Source of the DNA: Streptomyces chattanoogensis
GTDB lineage: Bacteria; Actinomycetota; Actinomycetes; Streptomycetales; Streptomycetaceae
Assembly (NCBI RefSeq): GCF_001294335.1
Contig: NZ_LGKG01000101.1
Span: 1-64,000, forward strand
Length of the DNA stretch: 64,000 nucleotides
Direction of reading: 5' to 3'
The notes under the pieces are model-generated. The model did no database searches, was not told where the DNA came from, and saw nothing but the letters and a program-made list of their open reading frames with translations. Of the stretch, positions 1-64,000 are shown in pieces (within the stretch, counting starts at the first letter, position 1; the number at the start of each line of letters is the position of its first letter). The position numbers were made by a program, and so were the translations under genes.

Positions 1-3000
1 TGGGGCGGGTTCGGGAGACGAGCCTGGCGGCTTATGCGAACCAGGACGTGCCGTTCGAGTATTTGGTGGAGGTGCTCAATCCGCAGCGTTCCGCCGGATA
101 TCACCCGCTGTTCCAGGTGGCTCTGGTGGTGCAGAACGCCCCCGGCACCGATGCCGAGCTGCCGGGACTGCAGGTGAAGCAGGAAGACGTGGGAACCGGT
201 ACATCCCGGTTCGACATGCTGATTTCGCTGCTCGAACACCATGATCCGGCGGGCGAGCCAGCTGGCATCGATGCGCTCCTCGAGTACTCGACGGATTTGT
301 TCGATCGGTCGACCGTAGAGTCGTTGATGGGACGTTGGGTGCGGCTGCTGGAGCAGGTAGTTGCTGATCCCGATCTGTCGGTCGGTCAGGCCGAGGTGCT
401 GCTCGACGGTGAGCGGGAGCAGCTGATATCGGGCTGGAACGACACTACGGCGCCCGGGGTGTCGGGTGCGTCGTTGGCAGAGTTGTTTGCGGAGCGGGCG
501 CGGTGGGCTCCCGATGCGGTGGCGGTGGTGTCGGGTGCCGAGTCGTTGTCGTACGCCGAGGTGAATGCGCGGGCGAACCGGCTGGCGCATTACCTGGTGG
601 AGAAGGGTGTGGGGCCGGAGCAGGTCGTGGGGGTGTTGCTGCCGCGATCGGTGGAGATGGTGGTTGCCGTGCTGGCCGTGCTGAAGGCCGGCGGCGCCTA
701 TCTGCCATTGGACCCGGCGTATCCGACGGACCGCCTCGAATTCATGCTGGCCGACGCCCGGCCATTGTTGGTTCTGGACAGTGAGCTGCTGGGCCGGGAC
801 TGGTCCGGGTATGACGACGGTGACCCGGAGCGGAAGGCTGAGCCGTCGCATCCGGCATACGTGATGTACACCTCCGGTTCGACGGGGCGGCCGAAGGGTG
901 TGGTCGTTTCGCACATCGGTATGGCGAGTCTGGCTGTTGCGCAGCAGGCTCACCTTGGGGTGGATGCGAAGAGCCGCGTGCTGCAGTTTTCTTCGCCGAG
1001 CTTTGATGCTTCGGTGTGGGAACTGGTGATGGTGTTTGGTGCTGGTGCGGCGTTGGTGGTGCCTGGTCGGGAGGAGTCGACGGGGGAGGGCCTCGGTCGT
1101 GTGCTGCGTGTGGGGCGGGTATCGCATGTGACGTTGCCGGCGTCGGTGCTGGCGACGGTTCCCGCCGGTACCGAGGCCGAGTTGCCGGATCTGGCGTCGG
1201 TGGTGCTGGCAGGGGAGGCGTGCCCGCCGCAGTTGGTGGCGCGTTGGTCGGTGGGTCGTCGGGTGGTCAATGCGTATGGGCCGACCGAGTCCACGGTGTG
1301 TGTCTCGATGAGTGGAGCGCTGTCAGCCGGCGGTCCGGTGCCGATCGGCAAGCCGATTGTCAACACACGGGTGTATGTGCTGGATGCCCAGTTGCAACCG
1401 GTCCCGGCCAGTGTGGCGGGCGAGCTGTATGTATCCGGCGCAGGCCTCGCGCGAGGCTATTGGGAGCGTGCCGCGTTGACCGCCGAACGGTTTGTGGCGT
1501 GCCCGTTCGAGGCTGGTGCGCGGATGTATCGGACCGGGGACCTGGTGCGGTGGAACCCCGAGGGCGAGCTGGAGTTCGCTGGTCGTGCCGATGAGCAGGT
1601 GAAGGTGCGGGGCTTCCGCATCGAGCCGGGTGAGATCGAGACTGTCCTCACCGCCCATCCCGAAGTGGCGCAGGCCGTGGTGGTGGCCCGTGAAGACGCC
1701 CCGGGTGATGCGCGGCTGGTGGCCTATGTGGTTCCGGATTCCGTCGGCGATGCGGACCAAAAAAACCGTCAGGTGGCTGACTGGCAGCAGATCTATGAGT
1801 CGGTGTATTCCGGCGATAACGGTAGCGAATTCGGTGAGAATTTCACCGGCTGGAACAGTTCGTATTCCGGTGAGCCGATTCCGCTGGTGGAGATGCGGGA
1901 GTGGCGGGACGCGGCGGTTGCGAGGCTACGGGAGTTTGCGCCGCGGAGGTTGCTGGAGATCGGTGTGGGCTCGGGTCTGTTGCTTGCGCGGTTGGCTTCG
2001 GAGTGTGAGCAGTACTGGGCGACGGACTTCTCGGCGAATGCCATCGGCCGGCTGGAGGGCCAGGTCGCGGAGGCGGGTCTGGGTGACCGGGTGCAGCTGC
2101 GGTGCCGGTCTGCCGATGACGCGGACGGCTTGCCGGAGGGATTCTTCGACACGATTGTGCTGAATTCGGTGGTGCAGTACTTCCCTTCGGGTGAGTATCT
2201 GGGCCGGGTGCTGGATGCGGTGGCGCGACTGCTCGCGCCGGGCGGTCGCATCGTCGTGGGCGATGTTCGAAATGTCCGTACGGCTCGGGCGCTGCAGACG
2301 GCCATCCAGGACCAGCGTCTTCCCGGGGGGACAGACGCCGCCCATTTGGAGTCGGCTGTGGAACAGGGGCTGCGCGCGGAGCCGGAGCTGTTGGTCGCGC
2401 CGGAGTTCTTCACCGAGTTTGCCGAGAGCGATGAACGGTTCGGTGTGGTGGATGTCCGGCTGAAGCGGGGCGGGTATCACAATGAGCTGACGCGGCACCG
2501 TTATGAGGTGGTGCTGTATGCGGCCGATGTGGAGTCGGTCTCGCTGGCCGGTGTCACGGAATACGCATGGGGCCAGGATGTTGCTGGCCTCGCGGGCCTT
2601 CCCACGGCGCTGGAAGGGAAGACCGATGGTCTTCGGGTGACGGGTATTCCCAACGCCCGGCTGGTCAGTGAACTCCCCGGCTCGGCTGCCGAATCCGGCA
2701 CCGCCGGGGCCGTCGATCCCGAGGAATTCGTCCGCTGGGGTGAACAACACGGCCACCATGTGGCACTGACCTGGAGCGCCGACCACTCCGGGCGGTTCGA
2801 TGCCGTCATTCTGCCGGCCGGGTATCCGGTCCGGGCTCTTACCGGGGTGTATCGCAGCGGCCCGACAGCTGGACCACTCGTCAACGATCCGGTCGCGGTC
2901 CATGGCGCCGGCGATGTCCAGACCTCGGTCAGAACCATGCTCACCGAGCGGCTGCCGGAGTTCATGGTGCCGTCGGCCGTCGTCGTACTGGACCGGCTGC

Positions 3001-3290
3001 CGCTGACCCCGAACGGCAAGCTGGACCGCGGGGCGCTGCCCGCACCGGATTACGCGGTTCTGAGCAGCGGCCGGGCTCCGCGTACGCCGCAGGAAGAGGT
3101 GTTGTGCGGGCTGTTCGCGGAGGTGTTGGGGGTGCCGCGGGTCGGTGTCGATGACGGTTTCTTCGACCTGGGCGGGCATTCGCTCCTCGTCACCAGGCTC
3201 GTCAGCCGCATCCGCAGTGTCCTGAACGTCGAGGTGGGCATCGCCACCGTCTTCGACGCTCCCACGGTCGCAGACCTGGCCCAGCGATTG
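1..3290 (+). other. NRPS module 1 (partial C)-A-N-MT-PCP; predicted N-methyl-Phe
   Basis: The C-domain tail runs to about 420, the A domain from about 470. Reading the ten specificity positions against GrsA gives D-A-W-T-V-A-A-V-C-K, nearly the phenylalanine code. The A domain is interrupted after its RIEPGE core by an N-methyltransferase (about 1765-2550) with the SAM motif LLEIGVGSG. The A-domain C-terminus resumes near 2940 and the PCP serine lies in LGGHS near 3170. Expected product is N-methylated Phe or a close aromatic analogue; the upstream partner residue is outside the window. Confidence 0.8.
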
Positions 3291-6200
3291 GACGCTGCCG
3301 CGACGGTGCGTTCGGCGCTTGTCCCGATGCCACGCCCGGCTCACATCCCGCTCTCCTTCGCCCAGCGCAGGCTGTGGTTCCTGCACAAACTCGAAGGTCC
3401 GTCGGCTACCTACAACATGCCGCTGGCGCTGCGGCTTCAGGGCCGGGTGGACCAGCAGGCCCTGCACGATGCGCTGCTCGATGTCGTGGCGCGACATGAG
3501 GCCCTGCGTACCGTCTTCCCCGAGCACGACGGCGAGCCGACACAGGCCGTGCTGGATCTCGACGACGTCGAGCTGGGCTGGGAGGTCCAGTCGTCGATTG
3601 ACGCGGAACTGCCGGCCGCCCTGGAGAATGCGGCGCGCCATGCCTTCGACCTGGCTACGGAAATACCCGTCCGCGGCTGGCTGTTCGATTGCGGCGAAGA
3701 GCAGGTCCTGATGATTCTCATCCATCATATTGCCGGTGATGGCTGGTCGGTGGGGCCCCTGGCGCGTGACATCGTGGCGGCATATTCGGCCCGCTGTGCC
3801 GGACAGGCCCCATCGTGGGACGAATTGCCTGTGCAGTACGCGGATTACACGCTGTGGCAGCGTGAGCTGCTGGGAGACGAATCCGATCCCGACAGTGTTT
3901 TCGCCGGGCAGGTGGACTACTGGACGGGGCAGCTGGCCGGACTGCCCGATCTGCTGAGTCTGCCCACCGATCACCCGCGACCCGCCGTGGCCTCTTATGA
4001 GGGCGCGTACCTCACCTTCGCGATCGACCGTGAACTCCACCAGAGTCTCGCCGCATTGGCGAGTGGCAACGGCGCGACTGTCTTTATGGTGCTGCAGGCG
4101 GCCATGGCGGCATTTCTCACCCGGATCGGTGCGGGCACGGATATTCCGCTCGGCACTCCGGTTGCCGGCCGTACCGATGAGGCCATGGATGATCTGGTCG
4201 GCTTCTTCGTCAACACGTTTGTGCTGCGGACCGACACCTCGGACGACCCGACCTTCCTGGAACTGATGGCGCAGGTCCGCGAAACAAGCCTGGCCGCCTA
4301 CGCGAATCAGGACGTGCCGTTCGAGTATTTGGTGGAGGTACTCAACCCACAGCGTTCGCTGTCGCATCACCCGCTTTTCCAGGTGATGCTGGCCTTGCAG
4401 AACGCGCCTTCGGCGGACTTCGAGCTGCCCGAACTTCAGGTAAACGCCGAAAAGGTGGACGTGGGAGTGTCGCAGGTCGACCTTTCACTCCACGTGGTGG
4501 AGCGGCACGACGAGTCCGGAGTTCCGACCGGAATCGACGCGCTGCTGGAATATGCGACGGATCTGTTCGACCGGTCCACGGTCGAGTCGTTGATGGCCCG
4601 GTGGGTCCGGTTCCTCGAGCAGGTCGTGTTCGATCCGGGGCGGCCTATCGGCGAGGCAGAGATCCTGCTCGAGGGCGAGCGGCACCAAGTCCTGGTGGGC
4701 TGGAACGACACCGCGGCCGAGACGCCCTTTGCGACCTTGGCGGGGCTGTTCGCCGAGCGGGCGAAGCTGGCGCCGGATGCGACGGCGGTTATTTCCGGCG
4801 GCGGGGTGTCCTTCTCGTACCGGGAAGTGAATTCCCGAGCGAATCGGCTGGCGCATTATTTGGTCGAGCAGGGTGTGGAACCGGAGCAGATCGTGGGTGT
4901 GCTGCTGCCCCGTTCGGTGGAAATGATCGTCGCCGTGCTCGCCATCCTCAAGGCCGGCGGCGCCTATCTGCCCCTGGATCCCGCATACCCGGCGGACCGC
5001 CTGGAGTTCATGCTCGCCGACGCCCAGCCCATGCTGGTGCTGGATCGGGAGCTGGTCAGGCAGGACTGGAGCGCATACCCCGACACCGATCCGCAACCGC
5101 TACTCCAACCCGCGCATCCGGCCTATCTGATCTACACTTCCGGTTCGGCCGGGCACCCCAAGGGCGTGCTCGTTTCCCAGAGCGGGGTAGCTGACCTGGC
5201 CGCCACCCACCAGGAGCGGATGGTGGTGACGGCCGAGAGTCGGCTTCTCCAGGTCTCTTCCCTCAGTTTCGATATTTCCTTCTCCGACCTGTGCACCACT
5301 TTTGCCGCCGGCGCGGTGCTGGTCCTTCCCGGGCAGGAACGTCTGGCGGGCGAGGCCTTGCTGGAGGAACTGGCCGAGAAGCGGATCACGCATGTGGACC
5401 TGCCTCCATCGGTGCTGCGTTCGATCCCGCTCGACGGGGCGGAGTCTGCGCTGCCGGATCTGGCGACCGTGGTCATGGGAGGCGAGGCATGCCCGCCGGA
5501 GCTGGCGGCCCGCTGGTCGGTGGGCCGACGGCTGCTCAACTCCTATGGCCCGACCGAGACGACGGTAGACGTGACCATGTCCGGGGCACTCTCGGCAGGT
5601 GGCACGGTGTCGATCGGTCGGCCGTGCCGCAACACTCGTCTGTACGTCCTCGATCCACGGCTGTGCCCCGTGCCGCCGGGTGTGGCGGGTGAATTGTATG
5701 TGTCCGGTGCCGGGCTGGCGCGCGGCTACTGGCGTCGTGCGGGGCTGACCGCGGAGCGGTTCGTGGCGTGCCCCTTCGAGTCAGGTGCCCGGATGTACCG
5801 CACCGGCGACCTGGTCCGGTGGAGCTGCGACGGCGAGCTGGAGTTCGTGGGCCGCGCCGATGAGCAGGTCAAGATCCGAGGCTTCCGTATCGAACCCGGC
5901 GAGGTGACAGCTGTGCTGTCGGGTCACCCCGCGGTGGCGGAGGCGGTCGTGGTGGCCCGGGAGGACAACCCCGGTGACACCCGCCTGGTGGCCTATGTGG
6001 TGCGTTCCGACGTTCGCATCGACACGGACGAATTGCGTGCATTCATGGTCGGCCGACTGCCGGGCTTCATGGTGCCGTCGGCCGTGGTGGCGTTGGACCG
6101 TCTGCCTCTGACCGTGAATGGAAAGCTGGACCGCACAGCACTGCCGGCACCGGACTATGCGGTGGCCGCGGGTGGCCGTGCTCCGCGTACGCCTCGGGAA

Positions 6201-9200
6201 GAAGTGCTGTGCGGGCTGTTCGCCGAGGCGCTGGGTGTGCCGCGGGTCGGTATCGATGACGGTTTCTTCGATCTCGGCGGGCATTCGCTGCTGGTGACCC
6301 GGCTGGTCAGCCGGATTCGAAGTGTGCTGGGTATCGAGGTGGCCATTGCGACGGTATTCGAGGCCGCCACCGTCGCGGGATTGGCGCAGCGACTGGACGG
6401 CGACGGCCATGTGCGCGCGGCCCTTGCCCGCAGGCCGCGCCCTGACCACATACCGCTGTCATTCGCCCAGCGGCGGCTGTGGTTCCTGCACAAACTGGAA
6501 GGTCCTTCGGCCACCTATAACTCTCCGCTGGTCCTACGGCTTTCCGGCCAGCTGGATCAGGAGGCCCTCCAGGCGGCCCTGCTGGATGTGGTGAAGCGGC
6601 ATGAGTCACTGCGCACGGTATTTCCGGAGCGGGACGGTGAGACCTGGCAGTCCATTCTCGAGCCGGACCGGGTGCAGTTGCATTGGGAGACGCGGTCGGT
6701 GACGGAGCGGGAGCTGCCGGATGCCCTGGAAACCGCGGCCGCTTACCGGTTCGATCTCTCCTCGGAGATTCCGGTCCGGGCGTCGCTGTTCGCCTGTGGT
6801 GACGACCATATTCTGACGCTTCTGATCCATCATATTGCCGTTGACGGTTGGTCGATGAAGCCATTGGCCGATGACATCGTCGCAGCGTACTCGGCTCGTA
6901 GGGCGGGGCAGGCCCCGTCCTGGGACGAATTGCCGGTGCAGTATGCGGATTACACGCTGTGGCAGCGCGAACTGCTGGGCGACGAGTCCGCACCGGACAG
7001 CGTGTTCTCCCGGCAAGTCAGCTACTGGGCAGAGATGTTGGCGGACCTGCCCGAACTCTTGCCCCTTCCCCTGGATCGGCCGCGTCCCGCTGTGCAGTCG
7101 TACGACGGTTCCCACGTGCCTCTTGAGCTGAACGCGGAGCTGCATCGCAGTCTGGTCAGTCTGGCCCGGAATGCGGGTGTAACTGTGTTCATGGTGCTGC
7201 AGGCGAGCATGGCGGCGCTGCTGACGCGGCTGGGTGCGGGTACGGATATTCCGCTGGGGTCCCCGATCGCAGGTCGTACGGACGATGCCCTGGACGGTCT
7301 CGTCGGGCTGTTCCTGAATACGCTGGTGCTGCGTACGGATACGTCCGGTGATCCGAGTTTCGTCGAATTGCTGGCTCGCGTCCGGGAGACGAGTCTCGCG
7401 GCCTACAGCCATCAGGATGTGCCGTTCGAGTACCTGGTAGAGACGCTGAATCCACGGCGCTCGGCATCTCACCATCCTCTGTTCCAGGTGATGCTGACAC
7501 TGCAGAATGCGGCCGGCGGTGCTCTCGAACTGTCGGGCCTTCAGGTCAGTGAAGAACCCGTCGGTGTAGAGGTAGCGAAGGTCGACCTTTCCGTCAACGT
7601 GATCGAGCGCCACGATGCATCGGGCGCACCGGCCGGCATCCAGGGCGCGCTGACGTACTCGACTGATCTGTTCCACCGCTCCACGATGGAGTCCCTGCTC
7701 GCTCGGTGGACGCGGCTCCTGGAACAGGTCGTGGCGTACCCGGACCGTCCCATCGGCCAGGCGGAGATCCTTCTTGAGGGCGAGCGGGACCGCGTCCTTG
7801 TGGGCTGGAACGACACCACGACGGAACTGCCCGCGCCGACGGTGGTGGAGCTGTTCGCCACGCAGGTCCGCTTGGTGCCCGAGGCGACGGCCGTGGTCTC
7901 CGGCGCGGATTCCCTTTCGTACGGGGAGCTGAACGCCCGGGCGAATCGCCTGGCGCATCACTTGATCGAGCAGGGCGTAGGACCGGAGAAGCTCGTCGGG
8001 GTGTCGCTGCCCCGGTCGGTCGACATGGTGGTCGCCGTCCTCGCGGTCCTGAAGGCCGGCGGCGCCTATCTGCCGCTGGATCCCGCATACCCGGCGGACC
8101 GTCTGGAGTTCATGCTGGCCGACGCCCGGCCGCTGCTGGTGCTCGACGCCGATGTGCTGGCCCAGGACCGGAGCGCATACCCCGATACCGACCCGGAGCC
8201 ACGGCCCCACCCGTCGCACACGGCGTATGTGATCTACACGTCGGGATCCACCGGTCGGCCCAAGGGAACGATCATCGAGCACGGCTCCCTCGCCCATTAC
8301 CTGCAATGGTCCACCCGCCACTACCCAGGCGCCGCGACGGCGACACTGGTGCCGTCCCCCCTCTCCTTCGACCTCACGGTCACTGGCCTGTACACCACGC
8401 TGGCACTGGGCGGCCGCGTCTATCTCGCCGACCTGGAGGATCTGCCGCCGACGGCCGACGTCCCGGTGGCGCTGCTGAAGGTCACCCCGTCGCATCTGCC
8501 GATGCTGGCCGAGCTCCCCTCGGGATGGTCGTCGGCGGAAACCCTGATCCTCGGCGGCGAGGCCCTCACCGGTGAGGCCCTCGAGGTCTGGCGCGCCCGG
8601 AACCCCGACGCCACCGTCATCAACGTCTACGGAGCGACGGAACTGACCGTCAACTCCACGGAATACCGCCTGGAGCCCGGTACCCGGCCCCGGCCCGGAG
8701 TGCTGCCCGTCGGACGGCCCTTCTGGAACACCCGGATGTACGTCCTCGATGCACAGCTGCGCCCGGTGCCACCGGGCGTGGCCGGTGAGTTGTATGTGTC
8801 CGGCGCCGGTCTCGCCCGCGGCTACTGGGATCGCGCCGGGCTGACCGCCGAACGCTTCGTGGCCTGCCCCTTTGAGCCCGGTGCCCGGATGTACCGCACC
8901 GGTGACGTACTCCGCTGGAACGCGGAGGGTGAGCTGGAGTTCGCCGGGCGCGCCGACCAGCAGATCAAGGTGCGGGGCTTCCGCATCGAACCCGGTGAGG
9001 TGGAGGCCGCCCTGACCGGCCACCCGGCCGTGGCGCAGGCCGTGGTCATGGCCCGGGAGGACGCTCCCGGCGACACGAGACTGGTGGCCTATGTGGCGAT
9101 GACCGACGCCGACTCCGCAGACGGCGAAGAACTGCGGGCCCATGTCGCCGGCCTGCTTCCCGGATACATGGTGCCGTCGGCGGTCATCCTGCTGGACTGC

Positions 9201-12200
9201 CTGCCGCTGACCCCGAACGGCAAACTGGACCGCAAGGCCCTGCCGGCTCCTGACTACACCGCGCTGAGCTGTGGCCGGGCCCCACGCACACCTCGTGAAG
9301 ACGTCCTGTGTGGTCTGTTCGCCGAGGTGCTGGGTGTGCCGCGGGTCGGTATCGACGACGGTTTCTTCGATCTCGGCGGGCATTCGCTGCTGGTCACCAG
9401 GCTCGTCAGCCGGATCCGCAGCGTGCTGGGTGTTGAGGTGGCCATCGCCACGGTCTTCGACGCACCCACGGTGGCGGGACTGGCCCGGCGGCTGCAAGAC
9501 GAGGACCAGGTGCGTCCGGCGCTCGTCCCGATTCCGCGCCCGGACAGCATTCCGCTGTCCTTTGCCCAGCAGCGGCTGTGGTTCCTGTACAAGCTCGAAG
9601 GGCCCTCACCCACCTACAACTCGCCCCGGGTGCTCCGGCTCTCCGGATCGGTCGACCGGCATGCCCTGCACGCCGCACTGCTCGACGTCATCGACCGGCA
9701 CGAGTCGCTGCGCACGGTCTTCCCCGAGCAGGACGGCGAGCCCCGGCAGCGGGTCATCGCGACCGACCAGGTGCGGCTGGGCTGGGAGAACCACACGGTC
9801 ACGGAAGGGGACCTGCCGGCCGCACTGGCGGCCGCGGCCCGCTACGCGTTCGACCTCGCCACTGAAATACCGGTCCGTGTGGCCCTGTTCGACCTGGTGG
9901 ACGACCCCACGGGGGAACGTGGTGGGGCAGCAGCCGGCGACGAGCATGTCCTGATGGTGCTGCAGCACCACATCGCCAGCGACGGCTGGTCCGTCGGGCC
10001 GCTGGCCCGCGACATCATGACGGCTTACTCCGCACGCTGTGCAGGTCAGGCCCCGGACTGGGCGCCGCTCCCCGTGCAGTACGCGGACTACACGCTGTGG
10101 CAGCGGGAGCTGCTCGGCGCGGAGTCCGACCCGGACAGCGTCTTCGCCCAACAGGTCGGTTACTGGACCGAGCAGCTGGCCGGACTCCCCGAGGTCATCA
10201 ACTTGCCGACGGACCGTCCGCGGCCGGCGACGGCCTCGTACGCCGGCTCCCACGCCACTTTCGCCCTGGACGGCGAGCTGCACCGGAACCTCCGGGAGTT
10301 GGCGGCGGACTGCGGCGCCACTCTGTTCATGGTGTTGCAGGCAGGGATGGCGGCTTTGTTGACCCGGCTGGGTGCGGGTACCGATATTCCGCTGGGCAGC
10401 GGCATCGCCGGGCGCACCGACGGAGCTCTGGACGATCTCATCGGGTTCTTCGTGAATACGTTGGTGCTGCGCACCGACACTTCGGGGGACCCTGAGTTCG
10501 CGGATCTCGTGGAGCGGGTCCGGAAGACGAGCCTGGCGGCATACGCCCACCAAGACGTGCCGTTCGAGTATCTGGTGGAGGTGCTCAACCCGAAGCGCTC
10601 CCCGGCTCATCACCCGCTGTTCCAGGTCAACCTCATCCTGCAGAATCTGCCCGAGGCGCGGTTCGAACTGCCGGGATTGGACGCCCGGTCGCAGTCGGTC
10701 GGTACCGGCGCTGCCCGCTATGACCTGATGTTCTCGCTCCACGAAGTCCTGGATGGGGACGGTGTGCCGAGTGGGCTGGCGGGTCAGGTGGAGTTCGCCA
10801 CCGACCTGTTCGATGAGGGGACCGTGCGGAGGTTGGTGCACCGCTGGGAGCGGCTGCTGCGTGCCGTGACCGCTGATCCCGGCACCCGGATCGGGCAGGT
10901 TGAGCTAGTCGGGGCGGTGGAGCGTGAGGCCGTACTGGCTGGTGGGCGTGGTCCCGTTGCCGAGCAGGCAGGCCTGTTTCCGGATCTGTTTGCCGAGCAG
11001 GTCGCCCGTACGCCCGAGGCGGTTGCGGTGACGGGTGCCGGGCTGCGCCTGTCGTATCGCGAGCTCGACGAGCGGTCCAACCGGTTGGCGCGGTGGCTGG
11101 TGGGCCGCGGTGTGGGTCCGGAGTCGGTGGTGGCGTTGGCGTTGCCCCGCACGCCGGAGCTGTTGGTGGCGCTGCTGGGCGTACTGAAGGCCGGCGGCGC
11201 ATATCTTCCGGTGGATCCGGAGTATCCGGCGGAGCGGATCGGCCTGATGCTGGCCGACGCCGAGCCCGTTCTGCTGTTGACGGATGCCCGGACGGCGGGA
11301 GTGCTGCCGGAGTCGGGTGTGGCGTGGGTGGTGCTCGATGAGGCACAGACAGCCGCGGCGGTGTCGGAGCTGCCGGGGCGGGCGCTGTCTGACGCCGAGC
11401 AGATTGTTCCGTTGCGAGCGGCGCACGCCGCGTATGTGATCTACACGTCCGGTTCGACGAGTCGGTCCAAGGGCGTGGTGGTGCCGCACGAGGGTCTGGC
11501 GAATTATCTGCGGTGGTGTGAGGGTGCCTATCCCGGGCTCTGCGGTGGTGCGGTGCTGCATTCGTCGGTGTCCTTCGACCTGACCGTCACCACTCTCTTC
11601 GCTCCGCTTGCCGTGGGCGGGACGGTTCATGTCAGCGGGCTGGACGAGTTGGATCCGGGGCTGTGGGCGGGTCTGCCGGCGCCGACATTTGTCAAGGCCA
11701 CGCCGAGTCACCTTCCACTGCTGGAGTCGATGCCGGTGGATGTGCTGGCCGACGGCGATCTGGTGCTGGGTGGTGAACAGCTGCTGGGTGCGGCGCTGGC
11801 GCCGTGGCGGGCCGCGCACCCGGGTGTCACGGTGATCAATGAGTACGGGCCCACCGAGGCCACCGTGGGCTGCGTCGTGCACCGGGTCGCGGCCGGGGAC
11901 GCTGATCCGGCCGGCGCGGTGTTGATCGGTGCGCCGTCGACGAACATGGGTGTCTACGTCCTGGATTCGTGGCTGCGTCCTGTGCCGGTCGGTGTCGGGG
12001 GTGAGCTCTACCTGGCGGGGGCGCAGCTTGCCCGCGGCTATCTGGGACGTCCTGGGCTGACCGCGGAGCGGTTTGTGGCGTGTCCTTTCGAGCCGGGCGT
12101 GCGGATGTATCGCACGGGCGATTTGGTGCGGTGGAACGGTGACGGTGAGCTGGAGTTCGTGGGGCGTGTCGATGAGCAGGTGAAGGTGCGGGGTTTCCGT

Positions 12201-15200
12201 ATCGAGCCGGGCGAGATCGAGGCGGTGCTGGCGGGGCATCCGGATGTCGGCCAGGCGGTTGTGGTGGCCCGCGAGGACAACCCCGGGGATGCGCGGCTGG
12301 TCGCATACGTGGTACCCGATTCCCTCGCTGACCAGGGGCAGAATGACCGTCAGGTCGGGGACTGGCGCGAGATTTACGAATCGATGTATTCCGGTGGCTC
12401 CGATGAAGTGCTCGGCGAGGATTTCACCGGTTGGAACAGTTCGTATTCCGGTGGGCCGATTCCGTTGGGGGAGATGCGGGAGTGGCGGGATGCCGCGGTG
12501 GCGCGGATCCGGGAATTCGCACCTCGGCGCGTGCTGGAGATCGGTGTGGGTTCGGGGCTATTGCTTGCGTGGTTGGCTGCGGAGTGTGAGCAGTACTGGG
12601 CGACGGATTTCTCGGCGACTGTGATCGGCCGGCTGGAGCGCCAGGTCGCGGAGGCGGGTCTGGCCGACCGCGTGCGGCTGCGGTGCCAGCCCGCCGACAA
12701 CACCGAGGGGCTGCCGGCCGGATTCTTCGACACCATCGTGCTGAATTCGATGGTGCAGTACTTCCCCACTGGCGACTACCTCACCCGGGTGCTGGATGCG
12801 GTTGTTCGGCTGCTTGCTCCGGGCGGGCGCATTGTCCTGGGTGATATCCGTAATGCTCGGACGGCCCGGGAGTTCCAGGCAGCTGTTCAGGCGTTGCGGT
12901 TCGGTGCGGATGTATCGAGGTTGGATGCGGCGGTGGAGCAGGGGCTGCGTGCGGAACCGGAGTTGTTGGTGGCGCCGGAGTTCTTCGTGGACTTCGCGGG
13001 GCGTGATGTCCGGCTGGGTGCGGTGGATGTCCGGCTGAAGCGGGGTGGGTATCACAATGAGCTGACGCGGCACCGTTACGAGGTGGTGCTGCATTCCGCC
13101 GACGCCACCACCACCTCGGTCGCCGGCGCGGAGGAACTCGTATGGGGCCGGGACGTCTCCGGTCTCGCGGACCTCTTGCCGCGGCTCGGCGGAGGGAACA
13201 CGGACACGGGCTTCCGGGTGACCGGCATTCCCAACGCCCGACTGACCAGTGAGATTCAGGATTCGGCCGCTGCGCTACGCACCGTCGATGCCGTCGACCC
13301 GGAGGAATGCGTTCGCTGGGGTGAGCGGCATGGGCTCACCGTGCTGGTGACATGGAGCGCCGGACGTCCCGACCTGTTCGAGGCCGTGGTTCTGCCGGGT
13401 GCGTCCGCCGACCAGTCGCTGTCGGGGGTGTATCGCGCCGGTGACCTGGAGGGACCGCTGGTCAACACTCCCGCCGCGGTCAGAGCCATCGGCGACGTGG
13501 TGGCCTCGGTGAAAAGCATGCTCGGCGAGCGGTTGCCGGAGTACATGGTGCCGTCGGCGGTGATGGTGCTGGACCGGTTGCCGCTGACCCCGAACGGCAA
13601 GCTGGACCGCAAGGCCCTGCCTGCCCCCGATTACGCCGTACTGAGCGGTGGTCGGGCTGCGCGTACGCCGCAGGAAGAGGTGTTGTGCGGGCTGTTCGCG
13701 GAGGTGTTGGGTGTGCCGCGGGTCGGTGTCGACGACGGTTTCTTCGACCTGGGTGGGCATTCGCTGCTGGTCACCAGGCTCGTCAGCCGGATCCGCAGCG
13801 TCTTGAACGTCGAGGTCGCCATTGCGACGGTCTTCGATGCCCCCACGGCCGCGGAGCTCGCCCAGCGGCTGGACGGAGACGAGCGGGTGCGTCCGGAGCT
13901 CGTCCGGATGCTGCGCCCGGACAGCATCCCGCTGTCGTTCGCCCAGCGCAGGCTGTGGTTCCTGCACAAGCTGGAAGGTCCTTCGGCCACCTACAACATG
14001 CCGCTGGCGCTGCGGCTGAACGGGCATCTGGACCCGCAGGCCCTGCACGACGCGCTGCTGGATGTGGTGGGGCGGCATGAGGCCCTGCGTACCGTCTTCC
14101 CCGAGCACGACGGCGAGCCGACACAGGTCGTGCTGGATCTCGACGACGTCGAGCTGGGCTGGGAGGTCCGCCGTGTCGAGGCCGCTCGGCTGGACGACGC
14201 CGTTCGGGACCTGGCCGACCACCGCTTCGATCTGCTTACCGAGTGCCCGGTGCGCGCCTGGCTGCTGCTGCCGGAGGCCGGCGAGGACCCGGCACACTCC
14301 GGTGACGAACCCGAGGCGCTGCTGTTCGTGCTGCTGCACCACATCGCCGGTGACGGGTCATCCTGGGCGCCCTTCCTGCGCGACCTGGGTGACGCCTACC
14401 GGGCACGGCGTGTAGGGACCCCGCCGAACTGGGCGCCGCTGCCCGTGCAGTACGTGGACTACTCGCTCTGGCAGCAACAGACGTTCGGCCAGATCGACGA
14501 CCCGGCCAGCATGGTGTCGGCGCAGCTGGCGTACTGGACGGATGCCCTCGACGGCATCCCCGCACAGCTCGAGCTGCCCGCGGACCGGCCCCGGCCTGCC
14601 GTCGCCAGCTATCAGGGCGCCGATGTGACCTGGACCCTGGACGCCGAGCTGCACGCGGGGCTCGCCGCACTCGCCAAGTCGTCGCAGACCACGCTGTTCA
14701 TGGTCCTGCAGGCCGCGTTCGCGGCGCTGCTGACACGGCTCGGTGCGGGGACCGACATCCCGCTCGGCACCCCCATCGCCGGCCGCACCGACGACGCCCT
14801 GCGTCCGCTCGTGGGATTCTTCGTCAACACGCTGGTGCTGCGTACGAACACCGCCGGGAATCCCCGGTTCGACGAGCTGCTCGAGCAGGTCCGGGGCACC
14901 ACCCTCGACGCGTACACCCACCAGGAGCTGCCGTTCGAATACCTCGTCGAGGCGATCAACCCCGCCCGCTCCCTTTCCAGCAATGCCCTGTTCCAGGTGA
15001 TGTTCGTCCTGCAGAACATCGACCACCCCTCGACTTGGGTGCACGACCTCGAAGTCACCCCACACCAGGTCGAGCGCGTGAGTGCCAAGTTCGACATGTC
15101 GGTGAGCCTGGTGGAAATGCAGACCGAGGCGGGTTCCCCCGACGGCCTGCGCGGGCGGATCGAGTACGCCACGGAGCTGTTCGACCGCGAGACCATCGAG

Positions 15201-18200
15201 CGCATCGTGTCGTGGTACCGGAATCTGCTGCGCGCCGTGGTCCGCGATCCGCGCGTACGCATCGCGGACGCCGGGCTGCTGTCCGCCGAGGAGTACGGCG
15301 AACTGGTCGAGACCCGCAACGCGACCGTCGTACCGCTGTCCGCGCAGTGGCCGCACGAGAAGGTCGCGCGTCAGGCGGCGCTGACACCGGATACGCCGGC
15401 CGTAAGCTGCGAGCACGCGGAACTCACCTACCGTCAGCTCGACGAGCGGGCCAACCGCCTCGCCCGGCACCTGGTCAACCAGGGCGTCGGCGCGGAGACG
15501 GTCGTGGCCCTGGCCCTGCCGAGAACGGTGGACATGGTCGTGTCCATGCTCGCCGTCCTCAAAGCGGGGGCGACGTATCTGCCGATGGACCCCAACCATC
15601 CCGCCGACCGGCTGGCGTTCCTGCTCGAGGACGCGGCTCCGGCGGTGGTGATCACCACCGCGGCGGCGGGCGAGCGGCTGCCGGCGTCCGGAGTGCCGCA
15701 TGTCGTACTCGGCGATCCCGCCGTGGAGCGGGAGCTGGGCACCCTCGACGCGTCCGACCCGAATCTGCCGGTCCACGCGGACAACGCCGCCTACGTCATC
15801 TACACATCCGGTTCCACCGGACGTCCCAAGGGCGTGGTGATCTCCTACGCCAGCATCACCAACTTCCTTGACGGGCTCGGCACCCGCATCCCGTTCACCA
15901 GGCAGGACCGCATGGTCGCGGCGACCACCCTTGCCTTCGACATCGCCGCCGTCGAGCTCTACATGCCGCTCCTCAACGGCGGCAGTGTGGTGATCGCTCC
16001 CTCGGCCGTCACCAAGGATCCCGCGGCACTCTCGGCACTGGTGGCCGAGCGGGGGGCGACCGTCCTGCAGGCCACGCCTTCGGTGTACCGGTCGATGGTG
16101 ACCGCCGCACCGCAGGGCCTGGCCGGTGTACGGCTGCTCGTCGGTGGCGAGGCGCTGTCGAACAGCCTGGCCGAAGCGCTGTGCTCGGCGGGCGGCGAGG
16201 TCATCAACCTCTACGGCCCGACCGAGACCACGGTGTGGAACACGCTGGGCGCGGTGGAGAGCGGCAAGCACACCCCATGGATCGGCACGCCCATGCCGAA
16301 CGTCCGCGTCTACGTCCTGGACCCGCACCTGCGGCCCGTTCCGCCGGGCGTGGCCGGAGAACTGTACGTCGCCGGCGTCGCCCTGGCACGCGGCTATCTC
16401 CGTCGCCCCGCTCTCACGGCCGAACGCTTTGTCGCGAATCCGTTCGGCGGGCCCGGCGCCCGGCTGTACCGCACCGGAGACCTGGTGCGCTGGCGCCGCG
16501 ACGGTGGCCTCGACTTCGTCGGCCGGGCCGACGACCAGGTCAAGATGCGGGGCTTCCGGATCGAACTGGGCGAGGTCGAGGCCGCCCTCTCCCAGCAGGA
16601 AGGCGTGACGGAGGCTGCCGTGCTCGTCCACGACGACGGCAACGGCGACCAGAAACTCGTCGGCTATGTGGTGCCTGGCCGGGAGTGGGCCGCCGTCGGC
16701 GGCACCCAGGAGGAGGCTCGCCAGATCGAGTCGTGGCGGGAGGTGTACGAGTCCCAGTACCGCGACCAGCTGGCGAACGACGGCTTCTGGGAGGACTTCG
16801 GGATCTGGCGGAGCAGCTACGACGGCACCGCGATCCCGCTCGCCGAAATGGAGGCGTGGCGAAGCTCCGCCGTCGAACGGATCATGGAGCTCGAACCCAG
16901 GCGCGTACTGGAGATCGGCGTCGGGAACGGCCTGATCCTGTCGCAGATGGCACCCCACTGCGAGGCGTACTGGGGCACGGACTTCTCCTCGTCGGCGATC
17001 GACGCGCTGCGCGGACGCCTGGCTGTCCTCGGAGACGTGGCCTCGATGGTCGAACTGCGTGCCCAGCCCGCCGATGACGACTCCGGCCTACCCCGGGAGT
17101 ACTTCGACACGATCGTCATCAACTCGGTCGTCCAGTACTTCCCGCACTCCCAGTACCTGGTCGAGGTGATCCGTACCTGCCTGGACCTCCTGGTACCGGG
17201 CGGGTCGCTCTATCTGGGTGACATCCGGAACCTGCGTCTGCTGCGCTCCCTGCACAGTGGTGTCGTCGGCCACGGCCTCACATCGGACGCCGACATGGGT
17301 GCCGTCCGCGCGGCCATCGAGCAGAAGGTCACCGGGGAAGAGGAGTTGCTGCTCTCCCCGGACTTCTTCGCCGGTCTCGGAACGGATCTCCATCAGATCG
17401 GCGGCGTCGACATCAGGCTCAAGCGCGGCGCGTACGCGAACGAGTTGTCCCGATACCGCTACGACGTCGTCCTCTGCAAGGCGCCACTGGTCCCGCTGGC
17501 GGTTGACTCTTTGCCGGAGATCACCTGGTCTGAGGCAGGCGAGGACTTCCTCGAGGGCATCCGGGAGGCGCTGCGCACCCACCCGGGGGGCATCCGCTGC
17601 AACGACATCCCCAACGGTCGGCTCCTCGCCGACTACGCCGCGATGCGGGAGATACGTGCCGGGAGTACCGCAAGCCGGGTGCTGGACCGGATCAACCAGA
17701 CCGGCACCGCGGGTCTGGACCCCGAAGCCTGCAACGAAGTGGCCGAAGCACAGGGATTCCGCGCGGTGGCGACGTGGGCGAAGTCCGGACACGACGACCG
17801 CTTCGATGTGGTCTTCCTCCCCTCGGGGTCGACGCTGCCGGTGGCCGCTTATCGCAGCGGCACAACAGTCGTTGGGAGTGATCCGGCCGTACATCACGAC
17901 AGGCTGGCCAACCGGCCCGCCACCACTCACCGGCTACGGGGCCTGCACGAGGAGCTGCGCGCCCGGCTGAGCCAATGGCTGCCGGAGTACATGGTGCCCG
18001 CGGCCTTTGTGCTGTTGGACGAGCTGCCCCTGAGCCCCATCGGCAAGCTGGACCGCAAGGCGCTGCCGGCGCCGGACTACGCCCTGTTCAGCGGCGGCCG
18101 CGCACCGCGCACCCCGCGGGAGCAGGCGCTCTGCGGGCTGTTCGCCGAGGTCCTGGGCCTGTCCGAGGTCGGCATCGACGACAGCTTCTTCGATCTCGGC

Positions 18201-21200
18201 GGCCACTCACTGCTCGCCACCCGGCTGGCCAGCCGGGTGCGCACCACGCTCGGTGTGGAACTGCCCATCGCCATGGTGTTCGAGACGCCGACCGTGGTCG
18301 GACTGGCCGGGCGTCTGGACGACAGCGGCGACCGGGCCCGCCCAGCTCTGGTGCCGATGCCCCGCCCGGACGAGGTGCCCCTGTCCTTCGCCCAGCGCCG
18401 GCTGTGGTTCCTGCACAAGCTGGACGGGCCGTCCTCCGCGTACAACATGCCCCTGGCACTGCGCCTGTCCGGTGAGGTGCACCACGAGGCGCTGCGGGCC
18501 GCGCTGCGGGATGTGGTGGATCGCCATGAGTCCCTGCGCACGGTGTTCCCCGAGACCGACGGTTTGCCGCACCAGAAGATCGTGACCGCCGACGAACTGA
18601 CCTGGGAGACCCGCTCGGTCAGCGCCGACGAGCTGCCACGGGAGGTGGCGAGGGCCGCGCGATACGACTTCGACCTGGCCGTCGAGCCACCCATCCGGGC
18701 CTGGCTGTTCGACTGCGGAGGCGACGAGTGCGTGCTGCTCATCCTGCTGCACCACATAGCTGGTGACGGTTGGTCCACCGGACCGCTGATGCAGGACCTG
18801 GCCACCGCCTACACAGCCCGCCGTGAAGGCCACGCACCCCAATGGCCGGCACTGGCCGTCCAGTACGCGGACTACACGCTGTGGCAGCGCGAACTGCTGG
18901 GGGAGGAGTCCGATCCGGACAGCGTCTTCGCCCAGCAAGTCGGCTACTGGACCGAACAGCTGGCCGCACTTCCCGCCCGGTTGACGCTTCCGACGGATCG
19001 GCCGCGCCCTGCCGTGCAGTCGTACGAGGGCGCCGGTCTGCGCTTCGCATTCACCCCAGAGCTGCACCGGGCACTGGCAGATCTGGCCCGGGAAGCGGGC
19101 GCGACCGTCTTCATGGTGCTGCAGGCCGGAATGGCGACGCTGCTGACCCGACTGGGTGCGGGGACCGACATTCCGCTGGGATCCCCGATCGCGGGCCGCA
19201 CGGATGAAGCCCTGGACGACCTCGTCGGCTTCTTCGTCAACACGCTGGTGCTCCGTACGGATACGTCCGGCGACCCGAGCTTCCAGGAACTGCTGGCACG
19301 CGTCCGCCGGACGAGCCTGGCCGCCTACGCCCACCAGGATGTGCCGTTCGAGTATCTGGTGGAGGCGCTCAACCCCCAGCGTTCCGTATCGCATCATCCG
19401 CTGTTCCAAGTGATGCTGGTGCTGCAGAACGCGTCGGGCGGTGCCGTCGGCCTGCCAGGTCTGGACGTACGGGAAGAGCCGGTCGGTCTCGACACCTCGA
19501 AGGTCGATCTCTCGGCCCACATGGTCGAACATCATGATGAGTCAGGCGGGCCGGCCGGTGTGAGCGGTGTGCTGAAGTACGCGACGGACCTGTTCGACCG
19601 GGCCACGGCCGAAACGCTGGTGTCGCGCTGGATACGCTTGCTGGAACAGGTCGTCGCACGGCCGGACCGGCCGATCGGCGAGGCGGAGGTGCTGCTCGAC
19701 GGGGAGCGCACGCAGCTCCTGCGCGAGTGGAACGACACCGCGGCCGAGCTGCCCACGCCGACGGCGGTGGAACTGTTCACCGAGCGGGCCCATGCGGCGC
19801 CGGACGCGGTGGCGGTGGTCTGCGGCGAGCAGTCGCTGTCGTACGGAGAACTGAACGCTCGCGCGAACCGGCTGGCGCACTATCTGATCGAGCGGGGCGT
19901 GGGGCCGGAGCGCATCGTGGGGGTGTCGCTGCCCCGGTCCGTGGAGATGGTGATCGCGGTGCTGGCCGTCCTCAAGGCCGGCGGTGCGTATCTGCCGCTG
20001 GACCCGGCCCATCCGGCCGATCGTCTCGCCTTCATGCTGGCCGATGCCCAGCCCCTGCTGGTGCTCGACGGGCAGACGATGTCCCGCGAATGGACGGACC
20101 ATCCCGACCACGACCCGGCACCAAGCCTCGACCCGTCGCACCCGGCGTACCTGATCTACACCTCGGGTTCGACGGGCCGCCCCAAGGGCGTCATCGTCGA
20201 GCACGGCTCACTTGCCGACTACCTGAGCTGGTCCACCCGGCATTACCCGGCGGCGAGGACCGCGACGCTGGTCCCGTCCCCGATGTCGTTCGACCTCACG
20301 GTGACCGGCCTGTACACCACTCTGGCGCTGGGCGGCCGTGTCCACCTGGCAGACCTGGAGGACCTGCCCCCGGCCGGCGACGTCCCGGTGACGCTGCTCA
20401 AAGCCACCCCCTCGCACCTTCCCCTGCTCACCGGGCTCTCCACAGGATGGTCGCCGACCGACACCCTGATCCTCGGCGGTGAGGCCCTCACCGGCGAAGC
20501 CCTTGAGAGCTGGCGGAACCAGAACCCCCGGGCAGCGGTCATCAACGCGTACGGCCCGACGGAACTGACCGTCAACTGCACGCAGTACGCGATCCCCCAG
20601 GGCAGTCGGCTCCCGGCCGGCCCCGTCCCCATAGGCCGTCCCTTCTGGAACACCCGGGTGTACGTTCTCGACGAGGCGTTGCGTCCGGTTCCTCCGGGTG
20701 TCGCGGGCGAGTTGTACGTCTCCGGTGCGGGTCTGGCACGTGGCTACCACGGGCGAGCGGGGCTGACCGGGGAGCGGTTTGTGGCGTGTCCCTTCGAGTC
20801 GGGTGCGCGGATGTACCGGACCGGTGACCTTGTGCGGTGGAACCGTGAGGGCGACCTGGAGTTCGTGGGGCGCGCGGATGAGCAGGTGAAGGTGCGGGGT
20901 CATCGCATCGAGCCGGGTGAGGTCCAGGCCGTGCTGGCCAGGCATCCCGATGTGGCACAGGCGGTCGTCGTGGCCCGGGAGGACGTGCCGGGCGACACCC
21001 GGCTCGTGGCCTATGTGGCGCCCAAGGACGGTCTCGTCCTCACCCCGGGCGAACTGCGCGGCCACGCGGCGGAAAGCCTGCCGGAGTACATGGTTCCTTC
21101 GACCGTGGTCACCCTCGAAGCGCTCCCCCTGACCTCGAACGGAAAACTGGACCGCACCTCCCTGCCGGCCCCGGACTACACCACCCAACTCCGCAATCAG

Positions 21201-22253
21201 GCACCGAGGACACCGCAGGAAGAAGTGCTGTGCGACCTGTTCGCCGAGGTGCTGAACCTGCCACAGGTCGGCATCGAGGACGGCTTCTTCGATCTGGGCG
21301 GACACTCCCTCCTGGCGGCCCGCCTGGTCAGTCGGATGTGGGAGGTGCTGGGCGTGGAACTGCCCATACGCGCGGTGTTCGAAGGCCCCACCGTGGCAGC
21401 GCTGGTCCGGCGGATGGAGCTGGGTGAGGAGGACGACAGCCTGGATGTCCTGCTGCCACTGCGCACGCACGGACGGCAGCGCCCCCTCTTCTGCATCCAT
21501 CCGGTGAGCGGGCTGAGCTGGTCCTATTCGAGGCTTCTGAAGCACCTCTCGCCGGAGATCCCGGTTTACGGCCTGCAGTCCCGCGGCATACGGCGCCAGG
21601 AACCGCTCCCGGAATCCCTGGACGACATGGCCGAGGACTATGTCCAGCGGATCCTCCGACTGCAGCCGGAAGGGCCGTACTTCCTCCTCGGCTGGTCCTT
21701 CGGCGGCCTCTTGGCCCACACCATCGCGGCGCTCCTGGAACGCCGCGGAAAGCAGGTGGCGCTGCTTACGCTCCTCGACGCCTACCCGAGGAAGGAGGTG
21801 ACCGCGGTGGAATTGGAGGAGATCGTTTCCAAAATCGATATGCCGACCATGTACCGCGGTATCCTCGAAGGGTTCGACGTCCACGTCGACGAGGCGGAAG
21901 CGAAGACACTGAGTCATGACCGCTTCACCGAAATCCTTCGGGAGAAGAATTCGGTACTCGCCGGGCTCAAGGAGTCCGAAATACGGACACTGACCGACGT
22001 CCTGATCAACAACGTCCGTATCCGCAATCAGGTCGAAAACCACGTCGTATCCGCGGAAACGCTCATCATCGCGGCCGGTGAGGGCTCGAACAACCCACTC
22101 ACCAAGAGCATGTGGAGCGAGTACATCACCGGCAGCATCGATTTCCATCGAGTAGGTGCCCGCCATTCCCAGATGCTGAACCAGGGGCCCCTGGAGGAAA
22201 TTGGTCCGATGGTGGCGGACAGGCTGCGCCGCATCATTTCCTCCGAGGAGTGA
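1..22253 (+). CDS. Multimodular non-ribosomal peptide synthetase, 5'-truncated by window edge, with terminal thioesterase
   Basis: The reading frame is already open at base 3 and encodes the end of a condensation domain, so the true start is upstream; at least 7,400 residues are visible. Domain order is (C)-A-MT-PCP, C-A-PCP, C-A-PCP, C-A-MT-PCP, C-A-MT-PCP, C-A-PCP-TE. Every complete C domain keeps HHxxxDG (HHIAGDG, HHIAVDG, HHIASDG, HHIAGDG, HHIAGDG). Every PCP keeps LGGHS with the phosphopantetheine serine, and every A domain ends in the GKLDR catalytic lysine motif. No epimerization domain is present, so L-residues are expected unless a C domain is bifunctional. It is the last synthetase of the line because it ends in a TE. 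mbtH, a hydroxylase and precursor-supply genes follow on the same strand. The six-residue substrate forecast comes from hand-read specificity codes and is tentative. Confidence 0.97.
3340..6400 (+). other. NRPS module 2 C-A-PCP; predicted basic residue
   Basis: The C domain starts at the IPLSFAQRR motif and carries HHIAGDGWS near 3725. The A domain has the ATP motif [10 protein letters not shown] and a hand-read code D-I-S-D-V-G-S-V-D-K. Acidic residues at the fourth and ninth positions are typical of pockets for cationic side chains (Arg, Orn or a guanidino residue). I do not recognise the exact code, so the substrate class is inference. There is no methyltransferase and no epimerase. Confidence 0.7.
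6440..9495 (+). other. NRPS module 3 C-A-PCP; predicted Asp-type residue
   Basis: The C domain carries HHIAVDGWS near 6830. The A-domain code reads D-L-T-K-I-G-V-V-N-K. The D-L-T-K start is shared by Asp, Asn and 3-methyl-Asp activating domains, and the V-N-K end resembles Asp pockets of acidic lipopeptide synthetases rather than the Asn code of module 4. The DNA of this A domain is closely similar to that of module 6, suggesting duplication. With glutamate mutase genes downstream, this module or module 6 is the likely user of 3-methylaspartate. Confidence 0.7.
9540..13870 (+). other. NRPS module 4 C-A-N-MT-PCP; predicted N-methyl-Asn
   Basis: The C domain carries HHIASDGWS near 9968, with a short Gly/Ala-rich insertion just before it. 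The A-domain code D-L-T-K-V-G-E-V-G-K matches the established asparagine code. Its ATP-binding motif is [10 protein letters not shown] instead of [10 protein letters not shown], an unusual double substitution. An N-methyltransferase (about 12350-13130, motif VLEIGVGSG) is inserted and is much closer to the module 1 domain than to that of module 5. The expected residue is N-methyl-Asn. Confidence 0.78.
13915..18310 (+). other. NRPS module 5 C-A-N-MT-PCP; predicted sarcosine
   Basis: The C domain motif is HHIAGDGSS, with the usual Trp replaced by Ser. The A-domain code reads D-I-V-Q-L-G-L-V-W-K, one or two changes from the standard glycine code, so with the inserted methyltransferase (about 16720-17480, motif VLEIGVGNG) the expected unit is sarcosine. 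This A domain is of a different lineage from its neighbours (FDIAAVE core, GKLDR preceded by Ile). Its methyltransferase is the most divergent of the three, suggesting the module was acquired separately. Confidence 0.78.
18360..22253 (+). other. NRPS module 6 C-A-PCP-TE; predicted Asp-type residue and chain release
   Basis: The C domain carries HHIAGDGWS near 18755. The A-domain code D-L-T-K-I-G-A-V-N-K resembles Asp-activating domains of calcium-dependent lipopeptide synthetases. The PCP (LGGHS near 21295) is followed by a type I thioesterase from about 21450 with nucleophile motif GWSFGG, a downstream LLDAYP aspartate and a terminal ARHSQ histidine. The TE would release the peptide by hydrolysis or cyclization; the sequence does not say which. 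Confidence 0.82.
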
Positions 22254-22346
22254 TTCCTCGTGGTCAAGCCTCGGCGAGTCGGCCGGCAACACCGCACACC
22301 AGAAAGCAAGAACCCGCAGAATCGGATCCCGGAAAGAGGAACAGCT

Positions 22347-22565
22347 ATGACGAACCCGTTCGAGAACCCGGACGGCACCTACCTCGTCCTGATCAACGAT
22401 GAAGGCCAGCACTCGCTCTGGCCCTCCTTCATCGATGTGCCGGCCGGCTGGACGGTCGCAAAGCAGGAGGACAGCCGCGCCGCCTGTCTGGAGTACATAG
22501 AGAAGAACTGGGTGGACATGCGCCCGGCCAGCCTGGTCAAGGCCATGGAAGAAACCGGAGCCTGA
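22347..22565 (+). CDS. mbtH: MbtH-family NRPS accessory protein
   Basis: A 72-residue MbtH-like protein with the family hallmarks [19 protein letters not shown] and DMRPASL. MbtH proteins bind adenylation domains and support their folding and activity. The ATG at 22347 follows a purine-rich stretch (ggaaagagga); an upstream in-frame GTG at 22260 would add a non-conserved leader and is rejected. It lies 93 bases after the NRPS stop and 3 bases before the hydroxylase start, so it is almost certainly cotranscribed and serves this synthetase. The usual Gly before the central Cys region is replaced ([10 protein letters not shown]), a minor variation. Confidence 0.95.
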
Positions 22566-22568
22566 CAC

Positions 22569-23597
22569 ATGGCCACACTTGACCGAACAACCGCGGCCAC
22601 CGGCCTCGACGTAGAGATCGCCCCTGGGAAGCCAGCGCTCCTGAGGGTGACCGAAACGGTCCGGCCCGAACACGCCGCGGACTGGATCGCCGACCGCCGG
22701 ACCGAACTGGACGACCTCGTTCTCCGCCACGGCGCGGTTCTGGTACGGGGGCTCGGTATACGCGACGCGGCCACGTTGCGGCGGGCAGGCGAGCGGCTCA
22801 CCACCCTCCTGGCCCCGGAACGGGAGGCATTCGCGCGTCGGCAGCAGCTCGGTGCGGATGTCGTCTCCTCCCTGGAATGGCCGGCGGACCAGCCGATGTG
22901 TATGCATCACGAGCTGAGTCACGCGCTGGAGTTCCCCCGACTGCTGGTGATCGGCTGCTTCACCGCACCGGAAAAGGGCGGTGTGACGGGCGTGGCCGAT
23001 GCACAGCGGGTACTGGCCGAGCTTCCTGCGCCCCTGGTGGAACGGTTCGTACGGGAAGGGTGGACACTCACACGCTCGTACAACAACCTGGTCGGCCTGT
23101 CGTGGAAGGAGGCGTTCAACGCCGCGGACCGCACCACGGCGGAGGAATACTGCCGGGCAAACGGGATCACGGCCGAATGGCAGGCGGACGGCCGGCTACG
23201 CACTCATCAGCGCCGATCTGCGGTGATTCACCACCCGATCACCGGTGCACGCTGTTGGTTCAACCAGGTCGGCTTCCTCAGTGAATGGAATCTCGACCCT
23301 GCGGTCCGCGCATTCATGCTGGGCCAGTTCGGGCCGGACGGACTGCCGTTCACCACATCCTACGGAGACGGCGAACCACTCGACGCCGAGACGGTGGGCA
23401 TCATCGCGGACGTCTACGAGTCGGCGACGCTTCGCGAACCATGGCAGGTCGGCGACCTCTTCCTGGTCGACAACATCCGTATGGCACACAGCCGCGAACC
23501 CTTTGTGGGCGAGCGCACACTCGGCCTGATCTTCGGCGATCCGGTACGCCTGGCCGACTGCACACCGGGATATCCGCCACCGACGACGAATCCATGA
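22569..23597 (+). CDS. SyrP/TauD-type Fe(II)/2-oxoglutarate oxygenase, putative amino-acid beta-hydroxylase
   Basis: A 342-residue member of the TauD/TfdA superfamily. The metal triad reads as H113-x-E115 (in MHHEL) and H307 (in MAHSREPF), followed by the ERTLGLIFGDP strand that supplies the 2-oxoglutarate arginine. A glutamate in place of aspartate in HxD is common in the SyrP-like group that hydroxylates carrier-bound amino acids in NRPS pathways. It starts three bases after mbtH. Likely substrates are an Asp/Asn/methyl-Asp unit on the main synthetase or the residue on the stand-alone A-PCP protein that follows. Family assignment is firm; the substrate is inference. Confidence 0.9.
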   Translation: MATLDRTTAATGLDVEIAPGKPALLRVTETVRPEHAADWIADRRTELDDLVLRHGAVLVRGLGIRDAATLRRAGERLTTLLAPEREAFARRQQLGADVVSSLEWPADQPMCMHHELSHALEFPRLLVIGCFTAPEKGGVTGVADAQRVLAELPAPLVERFVREGWTLTRSYNNLVGLSWKEAFNAADRTTAEEYCRANGITAEWQADGRLRTHQRRSAVIHHPITGARCWFNQVGFLSEWNLDPAVRAFMLGQFGPDGLPFTTSYGDGEPLDAETVGIIADVYESATLREPWQVGDLFLVDNIRMAHSREPFVGERTLGLIFGDPVRLADCTPGYPPPTTNP

Positions 23598-23612
23598 CAA
23601 GGAACTGACGGG

Positions 23613-23692
23613 GTGCGCCTGCACACGAACCATGCACCTGGCGCATTCACATGAAGTGGCCGGGCTCGATGCTGCCGATCTAGCCCGGCCAC
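23613..23692 (+). promoter_or_regulatory. Possible leader mini-ORF plus strong hairpin ahead of the A-PCP gene
   Basis: A GTG-initiated 13-codon reading frame (23613-23654) is followed directly by a perfect 11-bp inverted repeat, arms 23656-23666 and 23682-23692 with a 15-base loop. The hairpin sits just before the ribosome binding site (about 23697-23703) of the A-PCP gene. No T-tract follows. It could be an mRNA-processing or attenuation element, or a weak terminator that separates two transcription units. The mini-ORF itself is unproven. Confidence 0.5.
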
Positions 23693-23714
23693 CGCTCAGA
23701 AAGGCAGCAGTCGC

Positions 23715-25643
23715 GTGAACATCCTCAGAGACACCACCCCGACCAGCCACACCGCCGCACCACCGAATACCAGTACACCGGGTGTGGTCTTCTCCGCGCC
23801 GGCTCTTACCGGGCCCGAAGTCAGCGAGCGCTTCCCGTACGGAATTCAGGGCCTGATACGCGAACAGGCGCAACGTACGCCCGACCGCATCGCCTGCGCC
23901 GACGACGGCCGGACGTTGACCTACCGGGAGGTCGAGCTCGCCAGCGACGCACTGGCGGCTGCCCTGCTGGAGTCGACCGGAGGAGGCGGCGCGGCGGTGG
24001 CGGTCCACCTGGCCAAGAGCGTCGACGTGACCGTCGCCTTGCTGGGGGTGCTCAAAGCGGGATGCTGGTACGTACCGATTGCTCTGGGCGAGCCGGACGA
24101 ACGGGTGACCCAGATGCTCGAGGACACCGAGGCGGCCGCTGTGGTCACAGCCTGCCCGGACGATCCGGCCACCCCCTTCCTGGGCATGCCGGCGCTCGCT
24201 GTCCCCACACCACCCCCCTCCACCGACGTCCGCCCCCTGATGCCTGTCCCGGCGGACCAACCGGCCTATGTCCTGTTCACCTCCGGCTCCACCGGCACCC
24301 CGAAAGGCGTGATGGTCGGCGGCGAAGCGCTGTGCAACCGCCTCGCATGGATGCGTCGTGCTTACCCACTGGGCGAGCATGATGTCGTCCTCCAGAAGAC
24401 CCCTTGCACCTTCGACGTCTCGGGATGGGAGATCTTCCTTCCGCTGATCACCGGTGCCCGCTGTCAGTACCTCGCAGAGGGCGGACAACGAGATCCCCGC
24501 GAACTGACCGCCGCCATGCGCCGTCACCGGGTGACGGTCTGCCACTTCGTGCCGTCGATGCTCGCCGAATCCCTGGCCGACCCCGTCCTCGTACGCGCCT
24601 GCTCCTCCCTGCGCCTGGTGTTCTGCAGCGGCGAGGCCCTGCCTGCCGGACTGGCCGCGCGATTCCAGCGTGCCATCGCGGCCGACCTGGTCAACCTCTA
24701 CGGCCCGACCGAAGCCGCCATCGACGTCACGCACTGGCCGGTGCCCAACCCGCTCCCGTCCCACCAGCCCGTCCTCATCGGCCGCCCGATCGACAACACG
24801 GACCTGTACGTGCTCGATCACCAGGGACGCTCCGTGCCCACAGGAGAGCAAGGGGAACTCTGGATCGGCGGCACACCGGTGGCGCTGGGCTACGCGGGCC
24901 GCCCCGAGGCCACCGCTGCGGCCTTCGCCGACCTGGATGGTGAGCGCCGCTACCGCACCGGTGACCTCGTCCGCGTCGTCGGCGGCGAGCTCGAGTACCT
25001 GGGCCGCATCGACGACCAACTGAAGGTGCGCGGTGTGCGGATCGAACCGGCCGAGATCGAGAACGCCCTCTGCCGGCATCCAGCAGTGGGCCAGGCTGTC
25101 GTCGTACCGCGGAACTCGGCCAACGGCGACCTCGAGCTGGCCGCTGTGGTGGCCCCGGCCCGCACCCCGAGCCATGAGCACCCGACCGCCCCCGAACTCC
25201 GCACCTTCCTGGCCCACCACCTGCCGCGTGCCCACCTTCCGGCCATGGTGCACTGGATCGACGCGATTCCGCTGACCCGCAGCGGCAAGGCCGACCGCGC
25301 AAGACTGCGCGACACCGTGAGCCGAAGAGCGGATCCTGGCACGGCTCCCTGCACGGACCCGCTGGCATCGCGACCGGACGAGGAGACTCTGACCGACAGA
25401 TGGTGGAGCCTGCTGGGCCCGCCCCCGGCCTGCGGGGCCGAGATCGGTTTCGTCACCCTCGGCGGACACTCGCTCACCGCCGTGCGGCTCCTCGCCTGGT
25501 GCCAGACCAGATTCGGCGTGGAAGTGCCACTGCGCATGCTGCTCGACGACGACGCATCCCTCGCCGAGCTGGCCACATTCCTCGACGCAGCGGGAGTTAC
25601 GACGGGAATGACGACGGAAGCGACGAAGGGAATCACGGCCTGA
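23715..25643 (+). CDS. Stand-alone NRPS adenylation-PCP didomain, serine-type specificity code
   Basis: 642 residues, GTG start preceded by AGAAAGG. The A domain has TSGSTGTPKG, YGPTE, YRTGD and the terminal lysine motif SGKADR. The PCP near the C-terminus has LGGHS. The hand-read code D-V-W-H-F-S-L-I-D-K differs by one conservative change from the serine code of EntF-type domains. There is no condensation domain, so the loaded residue must be passed on in trans or serve as the carrier-bound substrate of a modifying enzyme. The adjacent SyrP-like oxygenase is the obvious partner. It is followed after one base by the glutamate mutase genes. A diaminopropionate-type substrate is the main alternative. 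Confidence 0.9.
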   Translation: MNILRDTTPTSHTAAPPNTSTPGVVFSAPALTGPEVSERFPYGIQGLIREQAQRTPDRIACADDGRTLTYREVELASDALAAALLESTGGGGAAVAVHLAKSVDVTVALLGVLKAGCWYVPIALGEPDERVTQMLEDTEAAAVVTACPDDPATPFLGMPALAVPTPPPSTDVRPLMPVPADQPAYVLFTSGSTGTPKGVMVGGEALCNRLAWMRRAYPLGEHDVVLQKTPCTFDVSGWEIFLPLITGARCQYLAEGGQRDPRELTAAMRRHRVTVCHFVPSMLAESLADPVLVRACSSLRLVFCSGEALPAGLAARFQRAIAADLVNLYGPTEAAIDVTHWPVPNPLPSHQPVLIGRPIDNTDLYVLDHQGRSVPTGEQGELWIGGTPVALGYAGRPEATAAAFADLDGERRYRTGDLVRVVGGELEYLGRIDDQLKVRGVRIEPAEIENALCRHPAVGQAVVVPRNSANGDLELAAVVAPARTPSHEHPTAPELRTFLAHHLPRAHLPAMVHWIDAIPLTRSGKADRARLRDTVSRRADPGTAPCTDPLASRPDEETLTDRWWSLLGPPPACGAEIGFVTLGGHSLTAVRLLAWCQTRFGVEVPLRMLLDDDASLAELATFLDAAGVTTGMTTEATKGITA

Positions 25644-25644
25644 G

Positions 25645-26079
25645 ATGTCGGCAGCACGAGACGCGCGCACGGTCCTCATCGCCGGGCCGGCCTCCGACGC
25701 GCATACCTGGAACCTGATTTACCTGCAACTCCTCGTTGAGGAGCTCGGCCACCCCACCGTCAACCTGGGCCCTTGCGTCCCCGACGAAGCCATTGTCGAG
25801 GCATGCCTCCTGTACCGCCCCCGACTGCTGGTCCTCAGCAGCGTCAACGGCCATGGCCACCAGGACGGCATACGCCTGATCACACGTATCCGCGCGACGG
25901 CGGACCTCGCCGCACTGCCGGTTGTCATCGGCGGAAAGCTGGGCATCTCCGGAGCGGATACGGACCATGCCGACCACCTGCGTGACGCCGGATTCGACGC
26001 CGTCTACCCCGACAGCCCGGACGCCGTGACGGACTTCTGCCGCTTCATCGCATCCCTGTCGGAAAGGGTCGTCTCATGA
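25645..26079 (+). CDS. Glutamate mutase small (cobalamin-binding) subunit
   Basis: A 144-residue B12-binding protein. It retains the lower-ligand histidine in SDAHTWN, the LSSVNGHG segment and the GGKLG turn that form the cobalamin pocket. The canonical DxHxxG reads D-A-H-T-W-N, with Asn at the glycine position. With the large subunit it converts L-glutamate to (2S,3S)-3-methylaspartate. The start lies one base after the A-PCP stop and the end overlaps the large subunit by four bases (ATGA), so translation is coupled. In a peptide cluster it supplies 3-methylaspartate as a building block. Confidence 0.9.
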   Translation: MSAARDARTVLIAGPASDAHTWNLIYLQLLVEELGHPTVNLGPCVPDEAIVEACLLYRPRLLVLSSVNGHGHQDGIRLITRIRATADLAALPVVIGGKLGISGADTDHADHLRDAGFDAVYPDSPDAVTDFCRFIASLSERVVS

Positions 26080-27497
26080 CCGGCAGCAGGCCCCTGCCCG
26101 CCGATCCGCCTCCGACAGAGCGTCCCCCTGACTTCGGCTCCTTCATAAGGGAACGACACCGGACCGTCGGCACCGTCGTGCAACCCCGCATGGGCTTCAG
26201 CGATCCCGCAACCATGCGCGCGGGCCTCCTGGCGACCAAAGCGGCGGCTGCCGCGACGGCGGGCACGCTAACCGTCGACAGCTATACCCGAGTCGGCGAC
26301 CTGCGTGCGGTGGCCGAAGCACTCACCGCAGGCATCGGCCTCAACGGATACCCCATCGCCCATCACGACGCCGCCATCACACGTGAGGTGCTGACCGGAG
26401 TCCAGTCGGAATCTTTCGCGGTGCAGGTACGCCACGGATCCGCCGCCCCCTTCGACATCGTCACCTCACTGCTCGCCGCGGGCCTCAGCGCCACCGAGGG
26501 CGGACCGGTCTCGTATTGCCTCCCCTATGGACGCACGCCCTTGGCCGAGTCCGTACGCAATTGGGAGGCGTCCTGCCGCCTCCTGGCACACAGCGGCGAA
26601 ACCGGTGTCCGGCCGCACCTCGAAACCTTCGGGGGCTGCATGCTGGGACAGCTCTGCCCGCCGAGCCTGCTGGTCGCCATCAGTGTCTTGGAGGCACTGT
26701 TCTTCCGGCAGCACGGGCTGCACAGCATCTCGGTCAGCTACGCCCAGCAGCCCAGCCTCGAGCAGAACAGAGAAGCCATCGCGGCGCTGCGACGCTTGTG
26801 CGGCCGTTTTCTGCCGGATGTGGAGTGGCACGTCGTGCTCTACACATACATGGGTGTCTATCCCACTACGGCGAACGGCGCCTATCGACTGCTCGCAGAG
26901 GCCGCCGTGCTGGCTGCGTCCACCCGTACGGAACGCTTGATCGTCAAAACGGTGGCGGAATCGAGCCGTATTCCCACCATCGAGGAGAACGTGGCCGCCC
27001 TCGAGTACGCAGCCGCGGTCACGGGCCGGTGGGCCAGGGACCGGTCGGCCAGGGACGAGCCCAAGGACGCCATGGCCCCGGGATCCGGCGACTCCCAGAC
27101 CTACCTCGAAGCGCTCCGGCTGATCGAGGCGGTACGCGAACTCGACGACGACCTTGGCAAGGCGCTCACCCGCGCATTCCGGTTCGGATATCTCGACGTC
27201 CCGTACTGCCTGCACCCGGACAACCAAGGACGCTGCCGCAGTTACCTCGACGACTCCGGCAGTATCAGATGGGCGGACATCGGCTCCCTGCCGTTGGGCG
27301 GCATCGTCGAATCGAGCGATGCCAGGCAGGTCGGCTCGGCCGAGTTGCTGGGCGCCTTGTCCTACGTACGCAGGGTGTACGACGGGGACGCGATCGCCGG
27401 CAGGACGGGCTCGGCGGGGGACCCGACCGCTGCGCACCTGCCGGCGATGCCGCGGTGCGCATCCGGGGGGCTGCCCGGGCAGCCGATTGGCTCGTGA
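26076..27497 (+). CDS. Glutamate mutase large (epsilon) subunit, methylaspartate mutase
   Basis: 473 residues, overlapping the small-subunit stop by four bases. Recognisable family segments are QPRMGFSDP, LTVDSYTRVGD, the VQVRHGSAAPFDI stretch, EGGPVSYCLPYGR, the HLETFGGCMLGQLCPPS segment and the C-terminal FGYLDVPYCLHPDN block. This subunit holds the glutamate-binding barrel and pairs with the cobalamin subunit for radical carbon-skeleton rearrangement of glutamate to 3-methylaspartate. It closes the biosynthetic run of genes. The A domains of modules 3 and 6 are the likely acceptors of its product. Confidence 0.92.
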   Translation: MTGSRPLPADPPPTERPPDFGSFIRERHRTVGTVVQPRMGFSDPATMRAGLLATKAAAAATAGTLTVDSYTRVGDLRAVAEALTAGIGLNGYPIAHHDAAITREVLTGVQSESFAVQVRHGSAAPFDIVTSLLAAGLSATEGGPVSYCLPYGRTPLAESVRNWEASCRLLAHSGETGVRPHLETFGGCMLGQLCPPSLLVAISVLEALFFRQHGLHSISVSYAQQPSLEQNREAIAALRRLCGRFLPDVEWHVVLYTYMGVYPTTANGAYRLLAEAAVLAASTRTERLIVKTVAESSRIPTIEENVAALEYAAAVTGRWARDRSARDEPKDAMAPGSGDSQTYLEALRLIEAVRELDDDLGKALTRAFRFGYLDVPYCLHPDNQGRCRSYLDDSGSIRWADIGSLPLGGIVESSDARQVGSAELLGALSYVRRVYDGDAIAGRTGSAGDPTAAHLPAMPRCASGGLPGQPIGS

Positions 27498-28041
27498 CGG
27501 GCTGGTCCTAGGAGGCCGCTGGGTGCCAAGCGCGTCGGCCCTGCCTGCCGTCGGGCCTCCGGCCGCATCGCTCTCGCCCGCGCATACCCGCTACTGCGAA
27601 CTTGAAGCCGCAGGTCAAGCCACCACCGCGGCGCTCGACACCTGAGGCGACACGACCTGGCGAAGCAGACGTACTGTCCGACCTTCGCCGGGGGCTTCCC
27701 GCTCCGACGGGTAGACCGAGCGCATGTTCGTGAGCTGCCGCTCACGGTGGGACGTCGGATTGATGTTGACGCTCCGTCGCTCCGAGTGCTGAATCGCGTC
27801 ATCGGAAGGAGACGTCCCTGCACGCCCAGGAAGACCAGTACGGGAGCAGAGCATCGCGCTGATCGTCCGGCTTGACCACGGAAACCGCGATATTTTGAAC
27901 CGCGCGATCCTTCTGGCGTGGACCAATGGCGCTGTCCGCCACGACCAGTCGGCCGCTGTAATCGTCGGCGGGCGCCGGGCATACGCGGGGCGGCGGTCTC
28001 GTCCAGACGGTGCTGGACCACCACGGGATGCAGGAGACGGG
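27498..28041 (+). other. Intergenic stretch, no gene recognised
   Basis: About 540 bases between glutamate mutase and the AraC regulator. Reading frames here have no recognisable protein family and no convincing start. The AraC gene's promoter must lie in this interval, but I cannot point to a clear -35/-10 pair. A widely spaced inverted repeat (GGAGGCC near 27512, GGCCTCC near 27554) could belong to a terminator for the biosynthetic operon; this is weak. Confidence 0.4.
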
Positions 28042-29034
28042 ATGCTGAACGAAACTGAATTTCGAACTGATGGCCTATCTCGTGGGGACCGGTTCGGCTT
28101 TTGGTGCGAGCGTATCGGCCGAACCACCGATGTACCGCTGGACCTTTATAGCGACCACGCGGCGGATTTCTGGGCACACCAGCGAGTTCTGGAGCTCGGC
28201 GCGATTCAGGTCTGGCCCGCGACCCACCATGCCCTGGGCTATCGCCGGATTCCCAAGCACATCCTCCAGTCCGATCCCGAGCACTACCACATCGGGATCC
28301 CGCTGAAGGGGACCAATCAAGTCGCTTGGGCCGACGAGAAGGCCGTCTACGGACCCTACGACATACGGGTCCACGACAGCTCACGGGCAGTCGAAGTCAA
28401 CTGCGCCAACGGACCCGATTTGTTCTCGGGCATCGGGATCGAAGTCCCCAGGGCACAACTGCACCTGCCGCGGAACAAGTTGGACCAACTCTATGCCCGC
28501 AGCATGTCCGGGCGGGAAGGGGTCGGCGGCCTGCTGGTGCAGTTCCTTACCCAGCTCACGGCGGACACCAGCCCCTACCAGCCATCCGATGCCCCACGTC
28601 TGGGAACAATCGTGGTCGACCTGCTGTCCGCACTGTTCGCCCACGTTCTGGACGCAGACCGAACCCTTGCGCCGGAAACCCGTAGTCGGACCTTGGTACT
28701 GCGCATTCGGGCCTACGTCCAGCGGAACCTGCACGACCCACGGTTGACCCCGCAAGCGATCGCCGCCGCACACCACATCTCCACCAGCTACCTGCATCGC
28801 CTCTTCCAGAACGAGCACGAGACCATCGCGGCCTGGATTCGCCGCCAGCGCCTGGAACATGCCCGCCGCGACATTGCCGACCCCGCAATGTGCTCCACCG
28901 CCATCCATGTCATCGCCGCCCGCTGGGGCTTCACACGCGCCAGTGACTTCTCGCGCGCCTTCCGTACTGCCTACGGCATGACGCCCAGGGATTACCGGCA
29001 CCAAGCCCTTCTCGGCCCCGGGTCGACCGCGTGA
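28042..29034 (+). CDS. AraC/XylS-family transcriptional regulator
   Basis: 330 residues from an ATG preceded by AGGAGA (28032-28037); a longer reading frame from 27895 lacks this site. The N-terminal ~190 residues resemble the AraC-binding-like domain common in actinomycetes. The C-terminal ~100 residues carry two helix-turn-helix units (LTPQAIAAAHHISTSYLHRLF and WGFTRASDFSRAFRTAYGMTPRDYR). It follows the NRPS cluster on the same strand and could control it, though such regulators also occur as free-standing genes. The ligand is unknown. Confidence 0.9.
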   Translation: MLNETEFRTDGLSRGDRFGFWCERIGRTTDVPLDLYSDHAADFWAHQRVLELGAIQVWPATHHALGYRRIPKHILQSDPEHYHIGIPLKGTNQVAWADEKAVYGPYDIRVHDSSRAVEVNCANGPDLFSGIGIEVPRAQLHLPRNKLDQLYARSMSGREGVGGLLVQFLTQLTADTSPYQPSDAPRLGTIVVDLLSALFAHVLDADRTLAPETRSRTLVLRIRAYVQRNLHDPRLTPQAIAAAHHISTSYLHRLFQNEHETIAAWIRRQRLEHARRDIADPAMCSTAIHVIAARWGFTRASDFSRAFRTAYGMTPRDYRHQALLGPGSTA

Positions 29035-29354
29035 ACTCATTGCCGAGGACTGCGAACGCTGCACCAACGACTTCCGACGGTATGGCTTGCGATGACGTGT
29101 TGCATCGCAGGTCGATGTACTTGGCCAAACTCGGTGCCGCCAATGTCTGGGACACCCTCGTCCGCGGTCTGGCCTTCGCCAACCCGGCCTGGCTCACCGA
29201 CAGTGGCTGGTGGAGCTACAAGAAGACCAAGCAGAGTGCTTCCGCCGTCGCCGTCAATGACGACGCCACGTTCGGTGAGTTCCGCGCAGCGGTGGTCTTC
29301 CGGCCTTTGCCGAGACGCTCGACGAGTTCCGGCACCCCCGGCCGGTGCCAGTAG
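29031..29354 (+). CDS. Uncertain small open frame overlapping the AraC stop
   Basis: A GTG at 29031 overlaps the AraC stop codon (GTGA) and opens a 107-residue frame. Residues ~25-75 (including YLAKLGAANVWD and LAFANPAWLTDSGWW) look protein-like, while the last ~20 residues are low-complexity and probably a frameshifted tail. I do not recognise a family. It runs into a flavin-monooxygenase remnant, so it may itself be a broken gene rather than a real product. Confidence 0.3.
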   Translation: MNSLPRTANAAPTTSDGMACDDVLHRRSMYLAKLGAANVWDTLVRGLAFANPAWLTDSGWWSYKKTKQSASAVAVNDDATFGEFRAAVVFRPLPRRSTSSGTPGRCQ

Positions 29355-29359
29355 GCTTC

Positions 29360-29490
29360 AACCGACATGCCACCGATGAAACTCACCCGCCTTCGCCGAA
29401 GGCCGGATCGCGCTGCTCGGTGACACGGCACACGGCACACGGCATGACACCGAACCTCGGCCAAGGCCTGTTGCGAAAGTCGATCAAGGT
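29360..29490 (+). pseudogene. Remnant of a class A flavin monooxygenase, frameshifted by a 7-bp triplication
   Basis: One frame reads FAEGRIALLGDTAHG and another continues with MTPNLGQG; together they rebuild the FAD-binding motif GD(A/T)AHxMTPNLGQG of class A flavoprotein monooxygenases. The break coincides with three tandem copies of a 7-base unit (acacggc) at about 29423-29443. Two copies would restore the frame. Only about 40 codons of the family are left and both ends run into unrelated sequence. Confidence 0.65.
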
Positions 29491-29633
29491 TGTAGGTGAT
29501 CGAGCGCCGTGGCTCCGGTCATGTGACTGGCCGGCGGGTGTAGCCCGAGACGGTCTCGCTGTCGGCAGGCAGTTCGGTCGTCGCCGACTCCGGCTGGGGC
29601 CGCGGCTGTTGCCTCTGGGCGGCGCTGTGACGT

Positions 29634-29993
29634 CTATCGCGCGGCGGCGAGGACGAGGGACGCAGCGGCCAGACCCAGGTAGCCGCCGGGAAACGCGATG
29701 GTGCGGTAAACGCGGGCACGGAGGTGCGCGGCGATGGCGCCGATGAAGAACAGGACGAGCCCCGTCGCGGCGGCGATGCCGATGGACCGGACGCCCAGGA
29801 GCCCGAGCAGGAGCCCGGCAGCTCCCGCGGCCTTGAGCGCGGCGAGCCAAGGGAGCCAGGACTGCGGAAGACCGACCTCGGCCGAGTTGGCGAGGACGAA
29901 CCTGGCGCTCGCACAGTCAGCCACGGCGATCCCCGCGTTGGCCGTGACCGTGATGACGGTGATGATCACGTAGGCGGTGAACATCTGCCTCAC
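29634..29993 (-). CDS. DoxX-like small membrane protein
   Basis: 119 residues with four predicted hydrophobic segments (about 5-25, 45-65, 70-90 and 98-117). This matches the length and pattern of the DoxX-like family of small integral membrane proteins, including a central LKAAGAAGLLLGLLG segment typical of the group. Function in this family is mostly undefined; some members relate to redox stress. It is divergent from a LysR gene 109 bases away, and LysR proteins often regulate the divergent neighbour, so it is the probable target. Confidence 0.8.
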   Translation of the reverse strand: MRQMFTAYVIITVITVTANAGIAVADCASARFVLANSAEVGLPQSWLPWLAALKAAGAAGLLLGLLGVRSIGIAAATGLVLFFIGAIAAHLRARVYRTIAFPGGYLGLAAASLVLAAAR

Positions 29994-30102
29994 CTCTCAG
30001 TTGACTACATGGCGGGGCGTGGGCGGGCCGTCGCCGATCGCTACGACAAGCATCCCGAGCCCTGGGAGCGGTGGCCAATACCTGCACCCATAACCTGACG
30101 GC
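29994..30102. promoter_or_regulatory. Divergent promoter region between DoxX-like gene and LysR gene
   Basis: A 109-base interval separates two divergent starts, a layout in which LysR proteins usually bind and control both genes. I could not single out a convincing T-N11-A site by eye. Confidence 0.5.
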
Positions 30103-31014
30103 ATGGATGTGGACACCCGGCTGTTGCGCTACTTCGTCGCCGTGGCGGAGGAGGGGACCCTCACCCGTGCCGCGGAACGACTGTTCGTGTCCCAGCCGGC
30201 GCTCACCAAGCAGATCAAGCAGTTGGAGACCCAGCTCGGAGTGCGGCTGTTCAGCCGGTCCCGCACCGGCATGGCCCTCACCGAGCCGGGCCGGGCCCTG
30301 GCAGAGCGAGTGCCCGGCCTGCTGGCGGACTGGGACCAGGCGCTGCGGGAGACCAGGAGCGCGGCCGGCCGGGCAGCCTGCGTGCTGCAGGTCGGCTTCC
30401 TGGCCAGTGCTGCCAACGAGGCGACCCCTCGCATCATCGCGGACTTCGCACGGCGCCGACCGGGCTGGCGGGCGGACATGCGGCAGGCTGCCTGGTCGAA
30501 TCCGAGCGCCGGACTTGCCGAGGGGGACGTCGACGTCGCCCTGCTGCGGCTGCCCTTCCCCGGCCAGGACGCCCTGCGGACGACGGTGTTGTTCACTGAG
30601 CCCCGCTGGGTCGCTCTCCCCACGGGACACCCATTGGCACCCTGCGACCTGATCGCCTTCCACGATCTGTGGGATGAACCGTTCGTGGCCGCCCCGCCCG
30701 AGTCAGGCTGGTGGCGGGACCACTGGCTGGCCACCGACGAACGCGACGGCCACCCGGTCCGCATCGGCGCCGTCACCGACCTGCCGGACGACTGGCTCAG
30801 CGCAATCGCCAATGGCTATGGCATCGCCCTCGCCCCCGCATCCGCCGCCCGCTTCTACGCCCGCCCCGGCGTCGTCTACCGCCCCGTCAGCGGCGTCAGC
30901 CCCAGTCAGGTGGGCGTCGCCTGGGCCCCCGCCGACGACACCCATCCCATCGTTCAGGACTTCGTCCGCTGCTGCCTGGACAACAGACCCCGCCCGGAGG
31001 AGACCACCGTCTGA
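30103..31014 (+). CDS. LysR-family transcriptional regulator
   Basis: 303 residues. The N-terminal winged helix is intact: VDTRLLRYFVAVAEEGTLTR, then RLFVSQPALTKQIKQLE, then the FSRSRTGMALTEPG wing. A type 2 periplasmic-binding-like effector domain fills the remainder (about 90-290). It is transcribed away from the DoxX-like gene and probably autoregulates and controls it. Nothing in the sequence identifies the co-inducer. Confidence 0.93.
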   Translation: MDVDTRLLRYFVAVAEEGTLTRAAERLFVSQPALTKQIKQLETQLGVRLFSRSRTGMALTEPGRALAERVPGLLADWDQALRETRSAAGRAACVLQVGFLASAANEATPRIIADFARRRPGWRADMRQAAWSNPSAGLAEGDVDVALLRLPFPGQDALRTTVLFTEPRWVALPTGHPLAPCDLIAFHDLWDEPFVAAPPESGWWRDHWLATDERDGHPVRIGAVTDLPDDWLSAIANGYGIALAPASAARFYARPGVVYRPVSGVSPSQVGVAWAPADDTHPIVQDFVRCCLDNRPRPEETTV

Positions 31015-31145
31015 TCACACAGTCGGTGCCGACTGCCCAACAGACCGCGCTCGTTACCCTTGGGCAGCAGCGGCTCCAGGCGGGCCCACTGTGCCTCCGT
31101 CGGATTTCCGCGTGCCAAGAACCGAGATCGTCCCACGTCCAAGAT
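31015..31145 (-). pseudogene. IS5-type transposase N-terminal remnant
   Basis: The minus strand reads PTEAQWARLEPLLPKG followed by a scrambled tail. This is the characteristic beginning of IS5-family transposases (LTDAQWARLEPLLP). No DDE residues survive. The remaining sequence up to about 31560 contains no recognisable gene; the region between LysR and the PPOX gene is therefore IS debris plus spacer. Confidence 0.65.
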
Positions 31146-31579
31146 CCACTTTGGCCGCCCGCGCGCCAGGGCGCGGAGTGGGGCCGGAGTCGCCGGGGCT
31201 CATGGCGGTCGGGCGCGGGACAGACTCCTGGCTCCGGGGCGAGGTAAGAGCAGGACAGCCAGGTAGCCAGGTTCGTCAAAGAACTCCTCACAGAATGGTC
31301 AGGTCGGACGACATGGCCGGCTTCACCCGCGCTGACCCCTGCCCCCGCCAGGGTGCCGGCCGACGAGCCGGCCGGACTCTCCTCGGCCCGGCACAGCAGC
31401 AGGCCGAGGTGGACGCCGTGCTGCCCCTGACGGTGCCCGCTCGCCGAGATCCGCCTCGTACGGACAGGCATCACCCCGACACGTTCGTCCGACTGCTTCG
31501 GGGAGCAGCGACCGGTCAACGCGGGCGAGATCACGCGCTGACCCGCGAACTGCCTCGGTCGTCTTCTAGGGTCGTCCGT

Positions 31580-32245
31580 ATGACGATCGACACGGGGACC
31601 ACCGGCTTGCTCTTCGACTCCCTCCGGGCGGACGCCCTCACCAGCCCGGACCAGCTGCGCGAGCTCTACCCGCAGCCGAACACGAACGCGCTCCGCAAGG
31701 AGATCGACCGCCTGACCGAGGAGACTCGGGCGCTGATTGGCTGCTCCTCGCTGGTGTTCATCGGCAGTGCGGACGCCGAGGGCCGGGCGGACGTGACGCC
31801 GCGCGGCGGCCCGGCCGGATTCGTCTCGGTGCTGGACGAGCGAACCTTGGCGATCCCCGACGCGACCGGCAACAAACGGCTCGACACCATGCACAACGTG
31901 CTGGAGACCGGACGCGTCGGCCTGCTCTTCCTCATCCCCGGCCGCCCGACCACGCTGCGCGTCAATGGCCGCGCCTGCGTCTCGGCGCGCCCGGAGCTGC
32001 TCGCCCAACTCACTCCCGTTGGCAAACCGCCGGTGACTGCGCTGGTGGTCCATGTTGAGCAGGTCTATCCGCACTGCCCGAAGTCGCTGATACGCGCCAA
32101 CGCCTGGCAACCGAAGAACTGGGTGCCTGCCGACGCCCAGCCGACCAGCGCCGAGGTGACGCTGGCCCAGCTCAACCTGCCGGGCCTGACCGTCGACCAG
32201 ATCGAGGAGGCCGAACGGGAGTCGCTGCGCCTGCGTTACGAGTGA
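31580..32245 (+). CDS. Pyridoxamine 5'-phosphate oxidase-fold flavoprotein (MSMEG_1061-like)
   Basis: 221 residues from the ATG at 31580. The split-barrel flavin-binding fold is indicated by FIGSADAEGRADVTPRGGPAGFV, DERTLAIPDATGNKRLDTMHNVLE and VGLLFLIPGRPTTLRVNG, followed by a C-terminal HCPKSLIRANAW segment. This matches the FMN-dependent PPOX-type group typified by MSMEG_1061, whose members use FMN or F420-like cofactors; the physiological substrate is unknown. An upstream-extended frame from 30674 overlaps LysR and is rejected. The stop overlaps the 3' end of the converging M6 protease remnant. Confidence 0.88.
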   Translation: MTIDTGTTGLLFDSLRADALTSPDQLRELYPQPNTNALRKEIDRLTEETRALIGCSSLVFIGSADAEGRADVTPRGGPAGFVSVLDERTLAIPDATGNKRLDTMHNVLETGRVGLLFLIPGRPTTLRVNGRACVSARPELLAQLTPVGKPPVTALVVHVEQVYPHCPKSLIRANAWQPKNWVPADAQPTSAEVTLAQLNLPGLTVDQIEEAERESLRLRYE

Positions 32246-33174
32246 ATTCGGACCGAGTCCCTCCTCGACGGCCGGCTCTCCACGGCCCGCAGCGGCTGCG
32301 GCAGGGGGCTTCCGGTGGCCTTGCGGGACTCGGCGACGTAGGCCGTGGTGTCGCTGCTCTGGATCACCGCCAGTTTGTAGCCGTCGCCCCCGTGCTCCAC
32401 CCCGTTCAGGGTGGTGGAGTACGTGTCGTTCGTGTCCAGGCAGGAAACCTGGTTGTCGTTGATCCAGCCGAACTTCCACGCGTGCCAGCCGAGGAACTGC
32501 GGGGCATGGCCGCTGACCTTGCCCATGACGTCCCAGCCGCCGACGTACTGGTGCTGTTCGCCGTTGAAGGCGTAGAGGTCGGGCAGGCCGAAGGTGTGGC
32601 CGGTCTCGTGGTCGGCGACCTTGTAGCCCCAGTTCCACACGTCCTGTCCGAAGGTCACCGCCCGCTTGATCGTCACCCAGGCGTTCGTCGCCTTGTTCCA
32701 GATCTGCGTCGGGGTGGCGGGGTTCTGGACCCAGGTGGGGGTGTGGGTGATCGCGTCCGCGGTGCTGGTCGGCACGATGTAGAACATGTCAGAGTCGGCG
32801 AGGTTGAGGCCTGCGTCGGCGGCACCGGCGAGCGCGTCCTTCACGTATACCCGGTGCGTAGTCGTCGGCGCCGGATATCTGGTCGTCATAGCGGTCGAGA
32901 GGCGTGGTGGTCCCGACGGCGTCGGGGAAGTCCACGTAGATCACGCCCACACGCTTGGTGCCCTCCGGCTTCTGGAACCGGTTGTAGTCGGTGTTCTGGC
33001 CCTCGTCGGTGTAACCGGTCGTGCCCTGGAGCGCACACGCCGAGGTGCTTTCGTTGGACCCGTGGGGGGACTGGCGGGGACGATGGCCAGGGCGAGCAAG
33101 GCGAGCAGGGCGGCGGACAAGGCGAGTACGGGCACCGTGACGCGCGGGCGCCGCCATGCGTGTGAGGATTTCAT
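32236..33174 (-). pseudogene. Broken secreted M6-family metalloprotease
   Basis: Three minus-strand frames must be joined. First comes a signal peptide from the ATG at 33174 (hydrophobic core VPVLALSAALLALLALAIV). Second is a segment with [25 protein letters not shown] (about 33050-32885). Third is the catalytic part with the zinc motif HETGHTFGLPDLY and GGWDVMGK (32880-32260). Compared with intact immune-inhibitor-A-like M6 proteases, roughly 60 residues between segments two and three are missing, and the protein ends soon after ESRKATG. A secreted protease has been lost. Confidence 0.8.
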
Positions 33175-33247
33175 GGTGTTGCCGCCGCGGGGGGAGAGGC
33201 GTTCCTCCGTGGGGAGGGGTGTGCCTCCGTGAGGGGAAGAGTGCCCG

Positions 33248-33583
33248 CTATGCGTGATGCAGGCATGACAATCTGCTGTCTCTGTCGCGGTAATGGGGAA
33301 TCCGGATGTGAGGCGAAACGCCGTCCAGCGCGCTCGGTCCGCGCAGAATCTCGTCGAATTCATCGGGAAGGGCGGCCCACGCAAGCAGCCGCCCCAACTC
33401 CGAGTCGTCCGGCGCCATTTGAAGCGTCCGCAGTTCCTGCTGGACCTGTCGGGCCGTCAGGCGGCCGAGGTGGTGCGCTGCCACATCGATCTCGTGTACG
33501 CCTTGGCCATGGCGCTGGACGATCCAGGCTTCCCTCGCAGTGTGCTGGCCGACTTCCGTGAGCGCCCGGCTCACGGGGGGCAT
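33248..33583 (-). CDS. Hypothetical protein, unrecognised
   Basis: A 111-residue minus-strand frame with plausible codon use and a normal soluble composition (AHHLGRLTARQVQQELRTLQ and LGRLLAWAALPDEFDEIL look helical). No family recognised and no good ribosome binding site. It is wedged between the M6 protease remnant and an IS110 remnant, so it may be a leftover fragment. Confidence 0.35.
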   Translation of the reverse strand: MPPVSRALTEVGQHTAREAWIVQRHGQGVHEIDVAAHHLGRLTARQVQQELRTLQMAPDDSELGRLLAWAALPDEFDEILRGPSALDGVSPHIRIPHYRDRDSRLSCLHHA

Positions 33584-33770
33584 CGGAGTGGAAAAACACA
33601 GGGATGCGCATGTGGCTTCCGTGGGCGCCGGCTCCTTCGGGGCGGCCCTCTCCCGCTACCTGCTGACCCAGGGCGTTGAAGTGCTCGACGTAAACTGCCC
33701 CGACCGGACCGACCGCCGTCAGATTGCCTGCCGCCTCGAAACCAGCACCCACCACGAGCTGCTAGCGCTG
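33575..33770 (+). pseudogene. IS110-family transposase remnant with internal deletion
   Basis: A plus-strand frame reads KHRDAHVASVGAGSFGAALSRYLLTQGVEVLDVNCPDRTDRRQ when split at its join. The first eight residues match the start of the IS110 RuvC-like domain (HKDxHVAAV). The rest match its GTGSYGAGLARYLRAQGVEVVEVNRP segment. Some 40-50 residues that normally separate them are deleted. No complete element ends were identified. Confidence 0.6.
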
Positions 33771-33799
33771 GCCCAGGTGCTGGAGATCGACCCGCGCGC

Positions 33800-33990
33800 C
33801 TCGTGATCGCGGCGGGATGTACACGAGCCGGGGCCGGAGGAGGTCTATGTGGTCTCGGGTCTCTTCAACGACGGCTTCGGCGATCACCCGGCGGGATCCT
33901 TCCCCCACGCGCCGGCAGGCTCCTGGCACGTTCCGCGGTCGGAGACGGGGTGCACACTGTTGCATCTTCGTATCGCTCTGCCGCCCCCAG
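33800..33990 (+). pseudogene. ChrR-like cupin domain remnant
   Basis: In the plus strand EEVYVVSGLFNDGFGDHPAGSFPHAP, broken at about 33900, continues with AGSWHVPRSETGCTLLH. This corresponds to the second half of the cupin domain found in ChrR-type anti-sigma factors and related small cupins (ExFVLxGxFxDExGxYPAGxWxRxPxGSxHxPxSxxGCxL). There is no start region, so it is a fragment stranded next to IS110 debris. Confidence 0.55.
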
Positions 33991-34026
33991 TGCCGAGGGG
34001 AAGCCTTGGCCACATACGTGGATCGG

Positions 34027-36069
34027 TTACGCCGGGCCGATTGCACGCCCGACTCCGGCGGCTACCTCCGGGTGAGCGAGGTACTCCTGGATGTCGTGCG
34101 CCCGGTCGCGCGCGTTGGCGACGGCTACTTCGGTCAGCTTGCCCCAGGTGTCTCCGAGCGGGCAGCCGACGGTGACGGTATCCGTCGGGCACCAAGCGTT
34201 GAACCAGTCGGTGACCCGTTCGGGGCGTTTGGCTCCGGGGACCAGCAGCCGGTCGTAGACGGCATTCATGCCCAGTGGGCTGCCGACCGTGACGAGCAGA
34301 TCAACCGCCAGCTCTTCCGGAAGCTTGCGGATGAGGTCCATGCCGACGACGGTGCCGAGGCTGTGAGTGACCAGGACGAGATTGCCGGAGGACGGCGTCG
34401 TCTCCAGCACACAGTCCAGGACTGCTTGGCGGACGTGCTGATTGTCGAGGTACGCGGCGACATCGCTGAGGATCGTGGCAATGACCCATTCATCCAGATC
34501 GGTCTTGGCTGCCAGCCAGCTCAGCTGTCCCTGGAGGGCACCAACCAGCTTGCTCCCGAACCCCTCGGTGGCAAGCAGACCATCCCGCGGCATGTCTGCC
34601 TTTGCGGCAGCCTCGGCGATGAGTTGCTCGTAGGTGTCTCTGGCGGTACCGGCGGGTGCGAACGCTTCCGCAGTGGCCCCGGTGGTCAGTTCCTCGAAAT
34701 GGCGCGGGACGGCTTCGTTCCGCTCCAGGGCGTCCATCAACCTGTCGCCGTAGTAAGGGAACCAGGCATCCGCTGGGTCGATCGGAGCGATTCCGGCGCG
34801 GGTGAGTCCGTGATTCAGCCCAGCGGTCCAGTTGCGGCGAAGCGCCTCGGGGTCTTTGTTCTGCTGGCTCCTGCCGTGCAGGAAGACCAGGTGCCGCGTG
34901 CCGCCGAAGGCAGTGCTCCGGGCGCGCAGGCCGGTACGGTCCACTCCCTCACGTGCAGGTCGTGGGGCAACAGGTGGAGCCGCTGCCCGGGTCGGCTGGG
35001 CGACGACGGCCTTCTGCTGGAGCCCGGAGTCCGAACCCATCTCAGCCAGGACCGCACGGCGTGCAGGATTGAGCTCAAGCGCCGCGAGGCGCTTCAGGAT
35101 CGAACTGATGCGGATACCTTCGTTCGAGATGTACTCGACGGCGTTGTCACCGTCCTCACGCCGCCAGAGCTGGCCATCCTTGCGCAGGATTCGTCCCTGG
35201 CCGTCTGTTTTCGGCACCCCGAGGTGGTGCAGCGCCACCACTTCCCATTGGTCATTGAAGACCGGAGACCCGGAATTGCCAGGCTCGGTGTCGGTCTTGT
35301 AGTGGAGGTAGTCATCCAGACGTACCAGGAGACCGTTGTCCCGGATGGCGATTTCCTTGAAGCGGCCGTTTGGGTGCCCGATGATGTTCACCGCTTCGCC
35401 GAGAACCAGTGTGCCCTGTTGGACACTCAGCTTGTTCCAGCCGAACTTCTCGCCCGGCGTGGGGGCGCCGGTGGTGTTGGCGAGCTGAACGAGGGCGAAG
35501 TCGAGCCGCTCGTCCGCTATGAAGAATGCGCTGGGGTCGAGTTCGATCCGGGCCGTTTGATCGGGCGTGTTGTCGATGGTGACCTGGGCATTGAACTCTA
35601 CGAAGCAGTTTTGAGCGGTTGCTTCGTCGGGCAGCACGTGGTGGTTGGTCATCAGCAGACGGGGCGACACCAGGAAGCCGGTGCCCTGTGGCAGCTCGCG
35701 GCCGTTGTCGCGTACCGAGATCCGCGCGACGGTGCCGGCGACTCGGACGCCGCGTGGCAGGAAGCTCCAGGCCTGCAGTTCGTTGGACACCCCAATGATG
35801 CGCTCATTCGTACCGGGCATATCCAACGGCTCTGCGTAAAGCTTCGCCACGGCAGCCGCGGGGGGAACTCCGCTCCGGTCGAGCAGCCGTGTTGCGCGGG
35901 CGGCGATGGCCTCCGGCGAATCCGGGAACTTCACCCCGGCATCCAGGTCCCGCTGTGTGGCCTGCCGCTCGGTACTCGTCTCGTGGTATCGACGGGCGGC
36001 GGCCTTGGCTTGCGTCTCGAATTCCTTGAGTGTTCGCTGTGTTGCTGGCATGGGAGCCACCATCTTCAT
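34027..36069 (-). CDS. Trypsin-like serine peptidase fused to an alpha/beta hydrolase
   Basis: 680 residues from an ATG preceded by GACGAGG; a longer frame reaches 36216 but lacks homology. The N-terminal half is a trypsin-fold peptidase of the glutamyl-endopeptidase type. Its apparent triad is H144 (TNHHV), D190 (RLDFALVQL) and S266 (GNSGSPV). The C-terminal half (about 390-680) is an alpha/beta hydrolase with HLVFLHGRS, the nucleophile elbow VTHSLGT and a late LLVTVGSPLG strand. No signal peptide or membrane segment is visible, so both activities would be cytoplasmic or exported by an unknown route. It is the last gene of the minus-strand set headed by the PatG-like subtilase. Confidence 0.88.
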   Translation of the reverse strand: MKMVAPMPATQRTLKEFETQAKAAARRYHETSTERQATQRDLDAGVKFPDSPEAIAARATRLLDRSGVPPAAAVAKLYAEPLDMPGTNERIIGVSNELQAWSFLPRGVRVAGTVARISVRDNGRELPQGTGFLVSPRLLMTNHHVLPDEATAQNCFVEFNAQVTIDNTPDQTARIELDPSAFFIADERLDFALVQLANTTGAPTPGEKFGWNKLSVQQGTLVLGEAVNIIGHPNGRFKEIAIRDNGLLVRLDDYLHYKTDTEPGNSGSPVFNDQWEVVALHHLGVPKTDGQGRILRKDGQLWRREDGDNAVEYISNEGIRISSILKRLAALELNPARRAVLAEMGSDSGLQQKAVVAQPTRAAAPPVAPRPAREGVDRTGLRARSTAFGGTRHLVFLHGRSQQNKDPEALRRNWTAGLNHGLTRAGIAPIDPADAWFPYYGDRLMDALERNEAVPRHFEELTTGATAEAFAPAGTARDTYEQLIAEAAAKADMPRDGLLATEGFGSKLVGALQGQLSWLAAKTDLDEWVIATILSDVAAYLDNQHVRQAVLDCVLETTPSSGNLVLVTHSLGTVVGMDLIRKLPEELAVDLLVTVGSPLGMNAVYDRLLVPGAKRPERVTDWFNAWCPTDTVTVGCPLGDTWGKLTEVAVANARDRAHDIQEYLAHPEVAAGVGRAIGPA

Positions 36070-36217
36070 TGCCTCGTCGAGTGTGCCTGCGTTCCAGGGG
36101 CAAGCACAGGGACTCGTGACGCACCAAGTGAGGTGAATTCTGGGAATGTGACGGAGTAAACGCCGAGTGGGTAACAGTGGATGCTCGTCACGCCATCCTT
36201 CCCCGGAAATGATCATT

Positions 36218-37147
36218 TCAGGGGAAGGAGCTTATCCCCAGGTTGTCCAGCTGGGTGACCATGGCGTCAACCGTCTCCTGGGGGACGTCGTCGATGTTCT
36301 GTGCCGTTGGTGTCTGTGTGAGTCCGCTGGCGCTTTGGAACGAAACCAGGGCTGACCGCGTACCGGGGCCGAAAACTCCGTCGAGTCCGTTTGGGCTGAA
36401 GTCAAGTGCCTCCAGGGCGGTCTGCAGTCCGATGGTCAAGTTTACTGGGATGGGAAAATTGCCGGACCGCATGTTTGCATCGAGCTTCTGTGAGGGGTCG
36501 AAAACCAGCTGAGTGAAGTCGCCTGGTGGTGGTGCGGCCATCCAGCCGGCGAGGGTGAAGAGCAGTCCGTTGCGGACGTTCCGTGGGATGACCCCGGGGT
36601 TTCCGGCCTCCGTCATCTTGCACTCCCGCGCCATGGTCAGCCATTCCTCGGTCGCTGCGGCGGCCTGGAACAAGGGGAACTTGAAAAGAGGGCCCAAGGC
36701 CCACGCCATGCTGAGCAGGCCGAGCTGTCCGTCAGCAGGCCACTCGTCGAGGTTGGCGAACGGTGCCCGAGTTCGCAGGGATGTCTCGAAACTGTCCAGC
36801 TTGCTGGATATCAGCTCATCAATCGTCGAGTCAGTGATGCGCAGCCGTGTGATGGCTTCTTTCTGAGTCAGTGTGGCGAAGGCTGTTCCGCTGAATTTGA
36901 CCGTTTGATATTCGGCCTCTATTTCGGTGTGACTGGCTGTCGCGTGCGTGGTCTTATCGAACCAAGGCAAGGTGAAAATGTCGGGGAGCGGGTGTGGGTT
37001 GGTGCCGAAGTGGCTGGCATCGTCGGCGTCGAGCAGGTTTCCCACTCCAGTGGAGACCAGGCTTTTGACGTCCAGGTACATGAACCGGACACGGCCTTCC
37101 AGTGGCTCACTGAACGGGATGAATGCATTTTGAACGCTCTGGTGCAT
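36218..37147 (-). CDS. T4/pesticin-type lysozyme with C-terminal peptidoglycan-binding domain
   Basis: 309 residues. The N-terminus matches the T4-lysozyme-like fold: E17 in PLEGRVRFMYLD, D26, and T33 in VSTGVGNLLD fit the Glu-Asp-Thr catalytic set. Residues ~240-300 form a peptidoglycan-binding domain (LQTALEALDFSPNGLDGVFGPGTRSAL). It would cut the glycan backbone of peptidoglycan. There is no signal peptide, so delivery needs a holin-like partner, cell lysis or another export route. It lies between the peptide genes and the peptidase-hydrolase gene on the same strand, with 148-171-base gaps. No other phage genes are nearby. Confidence 0.85.
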   Translation of the reverse strand: MHQSVQNAFIPFSEPLEGRVRFMYLDVKSLVSTGVGNLLDADDASHFGTNPHPLPDIFTLPWFDKTTHATASHTEIEAEYQTVKFSGTAFATLTQKEAITRLRITDSTIDELISSKLDSFETSLRTRAPFANLDEWPADGQLGLLSMAWALGPLFKFPLFQAAAATEEWLTMARECKMTEAGNPGVIPRNVRNGLLFTLAGWMAAPPPGDFTQLVFDPSQKLDANMRSGNFPIPVNLTIGLQTALEALDFSPNGLDGVFGPGTRSALVSFQSASGLTQTPTAQNIDDVPQETVDAMVTQLDNLGISSFP

Positions 37148-37318
37148 GTCTGGCTCTCTTCAGTCCGATAGCCGACCTGGGAGCTTTCCTCACGCGGTCT
37201 TTCCGGTAGGCCGACAGGGCGATGACGATGTCCCTCCTGAGGGCGGCATTGACGGCCGGTCACGTTGGGGACGGTTGGTGCCGCGACCCACCTGGCGGCA
37301 CCAACCGCGGCCTGCGGA

Positions 37319-37546
37319 TCAGAGCAGGCCTCCCCACACGGTTCCCGGAACCACTTGGCATTCCTCGCCACGGGGGTCGCGGCACAGGTACGGGGGCGGG
37401 TCGCCGACATCGTCACCGAAGTTGCCGCCCACCTCTTTCCTGGCCAGGGAGGGCTGTCCGTCGTCGAGGAACGGCCGCAGAACGAGGAACGGCTCGATGG
37501 GCTCCGAGCGGTCAATCTCGTTCTGGACCGGCAAGTTGAATGGCAT
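37319..37546 (-). CDS. Small peptide, possible divergent fifth member of the peptide family
   Basis: 75 residues from an ATG preceded by GGGAGGCAGGCC, a strong ribosome binding site. It begins MPFNLPVQNEIDR; the LPVQ tetrapeptide also occurs in the peptide encoded at 38527-38712. Otherwise it lacks the QAPP block and the G-x-E-A site of the four related peptides. The C-terminal half is Gly/Pro-rich with two cysteines (YLCRDPRGEECQ) and ends VWGGLL. Its position within the run and its good start support a real gene; membership of the family is tentative. Confidence 0.55.
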   Translation of the reverse strand: MPFNLPVQNEIDRSEPIEPFLVLRPFLDDGQPSLARKEVGGNFGDDVGDPPPYLCRDPRGEECQVVPGTVWGGLL

Positions 37547-37625
37547 GGCCTGCCTCCCAACGTCGGCGCACCGGGTTGGGCGCCAGTGACTGGGGGCGAG
37601 CCACGGTCACCGGCGCGATGACGGT

Positions 37626-37808
37626 TCAGATCTGCAGAATCTTGGTGAGCGTGTCGAGGAAATCGCTCGCCTCGACGCCCCTGGTGTCGTCGTGGCCACC
37701 AGCGGACGTGTGTCCGGTGCGGTCGATGGGCGGCGCCTGCCGCGGCATCTCCAACGTGGTCGGCTTGGCAGGCCGCTCCACGTCTCGTTCGTTCTGGTCG
37801 AACTTCAT
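37626..37808 (-). CDS. Precursor-like peptide 1 with GVEAS site
   Basis: 60 residues, ATG preceded by GGAAGGAAGG. Residues 1-30 are nearly identical to peptide 2 (MKFDQNERDVER, then TTLEMPRQAPPIDR). A variable middle follows, then GVEAS at 44-48, which matches the G(L/V)E(A/P)S recognition sequence cut by the PatA protease in cyanobactin precursors. The remaining tail DFLDTLTKILQI is amphipathic as a helix. I infer a leader-core precursor processed by the PatG-like subtilase encoded upstream. Confidence 0.8.
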   Translation of the reverse strand: MKFDQNERDVERPAKPTTLEMPRQAPPIDRTGHTSAGGHDDTRGVEASDFLDTLTKILQI

Positions 37809-37925
37809 GGCCTTCCTTCCGTCATGTCGTCATGTCATTGACCGTGAAGGGTCATGCGTCATGTCGTCGGGGGGCGTCAGAGCGCCGGTAACGGGGGAGT
37901 GCCACCGTCAAGGCGCGGTGACGGT

Positions 37926-38111
37926 TCAAATCGGGAGGAATTTGGAGAGGATCCCGGTGAGCAGCCCGTTCGCGTCGACGCCCTGGTTGTCGCCGTACAT
38001 GCCCGGCGTCGTGTGTCCGGTGCGGTCGATGGGCGGCGCCTGCCGCGGCATCTCCAGCGTGGTCGGCTTGGTGAGCCGCTCCACGTCTCGTTCGTTCTGG
38101 TCGAACTTCAT
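37926..38111 (-). CDS. Precursor-like peptide 2 with GVDAN site
   Basis: 61 residues, ATG preceded by GAAGGAAGG. It shares MKFDQNERDVER and TLEMPRQAPPIDRTGHTTPG with its neighbours and the segment PGMYGDNQGVDAN with peptide 3. GVDAN (44-48) occupies the position of GVEAS in peptide 1. The tail GLLTGILSKFLPI has hydrophobic residues at 2, 3, 6, 7, 10, 11 and 13, an amphipathic helix pattern like short membrane-active peptides. No cysteines, so any modification would have to be cleavage, cyclization or prenylation-like rather than thiazoline formation. Confidence 0.8.
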   Translation of the reverse strand: MKFDQNERDVERLTKPTTLEMPRQAPPIDRTGHTTPGMYGDNQGVDANGLLTGILSKFLPI

Positions 38112-38207
38112 GGCCTTCCTTCTTCCGTAGTGCCGTCATGTGATGTCGGCTACGGGTGTCACGGTGCCGATGACCGGGCGGACCGCTGTCACCGGCACGG
38201 TGGCGGT

Positions 38208-38393
38208 TCAGATGGGGAGCACCTTTGCGAGCATGTCGGTGAGGAACCCGTTCGCGTCGACGCCCTGGTTGTCGCCGTACATGCCCGGCGTGCTGTGTCC
38301 GGTGCGGTCGATGGGCGGCGCCTGCCGCGGCATCTCCAGCGTGGCGGGCTGCTTCGGCTGCTCCGCTACTTGCTCCATCCGGTCATTCATCAT
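38208..38393 (-). CDS. Precursor-like peptide 3 with GVDAN site
   Basis: 61 residues from tandem ATGs at 38393 and 38390 preceded by GGAAGGAAGAAG; an upstream in-frame extension to 38489 is not conserved in the family. The first 17 residues differ from peptides 1 and 2, but LEMPRQAPPIDRTGHSTPG and MYGDNQGVDAN are essentially the same. The tail GFLTDMLAKVLPI repeats the hydrophobic spacing of peptide 2. Leader conserved and tail variable in the hydrophilic positions is the pattern expected for a family of cleaved precursors. Confidence 0.8.
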   Translation of the reverse strand: MMNDRMEQVAEQPKQPATLEMPRQAPPIDRTGHSTPGMYGDNQGVDANGFLTDMLAKVLPI

Positions 38394-38526
38394 GGTCTTC
38401 TTCCTTCCACTCTGTCGGCCTGCCGGCGGGCTGCACCCGTCGGCACCGTCCACCCACGCACTGCCGTTGCAGCGGTGGTGGCTCAGCAATCTCCCGTACC
38501 GCCTGACAGGTCATCGCCCTCACCCG

Positions 38527-38712
38527 TCACGCCGCAAGGCCGCCGCGGGCGAAGCACATCTGCCGTGCGATCCCTGTCATGTCGGCGCAGCGCGCGGCCG
38601 CTTCGATGCCGTCTCCGCTGTTCTGCGCCGCTGGGGCGTTCCACCCGTCCCGACGCACCGGCGGTGCCTGGACCGGGAGGGCGATCTTCCGCTGCTTCTC
38701 CGGATCCTTCAT
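38527..38712 (-). CDS. Precursor-like peptide 4 with GIEAA site and two-cysteine tail
   Basis: 61 residues, ATG at 38712, 39 bases after the subtilase stop. It is the most divergent of the four but keeps LPVQAPPVRRD (compare MPRQAPPIDRT) and a G-I-E-A-A site at residues 35-39. The following 22-residue tail starts ARCADMTG and ends RGGLAA, with cysteines at its positions 3 and 14, so a disulfide or other cross-link is possible. It is the first peptide gene after the protease, so likely translated from the same message. Confidence 0.75.
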   Translation of the reverse strand: MKDPEKQRKIALPVQAPPVRRDGWNAPAAQNSGDGIEAAARCADMTGIARQMCFARGGLAA

Positions 38713-38751
38713 GGTCTTCTCTCTTCGTTGTCTCGGCCATCGGTGACACGT

Positions 38752-41247
38752 TCAGATGTCACCGAGGAACGTGTGGACCGGTGCCAGGCTGACCGGAGGC
38801 AGGTCGCTGACGTCGATCGTGAACAGGTAGTTGACCTTCGACCGCCGGTCGTCCTCGGGGTCCATGAAGGTGACGATGACGTCCTGACAGTCCGAGCCGA
38901 TCCGGCAGTACGGACTCTTGGAGACCCGGACGGAATCCAGCGCGTAGAAGTTGTTCGCCGACCCCGGTACGTGCTGGGCGGACAGCAGTCCATCCGCGAT
39001 GGACTTCCCCAGCTGGAACGCATTGGTCCCCGCGTAGTTCATAGCCCGGTCGGCGGAGCTCTGCCCCAGGTTGCGGAACTGGTAGTAGACCTTGTCCAGG
39101 AGCGCGCGGATGGTCTTCTTGAGGTCGTCCGGGTTCGTGGTGTTCTCGTTGCGGGGATCCTTGGTGACCGCCTCCACCACGGCGTTGACCAGCAAGGTCT
39201 CGTTCCAGGTGGAGACCCCGCGGGCCATGACCTCGACCACGGGGACGACCTGCCCGGAGAACAGCCGGACCGTTCGGTCCGTGAGTACTCCGGGGATCGA
39301 CACCCGGGAGATCAGGCCCAGGTCGTCGTCGGGCTTGACCTGTCCCGCGATCGCCTCCCGGAAGATCTTGTAGACCATCGACACAGGCGGGTAGGAGTGG
39401 TCGGCGACCAGGTAGTCCGCGAGCTTCTGCGGATCGAGCGCGGCCTCCTTGGCCAAGCGCTTCGCCTCGTCCGGGTCGGCGACGACCGGCCCGCCCCAGT
39501 TCATGCCGGCGGCCGGCTCAGCCTCCAGTGCGTAGATCGGCGTACGATCCAACTCCAGCGTCCAGGTCAGTTTGTCGGACTCCCACGGATTCATCGACAG
39601 GTAGTCGCTCAGCTGAATCGGGTTGTACACGCTTGGTTGGGTGAAGGACGGCTCGCCGTTCGGACCCGGTTCCCCCGGGATCCACGGCATGAGCTGGCGG
39701 AAAGTGTCCCTTCGGGCTTCGGTCCGAAAGTCGAACCCGATCGTGCCGATCGCGTAGACGAGGGGGCCTCCGGCCTTTCCTTTGCATGTGCATGAACCGT
39801 TGCCTTCGTCTCCGCACGAGGGACGGACACCGTGCCTGAGCCCACTGCCGACGGGGGGCGGTCCCCCTGGGGGAATGGGTGCCATGGCCGATACCTCTGC
39901 ACCCGCGACCCCGGCTGCTTCATGTGCGGGGACATCCACGCCACTGGCGTCCATGGCCCTGACTCCTTCCAGCGATGTCGCGCGGGACGTCCCGGGTTCA
40001 GGGAGTTCTCCCGCAGGGCCGGCTCCTGGATCAGGGACGCCGCGCGTTTCCGTGCTTCCGGCGGGTACCGGAGCAGGCGGGGGCGGGGGTATCTCGGTCC
40101 GTGCTTCCTCACCCGCAGTCTCGGCTGCTTCGTGTGCAGCGACGTCTGTACGATCGGTGTCCATGGCACTGACTCCCTCTGTCATTTCCGAGTGGGACGT
40201 CTCCGTGTGGGGCGCCTGCGCTGGGGACATCCCGAGCGCAGGGGGTGCACCAGCGGGGTTGACTCCCGGTTCGGCGGCGGTGAACTGCGTCTGCCGCACG
40301 CCCTGTGGCGGCGTAGGCGTCACCCGTATTGCAGACACATCGGATTGCCTTACGGAGGTGCTTCCCCGCCCCACGATGAGGTCGTAGGCCCTCCCTGCAT
40401 CCAGGGTCCCGACGAGCCGGCGTCGGCACTCGGGGGCGTCATCGGGGGAGCAGGGGGCAGCGGATGCGGTCTTGAGGATGGCACTGGCCACTGCCTTGGG
40501 ATCCGCGTCGTGGCCTTCGCGGAGCTGAGCGGCCACGAGCAGCGCGGCCACTCCCGATACCACAGGAGTGGCGAAGCTGCTGCCGGTCAGCGCCGCTCGC
40601 CCGCCACCAGGTGCGGCGCCCCAGACATCCTGGCCCGGCGCCAGCACACCATTCGTGTGGTACGCCTTGCCCCAGTTGTTGATCGTCAACGGCGCGCCGT
40701 CGCTACCCAGCGCTCCGACCGCCAGCACCGACGACACGGCAGCCGGCACCTGCAGGCAGTCGCATCCGTCGTTGCCCACGGCTGCGACGACGAGGACGCC
40801 GCTGTCGTCGCACCGCCGCAGGGCACGTTCCAGCATGCTGTCGGCTTGTGCGTCCGGTGTGCGCTCGCCGCCACTGATGTTGATGATGTGTGCCCCCTCC
40901 TGGACTGCCCGCTCGATTGCCCTGGCCAAATCCAGCTGGGGCACGCGGCCTTCCTGCGTGTCACGGAACACCGGGAGGATCAGTCCGCGGCAACGGGGGG
41001 CAAGACCGACGACAGGGCTACCCCGCTGGCCGAACAGCAGACTGGTGACGTGTGTGCCATGCAGCGACATCCGTCCTCGCCCGGCGGGTTCGTCCACGAG
41101 CGTGTTCAGCCTCGTGAGGTGTGCGCCATCGAAGCACGGGTGGGACAGATCGACAGGTCCGTCGAGCACTGCTACCCGCACCCGGGCGTCACCGAGAAGG
41201 TCCTTCTGCCGCAGTGCAGGGGTCTGAAGGATCGATCGGGCTTCCAC
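38752..41247 (-). CDS. Subtilisin-like protease with PatG-like C-terminal domain
   Basis: 831 residues from a GTG preceded by GGAGG. The N-terminal S8 domain (1-295) has an intact triad: D29 (VAVLDGPVDLSHP), H63 (HGTHV) and S224 (GSSFATP), with oxyanion N159 (AVGND). A Pro/Ala-rich linker (300-480) contains an imperfect 27-residue repeat. Residues ~479-831 resemble the C-terminal domain of cyanobactin maturation proteases PatA/PatG: a Cys cluster (CTCKG), VYAIGTIGFDFRTEARRD, LTWTLELDRTPIYALEAEP and RTVRLFSGQVVPVVE. In cyanobactin pathways these proteases cut precursor leaders and macrocyclize cores. There is no signal peptide. Directly downstream are peptide genes with PatA-like cleavage sites, making this the probable maturation protease. 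Confidence 0.92.
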   Translation of the reverse strand: MEARSILQTPALRQKDLLGDARVRVAVLDGPVDLSHPCFDGAHLTRLNTLVDEPAGRGRMSLHGTHVTSLLFGQRGSPVVGLAPRCRGLILPVFRDTQEGRVPQLDLARAIERAVQEGAHIINISGGERTPDAQADSMLERALRRCDDSGVLVVAAVGNDGCDCLQVPAAVSSVLAVGALGSDGAPLTINNWGKAYHTNGVLAPGQDVWGAAPGGGRAALTGSSFATPVVSGVAALLVAAQLREGHDADPKAVASAILKTASAAPCSPDDAPECRRRLVGTLDAGRAYDLIVGRGSTSVRQSDVSAIRVTPTPPQGVRQTQFTAAEPGVNPAGAPPALGMSPAQAPHTETSHSEMTEGVSAMDTDRTDVAAHEAAETAGEEARTEIPPPPPAPVPAGSTETRGVPDPGAGPAGELPEPGTSRATSLEGVRAMDASGVDVPAHEAAGVAGAEVSAMAPIPPGGPPPVGSGLRHGVRPSCGDEGNGSCTCKGKAGGPLVYAIGTIGFDFRTEARRDTFRQLMPWIPGEPGPNGEPSFTQPSVYNPIQLSDYLSMNPWESDKLTWTLELDRTPIYALEAEPAAGMNWGGPVVADPDEAKRLAKEAALDPQKLADYLVADHSYPPVSMVYKIFREAIAGQVKPDDDLGLISRVSIPGVLTDRTVRLFSGQVVPVVEVMARGVSTWNETLLVNAVVEAVTKDPRNENTTNPDDLKKTIRALLDKVYYQFRNLGQSSADRAMNYAGTNAFQLGKSIADGLLSAQHVPGSANNFYALDSVRVSKSPYCRIGSDCQDVIVTFMDPEDDRRSKVNYLFTIDVSDLPPVSLAPVHTFLGDI

Positions 41248-41486
41248 TCCGACCTCCTCTCCGCCAATGGCACGGGACGCGGTAGCCGTTCAGCACCAGA
41301 CTCCGACCCGCTCATCCCGCGGGCGTCCCCCGAACCGTCCAAAGGCGTTCCGCAAACGTCTCTGGCGCGTCTCCTGTCCGTGGATCCGCCGGTCAGACGC
41401 AGTTGCTCAGTGGGCGAAAGAAGGTCGAACCGGCCAGGAGAGGGGGGTGTAAAACACCTTCGCTCCGGTGCCAGCGGCATATCCAG
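41248..41486. promoter_or_regulatory. Divergent control region with 11-bp-spaced CGT repeats, candidate SARP site
   Basis: A ~240-base interval lies between the PatG-like protease start and the SARP start. At 41346, 41357, 41368 and 41379 the trinucleotide CGT recurs with exact 11-base spacing (CGTTCC, CGTCTC, CGTCTC, CGTGGA), and a fifth copy lies 10 bases upstream at 41336. SARP regulators bind short direct repeats spaced by one helical turn, so this is a plausible operator for the divergent SARP acting on the protease operon. Confidence 0.5.
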
Positions 41487-42239
41487 ATGCGCGAACCAGC
41501 GGCCGGTCGCAAAGTGGTGCATGTGAATTCGAAGAGCGCACACCTAGAACTACTTGGGGTTTTCGAGTTCGCACACGACGGAAGCCGCATCCCCCTCCCT
41601 CTGGGAACCCAGCGCCTGTTGGCCTTACTCGCCCTGCAAAAGCACGGTGTCTACAGGGGGGCAGCTGCCGAACAGCTCTGGCCCGACTGCACACCCAGCC
41701 GCGCAGCGGCGAACCTGCGGTCTGCCCTTTGTCAAGGCAGACGGATACGGTCCGTAGCTGTAATCGACAGCGTCGGCCGCCGTCTGCGACTCTCGCCCTC
41801 GGTGGACGTCGACCTCTATCGAATGCGGAAGACAGCGCAGGAAATCACTGCCGGGCTCAGCCCGCTGCCGGCGGATTGCGAGGCCGTTGTCAACGAGCTG
41901 AACCAGGAGCTGCTGCCGGGCTGGCCGGATGACTGGCTCATTCTGGAACGCGAGCACTGGGAGCAAGCACGCCTCCACGCTCTTGAGAGCCTCGCCCACC
42001 AGCTGCAGACGGCAAAGCAGTATCTGCCCGCGCTCCAGGCGGCAACGACTGCCATCGCTATCAATCCGATCCGGGAAACCGCTCACCGCATCGTCATTGA
42101 GGTACACGTAGCCGAGGGCAACACGGCCTGCGCGCTCAAGCACTACCACAACTACCAGGAGCTACTGCAGCAGGAACTTGAAGTGTCTCCCTCACAGCAG
42201 ATGAACCAGCTGGTGCAGGACCTGATCACTACTACATAG
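41487..42239 (+). CDS. SARP/AfsR-type transcriptional activator with BTAD domain
   Basis: About 250 residues. The N-terminal winged helix carries LELLGVFEF, the IPLPLGTQRLLALLALQ recognition region and AAEQLWPDCTPSRAAANLRSAL. It is followed by a bacterial transcriptional activation domain with TPR-like helices (VDVDLYRM to LVQDLI). This is the small SARP architecture without an ATPase module. The start is uncertain: ATG 41487 is used here, while GTGs at 41514-41523 would begin just before the conserved domain. It is divergent from the PatG-like protease gene, and SARPs typically activate nearby biosynthetic operons, so it is the likely activator of the peptide system. Confidence 0.88.
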   Translation: MREPAAGRKVVHVNSKSAHLELLGVFEFAHDGSRIPLPLGTQRLLALLALQKHGVYRGAAAEQLWPDCTPSRAAANLRSALCQGRRIRSVAVIDSVGRRLRLSPSVDVDLYRMRKTAQEITAGLSPLPADCEAVVNELNQELLPGWPDDWLILEREHWEQARLHALESLAHQLQTAKQYLPALQAATTAIAINPIRETAHRIVIEVHVAEGNTACALKHYHNYQELLQQELEVSPSQQMNQLVQDLITTT

Positions 42240-42635
42240 TTGCTTCCTGTCCCAACCCGTGGCCGCCCCGCCGTGAGGCACTGGCATCCACGGGGCAGCA
42301 ACCGGCCCACGACGCGTGGCACGACCACCAGTTGGCTCTCGGGCAGGCGGTGGTGAGCCTCTTGGCACGTAGGCTGATCACGTCGGGAAGATATCGGGAA
42401 GACGGGTGACGCCGGGGAGGTCGTCCGGGTCAGCGACGACGGCAGGCGGACACCGATCCGGAGATGGTCGGAGCACGAGAGATGTTCCCGTGAGTTTCAG
42501 CGTGCGCGGCATGCCCCCATGCACTGCCCGCTGCCACAGGGCCTTGCCGGACACCCCGGACCGCATCGGCCGTAGGCTCGCGGATCAAGGAGAGCGTGCG
42601 GCGCAGGCAGACGCTCAACCGAGGCTTGGTGCCGG
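42240..42635. other. Intergenic stretch, nothing recognised
   Basis: Nearly 400 bases between the SARP gene and the converging GATase-like gene. Short frames on both strands have no family resemblance or start signal that I can support. Confidence 0.4.
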
Positions 42636-43355
42636 TCAGGCCGTTGCCTTCGCCCGCGCGACGGCGGCTGCCGCAAGGCCCCGGATGAGGGGGTGCGGGC
42701 GGGTGCCGTCGCCGGCGAGTTCCGGCTGGAAGAGGGTGGCGAGGAAGAACGGGTGCTCCGGCAGCTCGGCGATCCGCACTTCGCCGTCGGTGTCAGTGCC
42801 GGTGAACTGCAGCCCGTGGGTGCGCAGCAGCTGAACGTGGTGGGGGCCGGCGCCGAAGTTGCAGTGATAGCGCTCGATGGATCGCTCAGCGCCGATGAGC
42901 GCTTCGGCACGGGAGCCCGCGGTCAGCTCGACGGTGCCCTCGTGACCGACCAGGGAGCACGCAAGCGGCACCACTACGGCGTCGGCCGCCGACGTGTCGG
43001 GCGCGTTCTCCGCGTGACCGGCCGTTGGCAGCCCGGCCACGTTGCGGGCGTATTCGAGCAGGACGTGCTGGAAGCCGGCGCAGGTGCCGAGCAGGGGGAT
43101 GCGGTCCTCGCGGGCGGTGCGGATGGCCGCGAGCGCGCCGGCCTCGCTGCGGTACGGGCTGCCGGGCAGCACCCAGATCGCATCGAACCCGGTCAGGGTC
43201 GTGTGGTCCGCGATATCCCAGGTGGGGATCCAGTAGGCGTCCAGGTCCAGGCCATCACGCTCGCGCAGCGCGTCGAGCAGGCCCGGAATGCGGGTGTGGG
43301 AACGCACGTGTGGCGAGCGGTCGCCGACCAAGGCGACGCGGGCGGTGTGTGTCAT
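42636..43355 (-). CDS. Class I glutamine amidotransferase-like protein (CTP synthase C-terminal-related)
   Basis: 239 residues resembling the stand-alone family related to the C-terminal amidotransferase domain of CTP synthase. The nucleophile elbow is GTCAGFQHVLLEYARNV with C92. GFDAIWVLPGSPYRS and the late HPFFLATLFQPEL provide the substrate loop and the histidine strand. There is no synthetase domain. Function of the stand-alone family is not established; glutamine hydrolysis or gamma-glutamyl cleavage is plausible. It is divergent from a LysR gene 76 bases away, which suggests control by it. Confidence 0.85.
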   Translation of the reverse strand: MTHTARVALVGDRSPHVRSHTRIPGLLDALRERDGLDLDAYWIPTWDIADHTTLTGFDAIWVLPGSPYRSEAGALAAIRTAREDRIPLLGTCAGFQHVLLEYARNVAGLPTAGHAENAPDTSAADAVVVPLACSLVGHEGTVELTAGSRAEALIGAERSIERYHCNFGAGPHHVQLLRTHGLQFTGTDTDGEVRIAELPEHPFFLATLFQPELAGDGTRPHPLIRGLAAAAVARAKATA

Positions 43356-43431
43356 GCGGCCATCCTGAGCCGCCCACCTGCATCACGTCCAACGATGATT
43401 CCTGTATCCAGAATCAGCAATACTGATATTC

Positions 43432-44319
43432 ATGGATCCGCAGCACCTGCGTACTTTCGTCGCCGTGGTCGACCACCGCTCCTTCTCCGCCGCCGCCCAG
43501 GCCCTCGGCTACACCCAGTCCGCGGTCTCGCAGCACATCGCGAGCCTCGAGACCGATCTGGAGACGCCGCTGCTCACCCGCCGACCGGTAGCGCCGACCC
43601 AAGCGGGCGAGCGCCTGCTGGAACACGCTCGGCCGCTGCTGCTGCGCCTGGACGCGGCGCGGGCCGACATCGCGCGCCTGCGGCAGGTGCGCCCGGGGCG
43701 ACTCGCGTTGGCCTGCACGCCGGGCGCGCTGACGCCCGCCACCGCCCTCGCGCTGGTACGCGCCCGCACCGCGGCCCCACAGCTCGCGGCCTCGATGCGG
43801 GTGTGCGGCAGCACCGAAGCGATCCGGGCGGTGCTGACCGGCGCGGCGGACCTGGCGCTCGTCGACGGCGCGGTGGCACCCAGCGATCCACTGGCGTTGC
43901 CCGATGCCGGCTCTCTGCCCGCCTTTCCCGTCAGCGAGGAACCCCTCGCGGTGCTGCTGCCCGCCACCCACCCGCTCGCGGGCCGTCCGGTGCTGCGGTT
44001 GGCCGACCTCGCCGCCGCCCGCTGGATCGACGCACCCGACGCCGCCGTACCCCTGGCCCAACTCCGGGCCGCCGCCCGGTCCGACGGCTTCGGCCACCAA
44101 CTCACCTACGCCGGAACCGACATCCGCGGACTGTCCGTCCTGGTGGCCGCCGGAGCCGGCCTCACCACTGCGGCCCTGCCCGCAGCCGAAGACCTCCCCG
44201 GCATCGCGGCCGTACCGATCACCGAGCCCCGCGTCGTGCACCGCACCGAGCTCCTGCACCCCCGCACACCCACCACCCTGGCCGCCGAACTCGTCGACAC
44301 CCTGCGGCCGGCGCAGTGA
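43432..44319 (+). CDS. LysR-family transcriptional regulator
   Basis: 295 residues with an intact N-terminal winged helix (MDPQHLRTFVAVVDHRSFSAAAQALGYTQSAVSQHIASLE) and a LysR substrate-binding domain in the remainder. It is divergent from the GATase-like gene with 76 bases between starts; the intergenic stretch (43356-43431) contains an AT-richer segment (aatcagcaatactgatatt) that is a good candidate for a shared promoter and LysR box. Confidence 0.93.
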   Translation: MDPQHLRTFVAVVDHRSFSAAAQALGYTQSAVSQHIASLETDLETPLLTRRPVAPTQAGERLLEHARPLLLRLDAARADIARLRQVRPGRLALACTPGALTPATALALVRARTAAPQLAASMRVCGSTEAIRAVLTGAADLALVDGAVAPSDPLALPDAGSLPAFPVSEEPLAVLLPATHPLAGRPVLRLADLAAARWIDAPDAAVPLAQLRAAARSDGFGHQLTYAGTDIRGLSVLVAAGAGLTTAALPAAEDLPGIAAVPITEPRVVHRTELLHPRTPTTLAAELVDTLRPAQ

Positions 44320-44370
44320 CCGCAGCGGAGCGGGCACGCACCACGTCCGACCCGTCTCATCCATGAAGCC

Positions 44371-45222
44371 GTGACGAGGACGAGCCCTTCGGCAGCGGCC
44401 GCCGCGCTGGTGACCCTGCGCCTGCTGGCCGGTGAGGGCCGGGCGCGGGCGGCCGCGCCCTTCATGGCACTGGCCCCGGGCGCGGTCTGGGTCGAGGTCT
44501 CCGCCGACGGCTACTTCGCGGCGGTCGCCGCCTGGGCGCTGGCCCTGCTCGCCCTCGCGGCCACCCGGACTCGGGCGGGCAGACCGCGCTGCCCTGCGCC
44601 TTCCTGCTCGCCATGCTGGCCGCCGACCTGTCCGGCATGAGCAAGGCGGAGACCGAACGCATCTGGCTGCCCTTCACCTGGTGGTTGCCGGCGGCCGCCG
44701 CGCTACTGTGGGGGAGGTGGACGAGGGTGTCGACGGCGTCCACCGGGAGGGCACCTGCTGCGCGCCGTTCCGGCCGAAGCTCCAGCGGCTTGTCCGCCGC
44801 AGCTGTACCGGAGCCGAGGGGACAGGCCCAGGCCGAGAGGCGCACGAGACGAACTGCAATCATCGGCCTGGCAGGCATCGTCCCGCTCGTGGTCGGCCTT
44901 CTGGCGGCGTACGCCGTGGCCCGCGCCCGCGCCGACGCGGTGAGGTGGCCTCCGGCTTCGCCGAGGCAGGGAGAACGCACCGGAGGAGTTGTGCGCAGGG
45001 GAGCTGGGCCGAGGGGAGCTGGGCCGACTGCAACCGCCCTCAACCGGACAAGCGGAAGGCCGGCGTGCGGCTGCGCGGCGTGATCACGCCTTCCACCTGA
45101 TGGAGTGGCTGCCGGCGGTCTCGGAACGTACGGCCTGGTGCCGCATCAGGCAACGTTCGCCCTGTCAGAGGGGAGGGCTATCCTTCTGGCTGGTCAACCG
45201 CGTTTTCTCAGCAGGAGGTTGA
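44371..45222 (+). pseudogene. Decayed membrane protein gene fragments
   Basis: The frame at 44371 reads a membrane-like segment (FMALAPGAVWVEVSADGYFAAVAAWALALLALAATRT), then a shift leads into LAMLAADLSGMSKAETERIWLPFTWWLP at 44613. Together these resemble the C-terminal part of a polytopic actinomycete membrane protein that has lost its frame. After about 44720 only a short hydrophobic piece (TAIIGLAGIVPLVVGLLAAYAV, near 44850, shown split here) is protein-like. A 13-base tandem duplication lies near 45000. No intact gene is present. Confidence 0.55.
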
Positions 45223-45229
45223 GGCCCTG

Positions 45230-45736
45230 ATGGCTGTGTCGTCCCATGACTCGATGCTGGAGCTGCTCTCGGCAGACGGCCCTGACCCCGACAACGCCGA
45301 GGCGATGATGCTGTACGGCCGGCTGGTCGGAACGTGGAACATCAGCAACCGGTACCGGTTCGGTGACGGTCAATGGCGCAGCGCGGCGGGCGAGTGGCGT
45401 TTCGGCTGGGTCCTCGGCGGGCGGGCGGTGCAGGATGTGCTCTTCTGCCCGGAGTTCCACGACCGGTTCCCCGGCACCACCATCCGCATGTATGACGTCA
45501 CGACCGGGCTGTGGCAGATTACGTGGATCTCACCGAAGCTTCCTTCGTACTTCTCCCAGGTCGGTCGACCTGACGGTGAAGGCGGGATGATCCAGGAGGG
45601 AACCGACTCCGAGGGCCGGCGCTCGCGGTGGACGTTCAGCGATGTCACGCCGACGTCTTTCCGCTGGCAGGGATTCAGCGCCGCCCCCGACGGCGAGTTC
45701 GAGTTGTTCCAGGAGATGCACGCGACACGCGCGTAG
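45230..45736 (+). CDS. Conserved hypothetical protein, DUF1579-like
   Basis: 168 residues, ATG at 45230 downstream of an AGGAGG. The middle has LVGTWNISNRYRFGDGQW, EWRFGWVLGGRAVQDVL, PGTTIRMYDVTTGLWQITWIS and RWTFSDVTPTSFRWQGF. This is the repeating beta-strand pattern of lipocalin-like DUF1579-type proteins that follow a 'LxGxW' motif. No signal peptide. Function is unknown and neighbours do not clarify it. Confidence 0.78.
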   Translation: MAVSSHDSMLELLSADGPDPDNAEAMMLYGRLVGTWNISNRYRFGDGQWRSAAGEWRFGWVLGGRAVQDVLFCPEFHDRFPGTTIRMYDVTTGLWQITWISPKLPSYFSQVGRPDGEGGMIQEGTDSEGRRSRWTFSDVTPTSFRWQGFSAAPDGEFELFQEMHATRA

Positions 45737-45778
45737 TGCGGCATCCGCGACGCGGTGGTGCGGTCTCGGCAGGCTGCC

Positions 45779-45900
45779 GTTGGTGGCAGAACGAGTACGG
45801 GTCTGGGAGATCGACGACGACGAGGGGCAGCGGCTGCTGCGGATCATTCGCCGGGGCACCGGGCCGGTGGTGACCTGGCGGCGGCCCTCTGCGACGCCGG
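45779..45900 (+). pseudogene. IS630-type transposase N-terminal remnant
   Basis: One frame reads VRVWEIDDDEGQRLLRIIRR followed by GTGPVVTWRR, the start of actinomycete IS630-family transposases (helix-turn-helix entry segment), then degenerates. It faces the decarboxylase gene. Confidence 0.55.
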
Positions 45901-45963
45901 TCCCCGGCCGGACTGCCCATGCAGATACGAGCCGGTGCGCGTGGGTCCCGGATGCGCCATGGG

Positions 45964-47442
45964 TCAGTCGTCGGTCTCCATCAGGACCCTGACGGTGTTG
46001 AGCTGGGTGTCGACGGCATCGGGCACGTTCATTCCTGCTGCGATTCCTGAGCGCAGGTACTCGAGCACGGGCTCGCTGAGCAACTCGCCCGGCAGGACTG
46101 CGGGGATGCCTGGCGGGTAGGGCGTGAGCATCTCGGCGGCAACGCGGCCGGCAGCCTGCTGTACGGGAACGTCCCCCACGGAACCGAAGAAGGCGTCACG
46201 CGGCAGGCAACTCTGTTTCAGACGCAGGGATCGGGGTTCCGGAACGCTGACCGTGGGGCCGGGTGGCAGGCCCGACGCGGCACGGGAGACGGCCTTGAGC
46301 GCCTCCAGCAGCATGCCTGTCGTTTCCTCGTCGTCCGCGTGGGTGAGCTGGGTGTTGATGCGCCGGTGGTCGGACAGGTGCACGTCGACATTCCGGTGTT
46401 CGCGCAGCCAGTCAGCCACCTTGTATCCCGTCGTGTTCAGTCCGCTGACGTCAATGACGACGGGGAGCGGATCGAGGTCGTCCGCCAGTCCGGGCCCGCA
46501 GAAGTCGGCGCGGTCATGGACGTGGAGTCCTTCGATCTGCTCGATCGCCGCCCGTACCCGGGCCGCCAGGCTCAGGACCCCGTCCATCAGGTCCCGGCCG
46601 TGCTGGGCCATCTGACGGCGCCAGCCGTCGAGACCGGCGTAGATCAGCACGGAGGGGCTGGTCGTCCCGAGCAGGTCGGCGCGGGTCTTGAGCAGGGCCG
46701 GGTCGATCAGGTCTCCCTGCAGATGGAAGACGGAGCCCTGTTCCAGTCCGCTGCCCATTTTGTGGATGCTGGTCACACAGACATCCGCACCCGCGTCCAT
46801 GGCCCAGGTGGGCAGATCGGGGTGGAAGGGCAGATGCGCTCCCCATGCCTCGTCAACGATCAGTGGGCGGTCCCGGCGGTGGCAGGTGTCCGCGATGGAG
46901 CGGAGATCCGCGCAGCTTCCATACGGGGTCGGGCTGGTGACCAGGGCCCCTTTCGCGTCCGGGTGGGCGGCGAAGGCCCTCTCGAAGTCCTCTGCGGAGG
47001 GCGGGTGAGCCAGATGCCGGTCGGTGTCCCACCTGGGGTCCACCCACACGGGCTGGATGCCCGCGAGAATCAGACCGGAGACGACGGACTTGTGCGCATC
47101 CCGGCCGATCAGCAACTTTTCGTGGGGGTGCGCTACGGAGAGCATGGCGGCCTTCACGGAGAGGGAACTCCCACAGGTCGAGAAGAAGGTGTGGGAGGCG
47201 TGCACGGCATCTGCCATCAGCTTCTCGGCGCGTTCGAGGACCTTGTTCCGCGTACGCCGGTCGTCCAGGCCGCCGGAGGCCAGAACATCTCCGTAGAAGA
47301 CGGCGTCGCCCAGGACGTCACGGACCCGCGGGTCGGCACCTCGCGCCTGCTTGTGGCCGGGCGGGCTGAAGGCCAGCCGGGCCGATGCATGGTACTGGGC
47401 GAGAGCTTCCAGTACGGGCGCTTGGCTGTGATCAGGAGACAT
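45964..47442 (-). CDS. Orn/Lys/Arg decarboxylase (PLP-dependent, class I fold)
   Basis: 492 residues of the Orn/Lys/Arg decarboxylase major-domain family. FSPPGHKQ near the N-terminus, STCGSSLSVKAAM, the PLP aspartate D198 in IVDEAWGAHLPFH and the Schiff-base lysine K228 in TSIHKMGSGLEQGS are all present. The C-terminal domain follows (TPYPPGIPAVLPGE). It lacks the N-terminal receiver-like wing domain of inducible enterobacterial enzymes. It would decarboxylate a basic amino acid to a polyamine precursor; arginine versus lysine cannot be decided by eye. It stands alone between IS debris and a small membrane gene. Confidence 0.92.
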   Translation of the reverse strand: MSPDHSQAPVLEALAQYHASARLAFSPPGHKQARGADPRVRDVLGDAVFYGDVLASGGLDDRRTRNKVLERAEKLMADAVHASHTFFSTCGSSLSVKAAMLSVAHPHEKLLIGRDAHKSVVSGLILAGIQPVWVDPRWDTDRHLAHPPSAEDFERAFAAHPDAKGALVTSPTPYGSCADLRSIADTCHRRDRPLIVDEAWGAHLPFHPDLPTWAMDAGADVCVTSIHKMGSGLEQGSVFHLQGDLIDPALLKTRADLLGTTSPSVLIYAGLDGWRRQMAQHGRDLMDGVLSLAARVRAAIEQIEGLHVHDRADFCGPGLADDLDPLPVVIDVSGLNTTGYKVADWLREHRNVDVHLSDHRRINTQLTHADDEETTGMLLEALKAVSRAASGLPPGPTVSVPEPRSLRLKQSCLPRDAFFGSVGDVPVQQAAGRVAAEMLTPYPPGIPAVLPGELLSEPVLEYLRSGIAAGMNVPDAVDTQLNTVRVLMETDD

Positions 47443-47685
47443 GGCACACGGGTTCCCGATGCCACATGCGACTAATCCGGGGCCAGGTCTCGTAGCCCCC
47501 TACCCCAGGCTGCAGGCAGCCCGGATCATCCGCACCTCAGCTCGGGCTGATTCCGGGCTGTCCGGGAACGGTGCCACCAGGTTCGCGTTTCGGCGGGACG
47601 CACCAGAAGGAGGCAGGCGGGGGAGTGGGGCCTTCCACGCTGGGCGACTGATGCCGGCGAGGAGGCCCAGACCTTCCGCGGCTGA

Positions 47686-47814
47686 TCAGTGGCGTCCGTG
47701 CGCCGTGTCGGATACTCCACCGAAGAGCCGGGCGACGGCCCGGAAGGGCAGAGTGACCACGGTGGCGATTGCGCTCCCGATGGCGCGGAGAACGTCTGCG
47801 ATGGCTGTCAGCAC
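47686..47814 (-). CDS. Small LPFRALARLFGG-type membrane peptide
   Basis: 42 residues from a GTG with an excellent GGAGG six bases upstream; an upstream in-frame extension to 47922 lacks this. The sequence VVTLPFRAVARLFGG after a hydrophobic stretch is shared by many short Streptomyces proteins of unknown function. One membrane-associated helix is likely. Confidence 0.7.
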   Translation of the reverse strand: MLTAIADVLRAIGSAIATVVTLPFRAVARLFGGVSDTAHGRH

Positions 47815-48015
47815 GAGGAACCTCCGTCCTGTGTGGTGTCGCGGCGCACCCGGTTGAGTACGTCCCCGGGCCCGGCGACAACTCGCCCAACCAACTACCA
47901 CCGTAGGCACACCACGAGGCAACCGCTCCCGGAATGGACGCTGCCAGCGCTCGTCGTGGGCCGGCTGTCGGCCGGCGTGTGCGCGGCGTGGCGAAGGAGT
48001 GCGGGCGCGCCGACG

Positions 48016-48963
48016 TCAACCGGCCTCCGGCAGCCGGACGTACACGGTACCGGCGCTGTCGGTGCGTACCTCGAACGAAGGCTGTGGAGCGGTTGCGGGG
48101 CCACGGATGTTCTGGCCGTCCGAGAGCCTGAATGTGCTGCCGTGCCAGGGGCATTTCACACAGCCGTCGGTGATCTTTCCCTCGGACAGCGGACCGGAGA
48201 GATGACTGCAGCGGTTCGCGAGGACGTGCACTTCGTCTCCGTCCTCTCGGACCACGATCACCGGCACCTCCCCCACCTCGCGGCGCACGGGCTTGCCGAC
48301 GGGCAGGTCGTCCATCCGTCCCAGGAGCTGCCAGTCCGGCTTCAGCAGGCGTGGCACCGGCTCCGCCTTGTTCGTCCCCGCCCCGTGCCGAAAGGCCAGA
48401 TGCCCGCCCAGCATGCCGCCCGCGGTGGCCGCGGTCAGGCCCGCGAGACCCAACGCCTTGCCCCGCCATGGCCGCCCCTGACGGCGGGCCGCCCAGGAAC
48501 CGGTGTACAGGCCGATGGCTGCGGCGTTGGCCGCGGCGTGGACCACACCGGTACGCATCTGCCGCTTGTGCTGTTCGGCCCAGTCGACCCAGCCCGTCAA
48601 GGCCGCCGGTACGGCCGCGACGACACCCACGCCAACAAGAAACCGGGCGCTGCGGGAGGCGCCAGGAACCACGTCGAGAAGGGCGGCGGACGTCCACGCG
48701 CCGATGGGAACCTGCACGAGGGCGGGGTGAAGGGGGTGCCCGAGCTGTCGCCCGTGGAGAACGTCGCGGTACCGCCCCAGAGGCAGGGCGCGCACGACCT
48801 TCCGCAACGGTGCGATCACCGCATCCAGCGCCTTGGCGTCGGCCAACGAGTCCAGCGAATTCGCCAGGGAAGAAGCGTTGAGGTCTGCGCCGGCACTCCG
48901 CATTCGGGACGTGCCTGAGGCGAGGGAAGGCCTGTGCGTGAACATCGCCGAGAGCATCCGCAT
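48016..48963 (-). CDS. DUF2231 membrane protein fused to a Rieske [2Fe-2S] domain
   Basis: About 315 residues from the ATG at 48963; longer frames add an unrelated leader. The first part is a DUF2231 four-helix membrane region (LGHPLHPALVQVPIGAWTSAALLDV, then ALTGWVDWAE). The C-terminal ~100 residues are a Rieske domain with both ligand pairs: CSHLSGPLSEG and CPWHGSTF. It probably carries electrons at the membrane; partners are not encoded nearby. The fusion is common in actinomycetes. Confidence 0.88.
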   Translation of the reverse strand: MRMLSAMFTHRPSLASGTSRMRSAGADLNASSLANSLDSLADAKALDAVIAPLRKVVRALPLGRYRDVLHGRQLGHPLHPALVQVPIGAWTSAALLDVVPGASRSARFLVGVGVVAAVPAALTGWVDWAEQHKRQMRTGVVHAAANAAAIGLYTGSWAARRQGRPWRGKALGLAGLTAATAGGMLGGHLAFRHGAGTNKAEPVPRLLKPDWQLLGRMDDLPVGKPVRREVGEVPVIVVREDGDEVHVLANRCSHLSGPLSEGKITDGCVKCPWHGSTFRLSDGQNIRGPATAPQPSFEVRTDSAGTVYVRLPEAG

Positions 48964-49447
48964 GGTGGGCGTGTCCCACGGGCGAAGAATCTCAAACGGG
49001 AGCGGGCGCCGCTCCACTCTGCTGGCTCCGGGACTGTCGCGCGCAGGAGCAACCGGGCAAGGCTCCCACGCCGGCATGACCGGACGGTGCGGCGACCGTG
49101 ACCGGAGCGCGGGCGGCTGCTGGTCTCGACGGTTGATCAGCGTTCCCGGCGAGCGGCCGTGCGCCCTTGGTGCGGCGCAGCAGACGCACCTGCCCCCGGG
49201 CCTTCGCGCTACGCACAGGCAGCGATTGCAGAGCGGGCCGCGAGCAGGGGCGGCTTTCTGCAGCTGGAGCCGCCGGACCGGGACTGCCAGGGACCAGGCG
49301 TGCGGCCGGCTTGGTCACGGCCTGAGATGCGAGGGCTCTGGTGGAGCCGCAGCCTGGAGGCGGGGGCTTCGAACGGCAGCCATTGTGCAGCGCCAGGCCC
49401 GACATGGGTGGCGCAGCCGTTTGGTGCCGCCAATACCGGGAGCAGAC
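48964..49447. other. Intergenic stretch, nothing recognised
   Basis: About 480 bases upstream of the Rieske gene and the small basic protein gene. Frames on both strands look like GC-driven artefacts. No tRNA or hairpin-plus-T terminator was found. Confidence 0.35.
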
Positions 49448-49597
49448 ATGGCGAAACATCGGAAGTCCTCACAGCGGGGAACCAGTAAGGACCCCAGCAA
49501 GGGCATGCGGGACATGGGGCAGAAGGGACGCTCGCGTCGTCCGAGCGGTGGGAGAGATGCAGAGGCCCACACGGGGGTCGATCCCCAGAATCCCTGA
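49448..49597 (+). CDS. Small basic hydrophilic protein
   Basis: 49 residues, ATG preceded by GGGAGC. Sequence is Lys/Arg/Ser/Gly-rich (MAKHRKSSQRGTSKDPSKGM and MGQKGRSRRPSGGRDAEAH), reminiscent of small stress-related hydrophilic proteins, but I cannot assign a family. It may belong with the following Ku gene remnant. Confidence 0.5.
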   Translation: MAKHRKSSQRGTSKDPSKGMRDMGQKGRSRRPSGGRDAEAHTGVDPQNP

Positions 49598-49784
49598 CGG
49601 GCCCGTTCGAGGGCGCCGACAGCCGGTTGGCTTGCGAGTGTGAGCTGAGAGCACGCGAAAAGCGCTTGATAGGGCTGCTGTTTCTTGGGGTGCCGCGGAT
49701 GCGATCGTCGCCGACCGGACGTGCCATGAAAAGGCAGGTAGCAGCACGGCCGCCGGCATGCCAGGCGTGGGAGGTGCGGGGTAC

Positions 49785-50015
49785 ATGGCCCGTCCGGTGT
49801 GGAGTGGTTCCTTGACCTTCGGGCTGGTCACCCTGCCGGTCATGATGTATACGGCGACCGACAGCCACACGATTCACTTTCACCAGCTCCAGCGCGGTAC
49901 ATCCGACCGGATCCGCCATCAGCGGGTCAACGAACGCACCGGTGAGGAGGTCTCGGCCGACGACATCGTCAAGGCGTTCGATGCCGGCGACGAGTACGTA
50001 CTGGTCGTGCTGGCC
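49785..50015 (+). pseudogene. ku: Ku protein gene, truncated by IS insertion
   Basis: The frame starts MARPVWSGSLTFGLVTLPV and continues YTATDSHTIHFHQLQRGTSD, NERTGEEVSADDIVKAFDAG, DEYVLV: the unmistakable N-terminus of bacterial Ku, the DNA-end-binding protein of non-homologous end joining. Homology stops after about 77 residues at 50010-50015, where IS5-type transposase sequence begins on the opposite strand. The DNA-encircling core and C-terminus are gone, so this copy is non-functional. Confidence 0.88.
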
Positions 50016-50735
50016 ACCGCGCGGTACTGCTTCCACTTGCTGACGCACCGCTCGACGGCACTGCGGCGGCGGTACTGGGACTTGTCGAAGGCCGGAGGAC
50101 GTCCGCCGGCCCGGACCTTCCGCCGGCGCTTGGCCCGCTGGTCATCGGGCTGGGCGATGGTCGCCTTGATCCCCCGCCGTCGCAGACAGGCACGGTTGTC
50201 GTAGCTGGAGTACGCCTTGTCACCGCGGACCCGATCCGGTCGGCTGCGTGGCCGCCCCGGTCCGTGCCGCCGGATCCGCAGGCACTCCAGCACAGGGATG
50301 AACATAGGGCTGTCGCCCTGCTGGCCTGGGGGGTCAGCCAGGTCAGCGGGCGGGCCCGGTCATCGGCCGGCAGATGGACTTTGCTGGTCAGTCCGCCTCG
50401 TGAGCGTCCCAGGGCCGCACGCCCATCGGCTTCCACACGCGAACCACCCCCTTTTACGGGAAGTCACGCGGCGGCCGGCGGCGGGCCCCGGCCGCGTGCT
50501 GATGAGCCCGGCCGGACGTGGAGTCGATGTTCACCGCCCATTCCCGTCGGCGGTGGCCGCTCTCCTCTTCGACAGCCTCAGCCAGTGCCCCGTCGGGGTC
50601 GACGACGCACCGGGCCAGACGCAGCCTGCCGGTCGGCGTCAGCGGGGCATTACGGTGGATCACGAGGGCCTCCTGCACTCGGCGGTAGATGTCGCAATCC
50701 CCACCGAGCCAGAAGGCCCTCACCTCGTTCAAGCA
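50016..50735 (-). mobile_element. Degenerate IS5-family element with IS481-like N-terminal piece
   Basis: Three minus-strand frames together give IS5 transposase segments. AVNIDSTSGRAHQHAAGARR lies near 50490-50550. ALGRSRGGLTSKVHLPADDRA lies near 50400. RPRSRPDRVRGDKAYSSYDN, GGRPPAFDK and RRSAVERCVSKWKQYRA lie at 50025-50270. At the far end HRNAPLTPTGRLRLARCVV resembles the start of IS481 transposases, so two elements have recombined. Several frameshifts make it inactive. Its left end lies inside the Ku gene. Confidence 0.72.
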
Positions 50736-50781
50736 CCCTGAAAGGTATGTCGCCCGTCACCAACGTGCCGGGACGGCACAC

Positions 50782-51813
50782 CTAGTCCTGCGCACAAGCT
50801 GCCCCGCCGGGCAGCTCACCGCGTGCCACCTCCAGGACCGCTTTTCCGGAGACACGCCGCCCGCGGAGGGCCGCTGCGGCCTCGTCGAAGCGGTCCCAGG
50901 GTCCTTGCCAGCCAATCTCGATGGTGAGGGCGCCCTCAGCGGCCAGCTCAGCAAGAACGGCCAGGTCCGCGCCGGCATCACCGTCGATGACGAAGGAGGT
51001 CAGCGATTTGGCCGGGCCGACGGTCGCGTACGGCGGAAAGACCGCCGGCTCCCCGGATGTCCAGCCGACGCTCTGCACGCTGCCCCCGGGAGCGAGCAGG
51101 TTCCACGCCGCGACCAGTTGGGGGCCGCCGACGCTGTCGATGACGACGTCGACCGGTCGCTGAAGTCCTTCCAGGCCGATCAGCACCTCGTCGGCGCCCG
51201 CCTCGGCCAGTCCGTCCCCGCGGCCGGCCGAGCCCACGGACGCGATGACGTGGGCACCGGCCCGCGCTGCCAACTGGACGGCGAACCGGCCGACTCCGCC
51301 GGATGCGCCGGTGATCAGCACACTTTTGTCCGGTCCGAGCCCGGCGGCCCGCAGCGAGCGCAGTGCGGCCACTCCGGCGACCGGCAGAGCGACCGCGTGG
51401 GCCGGTGCCAGGCCTTTCGGTATCTCGGCGAGCGCACTCACGTCGATCGCGACGCGCTCGGCGAACGCCCCCGAGGTCAAAGCCACCACCTGGGTGCCCA
51501 CCGCCGGGCCGGTTCCGTCGGCAGCGGCCTCAATGACCACTCCGGCGGCGTCCGAACCGAGCACCGCACCCACCGGGACCCGACCGGAGCGGGCGTCGTT
51601 GAGGTCACCGTAGTTCAACGAGGCGTGGGAGACGTCCACCAGATCATCGGCACCGGACTGCGCGAGGAGGCTCTGGCCGAACGACTCACCGCCTGCCTCC
51701 TCAGGGACGGCGAGTCCGATGCCGGGCTGTGCGACCCGTTCCCGTCCTGGGAGACGTACGGCATCGACGACTCCTGCGAGCACGACCACGAGCACGCGTC
51801 CGAGTACATCCAC
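50782..51813 (-). CDS. NAD(P)H:quinone oxidoreductase-like zinc-type dehydrogenase, N-terminus replaced
   Basis: 343-residue frame. From about residue 59 it is a clear MDR-superfamily reductase: SHASLNYGDLNDAR, VLGSDAAGVVIEA, SVLITGASGGVGRFAVQLAARAGAHVIA (cofactor-binding Rossmann fold), VDVVIDSVGG and GKAVLEV at the end. The usual first 30-40 residues are missing, and the frame upstream of ~51645 is the antisense of a CobW-like C-terminus, indicating a rearrangement joint. It may be a pseudogene or use an internal start; activity is doubtful. Confidence 0.7.
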   Translation of the reverse strand: MDVLGRVLVVVLAGVVDAVRLPGRERVAQPGIGLAVPEEAGGESFGQSLLAQSGADDLVDVSHASLNYGDLNDARSGRVPVGAVLGSDAAGVVIEAAADGTGPAVGTQVVALTSGAFAERVAIDVSALAEIPKGLAPAHAVALPVAGVAALRSLRAAGLGPDKSVLITGASGGVGRFAVQLAARAGAHVIASVGSAGRGDGLAEAGADEVLIGLEGLQRPVDVVIDSVGGPQLVAAWNLLAPGGSVQSVGWTSGEPAVFPPYATVGPAKSLTSFVIDGDAGADLAVLAELAAEGALTIEIGWQGPWDRFDEAAAALRGRRVSGKAVLEVARGELPGGAACAQD

Positions 51814-51822
51814 GCGGACTGA
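51640..51822 (+). pseudogene. C-terminal remnant of a CobW-family GTPase/metallochaperone
   Basis: The plus-strand frame reads IIGTGLREEALAERLTACLL, then DPFPSWE, then a His/Asp/Glu-rich tail (CEHDHEHASEYIHAD). This matches the end of the CobW C-terminal domain, with a metal-binding histidine tail. The GTPase domain is absent. It lies antisense over the artificial N-terminus of the quinone oxidoreductase frame. Confidence 0.6.
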
Positions 51823-51888
51823 CGCGAACGCGATCGCCGGCTCTATCGACCATGCCGGATCGGGTGCGCCCCGACGGCTTGATCGGTG

Positions 51889-52569
51889 TCAGGCCATCCA
51901 GAAGAAAACCGCGGTCATCCGCTTGTCCTCCAGGGTGCTGCCCCAATAGCCGGTGGCGCTGTGCATCAGGTTGGCGGTGTAGAGGAGCAGCCGGTTGTAG
52001 CGGTGCGGCACGCGCACGTCTTCGGTGAAGGAGTCGGGCGGGACGAAGCGCGTGCCGAGCGCGTCGACGAGGTTGTTGTGCGGTGCCGCCACCGTGTTCC
52101 CGCCGAGCCTGCCGCCCGGCAGGCTCTGGCGGTAGAAGCTGGTTCCGCACTGCTTCGGCACGTTCGGGTTGAGGTAGAGCACGGCGGCGTAGCGGCACAG
52201 GGAGCGGGAGTCGGTGTGAGGGCGCGGGCCGCACTCGTCCTTGCCGACGACCTGGATGCAGTTGTGGTTGAAGGTGCCGCCGCTCGGGGCCGTTTCCTGC
52301 CAGAGCCGCCGCGCCCCGGTCTTCTTCTTCACCAGCCCTTCGACGCGCGCCAGTTCCGCCGGTTCGAGCCCCGGCATCGTGCGCAGACCGGGCCAGCTCT
52401 CGGGCTTGTGGGGGTAGCCCTCGGCCCATTCGTCCCTGCTGAGGGTGCGGGCCCGCACGGCGTCGATGTCGGGCAGTACGTCGTCCAGGACCCAGTAGTC
52501 CCGGCCTGGTGTGGGTTTGCGGTACGGGAGGACAGGAAGCGCCGGGGGCCTCGGGGGGTGTGGGGGCAT
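51889..52569 (-). CDS. DUF6445-family protein, 2-oxoglutarate-oxygenase-like fold
   Basis: 226 residues. WVLDDVLPDIDAVRAR near the start, the metal-type motif RPHTDS (His-x-Asp), YLNPNVPKQCGTSFYR, and a late LLYTANLMHSATGYWG histidine followed by KRMTAVFFW fit a double-stranded beta-helix iron oxygenase. I associate this pattern with DUF6445. It is often found near modified-peptide or halogenation genes, but no substrate is known. It is divergent from the TauD gene 535 bases away. Confidence 0.8.
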   Translation of the reverse strand: MPPHPPRPPALPVLPYRKPTPGRDYWVLDDVLPDIDAVRARTLSRDEWAEGYPHKPESWPGLRTMPGLEPAELARVEGLVKKKTGARRLWQETAPSGGTFNHNCIQVVGKDECGPRPHTDSRSLCRYAAVLYLNPNVPKQCGTSFYRQSLPGGRLGGNTVAAPHNNLVDALGTRFVPPDSFTEDVRVPHRYNRLLLYTANLMHSATGYWGSTLEDKRMTAVFFWMA

Positions 52570-53104
52570 ACGGCCGACCTTATGGACGGAATGCGTCAGG
52601 GCTCTGCCGAGGGCTGGTCAATCTTCCGTCAACTCCGGTTAACAAAGCGCATGTTCGCGGGGGCTTCACATCTCTCATGTGGCTTCCGCCTGCGTGTTGG
52701 CTCGGGGGCTTCGGAGCCGGGAAGGCCATGCGGTGAGGTCACGAGTGAGACCAGGAAGAGGGCGGCGATGACGAGGCTGATGGTGCCTCCGGCTGCCATG
52801 TCTCAGCTGATGGAACTCCAGGCCGATTACGCAGCCGCCGACACCGACACCGACGGCCACGGCCAGCGGTGCGGTGTGAGCTGCCGGGACCACTCGCCAC
52901 AACCCCTCCGAACAACGGTGCAAGCCCACTCCACCGCAGCGCTGCCTGTCGACGCGATGGAGTTGACAGGTCTCGTTCATTGGAGAAACCGTGGTGTGGG
53001 AACCACCGGGGTGCTCAGCACCCACCGGACTGCACCGGCACCGCGGTAACGGCAGGACCGCACTCCCGGGTACTGCCTGTGCGCCTCACCCTGGAGGTTC
53101 GGCC
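52570..53104 (+). other. Divergent intergenic region with one doubtful small frame
   Basis: The interval holds the promoters of DUF6445 (left) and TauD (right). A 93-residue plus frame at 52769-53049 (MTRLMVPPAAMSQLMELQAD..., GHGQRCGVSC in its middle) has a weak ribosome site and ends 55 bases before TauD. It could be a short peptide gene feeding the dioxygenase, but I cannot support it beyond its position. Confidence 0.3.
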
Positions 53105-54316
53105 ATGGACTCACCTCTGCCCCCTTCGCCTCCTCCTGCGGCCTGGACCGGCGCGTCGCTGCAGCGCAGCCCCCTGTGGGGCCACCCGCTCACCGGGCGG
53201 CAGGTAGCCGAACTTACGGACGCACTGCACCGCTTCAAGAAGTCCGGCCACAGTTACCGCACGGTGGCCGACCATGGGATCGACAGGTCGATGCTCCCGC
53301 TGGAGGGCAGTGTCGCGGAACTTCTCGACCGTGTCCGGACCGAGCTGGAGGACGGCACCGGCGCGGTCATGCTGAAGAACCTCCCCGTGGACGAGTTCGA
53401 CGAGCAAGACACGGCCGTCCTGCACGCAGGGATCAGCGCCCATATCGGCCACCTGGTCCGCCAGGCGGGCGGAAGGGTCCGGTCGCAGAGCAGGGGCCAC
53501 GGCAGGTTCCTCGGCAAGGTCACTGCCGAGATGAGCGGCAGCGTGCCCCTGCACGGAAAACAGAGCGACAACAGGTTCCTGCTGCACACCGACGTGTGCG
53601 ACGCGATCAGCCTGCTGTGCGTCAGGAACTCAAGCCGCGACTTCGAGGACGGCGGGAGCATCGTGGCCAGCGCCATCGCCATCCACGAGGTGATGCGCGA
53701 GGAGAGCCCCGTGCTCGCCCAGGAGCTGTTCAAGCCGCTGCCGCGGCTGTGGACCACCAGCAAGGATCTCCACTGCAGCATGCCCGTATGGAAGTTCTAC
53801 GGGCAGGGCCTGTTCACCACCCAGCTCACCCCGGTCTACACCGAGCTCTCCCAACTGCTCCCACAAACGCCCACCATCACCAGAGAGCAAGTCCAGGCAC
53901 TGCGCGAGCTCCAGGAGACCGGGTACCGCATCGGACTCAAGTTCTGCCTGGAGCCCGGCGACTGCTACTTCCTGAACAACCACCTCGCCTACCACGGCCG
54001 CACCGCATGGAGACACACCGAAGGCCGGCCGAGCCCGCGGGTGCTGCTGCGCACCTGGATCTCTCCCTACAACAGCCGGCCGCTGCCAAACGAGCCGCCC
54101 TACCGCGAGCTGTGGGGCACCACCACCGCCGGGACACCCCGCGGCAGGGCGCACGAGGTCACCGACGACCCGCAGGCGCTGGAGGCGCTGGACGACGTCA
54201 ACGCGCGCATCGAAGGGCTGACCTCCGGGGGCGGGTACAACTACTACGATCTGTACGCCGACTACGGAAAGTTCATGTCCGCCATGGGCAGGACTCCGAT
54301 GAGCGACGCGTCCTGA
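53105..54316 (+). CDS. TauD/TfdA-family Fe(II)/2-oxoglutarate dioxygenase
   Basis: 403 residues, ATG preceded by GGAGG (53092-53096). The facial triad is visible as HTD (around residues 161-163, LLHTDVCDAISLL) and the distal histidine in NNHLAYHGRTAW, with a downstream arginine in RVLLRTWIS. The protein resembles secondary-metabolism TauD enzymes that act on amino acids or small amides. It is unrelated in detail to the SyrP-like enzyme at 22569. The only close neighbour that may be linked is the divergent DUF6445 oxygenase. Confidence 0.9.
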   Translation: MDSPLPPSPPPAAWTGASLQRSPLWGHPLTGRQVAELTDALHRFKKSGHSYRTVADHGIDRSMLPLEGSVAELLDRVRTELEDGTGAVMLKNLPVDEFDEQDTAVLHAGISAHIGHLVRQAGGRVRSQSRGHGRFLGKVTAEMSGSVPLHGKQSDNRFLLHTDVCDAISLLCVRNSSRDFEDGGSIVASAIAIHEVMREESPVLAQELFKPLPRLWTTSKDLHCSMPVWKFYGQGLFTTQLTPVYTELSQLLPQTPTITREQVQALRELQETGYRIGLKFCLEPGDCYFLNNHLAYHGRTAWRHTEGRPSPRVLLRTWISPYNSRPLPNEPPYRELWGTTTAGTPRGRAHEVTDDPQALEALDDVNARIEGLTSGGGYNYYDLYADYGKFMSAMGRTPMSDAS

Positions 54317-54450
54317 GCAATATCCCGCATGGGTCTCGACGGTATTCGCCCGGACTGCGCTGGGAGCGCCAACCGCCGGGGTCTGGTGCGCGGCAGCGCC
54401 TCTGCCTCCGGATCCGCCGTCGTCGCCGGAATCCTGTGGTGGATGCAACG

Positions 54451-54506
54451 CTGATGCCCTGATGCCCTGATGCCCTGATGCCCTGATGCCCTGATGCCCC
54501 GATGCC
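54451..54506 (+). repeat. 8-bp tandem repeat, seven units
   Basis: Six perfect copies of ctgatgcc are followed by one variant (ccgatgcc). The repeat is intergenic, between the TauD stop and an IS110 remnant, so copy-number change would not alter a protein. Confidence 0.9.
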
Positions 54507-54559
54507 CTGCTGGCCGCGTTGGCGGCGTCGACAATGCGTCGCCAACACCCCACCAGCAT

Positions 54560-54885
54560 CGGTAGGTTCAGACGGCCGTCATTCTGCTGATCACGATGAG
54601 GGACAACCCCGAACGTCTGGGCAGTGAGGCGTCCTTCGCGGCGCTGCGCGGGGTCAGCCCCGTAGAACGCTCCACGCGCACTCGGCACTACCGTCGCTTC
54701 AACCGCGGCGGCGACCGGCAGGACAACGCTGCCCTCCACCGGATCGTGCAGACCCGCCTGCGCTTCGACCCGCGCAACCCAGGACTACTGTGAGCGCCGC
54801 ACCAAGGAGGGCAAAACCCGACGCGAGATCGTCCGATGCCTCAAACGCTACGCCGCCCGCGAGGTGTTCCACCTGGCCAGGCCCA
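54560..54885 (+). pseudogene. IS110-family transposase C-terminal remnant
   Basis: RDNPERLGSEASFAALRGVS, then PVERSTRTRHYRRFNRGGDR, DNAALHRIVQTRLRFDPR, then after a frameshift near 54790 ERRTKEGKTRREIVRCLKRY and AAREVFHL. This is the C-terminal transposase_20 region of IS110 elements including the G-x-SP motif. The N-terminal RuvC-like half is missing. The IS110 piece at 33575-33770 is the opposite half of such a protein, but the two are 21 kb apart. Confidence 0.78.
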
Positions 54886-54928
54886 CACAGCCATGCCCCC
54901 TCATAAGGGCAGTGTCAGAGATGAGAAG

Positions 54929-54956
54929 CCCCCGTCGGCTGCTGCCGGCGGGGGCT
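54929..54956. terminator. Strong GC-rich hairpin, likely bidirectional terminator
   Basis: A 12-bp stem (one T-G wobble) with a four-base loop, arms starting gcccccgtcggc. It lies between the IS110 remnant and the 3' end of the ricin/FG-GAP gene, where a terminator for either strand is expected. Confidence 0.7.
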
Positions 54957-55115
54957 CCTGTGGTTTGGGGGCGGGCCCGGTGGATGGTGGTTGACGCGGC
55001 CTTGCTGCGACGCCAGGCAGGTCCTATGGCGAGTTGTGGCCGTCGGGTCGGGATGACAGGTTCCGGCACGCCGATGGTGAGGCGCCGTGATGCGGCTGCG
55101 GATGCCCTTAGAGGG

Positions 55116-56783
55116 TTATCGGGTCCTGAAGCGGCGGAAGAGGTTTCGGGCCACGTACACCCCCGGGCCGCCGAAGCCGACGATGTCGACGCGCCCGTCC
55201 CCGGTGATGTCGGCGAGGAAGCGGGGGTGGCGGTCGACCCGCCAGCCGCCTGCGTCCTCGTTGTACCCGAAGCTGCGGCACACCAGCTGGGCCTGCTCGA
55301 ACCGGCTGCCGCCGCGGCCGTGTGACACCCAGACCCCCTCGTCGCCGAAGCCGACGATGTCCGGGGTGCCGTCGCCGGTGACATCGGCGACGATTCGAAG
55401 GTGCTTCTTGCCCGTCCACCCCTGGGCGAGCCCGAAATCGTTCAGGACGAGTTTCGAGGGCTCGAACGTGCCGTCGCCGCGCCCGCGTGAGACGACGACG
55501 CCCTGTGGGCCGAACCCGACGATGTCCAGTGCTCCGTCACTGGTGGTCCTGACCAGGAACCGGGGGTGCTCCTCGACCGAGCTCCACCCCTGGTCGGTCC
55601 CGAAGTCGTCGAGGACGTGCAGAGGGCCGGCGAACTTTCCGTGCTCGTCCTGGATCGATACCCAGACGCCGTCGTCGTGGCAGCCGACGATGTCGAGCCG
55701 GCCGTCGCCGGTGGTGTCGGCGAGGAAGCGGGGGTGCTTGTCGGCCAGCCACCCGCCGGCCTCCTTGCCGTGTCCGAACGCCTTGAGGACCAGCTTGCCG
55801 CCCGCGGGCGTGAACGTCCCGCCCGCGTCCTGAGAGGACACCCGGACACCGTCGGCGGACAGCACGACGACGTCGGGCTTGCTGTCGCCCGTCGTGTCCA
55901 CGAGGGTCCACAGGTCCGCGGGACTCGCGGAGGGCGCGGGCTGGTGCAGGACGCGTTCGTCGTCGTCGAATGTCCCGTCGCCTCTGCTGGACGACGTCAC
56001 AGCCCCCTTCGCGGGTTTGAGTCCTACGATGTCCCTTCGCCCTGTTCCCGTGGTGTCGGCGAGGAACCGGTCACCGAGTCCGGCCCACCAGCCTGGTTGC
56101 CCGCTGGGAGAGCGGTTGGCCCCGCCGCTCTTCCAGCCGCCGGCGTCCTGGTCGCTGCCGAACCGCTTGAGGACCAGCAGAATGTCGCTGAAGGACGGCG
56201 TCGCGTCGGGTGTCGGCCGCAGCGCGGTCGAGCGGGCCAGCCGCCAGGACCGGCGGCCGTTCCAGTGGCTCAGTGGTGCCCATCGCAGCATGAGGTCGCT
56301 GGTGCGCTCGGGCTCGGCCGTGACGAACCGCCAGCGCTGGCTCTTCGCGCTGTCGTCGTACTCGCGCAGGACGATCCGGGTGTCGTCCTCGCCGGGGTCG
56401 GCGAGGTCGAGAACGGCTCCGTCGGTCGCGCCCCTGATGGAGTAGAGGCCAGCTTCGCCCTCAATGGGGACGAGGCGCCACTGCTGGCTCTTCTTGCCGG
56501 CGGTGGCGTCCGACTGGCGGACGCCGCGGTCTGCGGCGCCGGGGTTGTCGAGCACCTTGCCGTTGGCCGCGTTGCGGATTACATATGCCTGGTCGGCTTG
56601 TGTTTGCCCGCCTTGCGCGGCCTGCACAGGAGTGAGCTGCCACTGCTCCGGGTTCGGGCCGTCATCGGGGAAGTCGCGGACGACGAGCGTCCCGTCCGCG
56701 CTCGGCGCGGCTTTGGTGCCCAGGGTCTTCCCCGTGGCGGCGTTGACGATCTCCAGCTTCAGTTCTTCGGTGGGCACGGCCAT
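55116..56783 (-). CDS. Ricin-type lectin domain plus FG-GAP/VCBS repeat protein
   Basis: 555 residues. The first ~150 form a ricin-B-like beta-trefoil with three QxW motifs (EQWQL, QQWRL, QRWRF). The rest is a series of about six FG-GAP/VCBS-type repeats built on RFLADTTGDGRxDIVGxxxxGVxVS, predicting a beta-propeller; the aspartate-rich loops could bind calcium. No signal peptide is visible. It follows the unrecognised protein gene by 67 bases and faces away from an aerolysin-like toxin gene, so it may be a carbohydrate-binding partner of that toxin. Confidence 0.85.
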   Translation of the reverse strand: MAVPTEELKLEIVNAATGKTLGTKAAPSADGTLVVRDFPDDGPNPEQWQLTPVQAAQGGQTQADQAYVIRNAANGKVLDNPGAADRGVRQSDATAGKKSQQWRLVPIEGEAGLYSIRGATDGAVLDLADPGEDDTRIVLREYDDSAKSQRWRFVTAEPERTSDLMLRWAPLSHWNGRRSWRLARSTALRPTPDATPSFSDILLVLKRFGSDQDAGGWKSGGANRSPSGQPGWWAGLGDRFLADTTGTGRRDIVGLKPAKGAVTSSSRGDGTFDDDERVLHQPAPSASPADLWTLVDTTGDSKPDVVVLSADGVRVSSQDAGGTFTPAGGKLVLKAFGHGKEAGGWLADKHPRFLADTTGDGRLDIVGCHDDGVWVSIQDEHGKFAGPLHVLDDFGTDQGWSSVEEHPRFLVRTTSDGALDIVGFGPQGVVVSRGRGDGTFEPSKLVLNDFGLAQGWTGKKHLRIVADVTGDGTPDIVGFGDEGVWVSHGRGGSRFEQAQLVCRSFGYNEDAGGWRVDRHPRFLADITGDGRVDIVGFGGPGVYVARNLFRRFRTR

Positions 56784-56850
56784 CGTGGTGCCTCTTCCAG
56801 GCGGTTGGGGCGTTGGCTCGGGACGGTTGTGGTGCGGCGGTGGCCGCGGA

Positions 56851-57573
56851 TCACGTGAAGACGTGGTGGTACGGCACGTTCCACTCGCTGGGCAGCCGCG
56901 GGTAGAACGTGTTGATGACCGTCCCGGTGAAGTCCCCGCCCCAGTTGTAGGTGAGACGCACCTCGCTGTTGGCCGCCACCGCGTAATCCTTGAACCCGAG
57001 GATGGCGTCGGGGTGGGTGATCGGCACGAACGTGATCCCGCCCCACGGCGTCACCGTGACGACCCAGAGCTGGGTGTCCTCGAACGCGCCGTTCTTCCCG
57101 CGCCACTTGTCGCCCACCTTGTCGGGCAGGCCGACCTGGACGGTGTCGGCGGGGCTGCTCTGGGGGGCATCCTGGTGGACGGTGATGCGCCTGCGCTGCG
57201 GCTTCGGCGCGCCGTCGTCGCCGCGCCCGGAGTCGGCGTCGCCCGTGCCGGCGGGTTTGGGCGACACCTGGCCCGCGGCGCTCTCGACGAAGTACAGCGG
57301 CCGCTGCCCGAAGAAGCCACCGGGGGTGATGTACCAGAGGTGGCCCTGCGCCTCCTTGGTGGCCGGGTCGAGCGCCGTGGCCAGCTTGGCCCCCTTGTCG
57401 TGGCTGTCCTTGTCCAGCTCGGCCGGCCGCAGGTAGCCGCCGTTGAAGGCGTGGACGAGCATGACCGGCCGATTCTCGACCAGTGCTGCCACGATTGCGT
57501 TGTCATAGCTGTTCACCGCTACCGGGCCGCCGACCACCAAATTCGACATCGTTGTGCGTTCTTGGGTGTACAT
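56851..57573 (-). CDS. Unrecognised protein, partner of the ricin/FG-GAP protein
   Basis: About 240 residues from the ATG at 57573, which has AGGTGAGG upstream; an ATG at 57549 is an alternative. The N-terminal part (LVENRPVMLVHAFNGGYLRP, HLWYITPGGFFGQRPLYFVE) and C-terminal part (VTVTPWGGITFVPITHPDAI, NWGGDFTGTVINTFYPRLP) are beta-rich and may form a trefoil- or cytolysin-like fold. I do not recognise a family. It is the first gene of the minus-strand pair and is divergent from the aerolysin-like gene. Confidence 0.7.
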   Translation of the reverse strand: MYTQERTTMSNLVVGGPVAVNSYDNAIVAALVENRPVMLVHAFNGGYLRPAELDKDSHDKGAKLATALDPATKEAQGHLWYITPGGFFGQRPLYFVESAAGQVSPKPAGTGDADSGRGDDGAPKPQRRRITVHQDAPQSSPADTVQVGLPDKVGDKWRGKNGAFEDTQLWVVTVTPWGGITFVPITHPDAILGFKDYAVAANSEVRLTYNWGGDFTGTVINTFYPRLPSEWNVPYHHVFT

Positions 57574-57991
57574 CGCGGAAACCTCACCTGTTCTGAATGT
57601 GGAGGACAACGCGTCGGGCACTCAATGCACTGGCCTAAAACGCGGCATTACCGCAAGCCTGATCACCTTCGTTCGAAACGAATTCGAAAACGAATGGATT
57701 ACCGATTCGGATGCCCCCACCCACGGCAACGGCCGAGGCTGCAACACCCGCAGGCGGGACTATCGAAAAGTCATCGACCGAGTGACCGACGGTGCTTCAA
57801 CATGCCGTAGCCTTCAGCAAGTTGGGGGCATGGTCAACGGCCGGTGACCTTAATCAGCCAACTGCAGCGTGATGTACGGGGGCACCTTTCCGGGCAATGT
57901 GGCTCGTGATAACTTCGCTTGCCGGAACGTGCGCAATCTGTTTTTCCACTTCACCGAGCATGGTTCGACCAGAATCAGTCGAGGATGGGGA
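57574..57991. promoter_or_regulatory. Divergent promoter region of the toxin-like cassette, low GC
   Basis: This ~420-base stretch is clearly less GC-rich than its surroundings. Near 57668-57695 it contains a cluster of CGAA/TTCG elements (ttcgttcgaaacgaa, then cgaaaacgaa), repeated in direct and inverted arrangement, a candidate operator for coordinated control of both divergent transcripts. Confidence 0.5.
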
Positions 57992-59065
57992 ATGCCTTCC
58001 ACTGCATACAACCTGGAACATGCCAAGCGCCAACCGCTGACGAAGAAGAACCTCCGAGAACTCGACATCGAGCAGAATTGGCAGTCCATCCTGGACCATC
58101 CCAACCTGGTCTACGTCGACGACTACGGTGTGCGGCACAAGCCCGTCGGGTTCTCCGTGAACAAGTCGAGCTTCGGCGCCTTCCCCGGGACTGCGTCTGA
58201 GCTGGGCTGGCTCGCCTACATGAACCTCGGGGAGCCGCTGATCGAGGAGCGAGGCAACATCACCCAGCCCCCGCCCGACATGTTCTCCTCGCGCACCTAC
58301 GCCAACCGCAGCAAGGACTCCAAGATGACCTTCACCGACTCGGTTGATTTCACCGTGTCGAACGCGGTCACGTGGTCGCTCCAGGGACAGACCCAGCTCA
58401 CCTTCGGCGGCAGCGTCAGCGCGCAGCTCCAGCTGCAGCTGCAGAACCAGCTCAAGATGGACCTCCAGAAGCAGCTTCAGAACGAGGTGGCGAGCAAGAA
58501 CACGAACACGGTGACCAACAAGAACAGCCCCAACAGCACCGGGGTGGACAACGCCAACGCCACCGAGGCGAGCGTGAGGAACGCGGCGACGAACTCTGTG
58601 ACGGACTCGGTGGCGTTCACGACCCAGGGCACCGCCACCGGCACCGCCACGCTCAACGCCCAGTTGATGCTGGGCATCACGGCCTCCGTCGGCGGCTCCC
58701 TGACCACCACCTGGAACTCGAAATCGCAGATCTCCGGCGATGTCCCTCCGGACTCCCGCGTGCAGACCATGGTCACGCAGCGGCGTACTCGCAAGCAGTA
58801 CAGCTACGAGATCCCGGTGACCTTCTCCGGGTTGATCGCGGTGAAGTACGACGTGCCGGTGGCGGTTCTGTCTCCCCCTCAGTCCGGGGACTACCCCGGC
58901 CTCGAGCAGGTGGTCGCCCGTGACATCGGCGACATCGACCTGGCGGGCGGCGGCTTCCGCATGAAGGGACTGGCCGAGGTCGTCTCCGCCCTGGAGGTCG
59001 ACCACACGATGTTCGACGGCGAGAGCCTGGCCGACAGCCAACGAACGCTGTACAAGCAGCCTTGA
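57992..59065 (+). CDS. Aerolysin/ETX-MTX2-like beta-pore-forming protein
   Basis: 357 residues from the ATG at 57992, preceded by GAGGATGGGG; a frame from 57869 adds an unconserved leader. The centre has a long Ser/Thr-rich alternating region (FTDSVDFTVSNAVTWSLQGQ, LTFGGSVSAQLQLQLQ, NSVTDSVAFTTQGTATGTAT, LGITASVGGSLTTTW). This region can form the extended strands and amphipathic hairpin of aerolysin-fold toxins; it is followed by the IPVTFSGLIAVKYDVPV strand. No signal peptide. The assignment rests on this pattern, not on a motif, so a non-toxic relative is possible. Confidence 0.68.
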   Translation: MPSTAYNLEHAKRQPLTKKNLRELDIEQNWQSILDHPNLVYVDDYGVRHKPVGFSVNKSSFGAFPGTASELGWLAYMNLGEPLIEERGNITQPPPDMFSSRTYANRSKDSKMTFTDSVDFTVSNAVTWSLQGQTQLTFGGSVSAQLQLQLQNQLKMDLQKQLQNEVASKNTNTVTNKNSPNSTGVDNANATEASVRNAATNSVTDSVAFTTQGTATGTATLNAQLMLGITASVGGSLTTTWNSKSQISGDVPPDSRVQTMVTQRRTRKQYSYEIPVTFSGLIAVKYDVPVAVLSPPQSGDYPGLEQVVARDIGDIDLAGGGFRMKGLAEVVSALEVDHTMFDGESLADSQRTLYKQP

Positions 59066-59099
59066 CCGGCGGGCGGCGCCGCCACGACGACGACCAGGG

Positions 59100-59597
59100 A
59101 TGACGACCATGGTGTTCGACAACATCTTCGGCTTCGCGGGCACGAGCGCGGGGCTCTTCTCCGTGACCACCGACAGCGACAAGCCGCAGCCGGGTGCAGG
59201 CGTCGACTTCGAGGACGCCGACGACGACACATACGACGACACGAGCACGAGCCTGTTCAACAGCGCCATCCACGGGGCTTCCTCCCGCGCCAAGGTCGTG
59301 CAGGAGCAGTCGCCCGAAGCGCGGGCCGTCCTGGGCTTCCTCGGCTCCTTCATCCAGACCACGCAGGCGTCGGCCGGTGCGCAGGCCAAGTACGCCGGAA
59401 CTCCCAGCTCGGTGTCCACAGCGGCGGCCGACCGCATGAACGCGTCGAGTCCGACGGTGACGGAACACAGCGGCCTTCAGAAGGACGAGGACCTGGAGAA
59501 CAGGTCGAAGAGGAGCGATTGCACCAAGGCTCCCGAAGCACCAAAGGCCCCCGAAGCACCCAAGGCAACCGCCGAGAAGCCGTCCCGTTACCAGTAG
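59100..59597 (+). CDS. Hypothetical protein with Ala-Pro-Glu-Lys repeat tail
   Basis: 165 residues, starting 34 bases after the pore-former stop, so probably cotranscribed. Residues 30-60 are acidic (DFEDADDDTYDDTSTS), the middle is helical (EARAVLGFLGSFIQTTQ), and the C-terminus has short APEAPK repeats. No family recognised. A role as accessory or protective partner of the pore-former is only suggested by position. Confidence 0.65.
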   Translation: MTTMVFDNIFGFAGTSAGLFSVTTDSDKPQPGAGVDFEDADDDTYDDTSTSLFNSAIHGASSRAKVVQEQSPEARAVLGFLGSFIQTTQASAGAQAKYAGTPSSVSTAAADRMNASSPTVTEHSGLQKDEDLENRSKRSDCTKAPEAPKAPEAPKATAEKPSRYQ

Positions 59598-59663
59598 TGC
59601 CTGGGGTCTGGAATCAGTTGACAACTGACTGTAGGAGGCGGTCGGTGGGCGAAGGGGATGACG

Positions 59664-60010
59664 ATGAGCACTGCCCACGCGGCAACCACAGGTGACGAGC
59701 GCTCCGCCTCTCCGATCAGCACGGTCGCGGGGACCGAGGTCGCGGGATTCGGCGGGGTCAATGGCCCTGCTGTCTCGGCCCAGTTGAACTGCCGGGTGAG
59801 GTGACGGTGGACCGCTCAGCCGCTGTCTACGTCGCCGATGCCGGCAACCACCGGGTCCGGAATGTCACGGCCGATGGGGAGATCAGCACGGTCGTCGGCA
59901 CAGGCACCGCGGGTTTCGGCGGTGCTGACGTTCCGGCCGCTTCGGCCCAGCTGAACAAGCCGTTCGGGCTCGCTGCGGACTGCGTCGACACCCTCTACAT
60001 CGCCGACCGC
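59664..60010 (+). pseudogene. NHL-repeat protein fragments
   Basis: Two frames carry NHL repeat units: ISTVAGTEVAGFGGVNGPAV (from an ATG near 59660), and after a shift AAVYVADAGNHRVRNVTADG, ISTVVGTGTAGFGG and LNKPFGLAADCVDTLYIADR. Intact relatives are multi-repeat beta-propellers; only two or three units remain, ending abruptly in phosphatase sequence. Confidence 0.6.
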
Positions 60011-60014
60011 GGCC

Positions 60015-60400
60015 GGGGTCGGCGGCGACTGGTTCGACGTCATTCCCTTGCCGGGCGCCCGTGTCGCCCTCGATGTCGGCGACGTCGTAGGTCACGGGCT
60101 GGACGCCGCCGTCACCATGGGGCGGCGCCGGGCCGCAGGGGCCGGCCGGGCAGGCCGAGCAGGGCGGGCGGCTGCGCACCGCCATCCACAACTTCTCCTC
60201 CCTCGACCTCCCGCCCGACGAACTCCTCAGCCAAATCGATGAGTTGGTCACCCGCATCGACCAGGGCGGAGCATCGGCCGACCCGGCAGCCGCCATCACC
60301 GGCGCCACCTGCCTGTGCGCCCTCTACGACCCCGCCTCCCGCACCTGCGCCGTGGCCCGCGCCGGCCACATTCTGCCCGCGCCGAATCGGCGCTCCAGCT
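60015..60400 (+). pseudogene. SpoIIE/RsbU-type PP2C phosphatase fragment
   Basis: One frame reads GVGGDWFDVIPLPGARVALD, VGDVVGHGLDAAVTMGR; a second continues RLRTAIHNFSSLDLPPDELL, DELVTRIDQG and CLCALYDPASRTCAVARAGH. These are consecutive parts of the PP2C-type phosphatase domain (GGDWYD and VGDVxGHG metal motifs) of actinomycete sigma-factor regulators, interrupted by a frameshift near 60130. The sensor part and C-terminus are missing. Confidence 0.7.
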
Positions 60401-60405
60401 TCTTG

Positions 60406-60510
60406 ATGGCACAGCCGCTCATCGTCATCACCGGCGCCGGTTCGGGCATCGGCGCGGCTACCGCACGCGCCTTCGCCGGCCGCGGTTCGGCCTCTTCTGG
60501 CGCAGCACAC
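60406..60510 (+). pseudogene. Short-chain dehydrogenase N-terminal stub cut by an IS end
   Basis: MAQPLIVITGAGSGIGAATA then RAFAGRG is the start of an SDR with its TGxxxGIG cofactor motif. It loses homology within 30 codons and meets an IS5-type inverted repeat at 60511. Confidence 0.65.
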
Positions 60511-60528
60511 TAGGGCCTGTCCGGCGGA

Positions 60529-60975
60529 TCAGGTCAGGCGCAGGTCGATCCAGGGCACGGTGTCACCCTCGCGCAGCAGATAGCGTTCGAACTCGACGAA
60601 GCCTTGCTGTTCGGCGAAGTGCAGCCCATCCGGGTTGCTGGCCAGCACCACCGTCTCGACGGCCTGAGCACCCAACGCGCGGGCCTGGCCCAGGGCGCGC
60701 TCGTAGAGTCGGGTGCCGAGGCCGCGGCGGCGATACTCGGGCAGCACGCGGGCGATGACCGTGGCGGTGGCGCCGTTGTCCTTGGTGGGTGGGCGCACGG
60801 TGGTACAGCCGACCAGGGCGTCGCCGAGATAGGCGACCTCCATACGGTTGCGGCCGGTGCGGTCACGGACGTCGTCGAAGGACAGCACGTCGCCAGGGAT
60901 GATCAAGTTGTGGACGTACTGCCAATCGTGGATCGAGGCGTCGTCGCCCACCGCTTGGATGCGCAGGTCGGTCAT
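60529..60975 (-). CDS. GNAT-family N-acetyltransferase
   Basis: 148 residues from the ATG at 60975. The GNAT acetyl-CoA loop is present as VLPEYRRRGLGTRLYERAL (Q/RxxGxG/A type), preceded by a beta strand TATVIARV and followed by LASNPDGLHFAEQQGFVEFE near the C-terminus. The substrate is unknown. The stop codon lies inside an IS5-type inverted repeat, and the gene is boxed in by the IS on the other side, so it may be a passenger gene of a mobile unit. Confidence 0.85.
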   Translation of the reverse strand: MTDLRIQAVGDDASIHDWQYVHNLIIPGDVLSFDDVRDRTGRNRMEVAYLGDALVGCTTVRPPTKDNGATATVIARVLPEYRRRGLGTRLYERALGQARALGAQAVETVVLASNPDGLHFAEQQGFVEFERYLLREGDTVPWIDLRLT

Positions 60976-61073
60976 CGGCCCAGCAAACCGGTGCGCGCCA
61001 TGATGCGTCAACTGCGATTGCCGTGCAGGGAACGCAGGTCAGGGCCGCTGGCGGCGGGTCGAGGTCGGGACTG

Positions 61074-62024
61074 GGGCTTGTCCGGCGAGTCATGGGCGAA
61101 GCCAGAGTCGGATGGCGGCAAGGGTGACCGTGCCGTGGAAGACGTAGGCCCTCTTGTCGTATCTGGTGGCCACGGCGCGGGAGTTCTTGAGCGCCCAGAT
61201 GGTTCGCTCAACTTCGTTCCTGCGCTTGTAGATCGTCTTGTCGAAGCCGGTAGGCCGTCCACCCTTGCTGCCGCGGCGCCGACGGTTGGCTCGCTGGTTC
61301 CTCGGTTCGGGAATGGTGTGCTTGATCTGGCGTCGTCGCAGGTAGCGGCGGTTACGGCGGGAGGAGTATGCCTTATCGCCGCCGAGATGGTCCGGTCGGG
61401 TGCGCGGGCGCCCACCGCCGTGCCGGCCGACACGAATTCGTTCCATGACGGGAATGAGCTGCGGGGCGTCGCCCCACTGGCCCGGGGTGATCAGCAGGGC
61501 CAGAGGACGGCGTCCGCCTTCACCGGCGAGGTGAACCTTGCAGGTGAGGCCGCCCCGGGAGCGTCCGAGTCCCTCGTCGGGGCGGTGCTGCCGGGGCGTG
61601 CGTCTTTTCCCAGCAGCCGCGGTGGTTTCTTGCGTGCTCCGGCGGCGTGCTGGTGAGCCCGGCAGGTGGTGGAGTCCACGCTCACCATGGACCAGTCGAT
61701 GCGGCCCTCGGCATCCGCGTCGGCCAGGACGGCCGCGAAGATGCTGTCCCACGTGCCGTCCGCCGACAAGCGTCTGTGCCTCTCGTACACGGTCTTCCAC
61801 TTGCCGAACCGCGCGGGCAGATCCCGCCACGGCACCCCAGTCCGGTTCCGGTACAGGATCCCGTTGATGATCCTGCGGTGACTGGCCCAACGTCCACCGC
61901 GCTGCCCGGACTTGGGCAGATGCGGCTTCAGCCGGGCCCATTCCTCGCTCGTGAGATCTCCCCACCCCATGGACATGCCAACGCGTCGGAACGCGAGAAG
62001 TCACATGATCCGCCGGACAGGCCC
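61074..62024 (-). mobile_element. IS5-family insertion sequence (IS427-type), 951 bp
   Basis: Terminal inverted repeats of 21 bases lie at 61074-61094 (GGGCTTGTCCGGCGAGTCATG-type) and 62004-62024, with 3-4 mismatches. The whole transposase is between them on the minus strand. No clear target-site duplication flanks this short version; CTAG/TAG at the outer right side fits the YTAR-type targets of the group. Confidence 0.8.
61090..61976 (-). CDS. IS5-family transposase expressed from two overlapping frames
   Basis: The first frame (61976-61491) has LTSEEWARLKPHLPKSG, INGILYRNRTGVPWRDLPAR, FGKWKTVYERHRRL and the first catalytic region VSVDSTTCRAHQHAAGARK. The second (to 61090) has GLGRSRGGLTCKVHLAGEGG, RPRTRPDHLGGDKAYSSRRN (second Asp), GGRPTGFDKTIYKRRNEVER (Glu) and TRYDK. 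They overlap by a -1 shift at GGGAAAA (complement of 61605-61611), the usual programmed frameshift site, so a full DDE transposase can be made. Confidence 0.88.
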
Positions 62025-62381
62025 TAGTCAACCCGCTTGTCGGCAACGACGGTGTCGGCTCGACTTGGGGTGCGGCATGTCTCGCAGACGGTGGTGATCC
62101 AGGTGCGGTGAGGTCGCCGTACCCCTGCCCCACCACCCACCGCGGCTGCGCCACGAGGCGGGAGCAGGCGCCGAATGCACGAGCACGCGAAGAAAGTTCG
62201 GCGTCCCTACCAACCTCGCCATATGGGATCTCCCGACCCTCTGCCCGGCAAAATCGCAGGTGCTCCACCCTGCATCCCGTGCTGGCCACGGGAACCGGGA
62301 CCGTGGCCCCTACTCGGTGGGAGCGCCGGTAGGACTGCCGGTGCCGTGGACCCCGTATGGGGGTCCGCCGCGTACGCACCG
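62025..62381. other. Intergenic stretch, nothing recognised
   Basis: About 360 bases between the IS right end and the stop of the methyltransferase gene. No gene, hairpin-T terminator or RNA motif identified. Confidence 0.35.
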
Positions 62382-63524
62382 TTATGCGGCTCGGAGCGGG
62401 GGTGTCTCGGCGGTTGACCAACGGGGGCCGGTCTCGGGGTCGTGCGCCCAGATGTATTGGCCTTCCCAGGTGCGTGTCATGCCGAAGTCGTACAGAGACG
62501 GGGCGCCGGCAGCCACCCATTGCTTCCAGGCTGCATCCAGCTCGGCGGCCAGGCGGCGCGGGCCCCCCTGCCGGGACACACCCGTGCCCTCGCCCATGTC
62601 GGATGCGATCGTTGCCCAGGACGTGTGGCCATCGTGCAGCCAGATGGTGACTGCCGAATTGTCGGTGGCTGTGCGGACCCTGATGTCGGGGGCGATGACT
62701 CGCAAGGCGAACAGCAGACTCGCGTTCTGGTGCAGCTGTTGAACGTCCCGCGCGAACGGCTCTTCGGCGGCCGGGGGACGACTGCCGCGGATCTGGTCCC
62801 ATTCCAGCCCCTGGTTGGTGCCGCGGGCCGGCATGAAGGTCGCGAGACCCTGGACCCAACCGGTTGCCGATTGCCCGTCCGGCGCCACCGTCAGGGCCAC
62901 ATGCCCCAGCCGGCCCCAAGGGGTGACGATGCGACCGCCCGGGGCTGTCTGCGCCACCCAGGCCCAGGGCACCTCCTCGACGGCAAACGTGGAGATGACC
63001 CGCAGAAACTTCCGGCCGGGTGCGCCCGCGACGCCGTCGCCGGTGATGACCTCGACGCCGCCTCCGGTCGCAGCAAGGTTGGCGGCCGCGGTGGCCGCCA
63101 GCCGTGGGTCGTACTCCACGGTGGTGACCATGCCCGGCCCGGCCCGCTCGGCCAGGAGCCGGGCGTTGCGGCCGGTCGCGGCGCCTAGCTCCAGCGTGGG
63201 CTGACCCGCCTCCAGCATCAGCGAGTCCAGCATGTCGGCTACGACCTCCTCGCAGCTCAAGCTGGAGGTAGGGAGGCCGTCGGACACCTGCGTGATCGTG
63301 GAGTCAGCCGGGTCCGCGTAGACGAGATCCGCCCACGCCTTGGCGTCGGAAGCCCGGTCGACGTTGACGTACGCCTCACCGTCCCAGGTCCACAGCCGGT
63401 CGGGAGCGAACAAGTGCCGCGCGTACGTCTCCATGGTGGGCCGGACCCACGGCGAGTCCGCCGGCCACAGGCCACGCTCATCCATGACGCGTGCCAAGCG
63501 CGCCTGGAGTTCGGGCAGTTCCAT
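62382..63524 (-). CDS. PIMT-like (protein-L-isoaspartate methyltransferase-type) O-methyltransferase
   Basis: 380 residues. PTLELGAATGRNARLLAERA is the SAM-binding motif I, GMVTTVEYDPRLAATAAANL motif II, with FLRVISTFAVEEVPWAWVAQ and TAPGGRIVTPWG completing a PIMT-type core. The N-terminus (LARVMDERGLWPADSPWVRP) and the ~150-residue C-terminal extension are typical of the actinomycete homologues that accompany RiPP clusters (graspetides, some lanthipeptides), where they methylate Asp side chains. A short Lys/Pro-rich peptide gene lies 12 bases upstream. Whether it serves a RiPP here is inference. Confidence 0.85.
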   Translation of the reverse strand: MELPELQARLARVMDERGLWPADSPWVRPTMETYARHLFAPDRLWTWDGEAYVNVDRASDAKAWADLVYADPADSTITQVSDGLPTSSLSCEEVVADMLDSLMLEAGQPTLELGAATGRNARLLAERAGPGMVTTVEYDPRLAATAAANLAATGGGVEVITGDGVAGAPGRKFLRVISTFAVEEVPWAWVAQTAPGGRIVTPWGRLGHVALTVAPDGQSATGWVQGLATFMPARGTNQGLEWDQIRGSRPPAAEEPFARDVQQLHQNASLLFALRVIAPDIRVRTATDNSAVTIWLHDGHTSWATIASDMGEGTGVSRQGGPRRLAAELDAAWKQWVAAGAPSLYDFGMTRTWEGQYIWAHDPETGPRWSTAETPPLRAA

Positions 63525-63536
63525 GTCGGTCGATAC

Positions 63537-63776
63537 CTACTTCCGGCGTGTGCCCGACGGAGGCGGCGGCTTCTCCACCCGGCCGTCACTGTTCCCGGGA
63601 GGCGGTTTACCCTCGCTCAACGGCTTATCCGGCTTGCTGTGAGAGCCCACGGGCAGTCCTCTCGTCGCGGTGAACGCGTCAGGGCCATCGTGGTGTACGT
63701 CCCGGCCGATGTGACACGGCTCCGCGCGCTGTGGCCGAATCCTGTCGTGTCGTGACCTGCAATGATCCGCGTTCAC
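63537..63776 (-). CDS. Short Lys/Pro/Ser-rich peptide, possible RiPP precursor
   Basis: A frame of up to 79 residues from a GTG at 63776 (alternative GTG at 63698) that ends 12 bases before the methyltransferase start. The C-terminal ~37 residues (GSHSKPDKPLSEGKPPPGNS and RVEKPPPPSGTRRK) are rich in Lys, Ser, Pro and acidic residues. The preceding TATRGLPVGSHSKP recalls the leader-core join of ATP-grasp-modified peptides. No ATP-grasp gene is present between it and the methyltransferase. The start and family are uncertain. Confidence 0.45.
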   Translation of the reverse strand: MNADHCRSRHDRIRPQRAEPCHIGRDVHHDGPDAFTATRGLPVGSHSKPDKPLSEGKPPPGNSDGRVEKPPPPSGTRRK

Positions 63777-64000
63777 ATGTTCGCCACCGTCAACGGGCGC
63801 GACCCTCCCACCCGCTCGGTGACGACGTGGCCCGCAGGTGCATCACCCACCTCAGCTCGTCGGGGTGAGTCCATTCGCGCCCGCCCCCGGTGTGCCCAGG
63901 GCGGGCTCATTCACACCCTTGCGTACGTCCGTTCGAGAGAGCGGGGCGCCACAGCACTTACATCAGCCCCCTTCACTGGCCGCCGCGGCCTGTCGCATCC
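63777..64000. other. Window end, no gene recognised
   Basis: The last 224 bases have no supported frame. They presumably hold the promoter of the minus-strand peptide/methyltransferase pair. Confidence 0.35.

Follow-up and report, generated by a model that had tools for sequence, protein, structure and literature searches.

A PatA-type subtilase gene followed by block-bearing small peptide genes in Streptomyces chattanoogensis: a probable macrocyclase-less relative of cyanobactin systems

The window, a 64,000-nucleotide stretch of DNA from Streptomyces chattanoogensis, contains a gene for a PatA-type subtilase and, downstream of it on the same strand, five small open reading frames (ORFs): one of type A, three of type B and one of type C. 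Types A and B share an N-terminal P-x-Q-x-x-P-V-x-R block and a G-[VI]-[ED]-A-x site, and type C has a shortened block. We consider this locus to be, quite probably, a PatA-only, macrocyclase-less relative of the cyanobactin systems that releases linear membrane-active peptides. In such a system, a SARP regulator would turn on one gene run; in each type A or B precursor, a spacer would separate the block from a PatA-type site (G-V-E/D-A-S/N/D), with a short core beyond it; and cleavage by the subtilase after that site would yield unmodified linear peptides that are presumably exported. The type B cores would form amphipathic or hydrophobic helices, most likely membrane-acting, and could serve as a bacteriocin-like weapon or as a signal. 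The block would be a common mark of everything that PatA-type proteases handle, and type C would be the counterpart of PatB. The genes are as follows.

41403..42239, + strand: SARP/BTAD regulator (PF03704), divergent from the protease; true start probably downstream of the TTG
38752..41247, - strand: PatA-type subtilase, 831 aa (TIGR03895, PF00082, PF18047, PF18065; PDB and Foldseek matches)
38527..38712, - strand: type A peptide, 61 aa, LPVQAPPVRR block, GIEAA site, C-x10-C ending CADMTGIARQMC
38208..38393, - strand: type B precursor 1, MPRQAPPIDR block, GVDAN site, tail GFLTDMLAKVLPI
37926..38111, - strand: type B precursor 2, MPRQAPPIDR block, GVDAN site, tail GLLTGILSKFLPI
37626..37808, - strand: type B precursor 3, MPRQAPPIDR block, GVEAS site, tail DFLDTLTKILQI
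37319..37546, - strand: type C, 75 aa, PatB-like, shortened block LPVQNEIDR, GGNFGDDVGDPPP region
36218..37147, - strand: accessory PG_binding_1 protein (PF01471), with homologues in 3 other loci
34027..36216, - strand: accessory trypsin-like protease (Trypsin_2, PF13365) with a long C-terminal part

The protease matched the PatA/PatG maturation protease family TIGR03895 at 574.6 bits, above the curated cut-off of 421.05, and also matched the subtilase family PF00082. The initial annotation had read its C-terminal domain as that of PatA/PatG and proposed a profile search; PatG_C (PF18065, 111.9 bits, cut-off 25.9) and PatG_D (PF18047, 27.6 bits, cut-off 27) both matched, in agreement with that reading. 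The protein consists of a catalytic domain (~1-295), with D29, H63 and S224 presumably the catalytic residues by assignment from subtilases, a disordered linker (~297-491) and the PatG_D/PatG_C part (~495-831). In a PDB sequence search, the nearest solved sequence was PatA (4h6v, 319 bits) and the nearest to the C-terminal part was the PatG DUF (4uvq, 174 bits), with the PatG macrocyclase (4aks) reaching only 166 bits. A Foldseek search with the predicted model gave 3zxy (PatA) at TMt 0.94 and 4uvq at TMt 0.90. The window protease is thus PatA-like rather than macrocyclase-like, which supports our preferred reading. The protease has at least 1530 relatives at E <= 0.001, a number that may include other subtilases; PatG_D and PatG_C are both present in 119 of the 120 family proteins among the matches listed, and databases already label the family 'cyanobactin maturation protease'.

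It is conceivable that this one protease both cleaves and cyclises, so that the products are head-to-tail cyclic peptides as in cyanobactins. The protease belongs to the same superfamily as PatG, and the same cut would free the N-terminus of the product. However, its closest relative is PatA and not the PatG macrocyclase, and a profile search of the whole genome found no second TIGR03895 protease above the cut-off, which counts in favour of linear products and agrees with the earlier claim that a separate PatG macrocyclase is lacking. Moreover, in the window precursors nothing comes after the hydrophobic core, neither a follower sequence nor a SYDG/FAGDDAE-like ending, whereas many cyanobactin-type precursors end in SYDGDDAE or FAGDDAE. 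We therefore regard cyclisation as very unlikely, and of the two products envisaged initially, linear peptides made by cleavage alone are the better fit. As the initial annotation would have it, no YcaO was found in the window; the single YcaO match of the genome lies on another contig. The LAELSEEAL leader element is likewise absent from the window peptides. As far as tested, then, the locus is not a classical cyanobactin cluster: YcaO (in the window), a second protease and the SYDG/FAGDDAE-like ending are all missing.

The small ORFs themselves had been described as four related peptides of ~60 residues. The three type B peptides are indeed close relatives, with an identical MPRQAPPIDR block, but the first peptide (38527-38712) is a separate, conserved type A, and a fifth, PatB-like gene (37319-37546) inside the annotated region had gone uncounted. 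Both motifs noted earlier are in the sequence: QAPP-x-x-R as the block, and G-[VI]-[ED]-A-x as the sites GIEAA, GVDAN, GVDAN and GVEAS. For type B precursor 1, the start previously placed at TTG 38489 is most likely ATG 38393, with GGAAGAAG upstream of it. None of the five ORFs matched Pfam, and the only NCBIfam match among them was a chance one to the long form of type B precursor 1 (E 0.15). TIGR04220, the PatB family, did not match the type C ORF of the window, whose resemblance to PatB is distant.

We looked for the same arrangement in other genomes. A genome-contig scan with a single protein gave 16 pattern matches and no confirmed locus, and an alignment-based scan of genome contigs gave 76 protease loci. 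The actinomycete set comprises 45 partly redundant loci, namely the window, 36 genome contigs, 3 plasmids and 5 further stretches; L112 and L117 (another layout) stand outside this count. Genes of type A, B or C were recognised by pattern in 37 of the 45, the outcome of a synteny check proposed at the outset and a point in favour of our preferred reading. Type A occurs in 22 loci, type B in 35, type C in 21 and all three in 10. Among the eight loci with no peptides, seven stop 0-2 bp past the protease and one (L064) holds a 270-aa protease fragment. Gene order is conserved: type A precedes type B in 20/20 loci having both, and type C follows the last type B in 16/20. Types A and C are represented by 22 peptides in 22 loci and 21 in 21, respectively, and type B by 76 peptides. 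The type A pattern undercounts, since a type A-like peptide in L043 was not counted and three pattern-negative genomes (G006, G167 and G176; loci L116, L050 and L118) match the type A profile. The genera among the matches include Streptomyces, Kitasatospora, Amycolatopsis, Saccharopolyspora, Geodermatophilus and Mycolicibacterium.

The type A profile also provided a check that is independent of the block pattern. A TIGR03895 match at E <= 1e-50 was present in 15 of 391 genomes of the order, above the cut-off in 12 of the 15. Strong type A matches (E 1e-17 or better) occurred in 12 of the 391 genomes, all of them among the 15 with the protease, and all 12 matches lie close to the TIGR03895 match, which again favours our preferred reading. 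The protease genomes lacking a strong type A match are G117, G195 and G313. Among the 376 genomes with no protease match, the 16 candidates scored per genome, a search of limited reach, included no type A match of comparable strength; one of these genomes (G136) has a weak match (E 1.4e-4) with a stop codon inside. In databases, 194 type A homologues were found at E <= 0.01, and the 120 among the matches listed are nameless or named 'hypothetical protein' or 'Uncharacterized protein'.

Some loci have features of their own. In G026:C1, the cluster is present at 10713 and at 7071925 of a contig of 7078240, near both chromosome ends, and the copies probably lie in terminal inverted repeats. The protease is also on five Streptomyces plasmid records, two of which are from one species and equal in length. 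Three Mycolicibacterium loci (L101, L102 and L107) have, downstream of the protease, a 128-aa protein with two block-like sequences adjoining a type B peptide. L117 (G117) has a diverged protease split in two ORFs and a PatB-like ORF (FPPQAPPVHRRQTIPAHPT...HGADPHAP).

The block is concentrated beside the protease. Its strict form was present in 156 of the 962 ORFs (35-130 aa) located <=4 kb downstream of the protease and on its strand, compared with 25 of 4067 controls (7/1278, 3/1418 and 15/1371 in the three control regions), with the proviso of some redundancy among the loci and of a pattern picked after the peptides had been seen. A looser form occurs in 246 of the 962 downstream ORFs and in 236 of the 4067 controls. 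The enrichment is not due to chance. The presence of the block at every kind of locus is partly by design, because the protease served to find all of these loci.

The same block extends beyond actinomycetes. Our scan, which was aimed at actinomycete peptides, also returned two cyanobacterial ORFs, L093 and L095; these, the only cyanobacterial PatB ORFs compared with TIGR04220, matched it at 130 and 129 bits and are PatB. With a looser pattern, the block was found to start many ORFs in non-actinomycete loci, along with obvious chance matches. We take some of these ORFs to be cyanobactin precursors (MDKQNLMPQAAQPVNRITTGQ...LAELSEEAL...SYDGDDAE; MKTKKLTPRNVAPVQR...) and others to be of PatB type (MKLPKQSPPVKRPDLI...). 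Judged from sequence, the block that heads the actinomycete peptides is the one that heads cyanobactin precursors and PatB in cyanobacteria, a likeness overlooked initially and one that argues for our preferred reading. Related peptides next to one such protease in the fetched stretch were observed in Richelia (L067) and in MAGs of Spirulina (L042), Terriglobia (L063), Alteromonadaceae (L097) and Pirellulaceae (L108). Constructed only from actinomycete sequences, the type B profile matched L042 (5.6e-10), L067 (7.7e-10), L063 (1.3e-5) and L112 (1.8e-4), and cyanobactin-type precursors and others near E 1e-3, consistent with a relationship to cyanobactin precursors; these and the following E-values refer to the small ORF set from other loci. 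The type C profile gave 17 matches in other loci at E <= 1, the first seven being PatB-type by eye (E 0.0013-0.0032). The type A profile matched L042 at 2e-5 and, through the shared block, type B-like peptides at 1e-4.

If the block marks what the protease handles, the protease may recognise it. AlphaFold predictions gave no such indication. For the window protease with a type A read-through (four further paired rows), the two ten-residue stretches that contain the block had mean pLDDT of 37 and 29, and for a cyanobacterial PatA with PatB (L080; three further paired rows), they had 35 and 42. As tests of docking of the block on the protease, these predictions are negative but weak, given few paired rows and no interface score. 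In the available text of a 2014 NMR study, engineered PatE, plain or heterocyclised, was not bound by the isolated PatG DUF (PMC4259220), in assays that, in that text, did not extend to the PatA DUF or full-length PatA; we count this result and the AlphaFold predictions against our preferred reading. No convincing case emerged of a natural protein in which the block is fused to the protease or to a large protein. We also rejected the C-terminal tail of the protease (LPPVSLAPVHTFLG) as a mimic of the block; in cyanobacteria, the tail has sequences such as IPVTLGEVRSWSSPY, and among the windows of its own protein it came tenth or lower in 141 of 210 proteases and first in 4.

We next consider the putative cleavage site. 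According to the available text of PMC10885120, PatA cuts after G(L/V)E(A/P)S. The window peptides fall in this class, with GVEAS exact once (in type B precursor 3, as first noted) and the near forms GVDAN, twice, and GIEAA. From the 76 type B peptides we obtained 69 distinct cores, after dropping duplicates, rows lacking the site pattern and very short tails; six of the 69 rows are cut out of register. The site has G in 68, V in 48, E in 44, A in 58 or P in 8, and then S in 21, D in 19 or N in 18, counts that are partly built in because type B was chosen with a loose site pattern. This profile is close to the PatA consensus (PMC10885120), a point for our preferred reading. Against this, V or E is replaced in part of the loci, and 10 of the 69 rows, from one Streptomyces clade, have GAAAS. 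Nine block-bearing rows were classed as 'other', two of which seem genuine by eye: one has GIEGS and the other is truncated where its contig stops.

The type B cores are 9-37 residues long (median 17), free of Cys and more hydrophobic than the spacer (mean Eisenberg hydrophobicity 0.45 versus -0.02). Their maximal hydrophobic moment exceeds the shuffled mean in 97% of cores (mean z 1.67; the sequences are related), consistent with the membrane-acting helices that we propose. By contrast, the mean net charge of -0.26 counts against that proposal: unlike many antimicrobial peptides, the cores are not cationic on average.

Site-like sequences also occur in the protease. The last 40 residues ahead of the DUF contain a V/I-x-A/P-S/A motif in each of the 44 non-actinomycete proteases scored (10.4 expected by shuffling) and in 112 of 130 proteases from actinomycete loci and database homologues (16.9 expected), in partly redundant rows and with a pattern picked after examples had been seen. 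A broader pattern occurs 2.8 times per protein versus 1.2 after shuffling in the 69 scorable of the 120 homologues among the matches listed. The title of PDB entry 3zxx reads 'self-cleaved protease domain of PatA', and we infer that these proteases may likewise cleave themselves at the linker.

Such linker sites would also suit small proteins that are propeptide-like regulators or inhibitors of the protease, its real substrate lying elsewhere, for example among the accessory proteins. That one block is common to several different small proteins fits this idea, as does the hemopexin, peptidase or PG-binding accessory protein found nearby in many loci. We nevertheless judge it unlikely: the site matches the known PatA cut, the sequence past the site is variable and amphipathic, as expected of product cores, and the several copies per locus resemble products.

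The neighbouring genes bear on how linear peptides might act. A SARP homologue is present in 37 of the 45 actinomycete loci, the window included. In the window, it is divergent from the protease and the peptide genes are on the protease strand, both as initially described; in other loci the orientation is not always divergent. Direct repeats between the SARP and protease genes are short and two-copy only. Homologues of the window trypsin-like protease, some partial, lie downstream of the cluster in 4 other loci, and relatives of the hemopexin-repeat protein of L036 occur in 19 loci, counting L036 and including L112, some of them matching via the repeats only. Inspection by eye of neighbour families present in >=4 loci, among filtered ORFs, revealed no recognisable peptide exporter, which counts against the release of linear peptides to the outside. 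Alternatively, the peptides might be released within the cell and make the membrane of the producer itself permeable, a programmed lysis that sets free the neighbouring accessory proteins. The cores are of membrane type; besides the lack of a recognised exporter, recurrent neighbours have PG-binding, hemopexin, M35 or trypsin domains, and the accessory proteins have no obvious signal peptide, as judged by eye only. However, these proteins vary and are missing from part of the loci, no trigger is known, and for hemopexin proteins with no second Pfam match a hydrolase role was assigned by eye. We consider such an intracellular role improbable and favour the released linear peptide.

A broader proposal, which we put forward tentatively and think possible but doubtful, is that P-x-Q-x-x-P-V-x-R is a universal tag for handling by PatA-type proteases, borne by precursors, PatB and type A across actinomycetes, cyanobacteria, acidobacteria, planctomycetes and gammaproteobacteria. 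The ancestor would then have been no ring-maker but a self-processing protease, arming membrane-active helices, possibly intracellularly, together with released accessory proteins; cyclic cyanobactins would have come later.

Among the titles and abstract openings listed from the open-licence literature, none dealt with actinomycete proteases of PatA type accompanied by peptides of this kind. The protease family has many members and is already named, yet its likely substrates carry no annotation; establishing its targets would extend the repertoire of antibiotic-producing bacteria by a widespread class of linear peptides. The available text of two papers describes the roles of PatB and of the PatA/PatG C-terminal domain as unknown (PMC4259220; PMC4663559). 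Since protease, block, site and a distantly PatB-like protein are all retained in the loci described here, they amount to a cyanobactin pathway stripped to its core. This makes the roles of PatB, the C-terminal domain and the first part of the leader testable, and the window cluster may help to explain the unexplained parts of the pathway.

We compared the locus with known systems. It combines a single PatA-like protease with precursors that end in the core, and we do not class it as a cyanobactin cluster because the macrocyclase and the C-terminal recognition sequence of the AYDG/FAGDDAE class were absent when looked for; YcaO and LAELSEEAL, features of the heterocyclised subtype, are absent from the window and from its peptides, respectively. 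A separate locus of the same genus, L112 (G313), has a pair of TIGR03895 proteases and a PatB-like ORF, and its precursor-like ORFs end in FAGDDAE; it resembles a genuine cluster for cyclic cyanobactins, here outside cyanobacteria. Cyanobactin clusters lacking a heterocyclase, which we take to be of the anacyclamide/piricyclamide type, share with the window a PatA-type protease, a P-x4-P-V-x-R precursor start and, in some, a G-V-x-A-like site; their PatB-like partner has a candidate counterpart in type C. They carry a second, macrocyclase protease and their precursors end in FAGDDAE, whereas the window has one protease only and its precursors lack a follower. Like the predicted window products, class II and leaderless bacteriocins are short, unmodified amphipathic or hydrophobic helices, with several genes per locus. 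Class II leaders are removed by a double-glycine C39 peptidase transporter, whereas here the cut is predicted to be made by a subtilase lacking an evident signal peptide (by eye), at GVEA-x. The patellamide pathway (PatA-PatG) has in common with the window the PatA catalytic domain, the PatG-type DUF and the site class G(L/V)E(A/P)S. It differs in having YcaO, PatG, LAELSEEAL and AYDG, and its cores are heterocyclised octapeptides, whereas type B cores are Cys-free predicted helices. By analogy, the window system appears to work like the first half of cyanobactin maturation.
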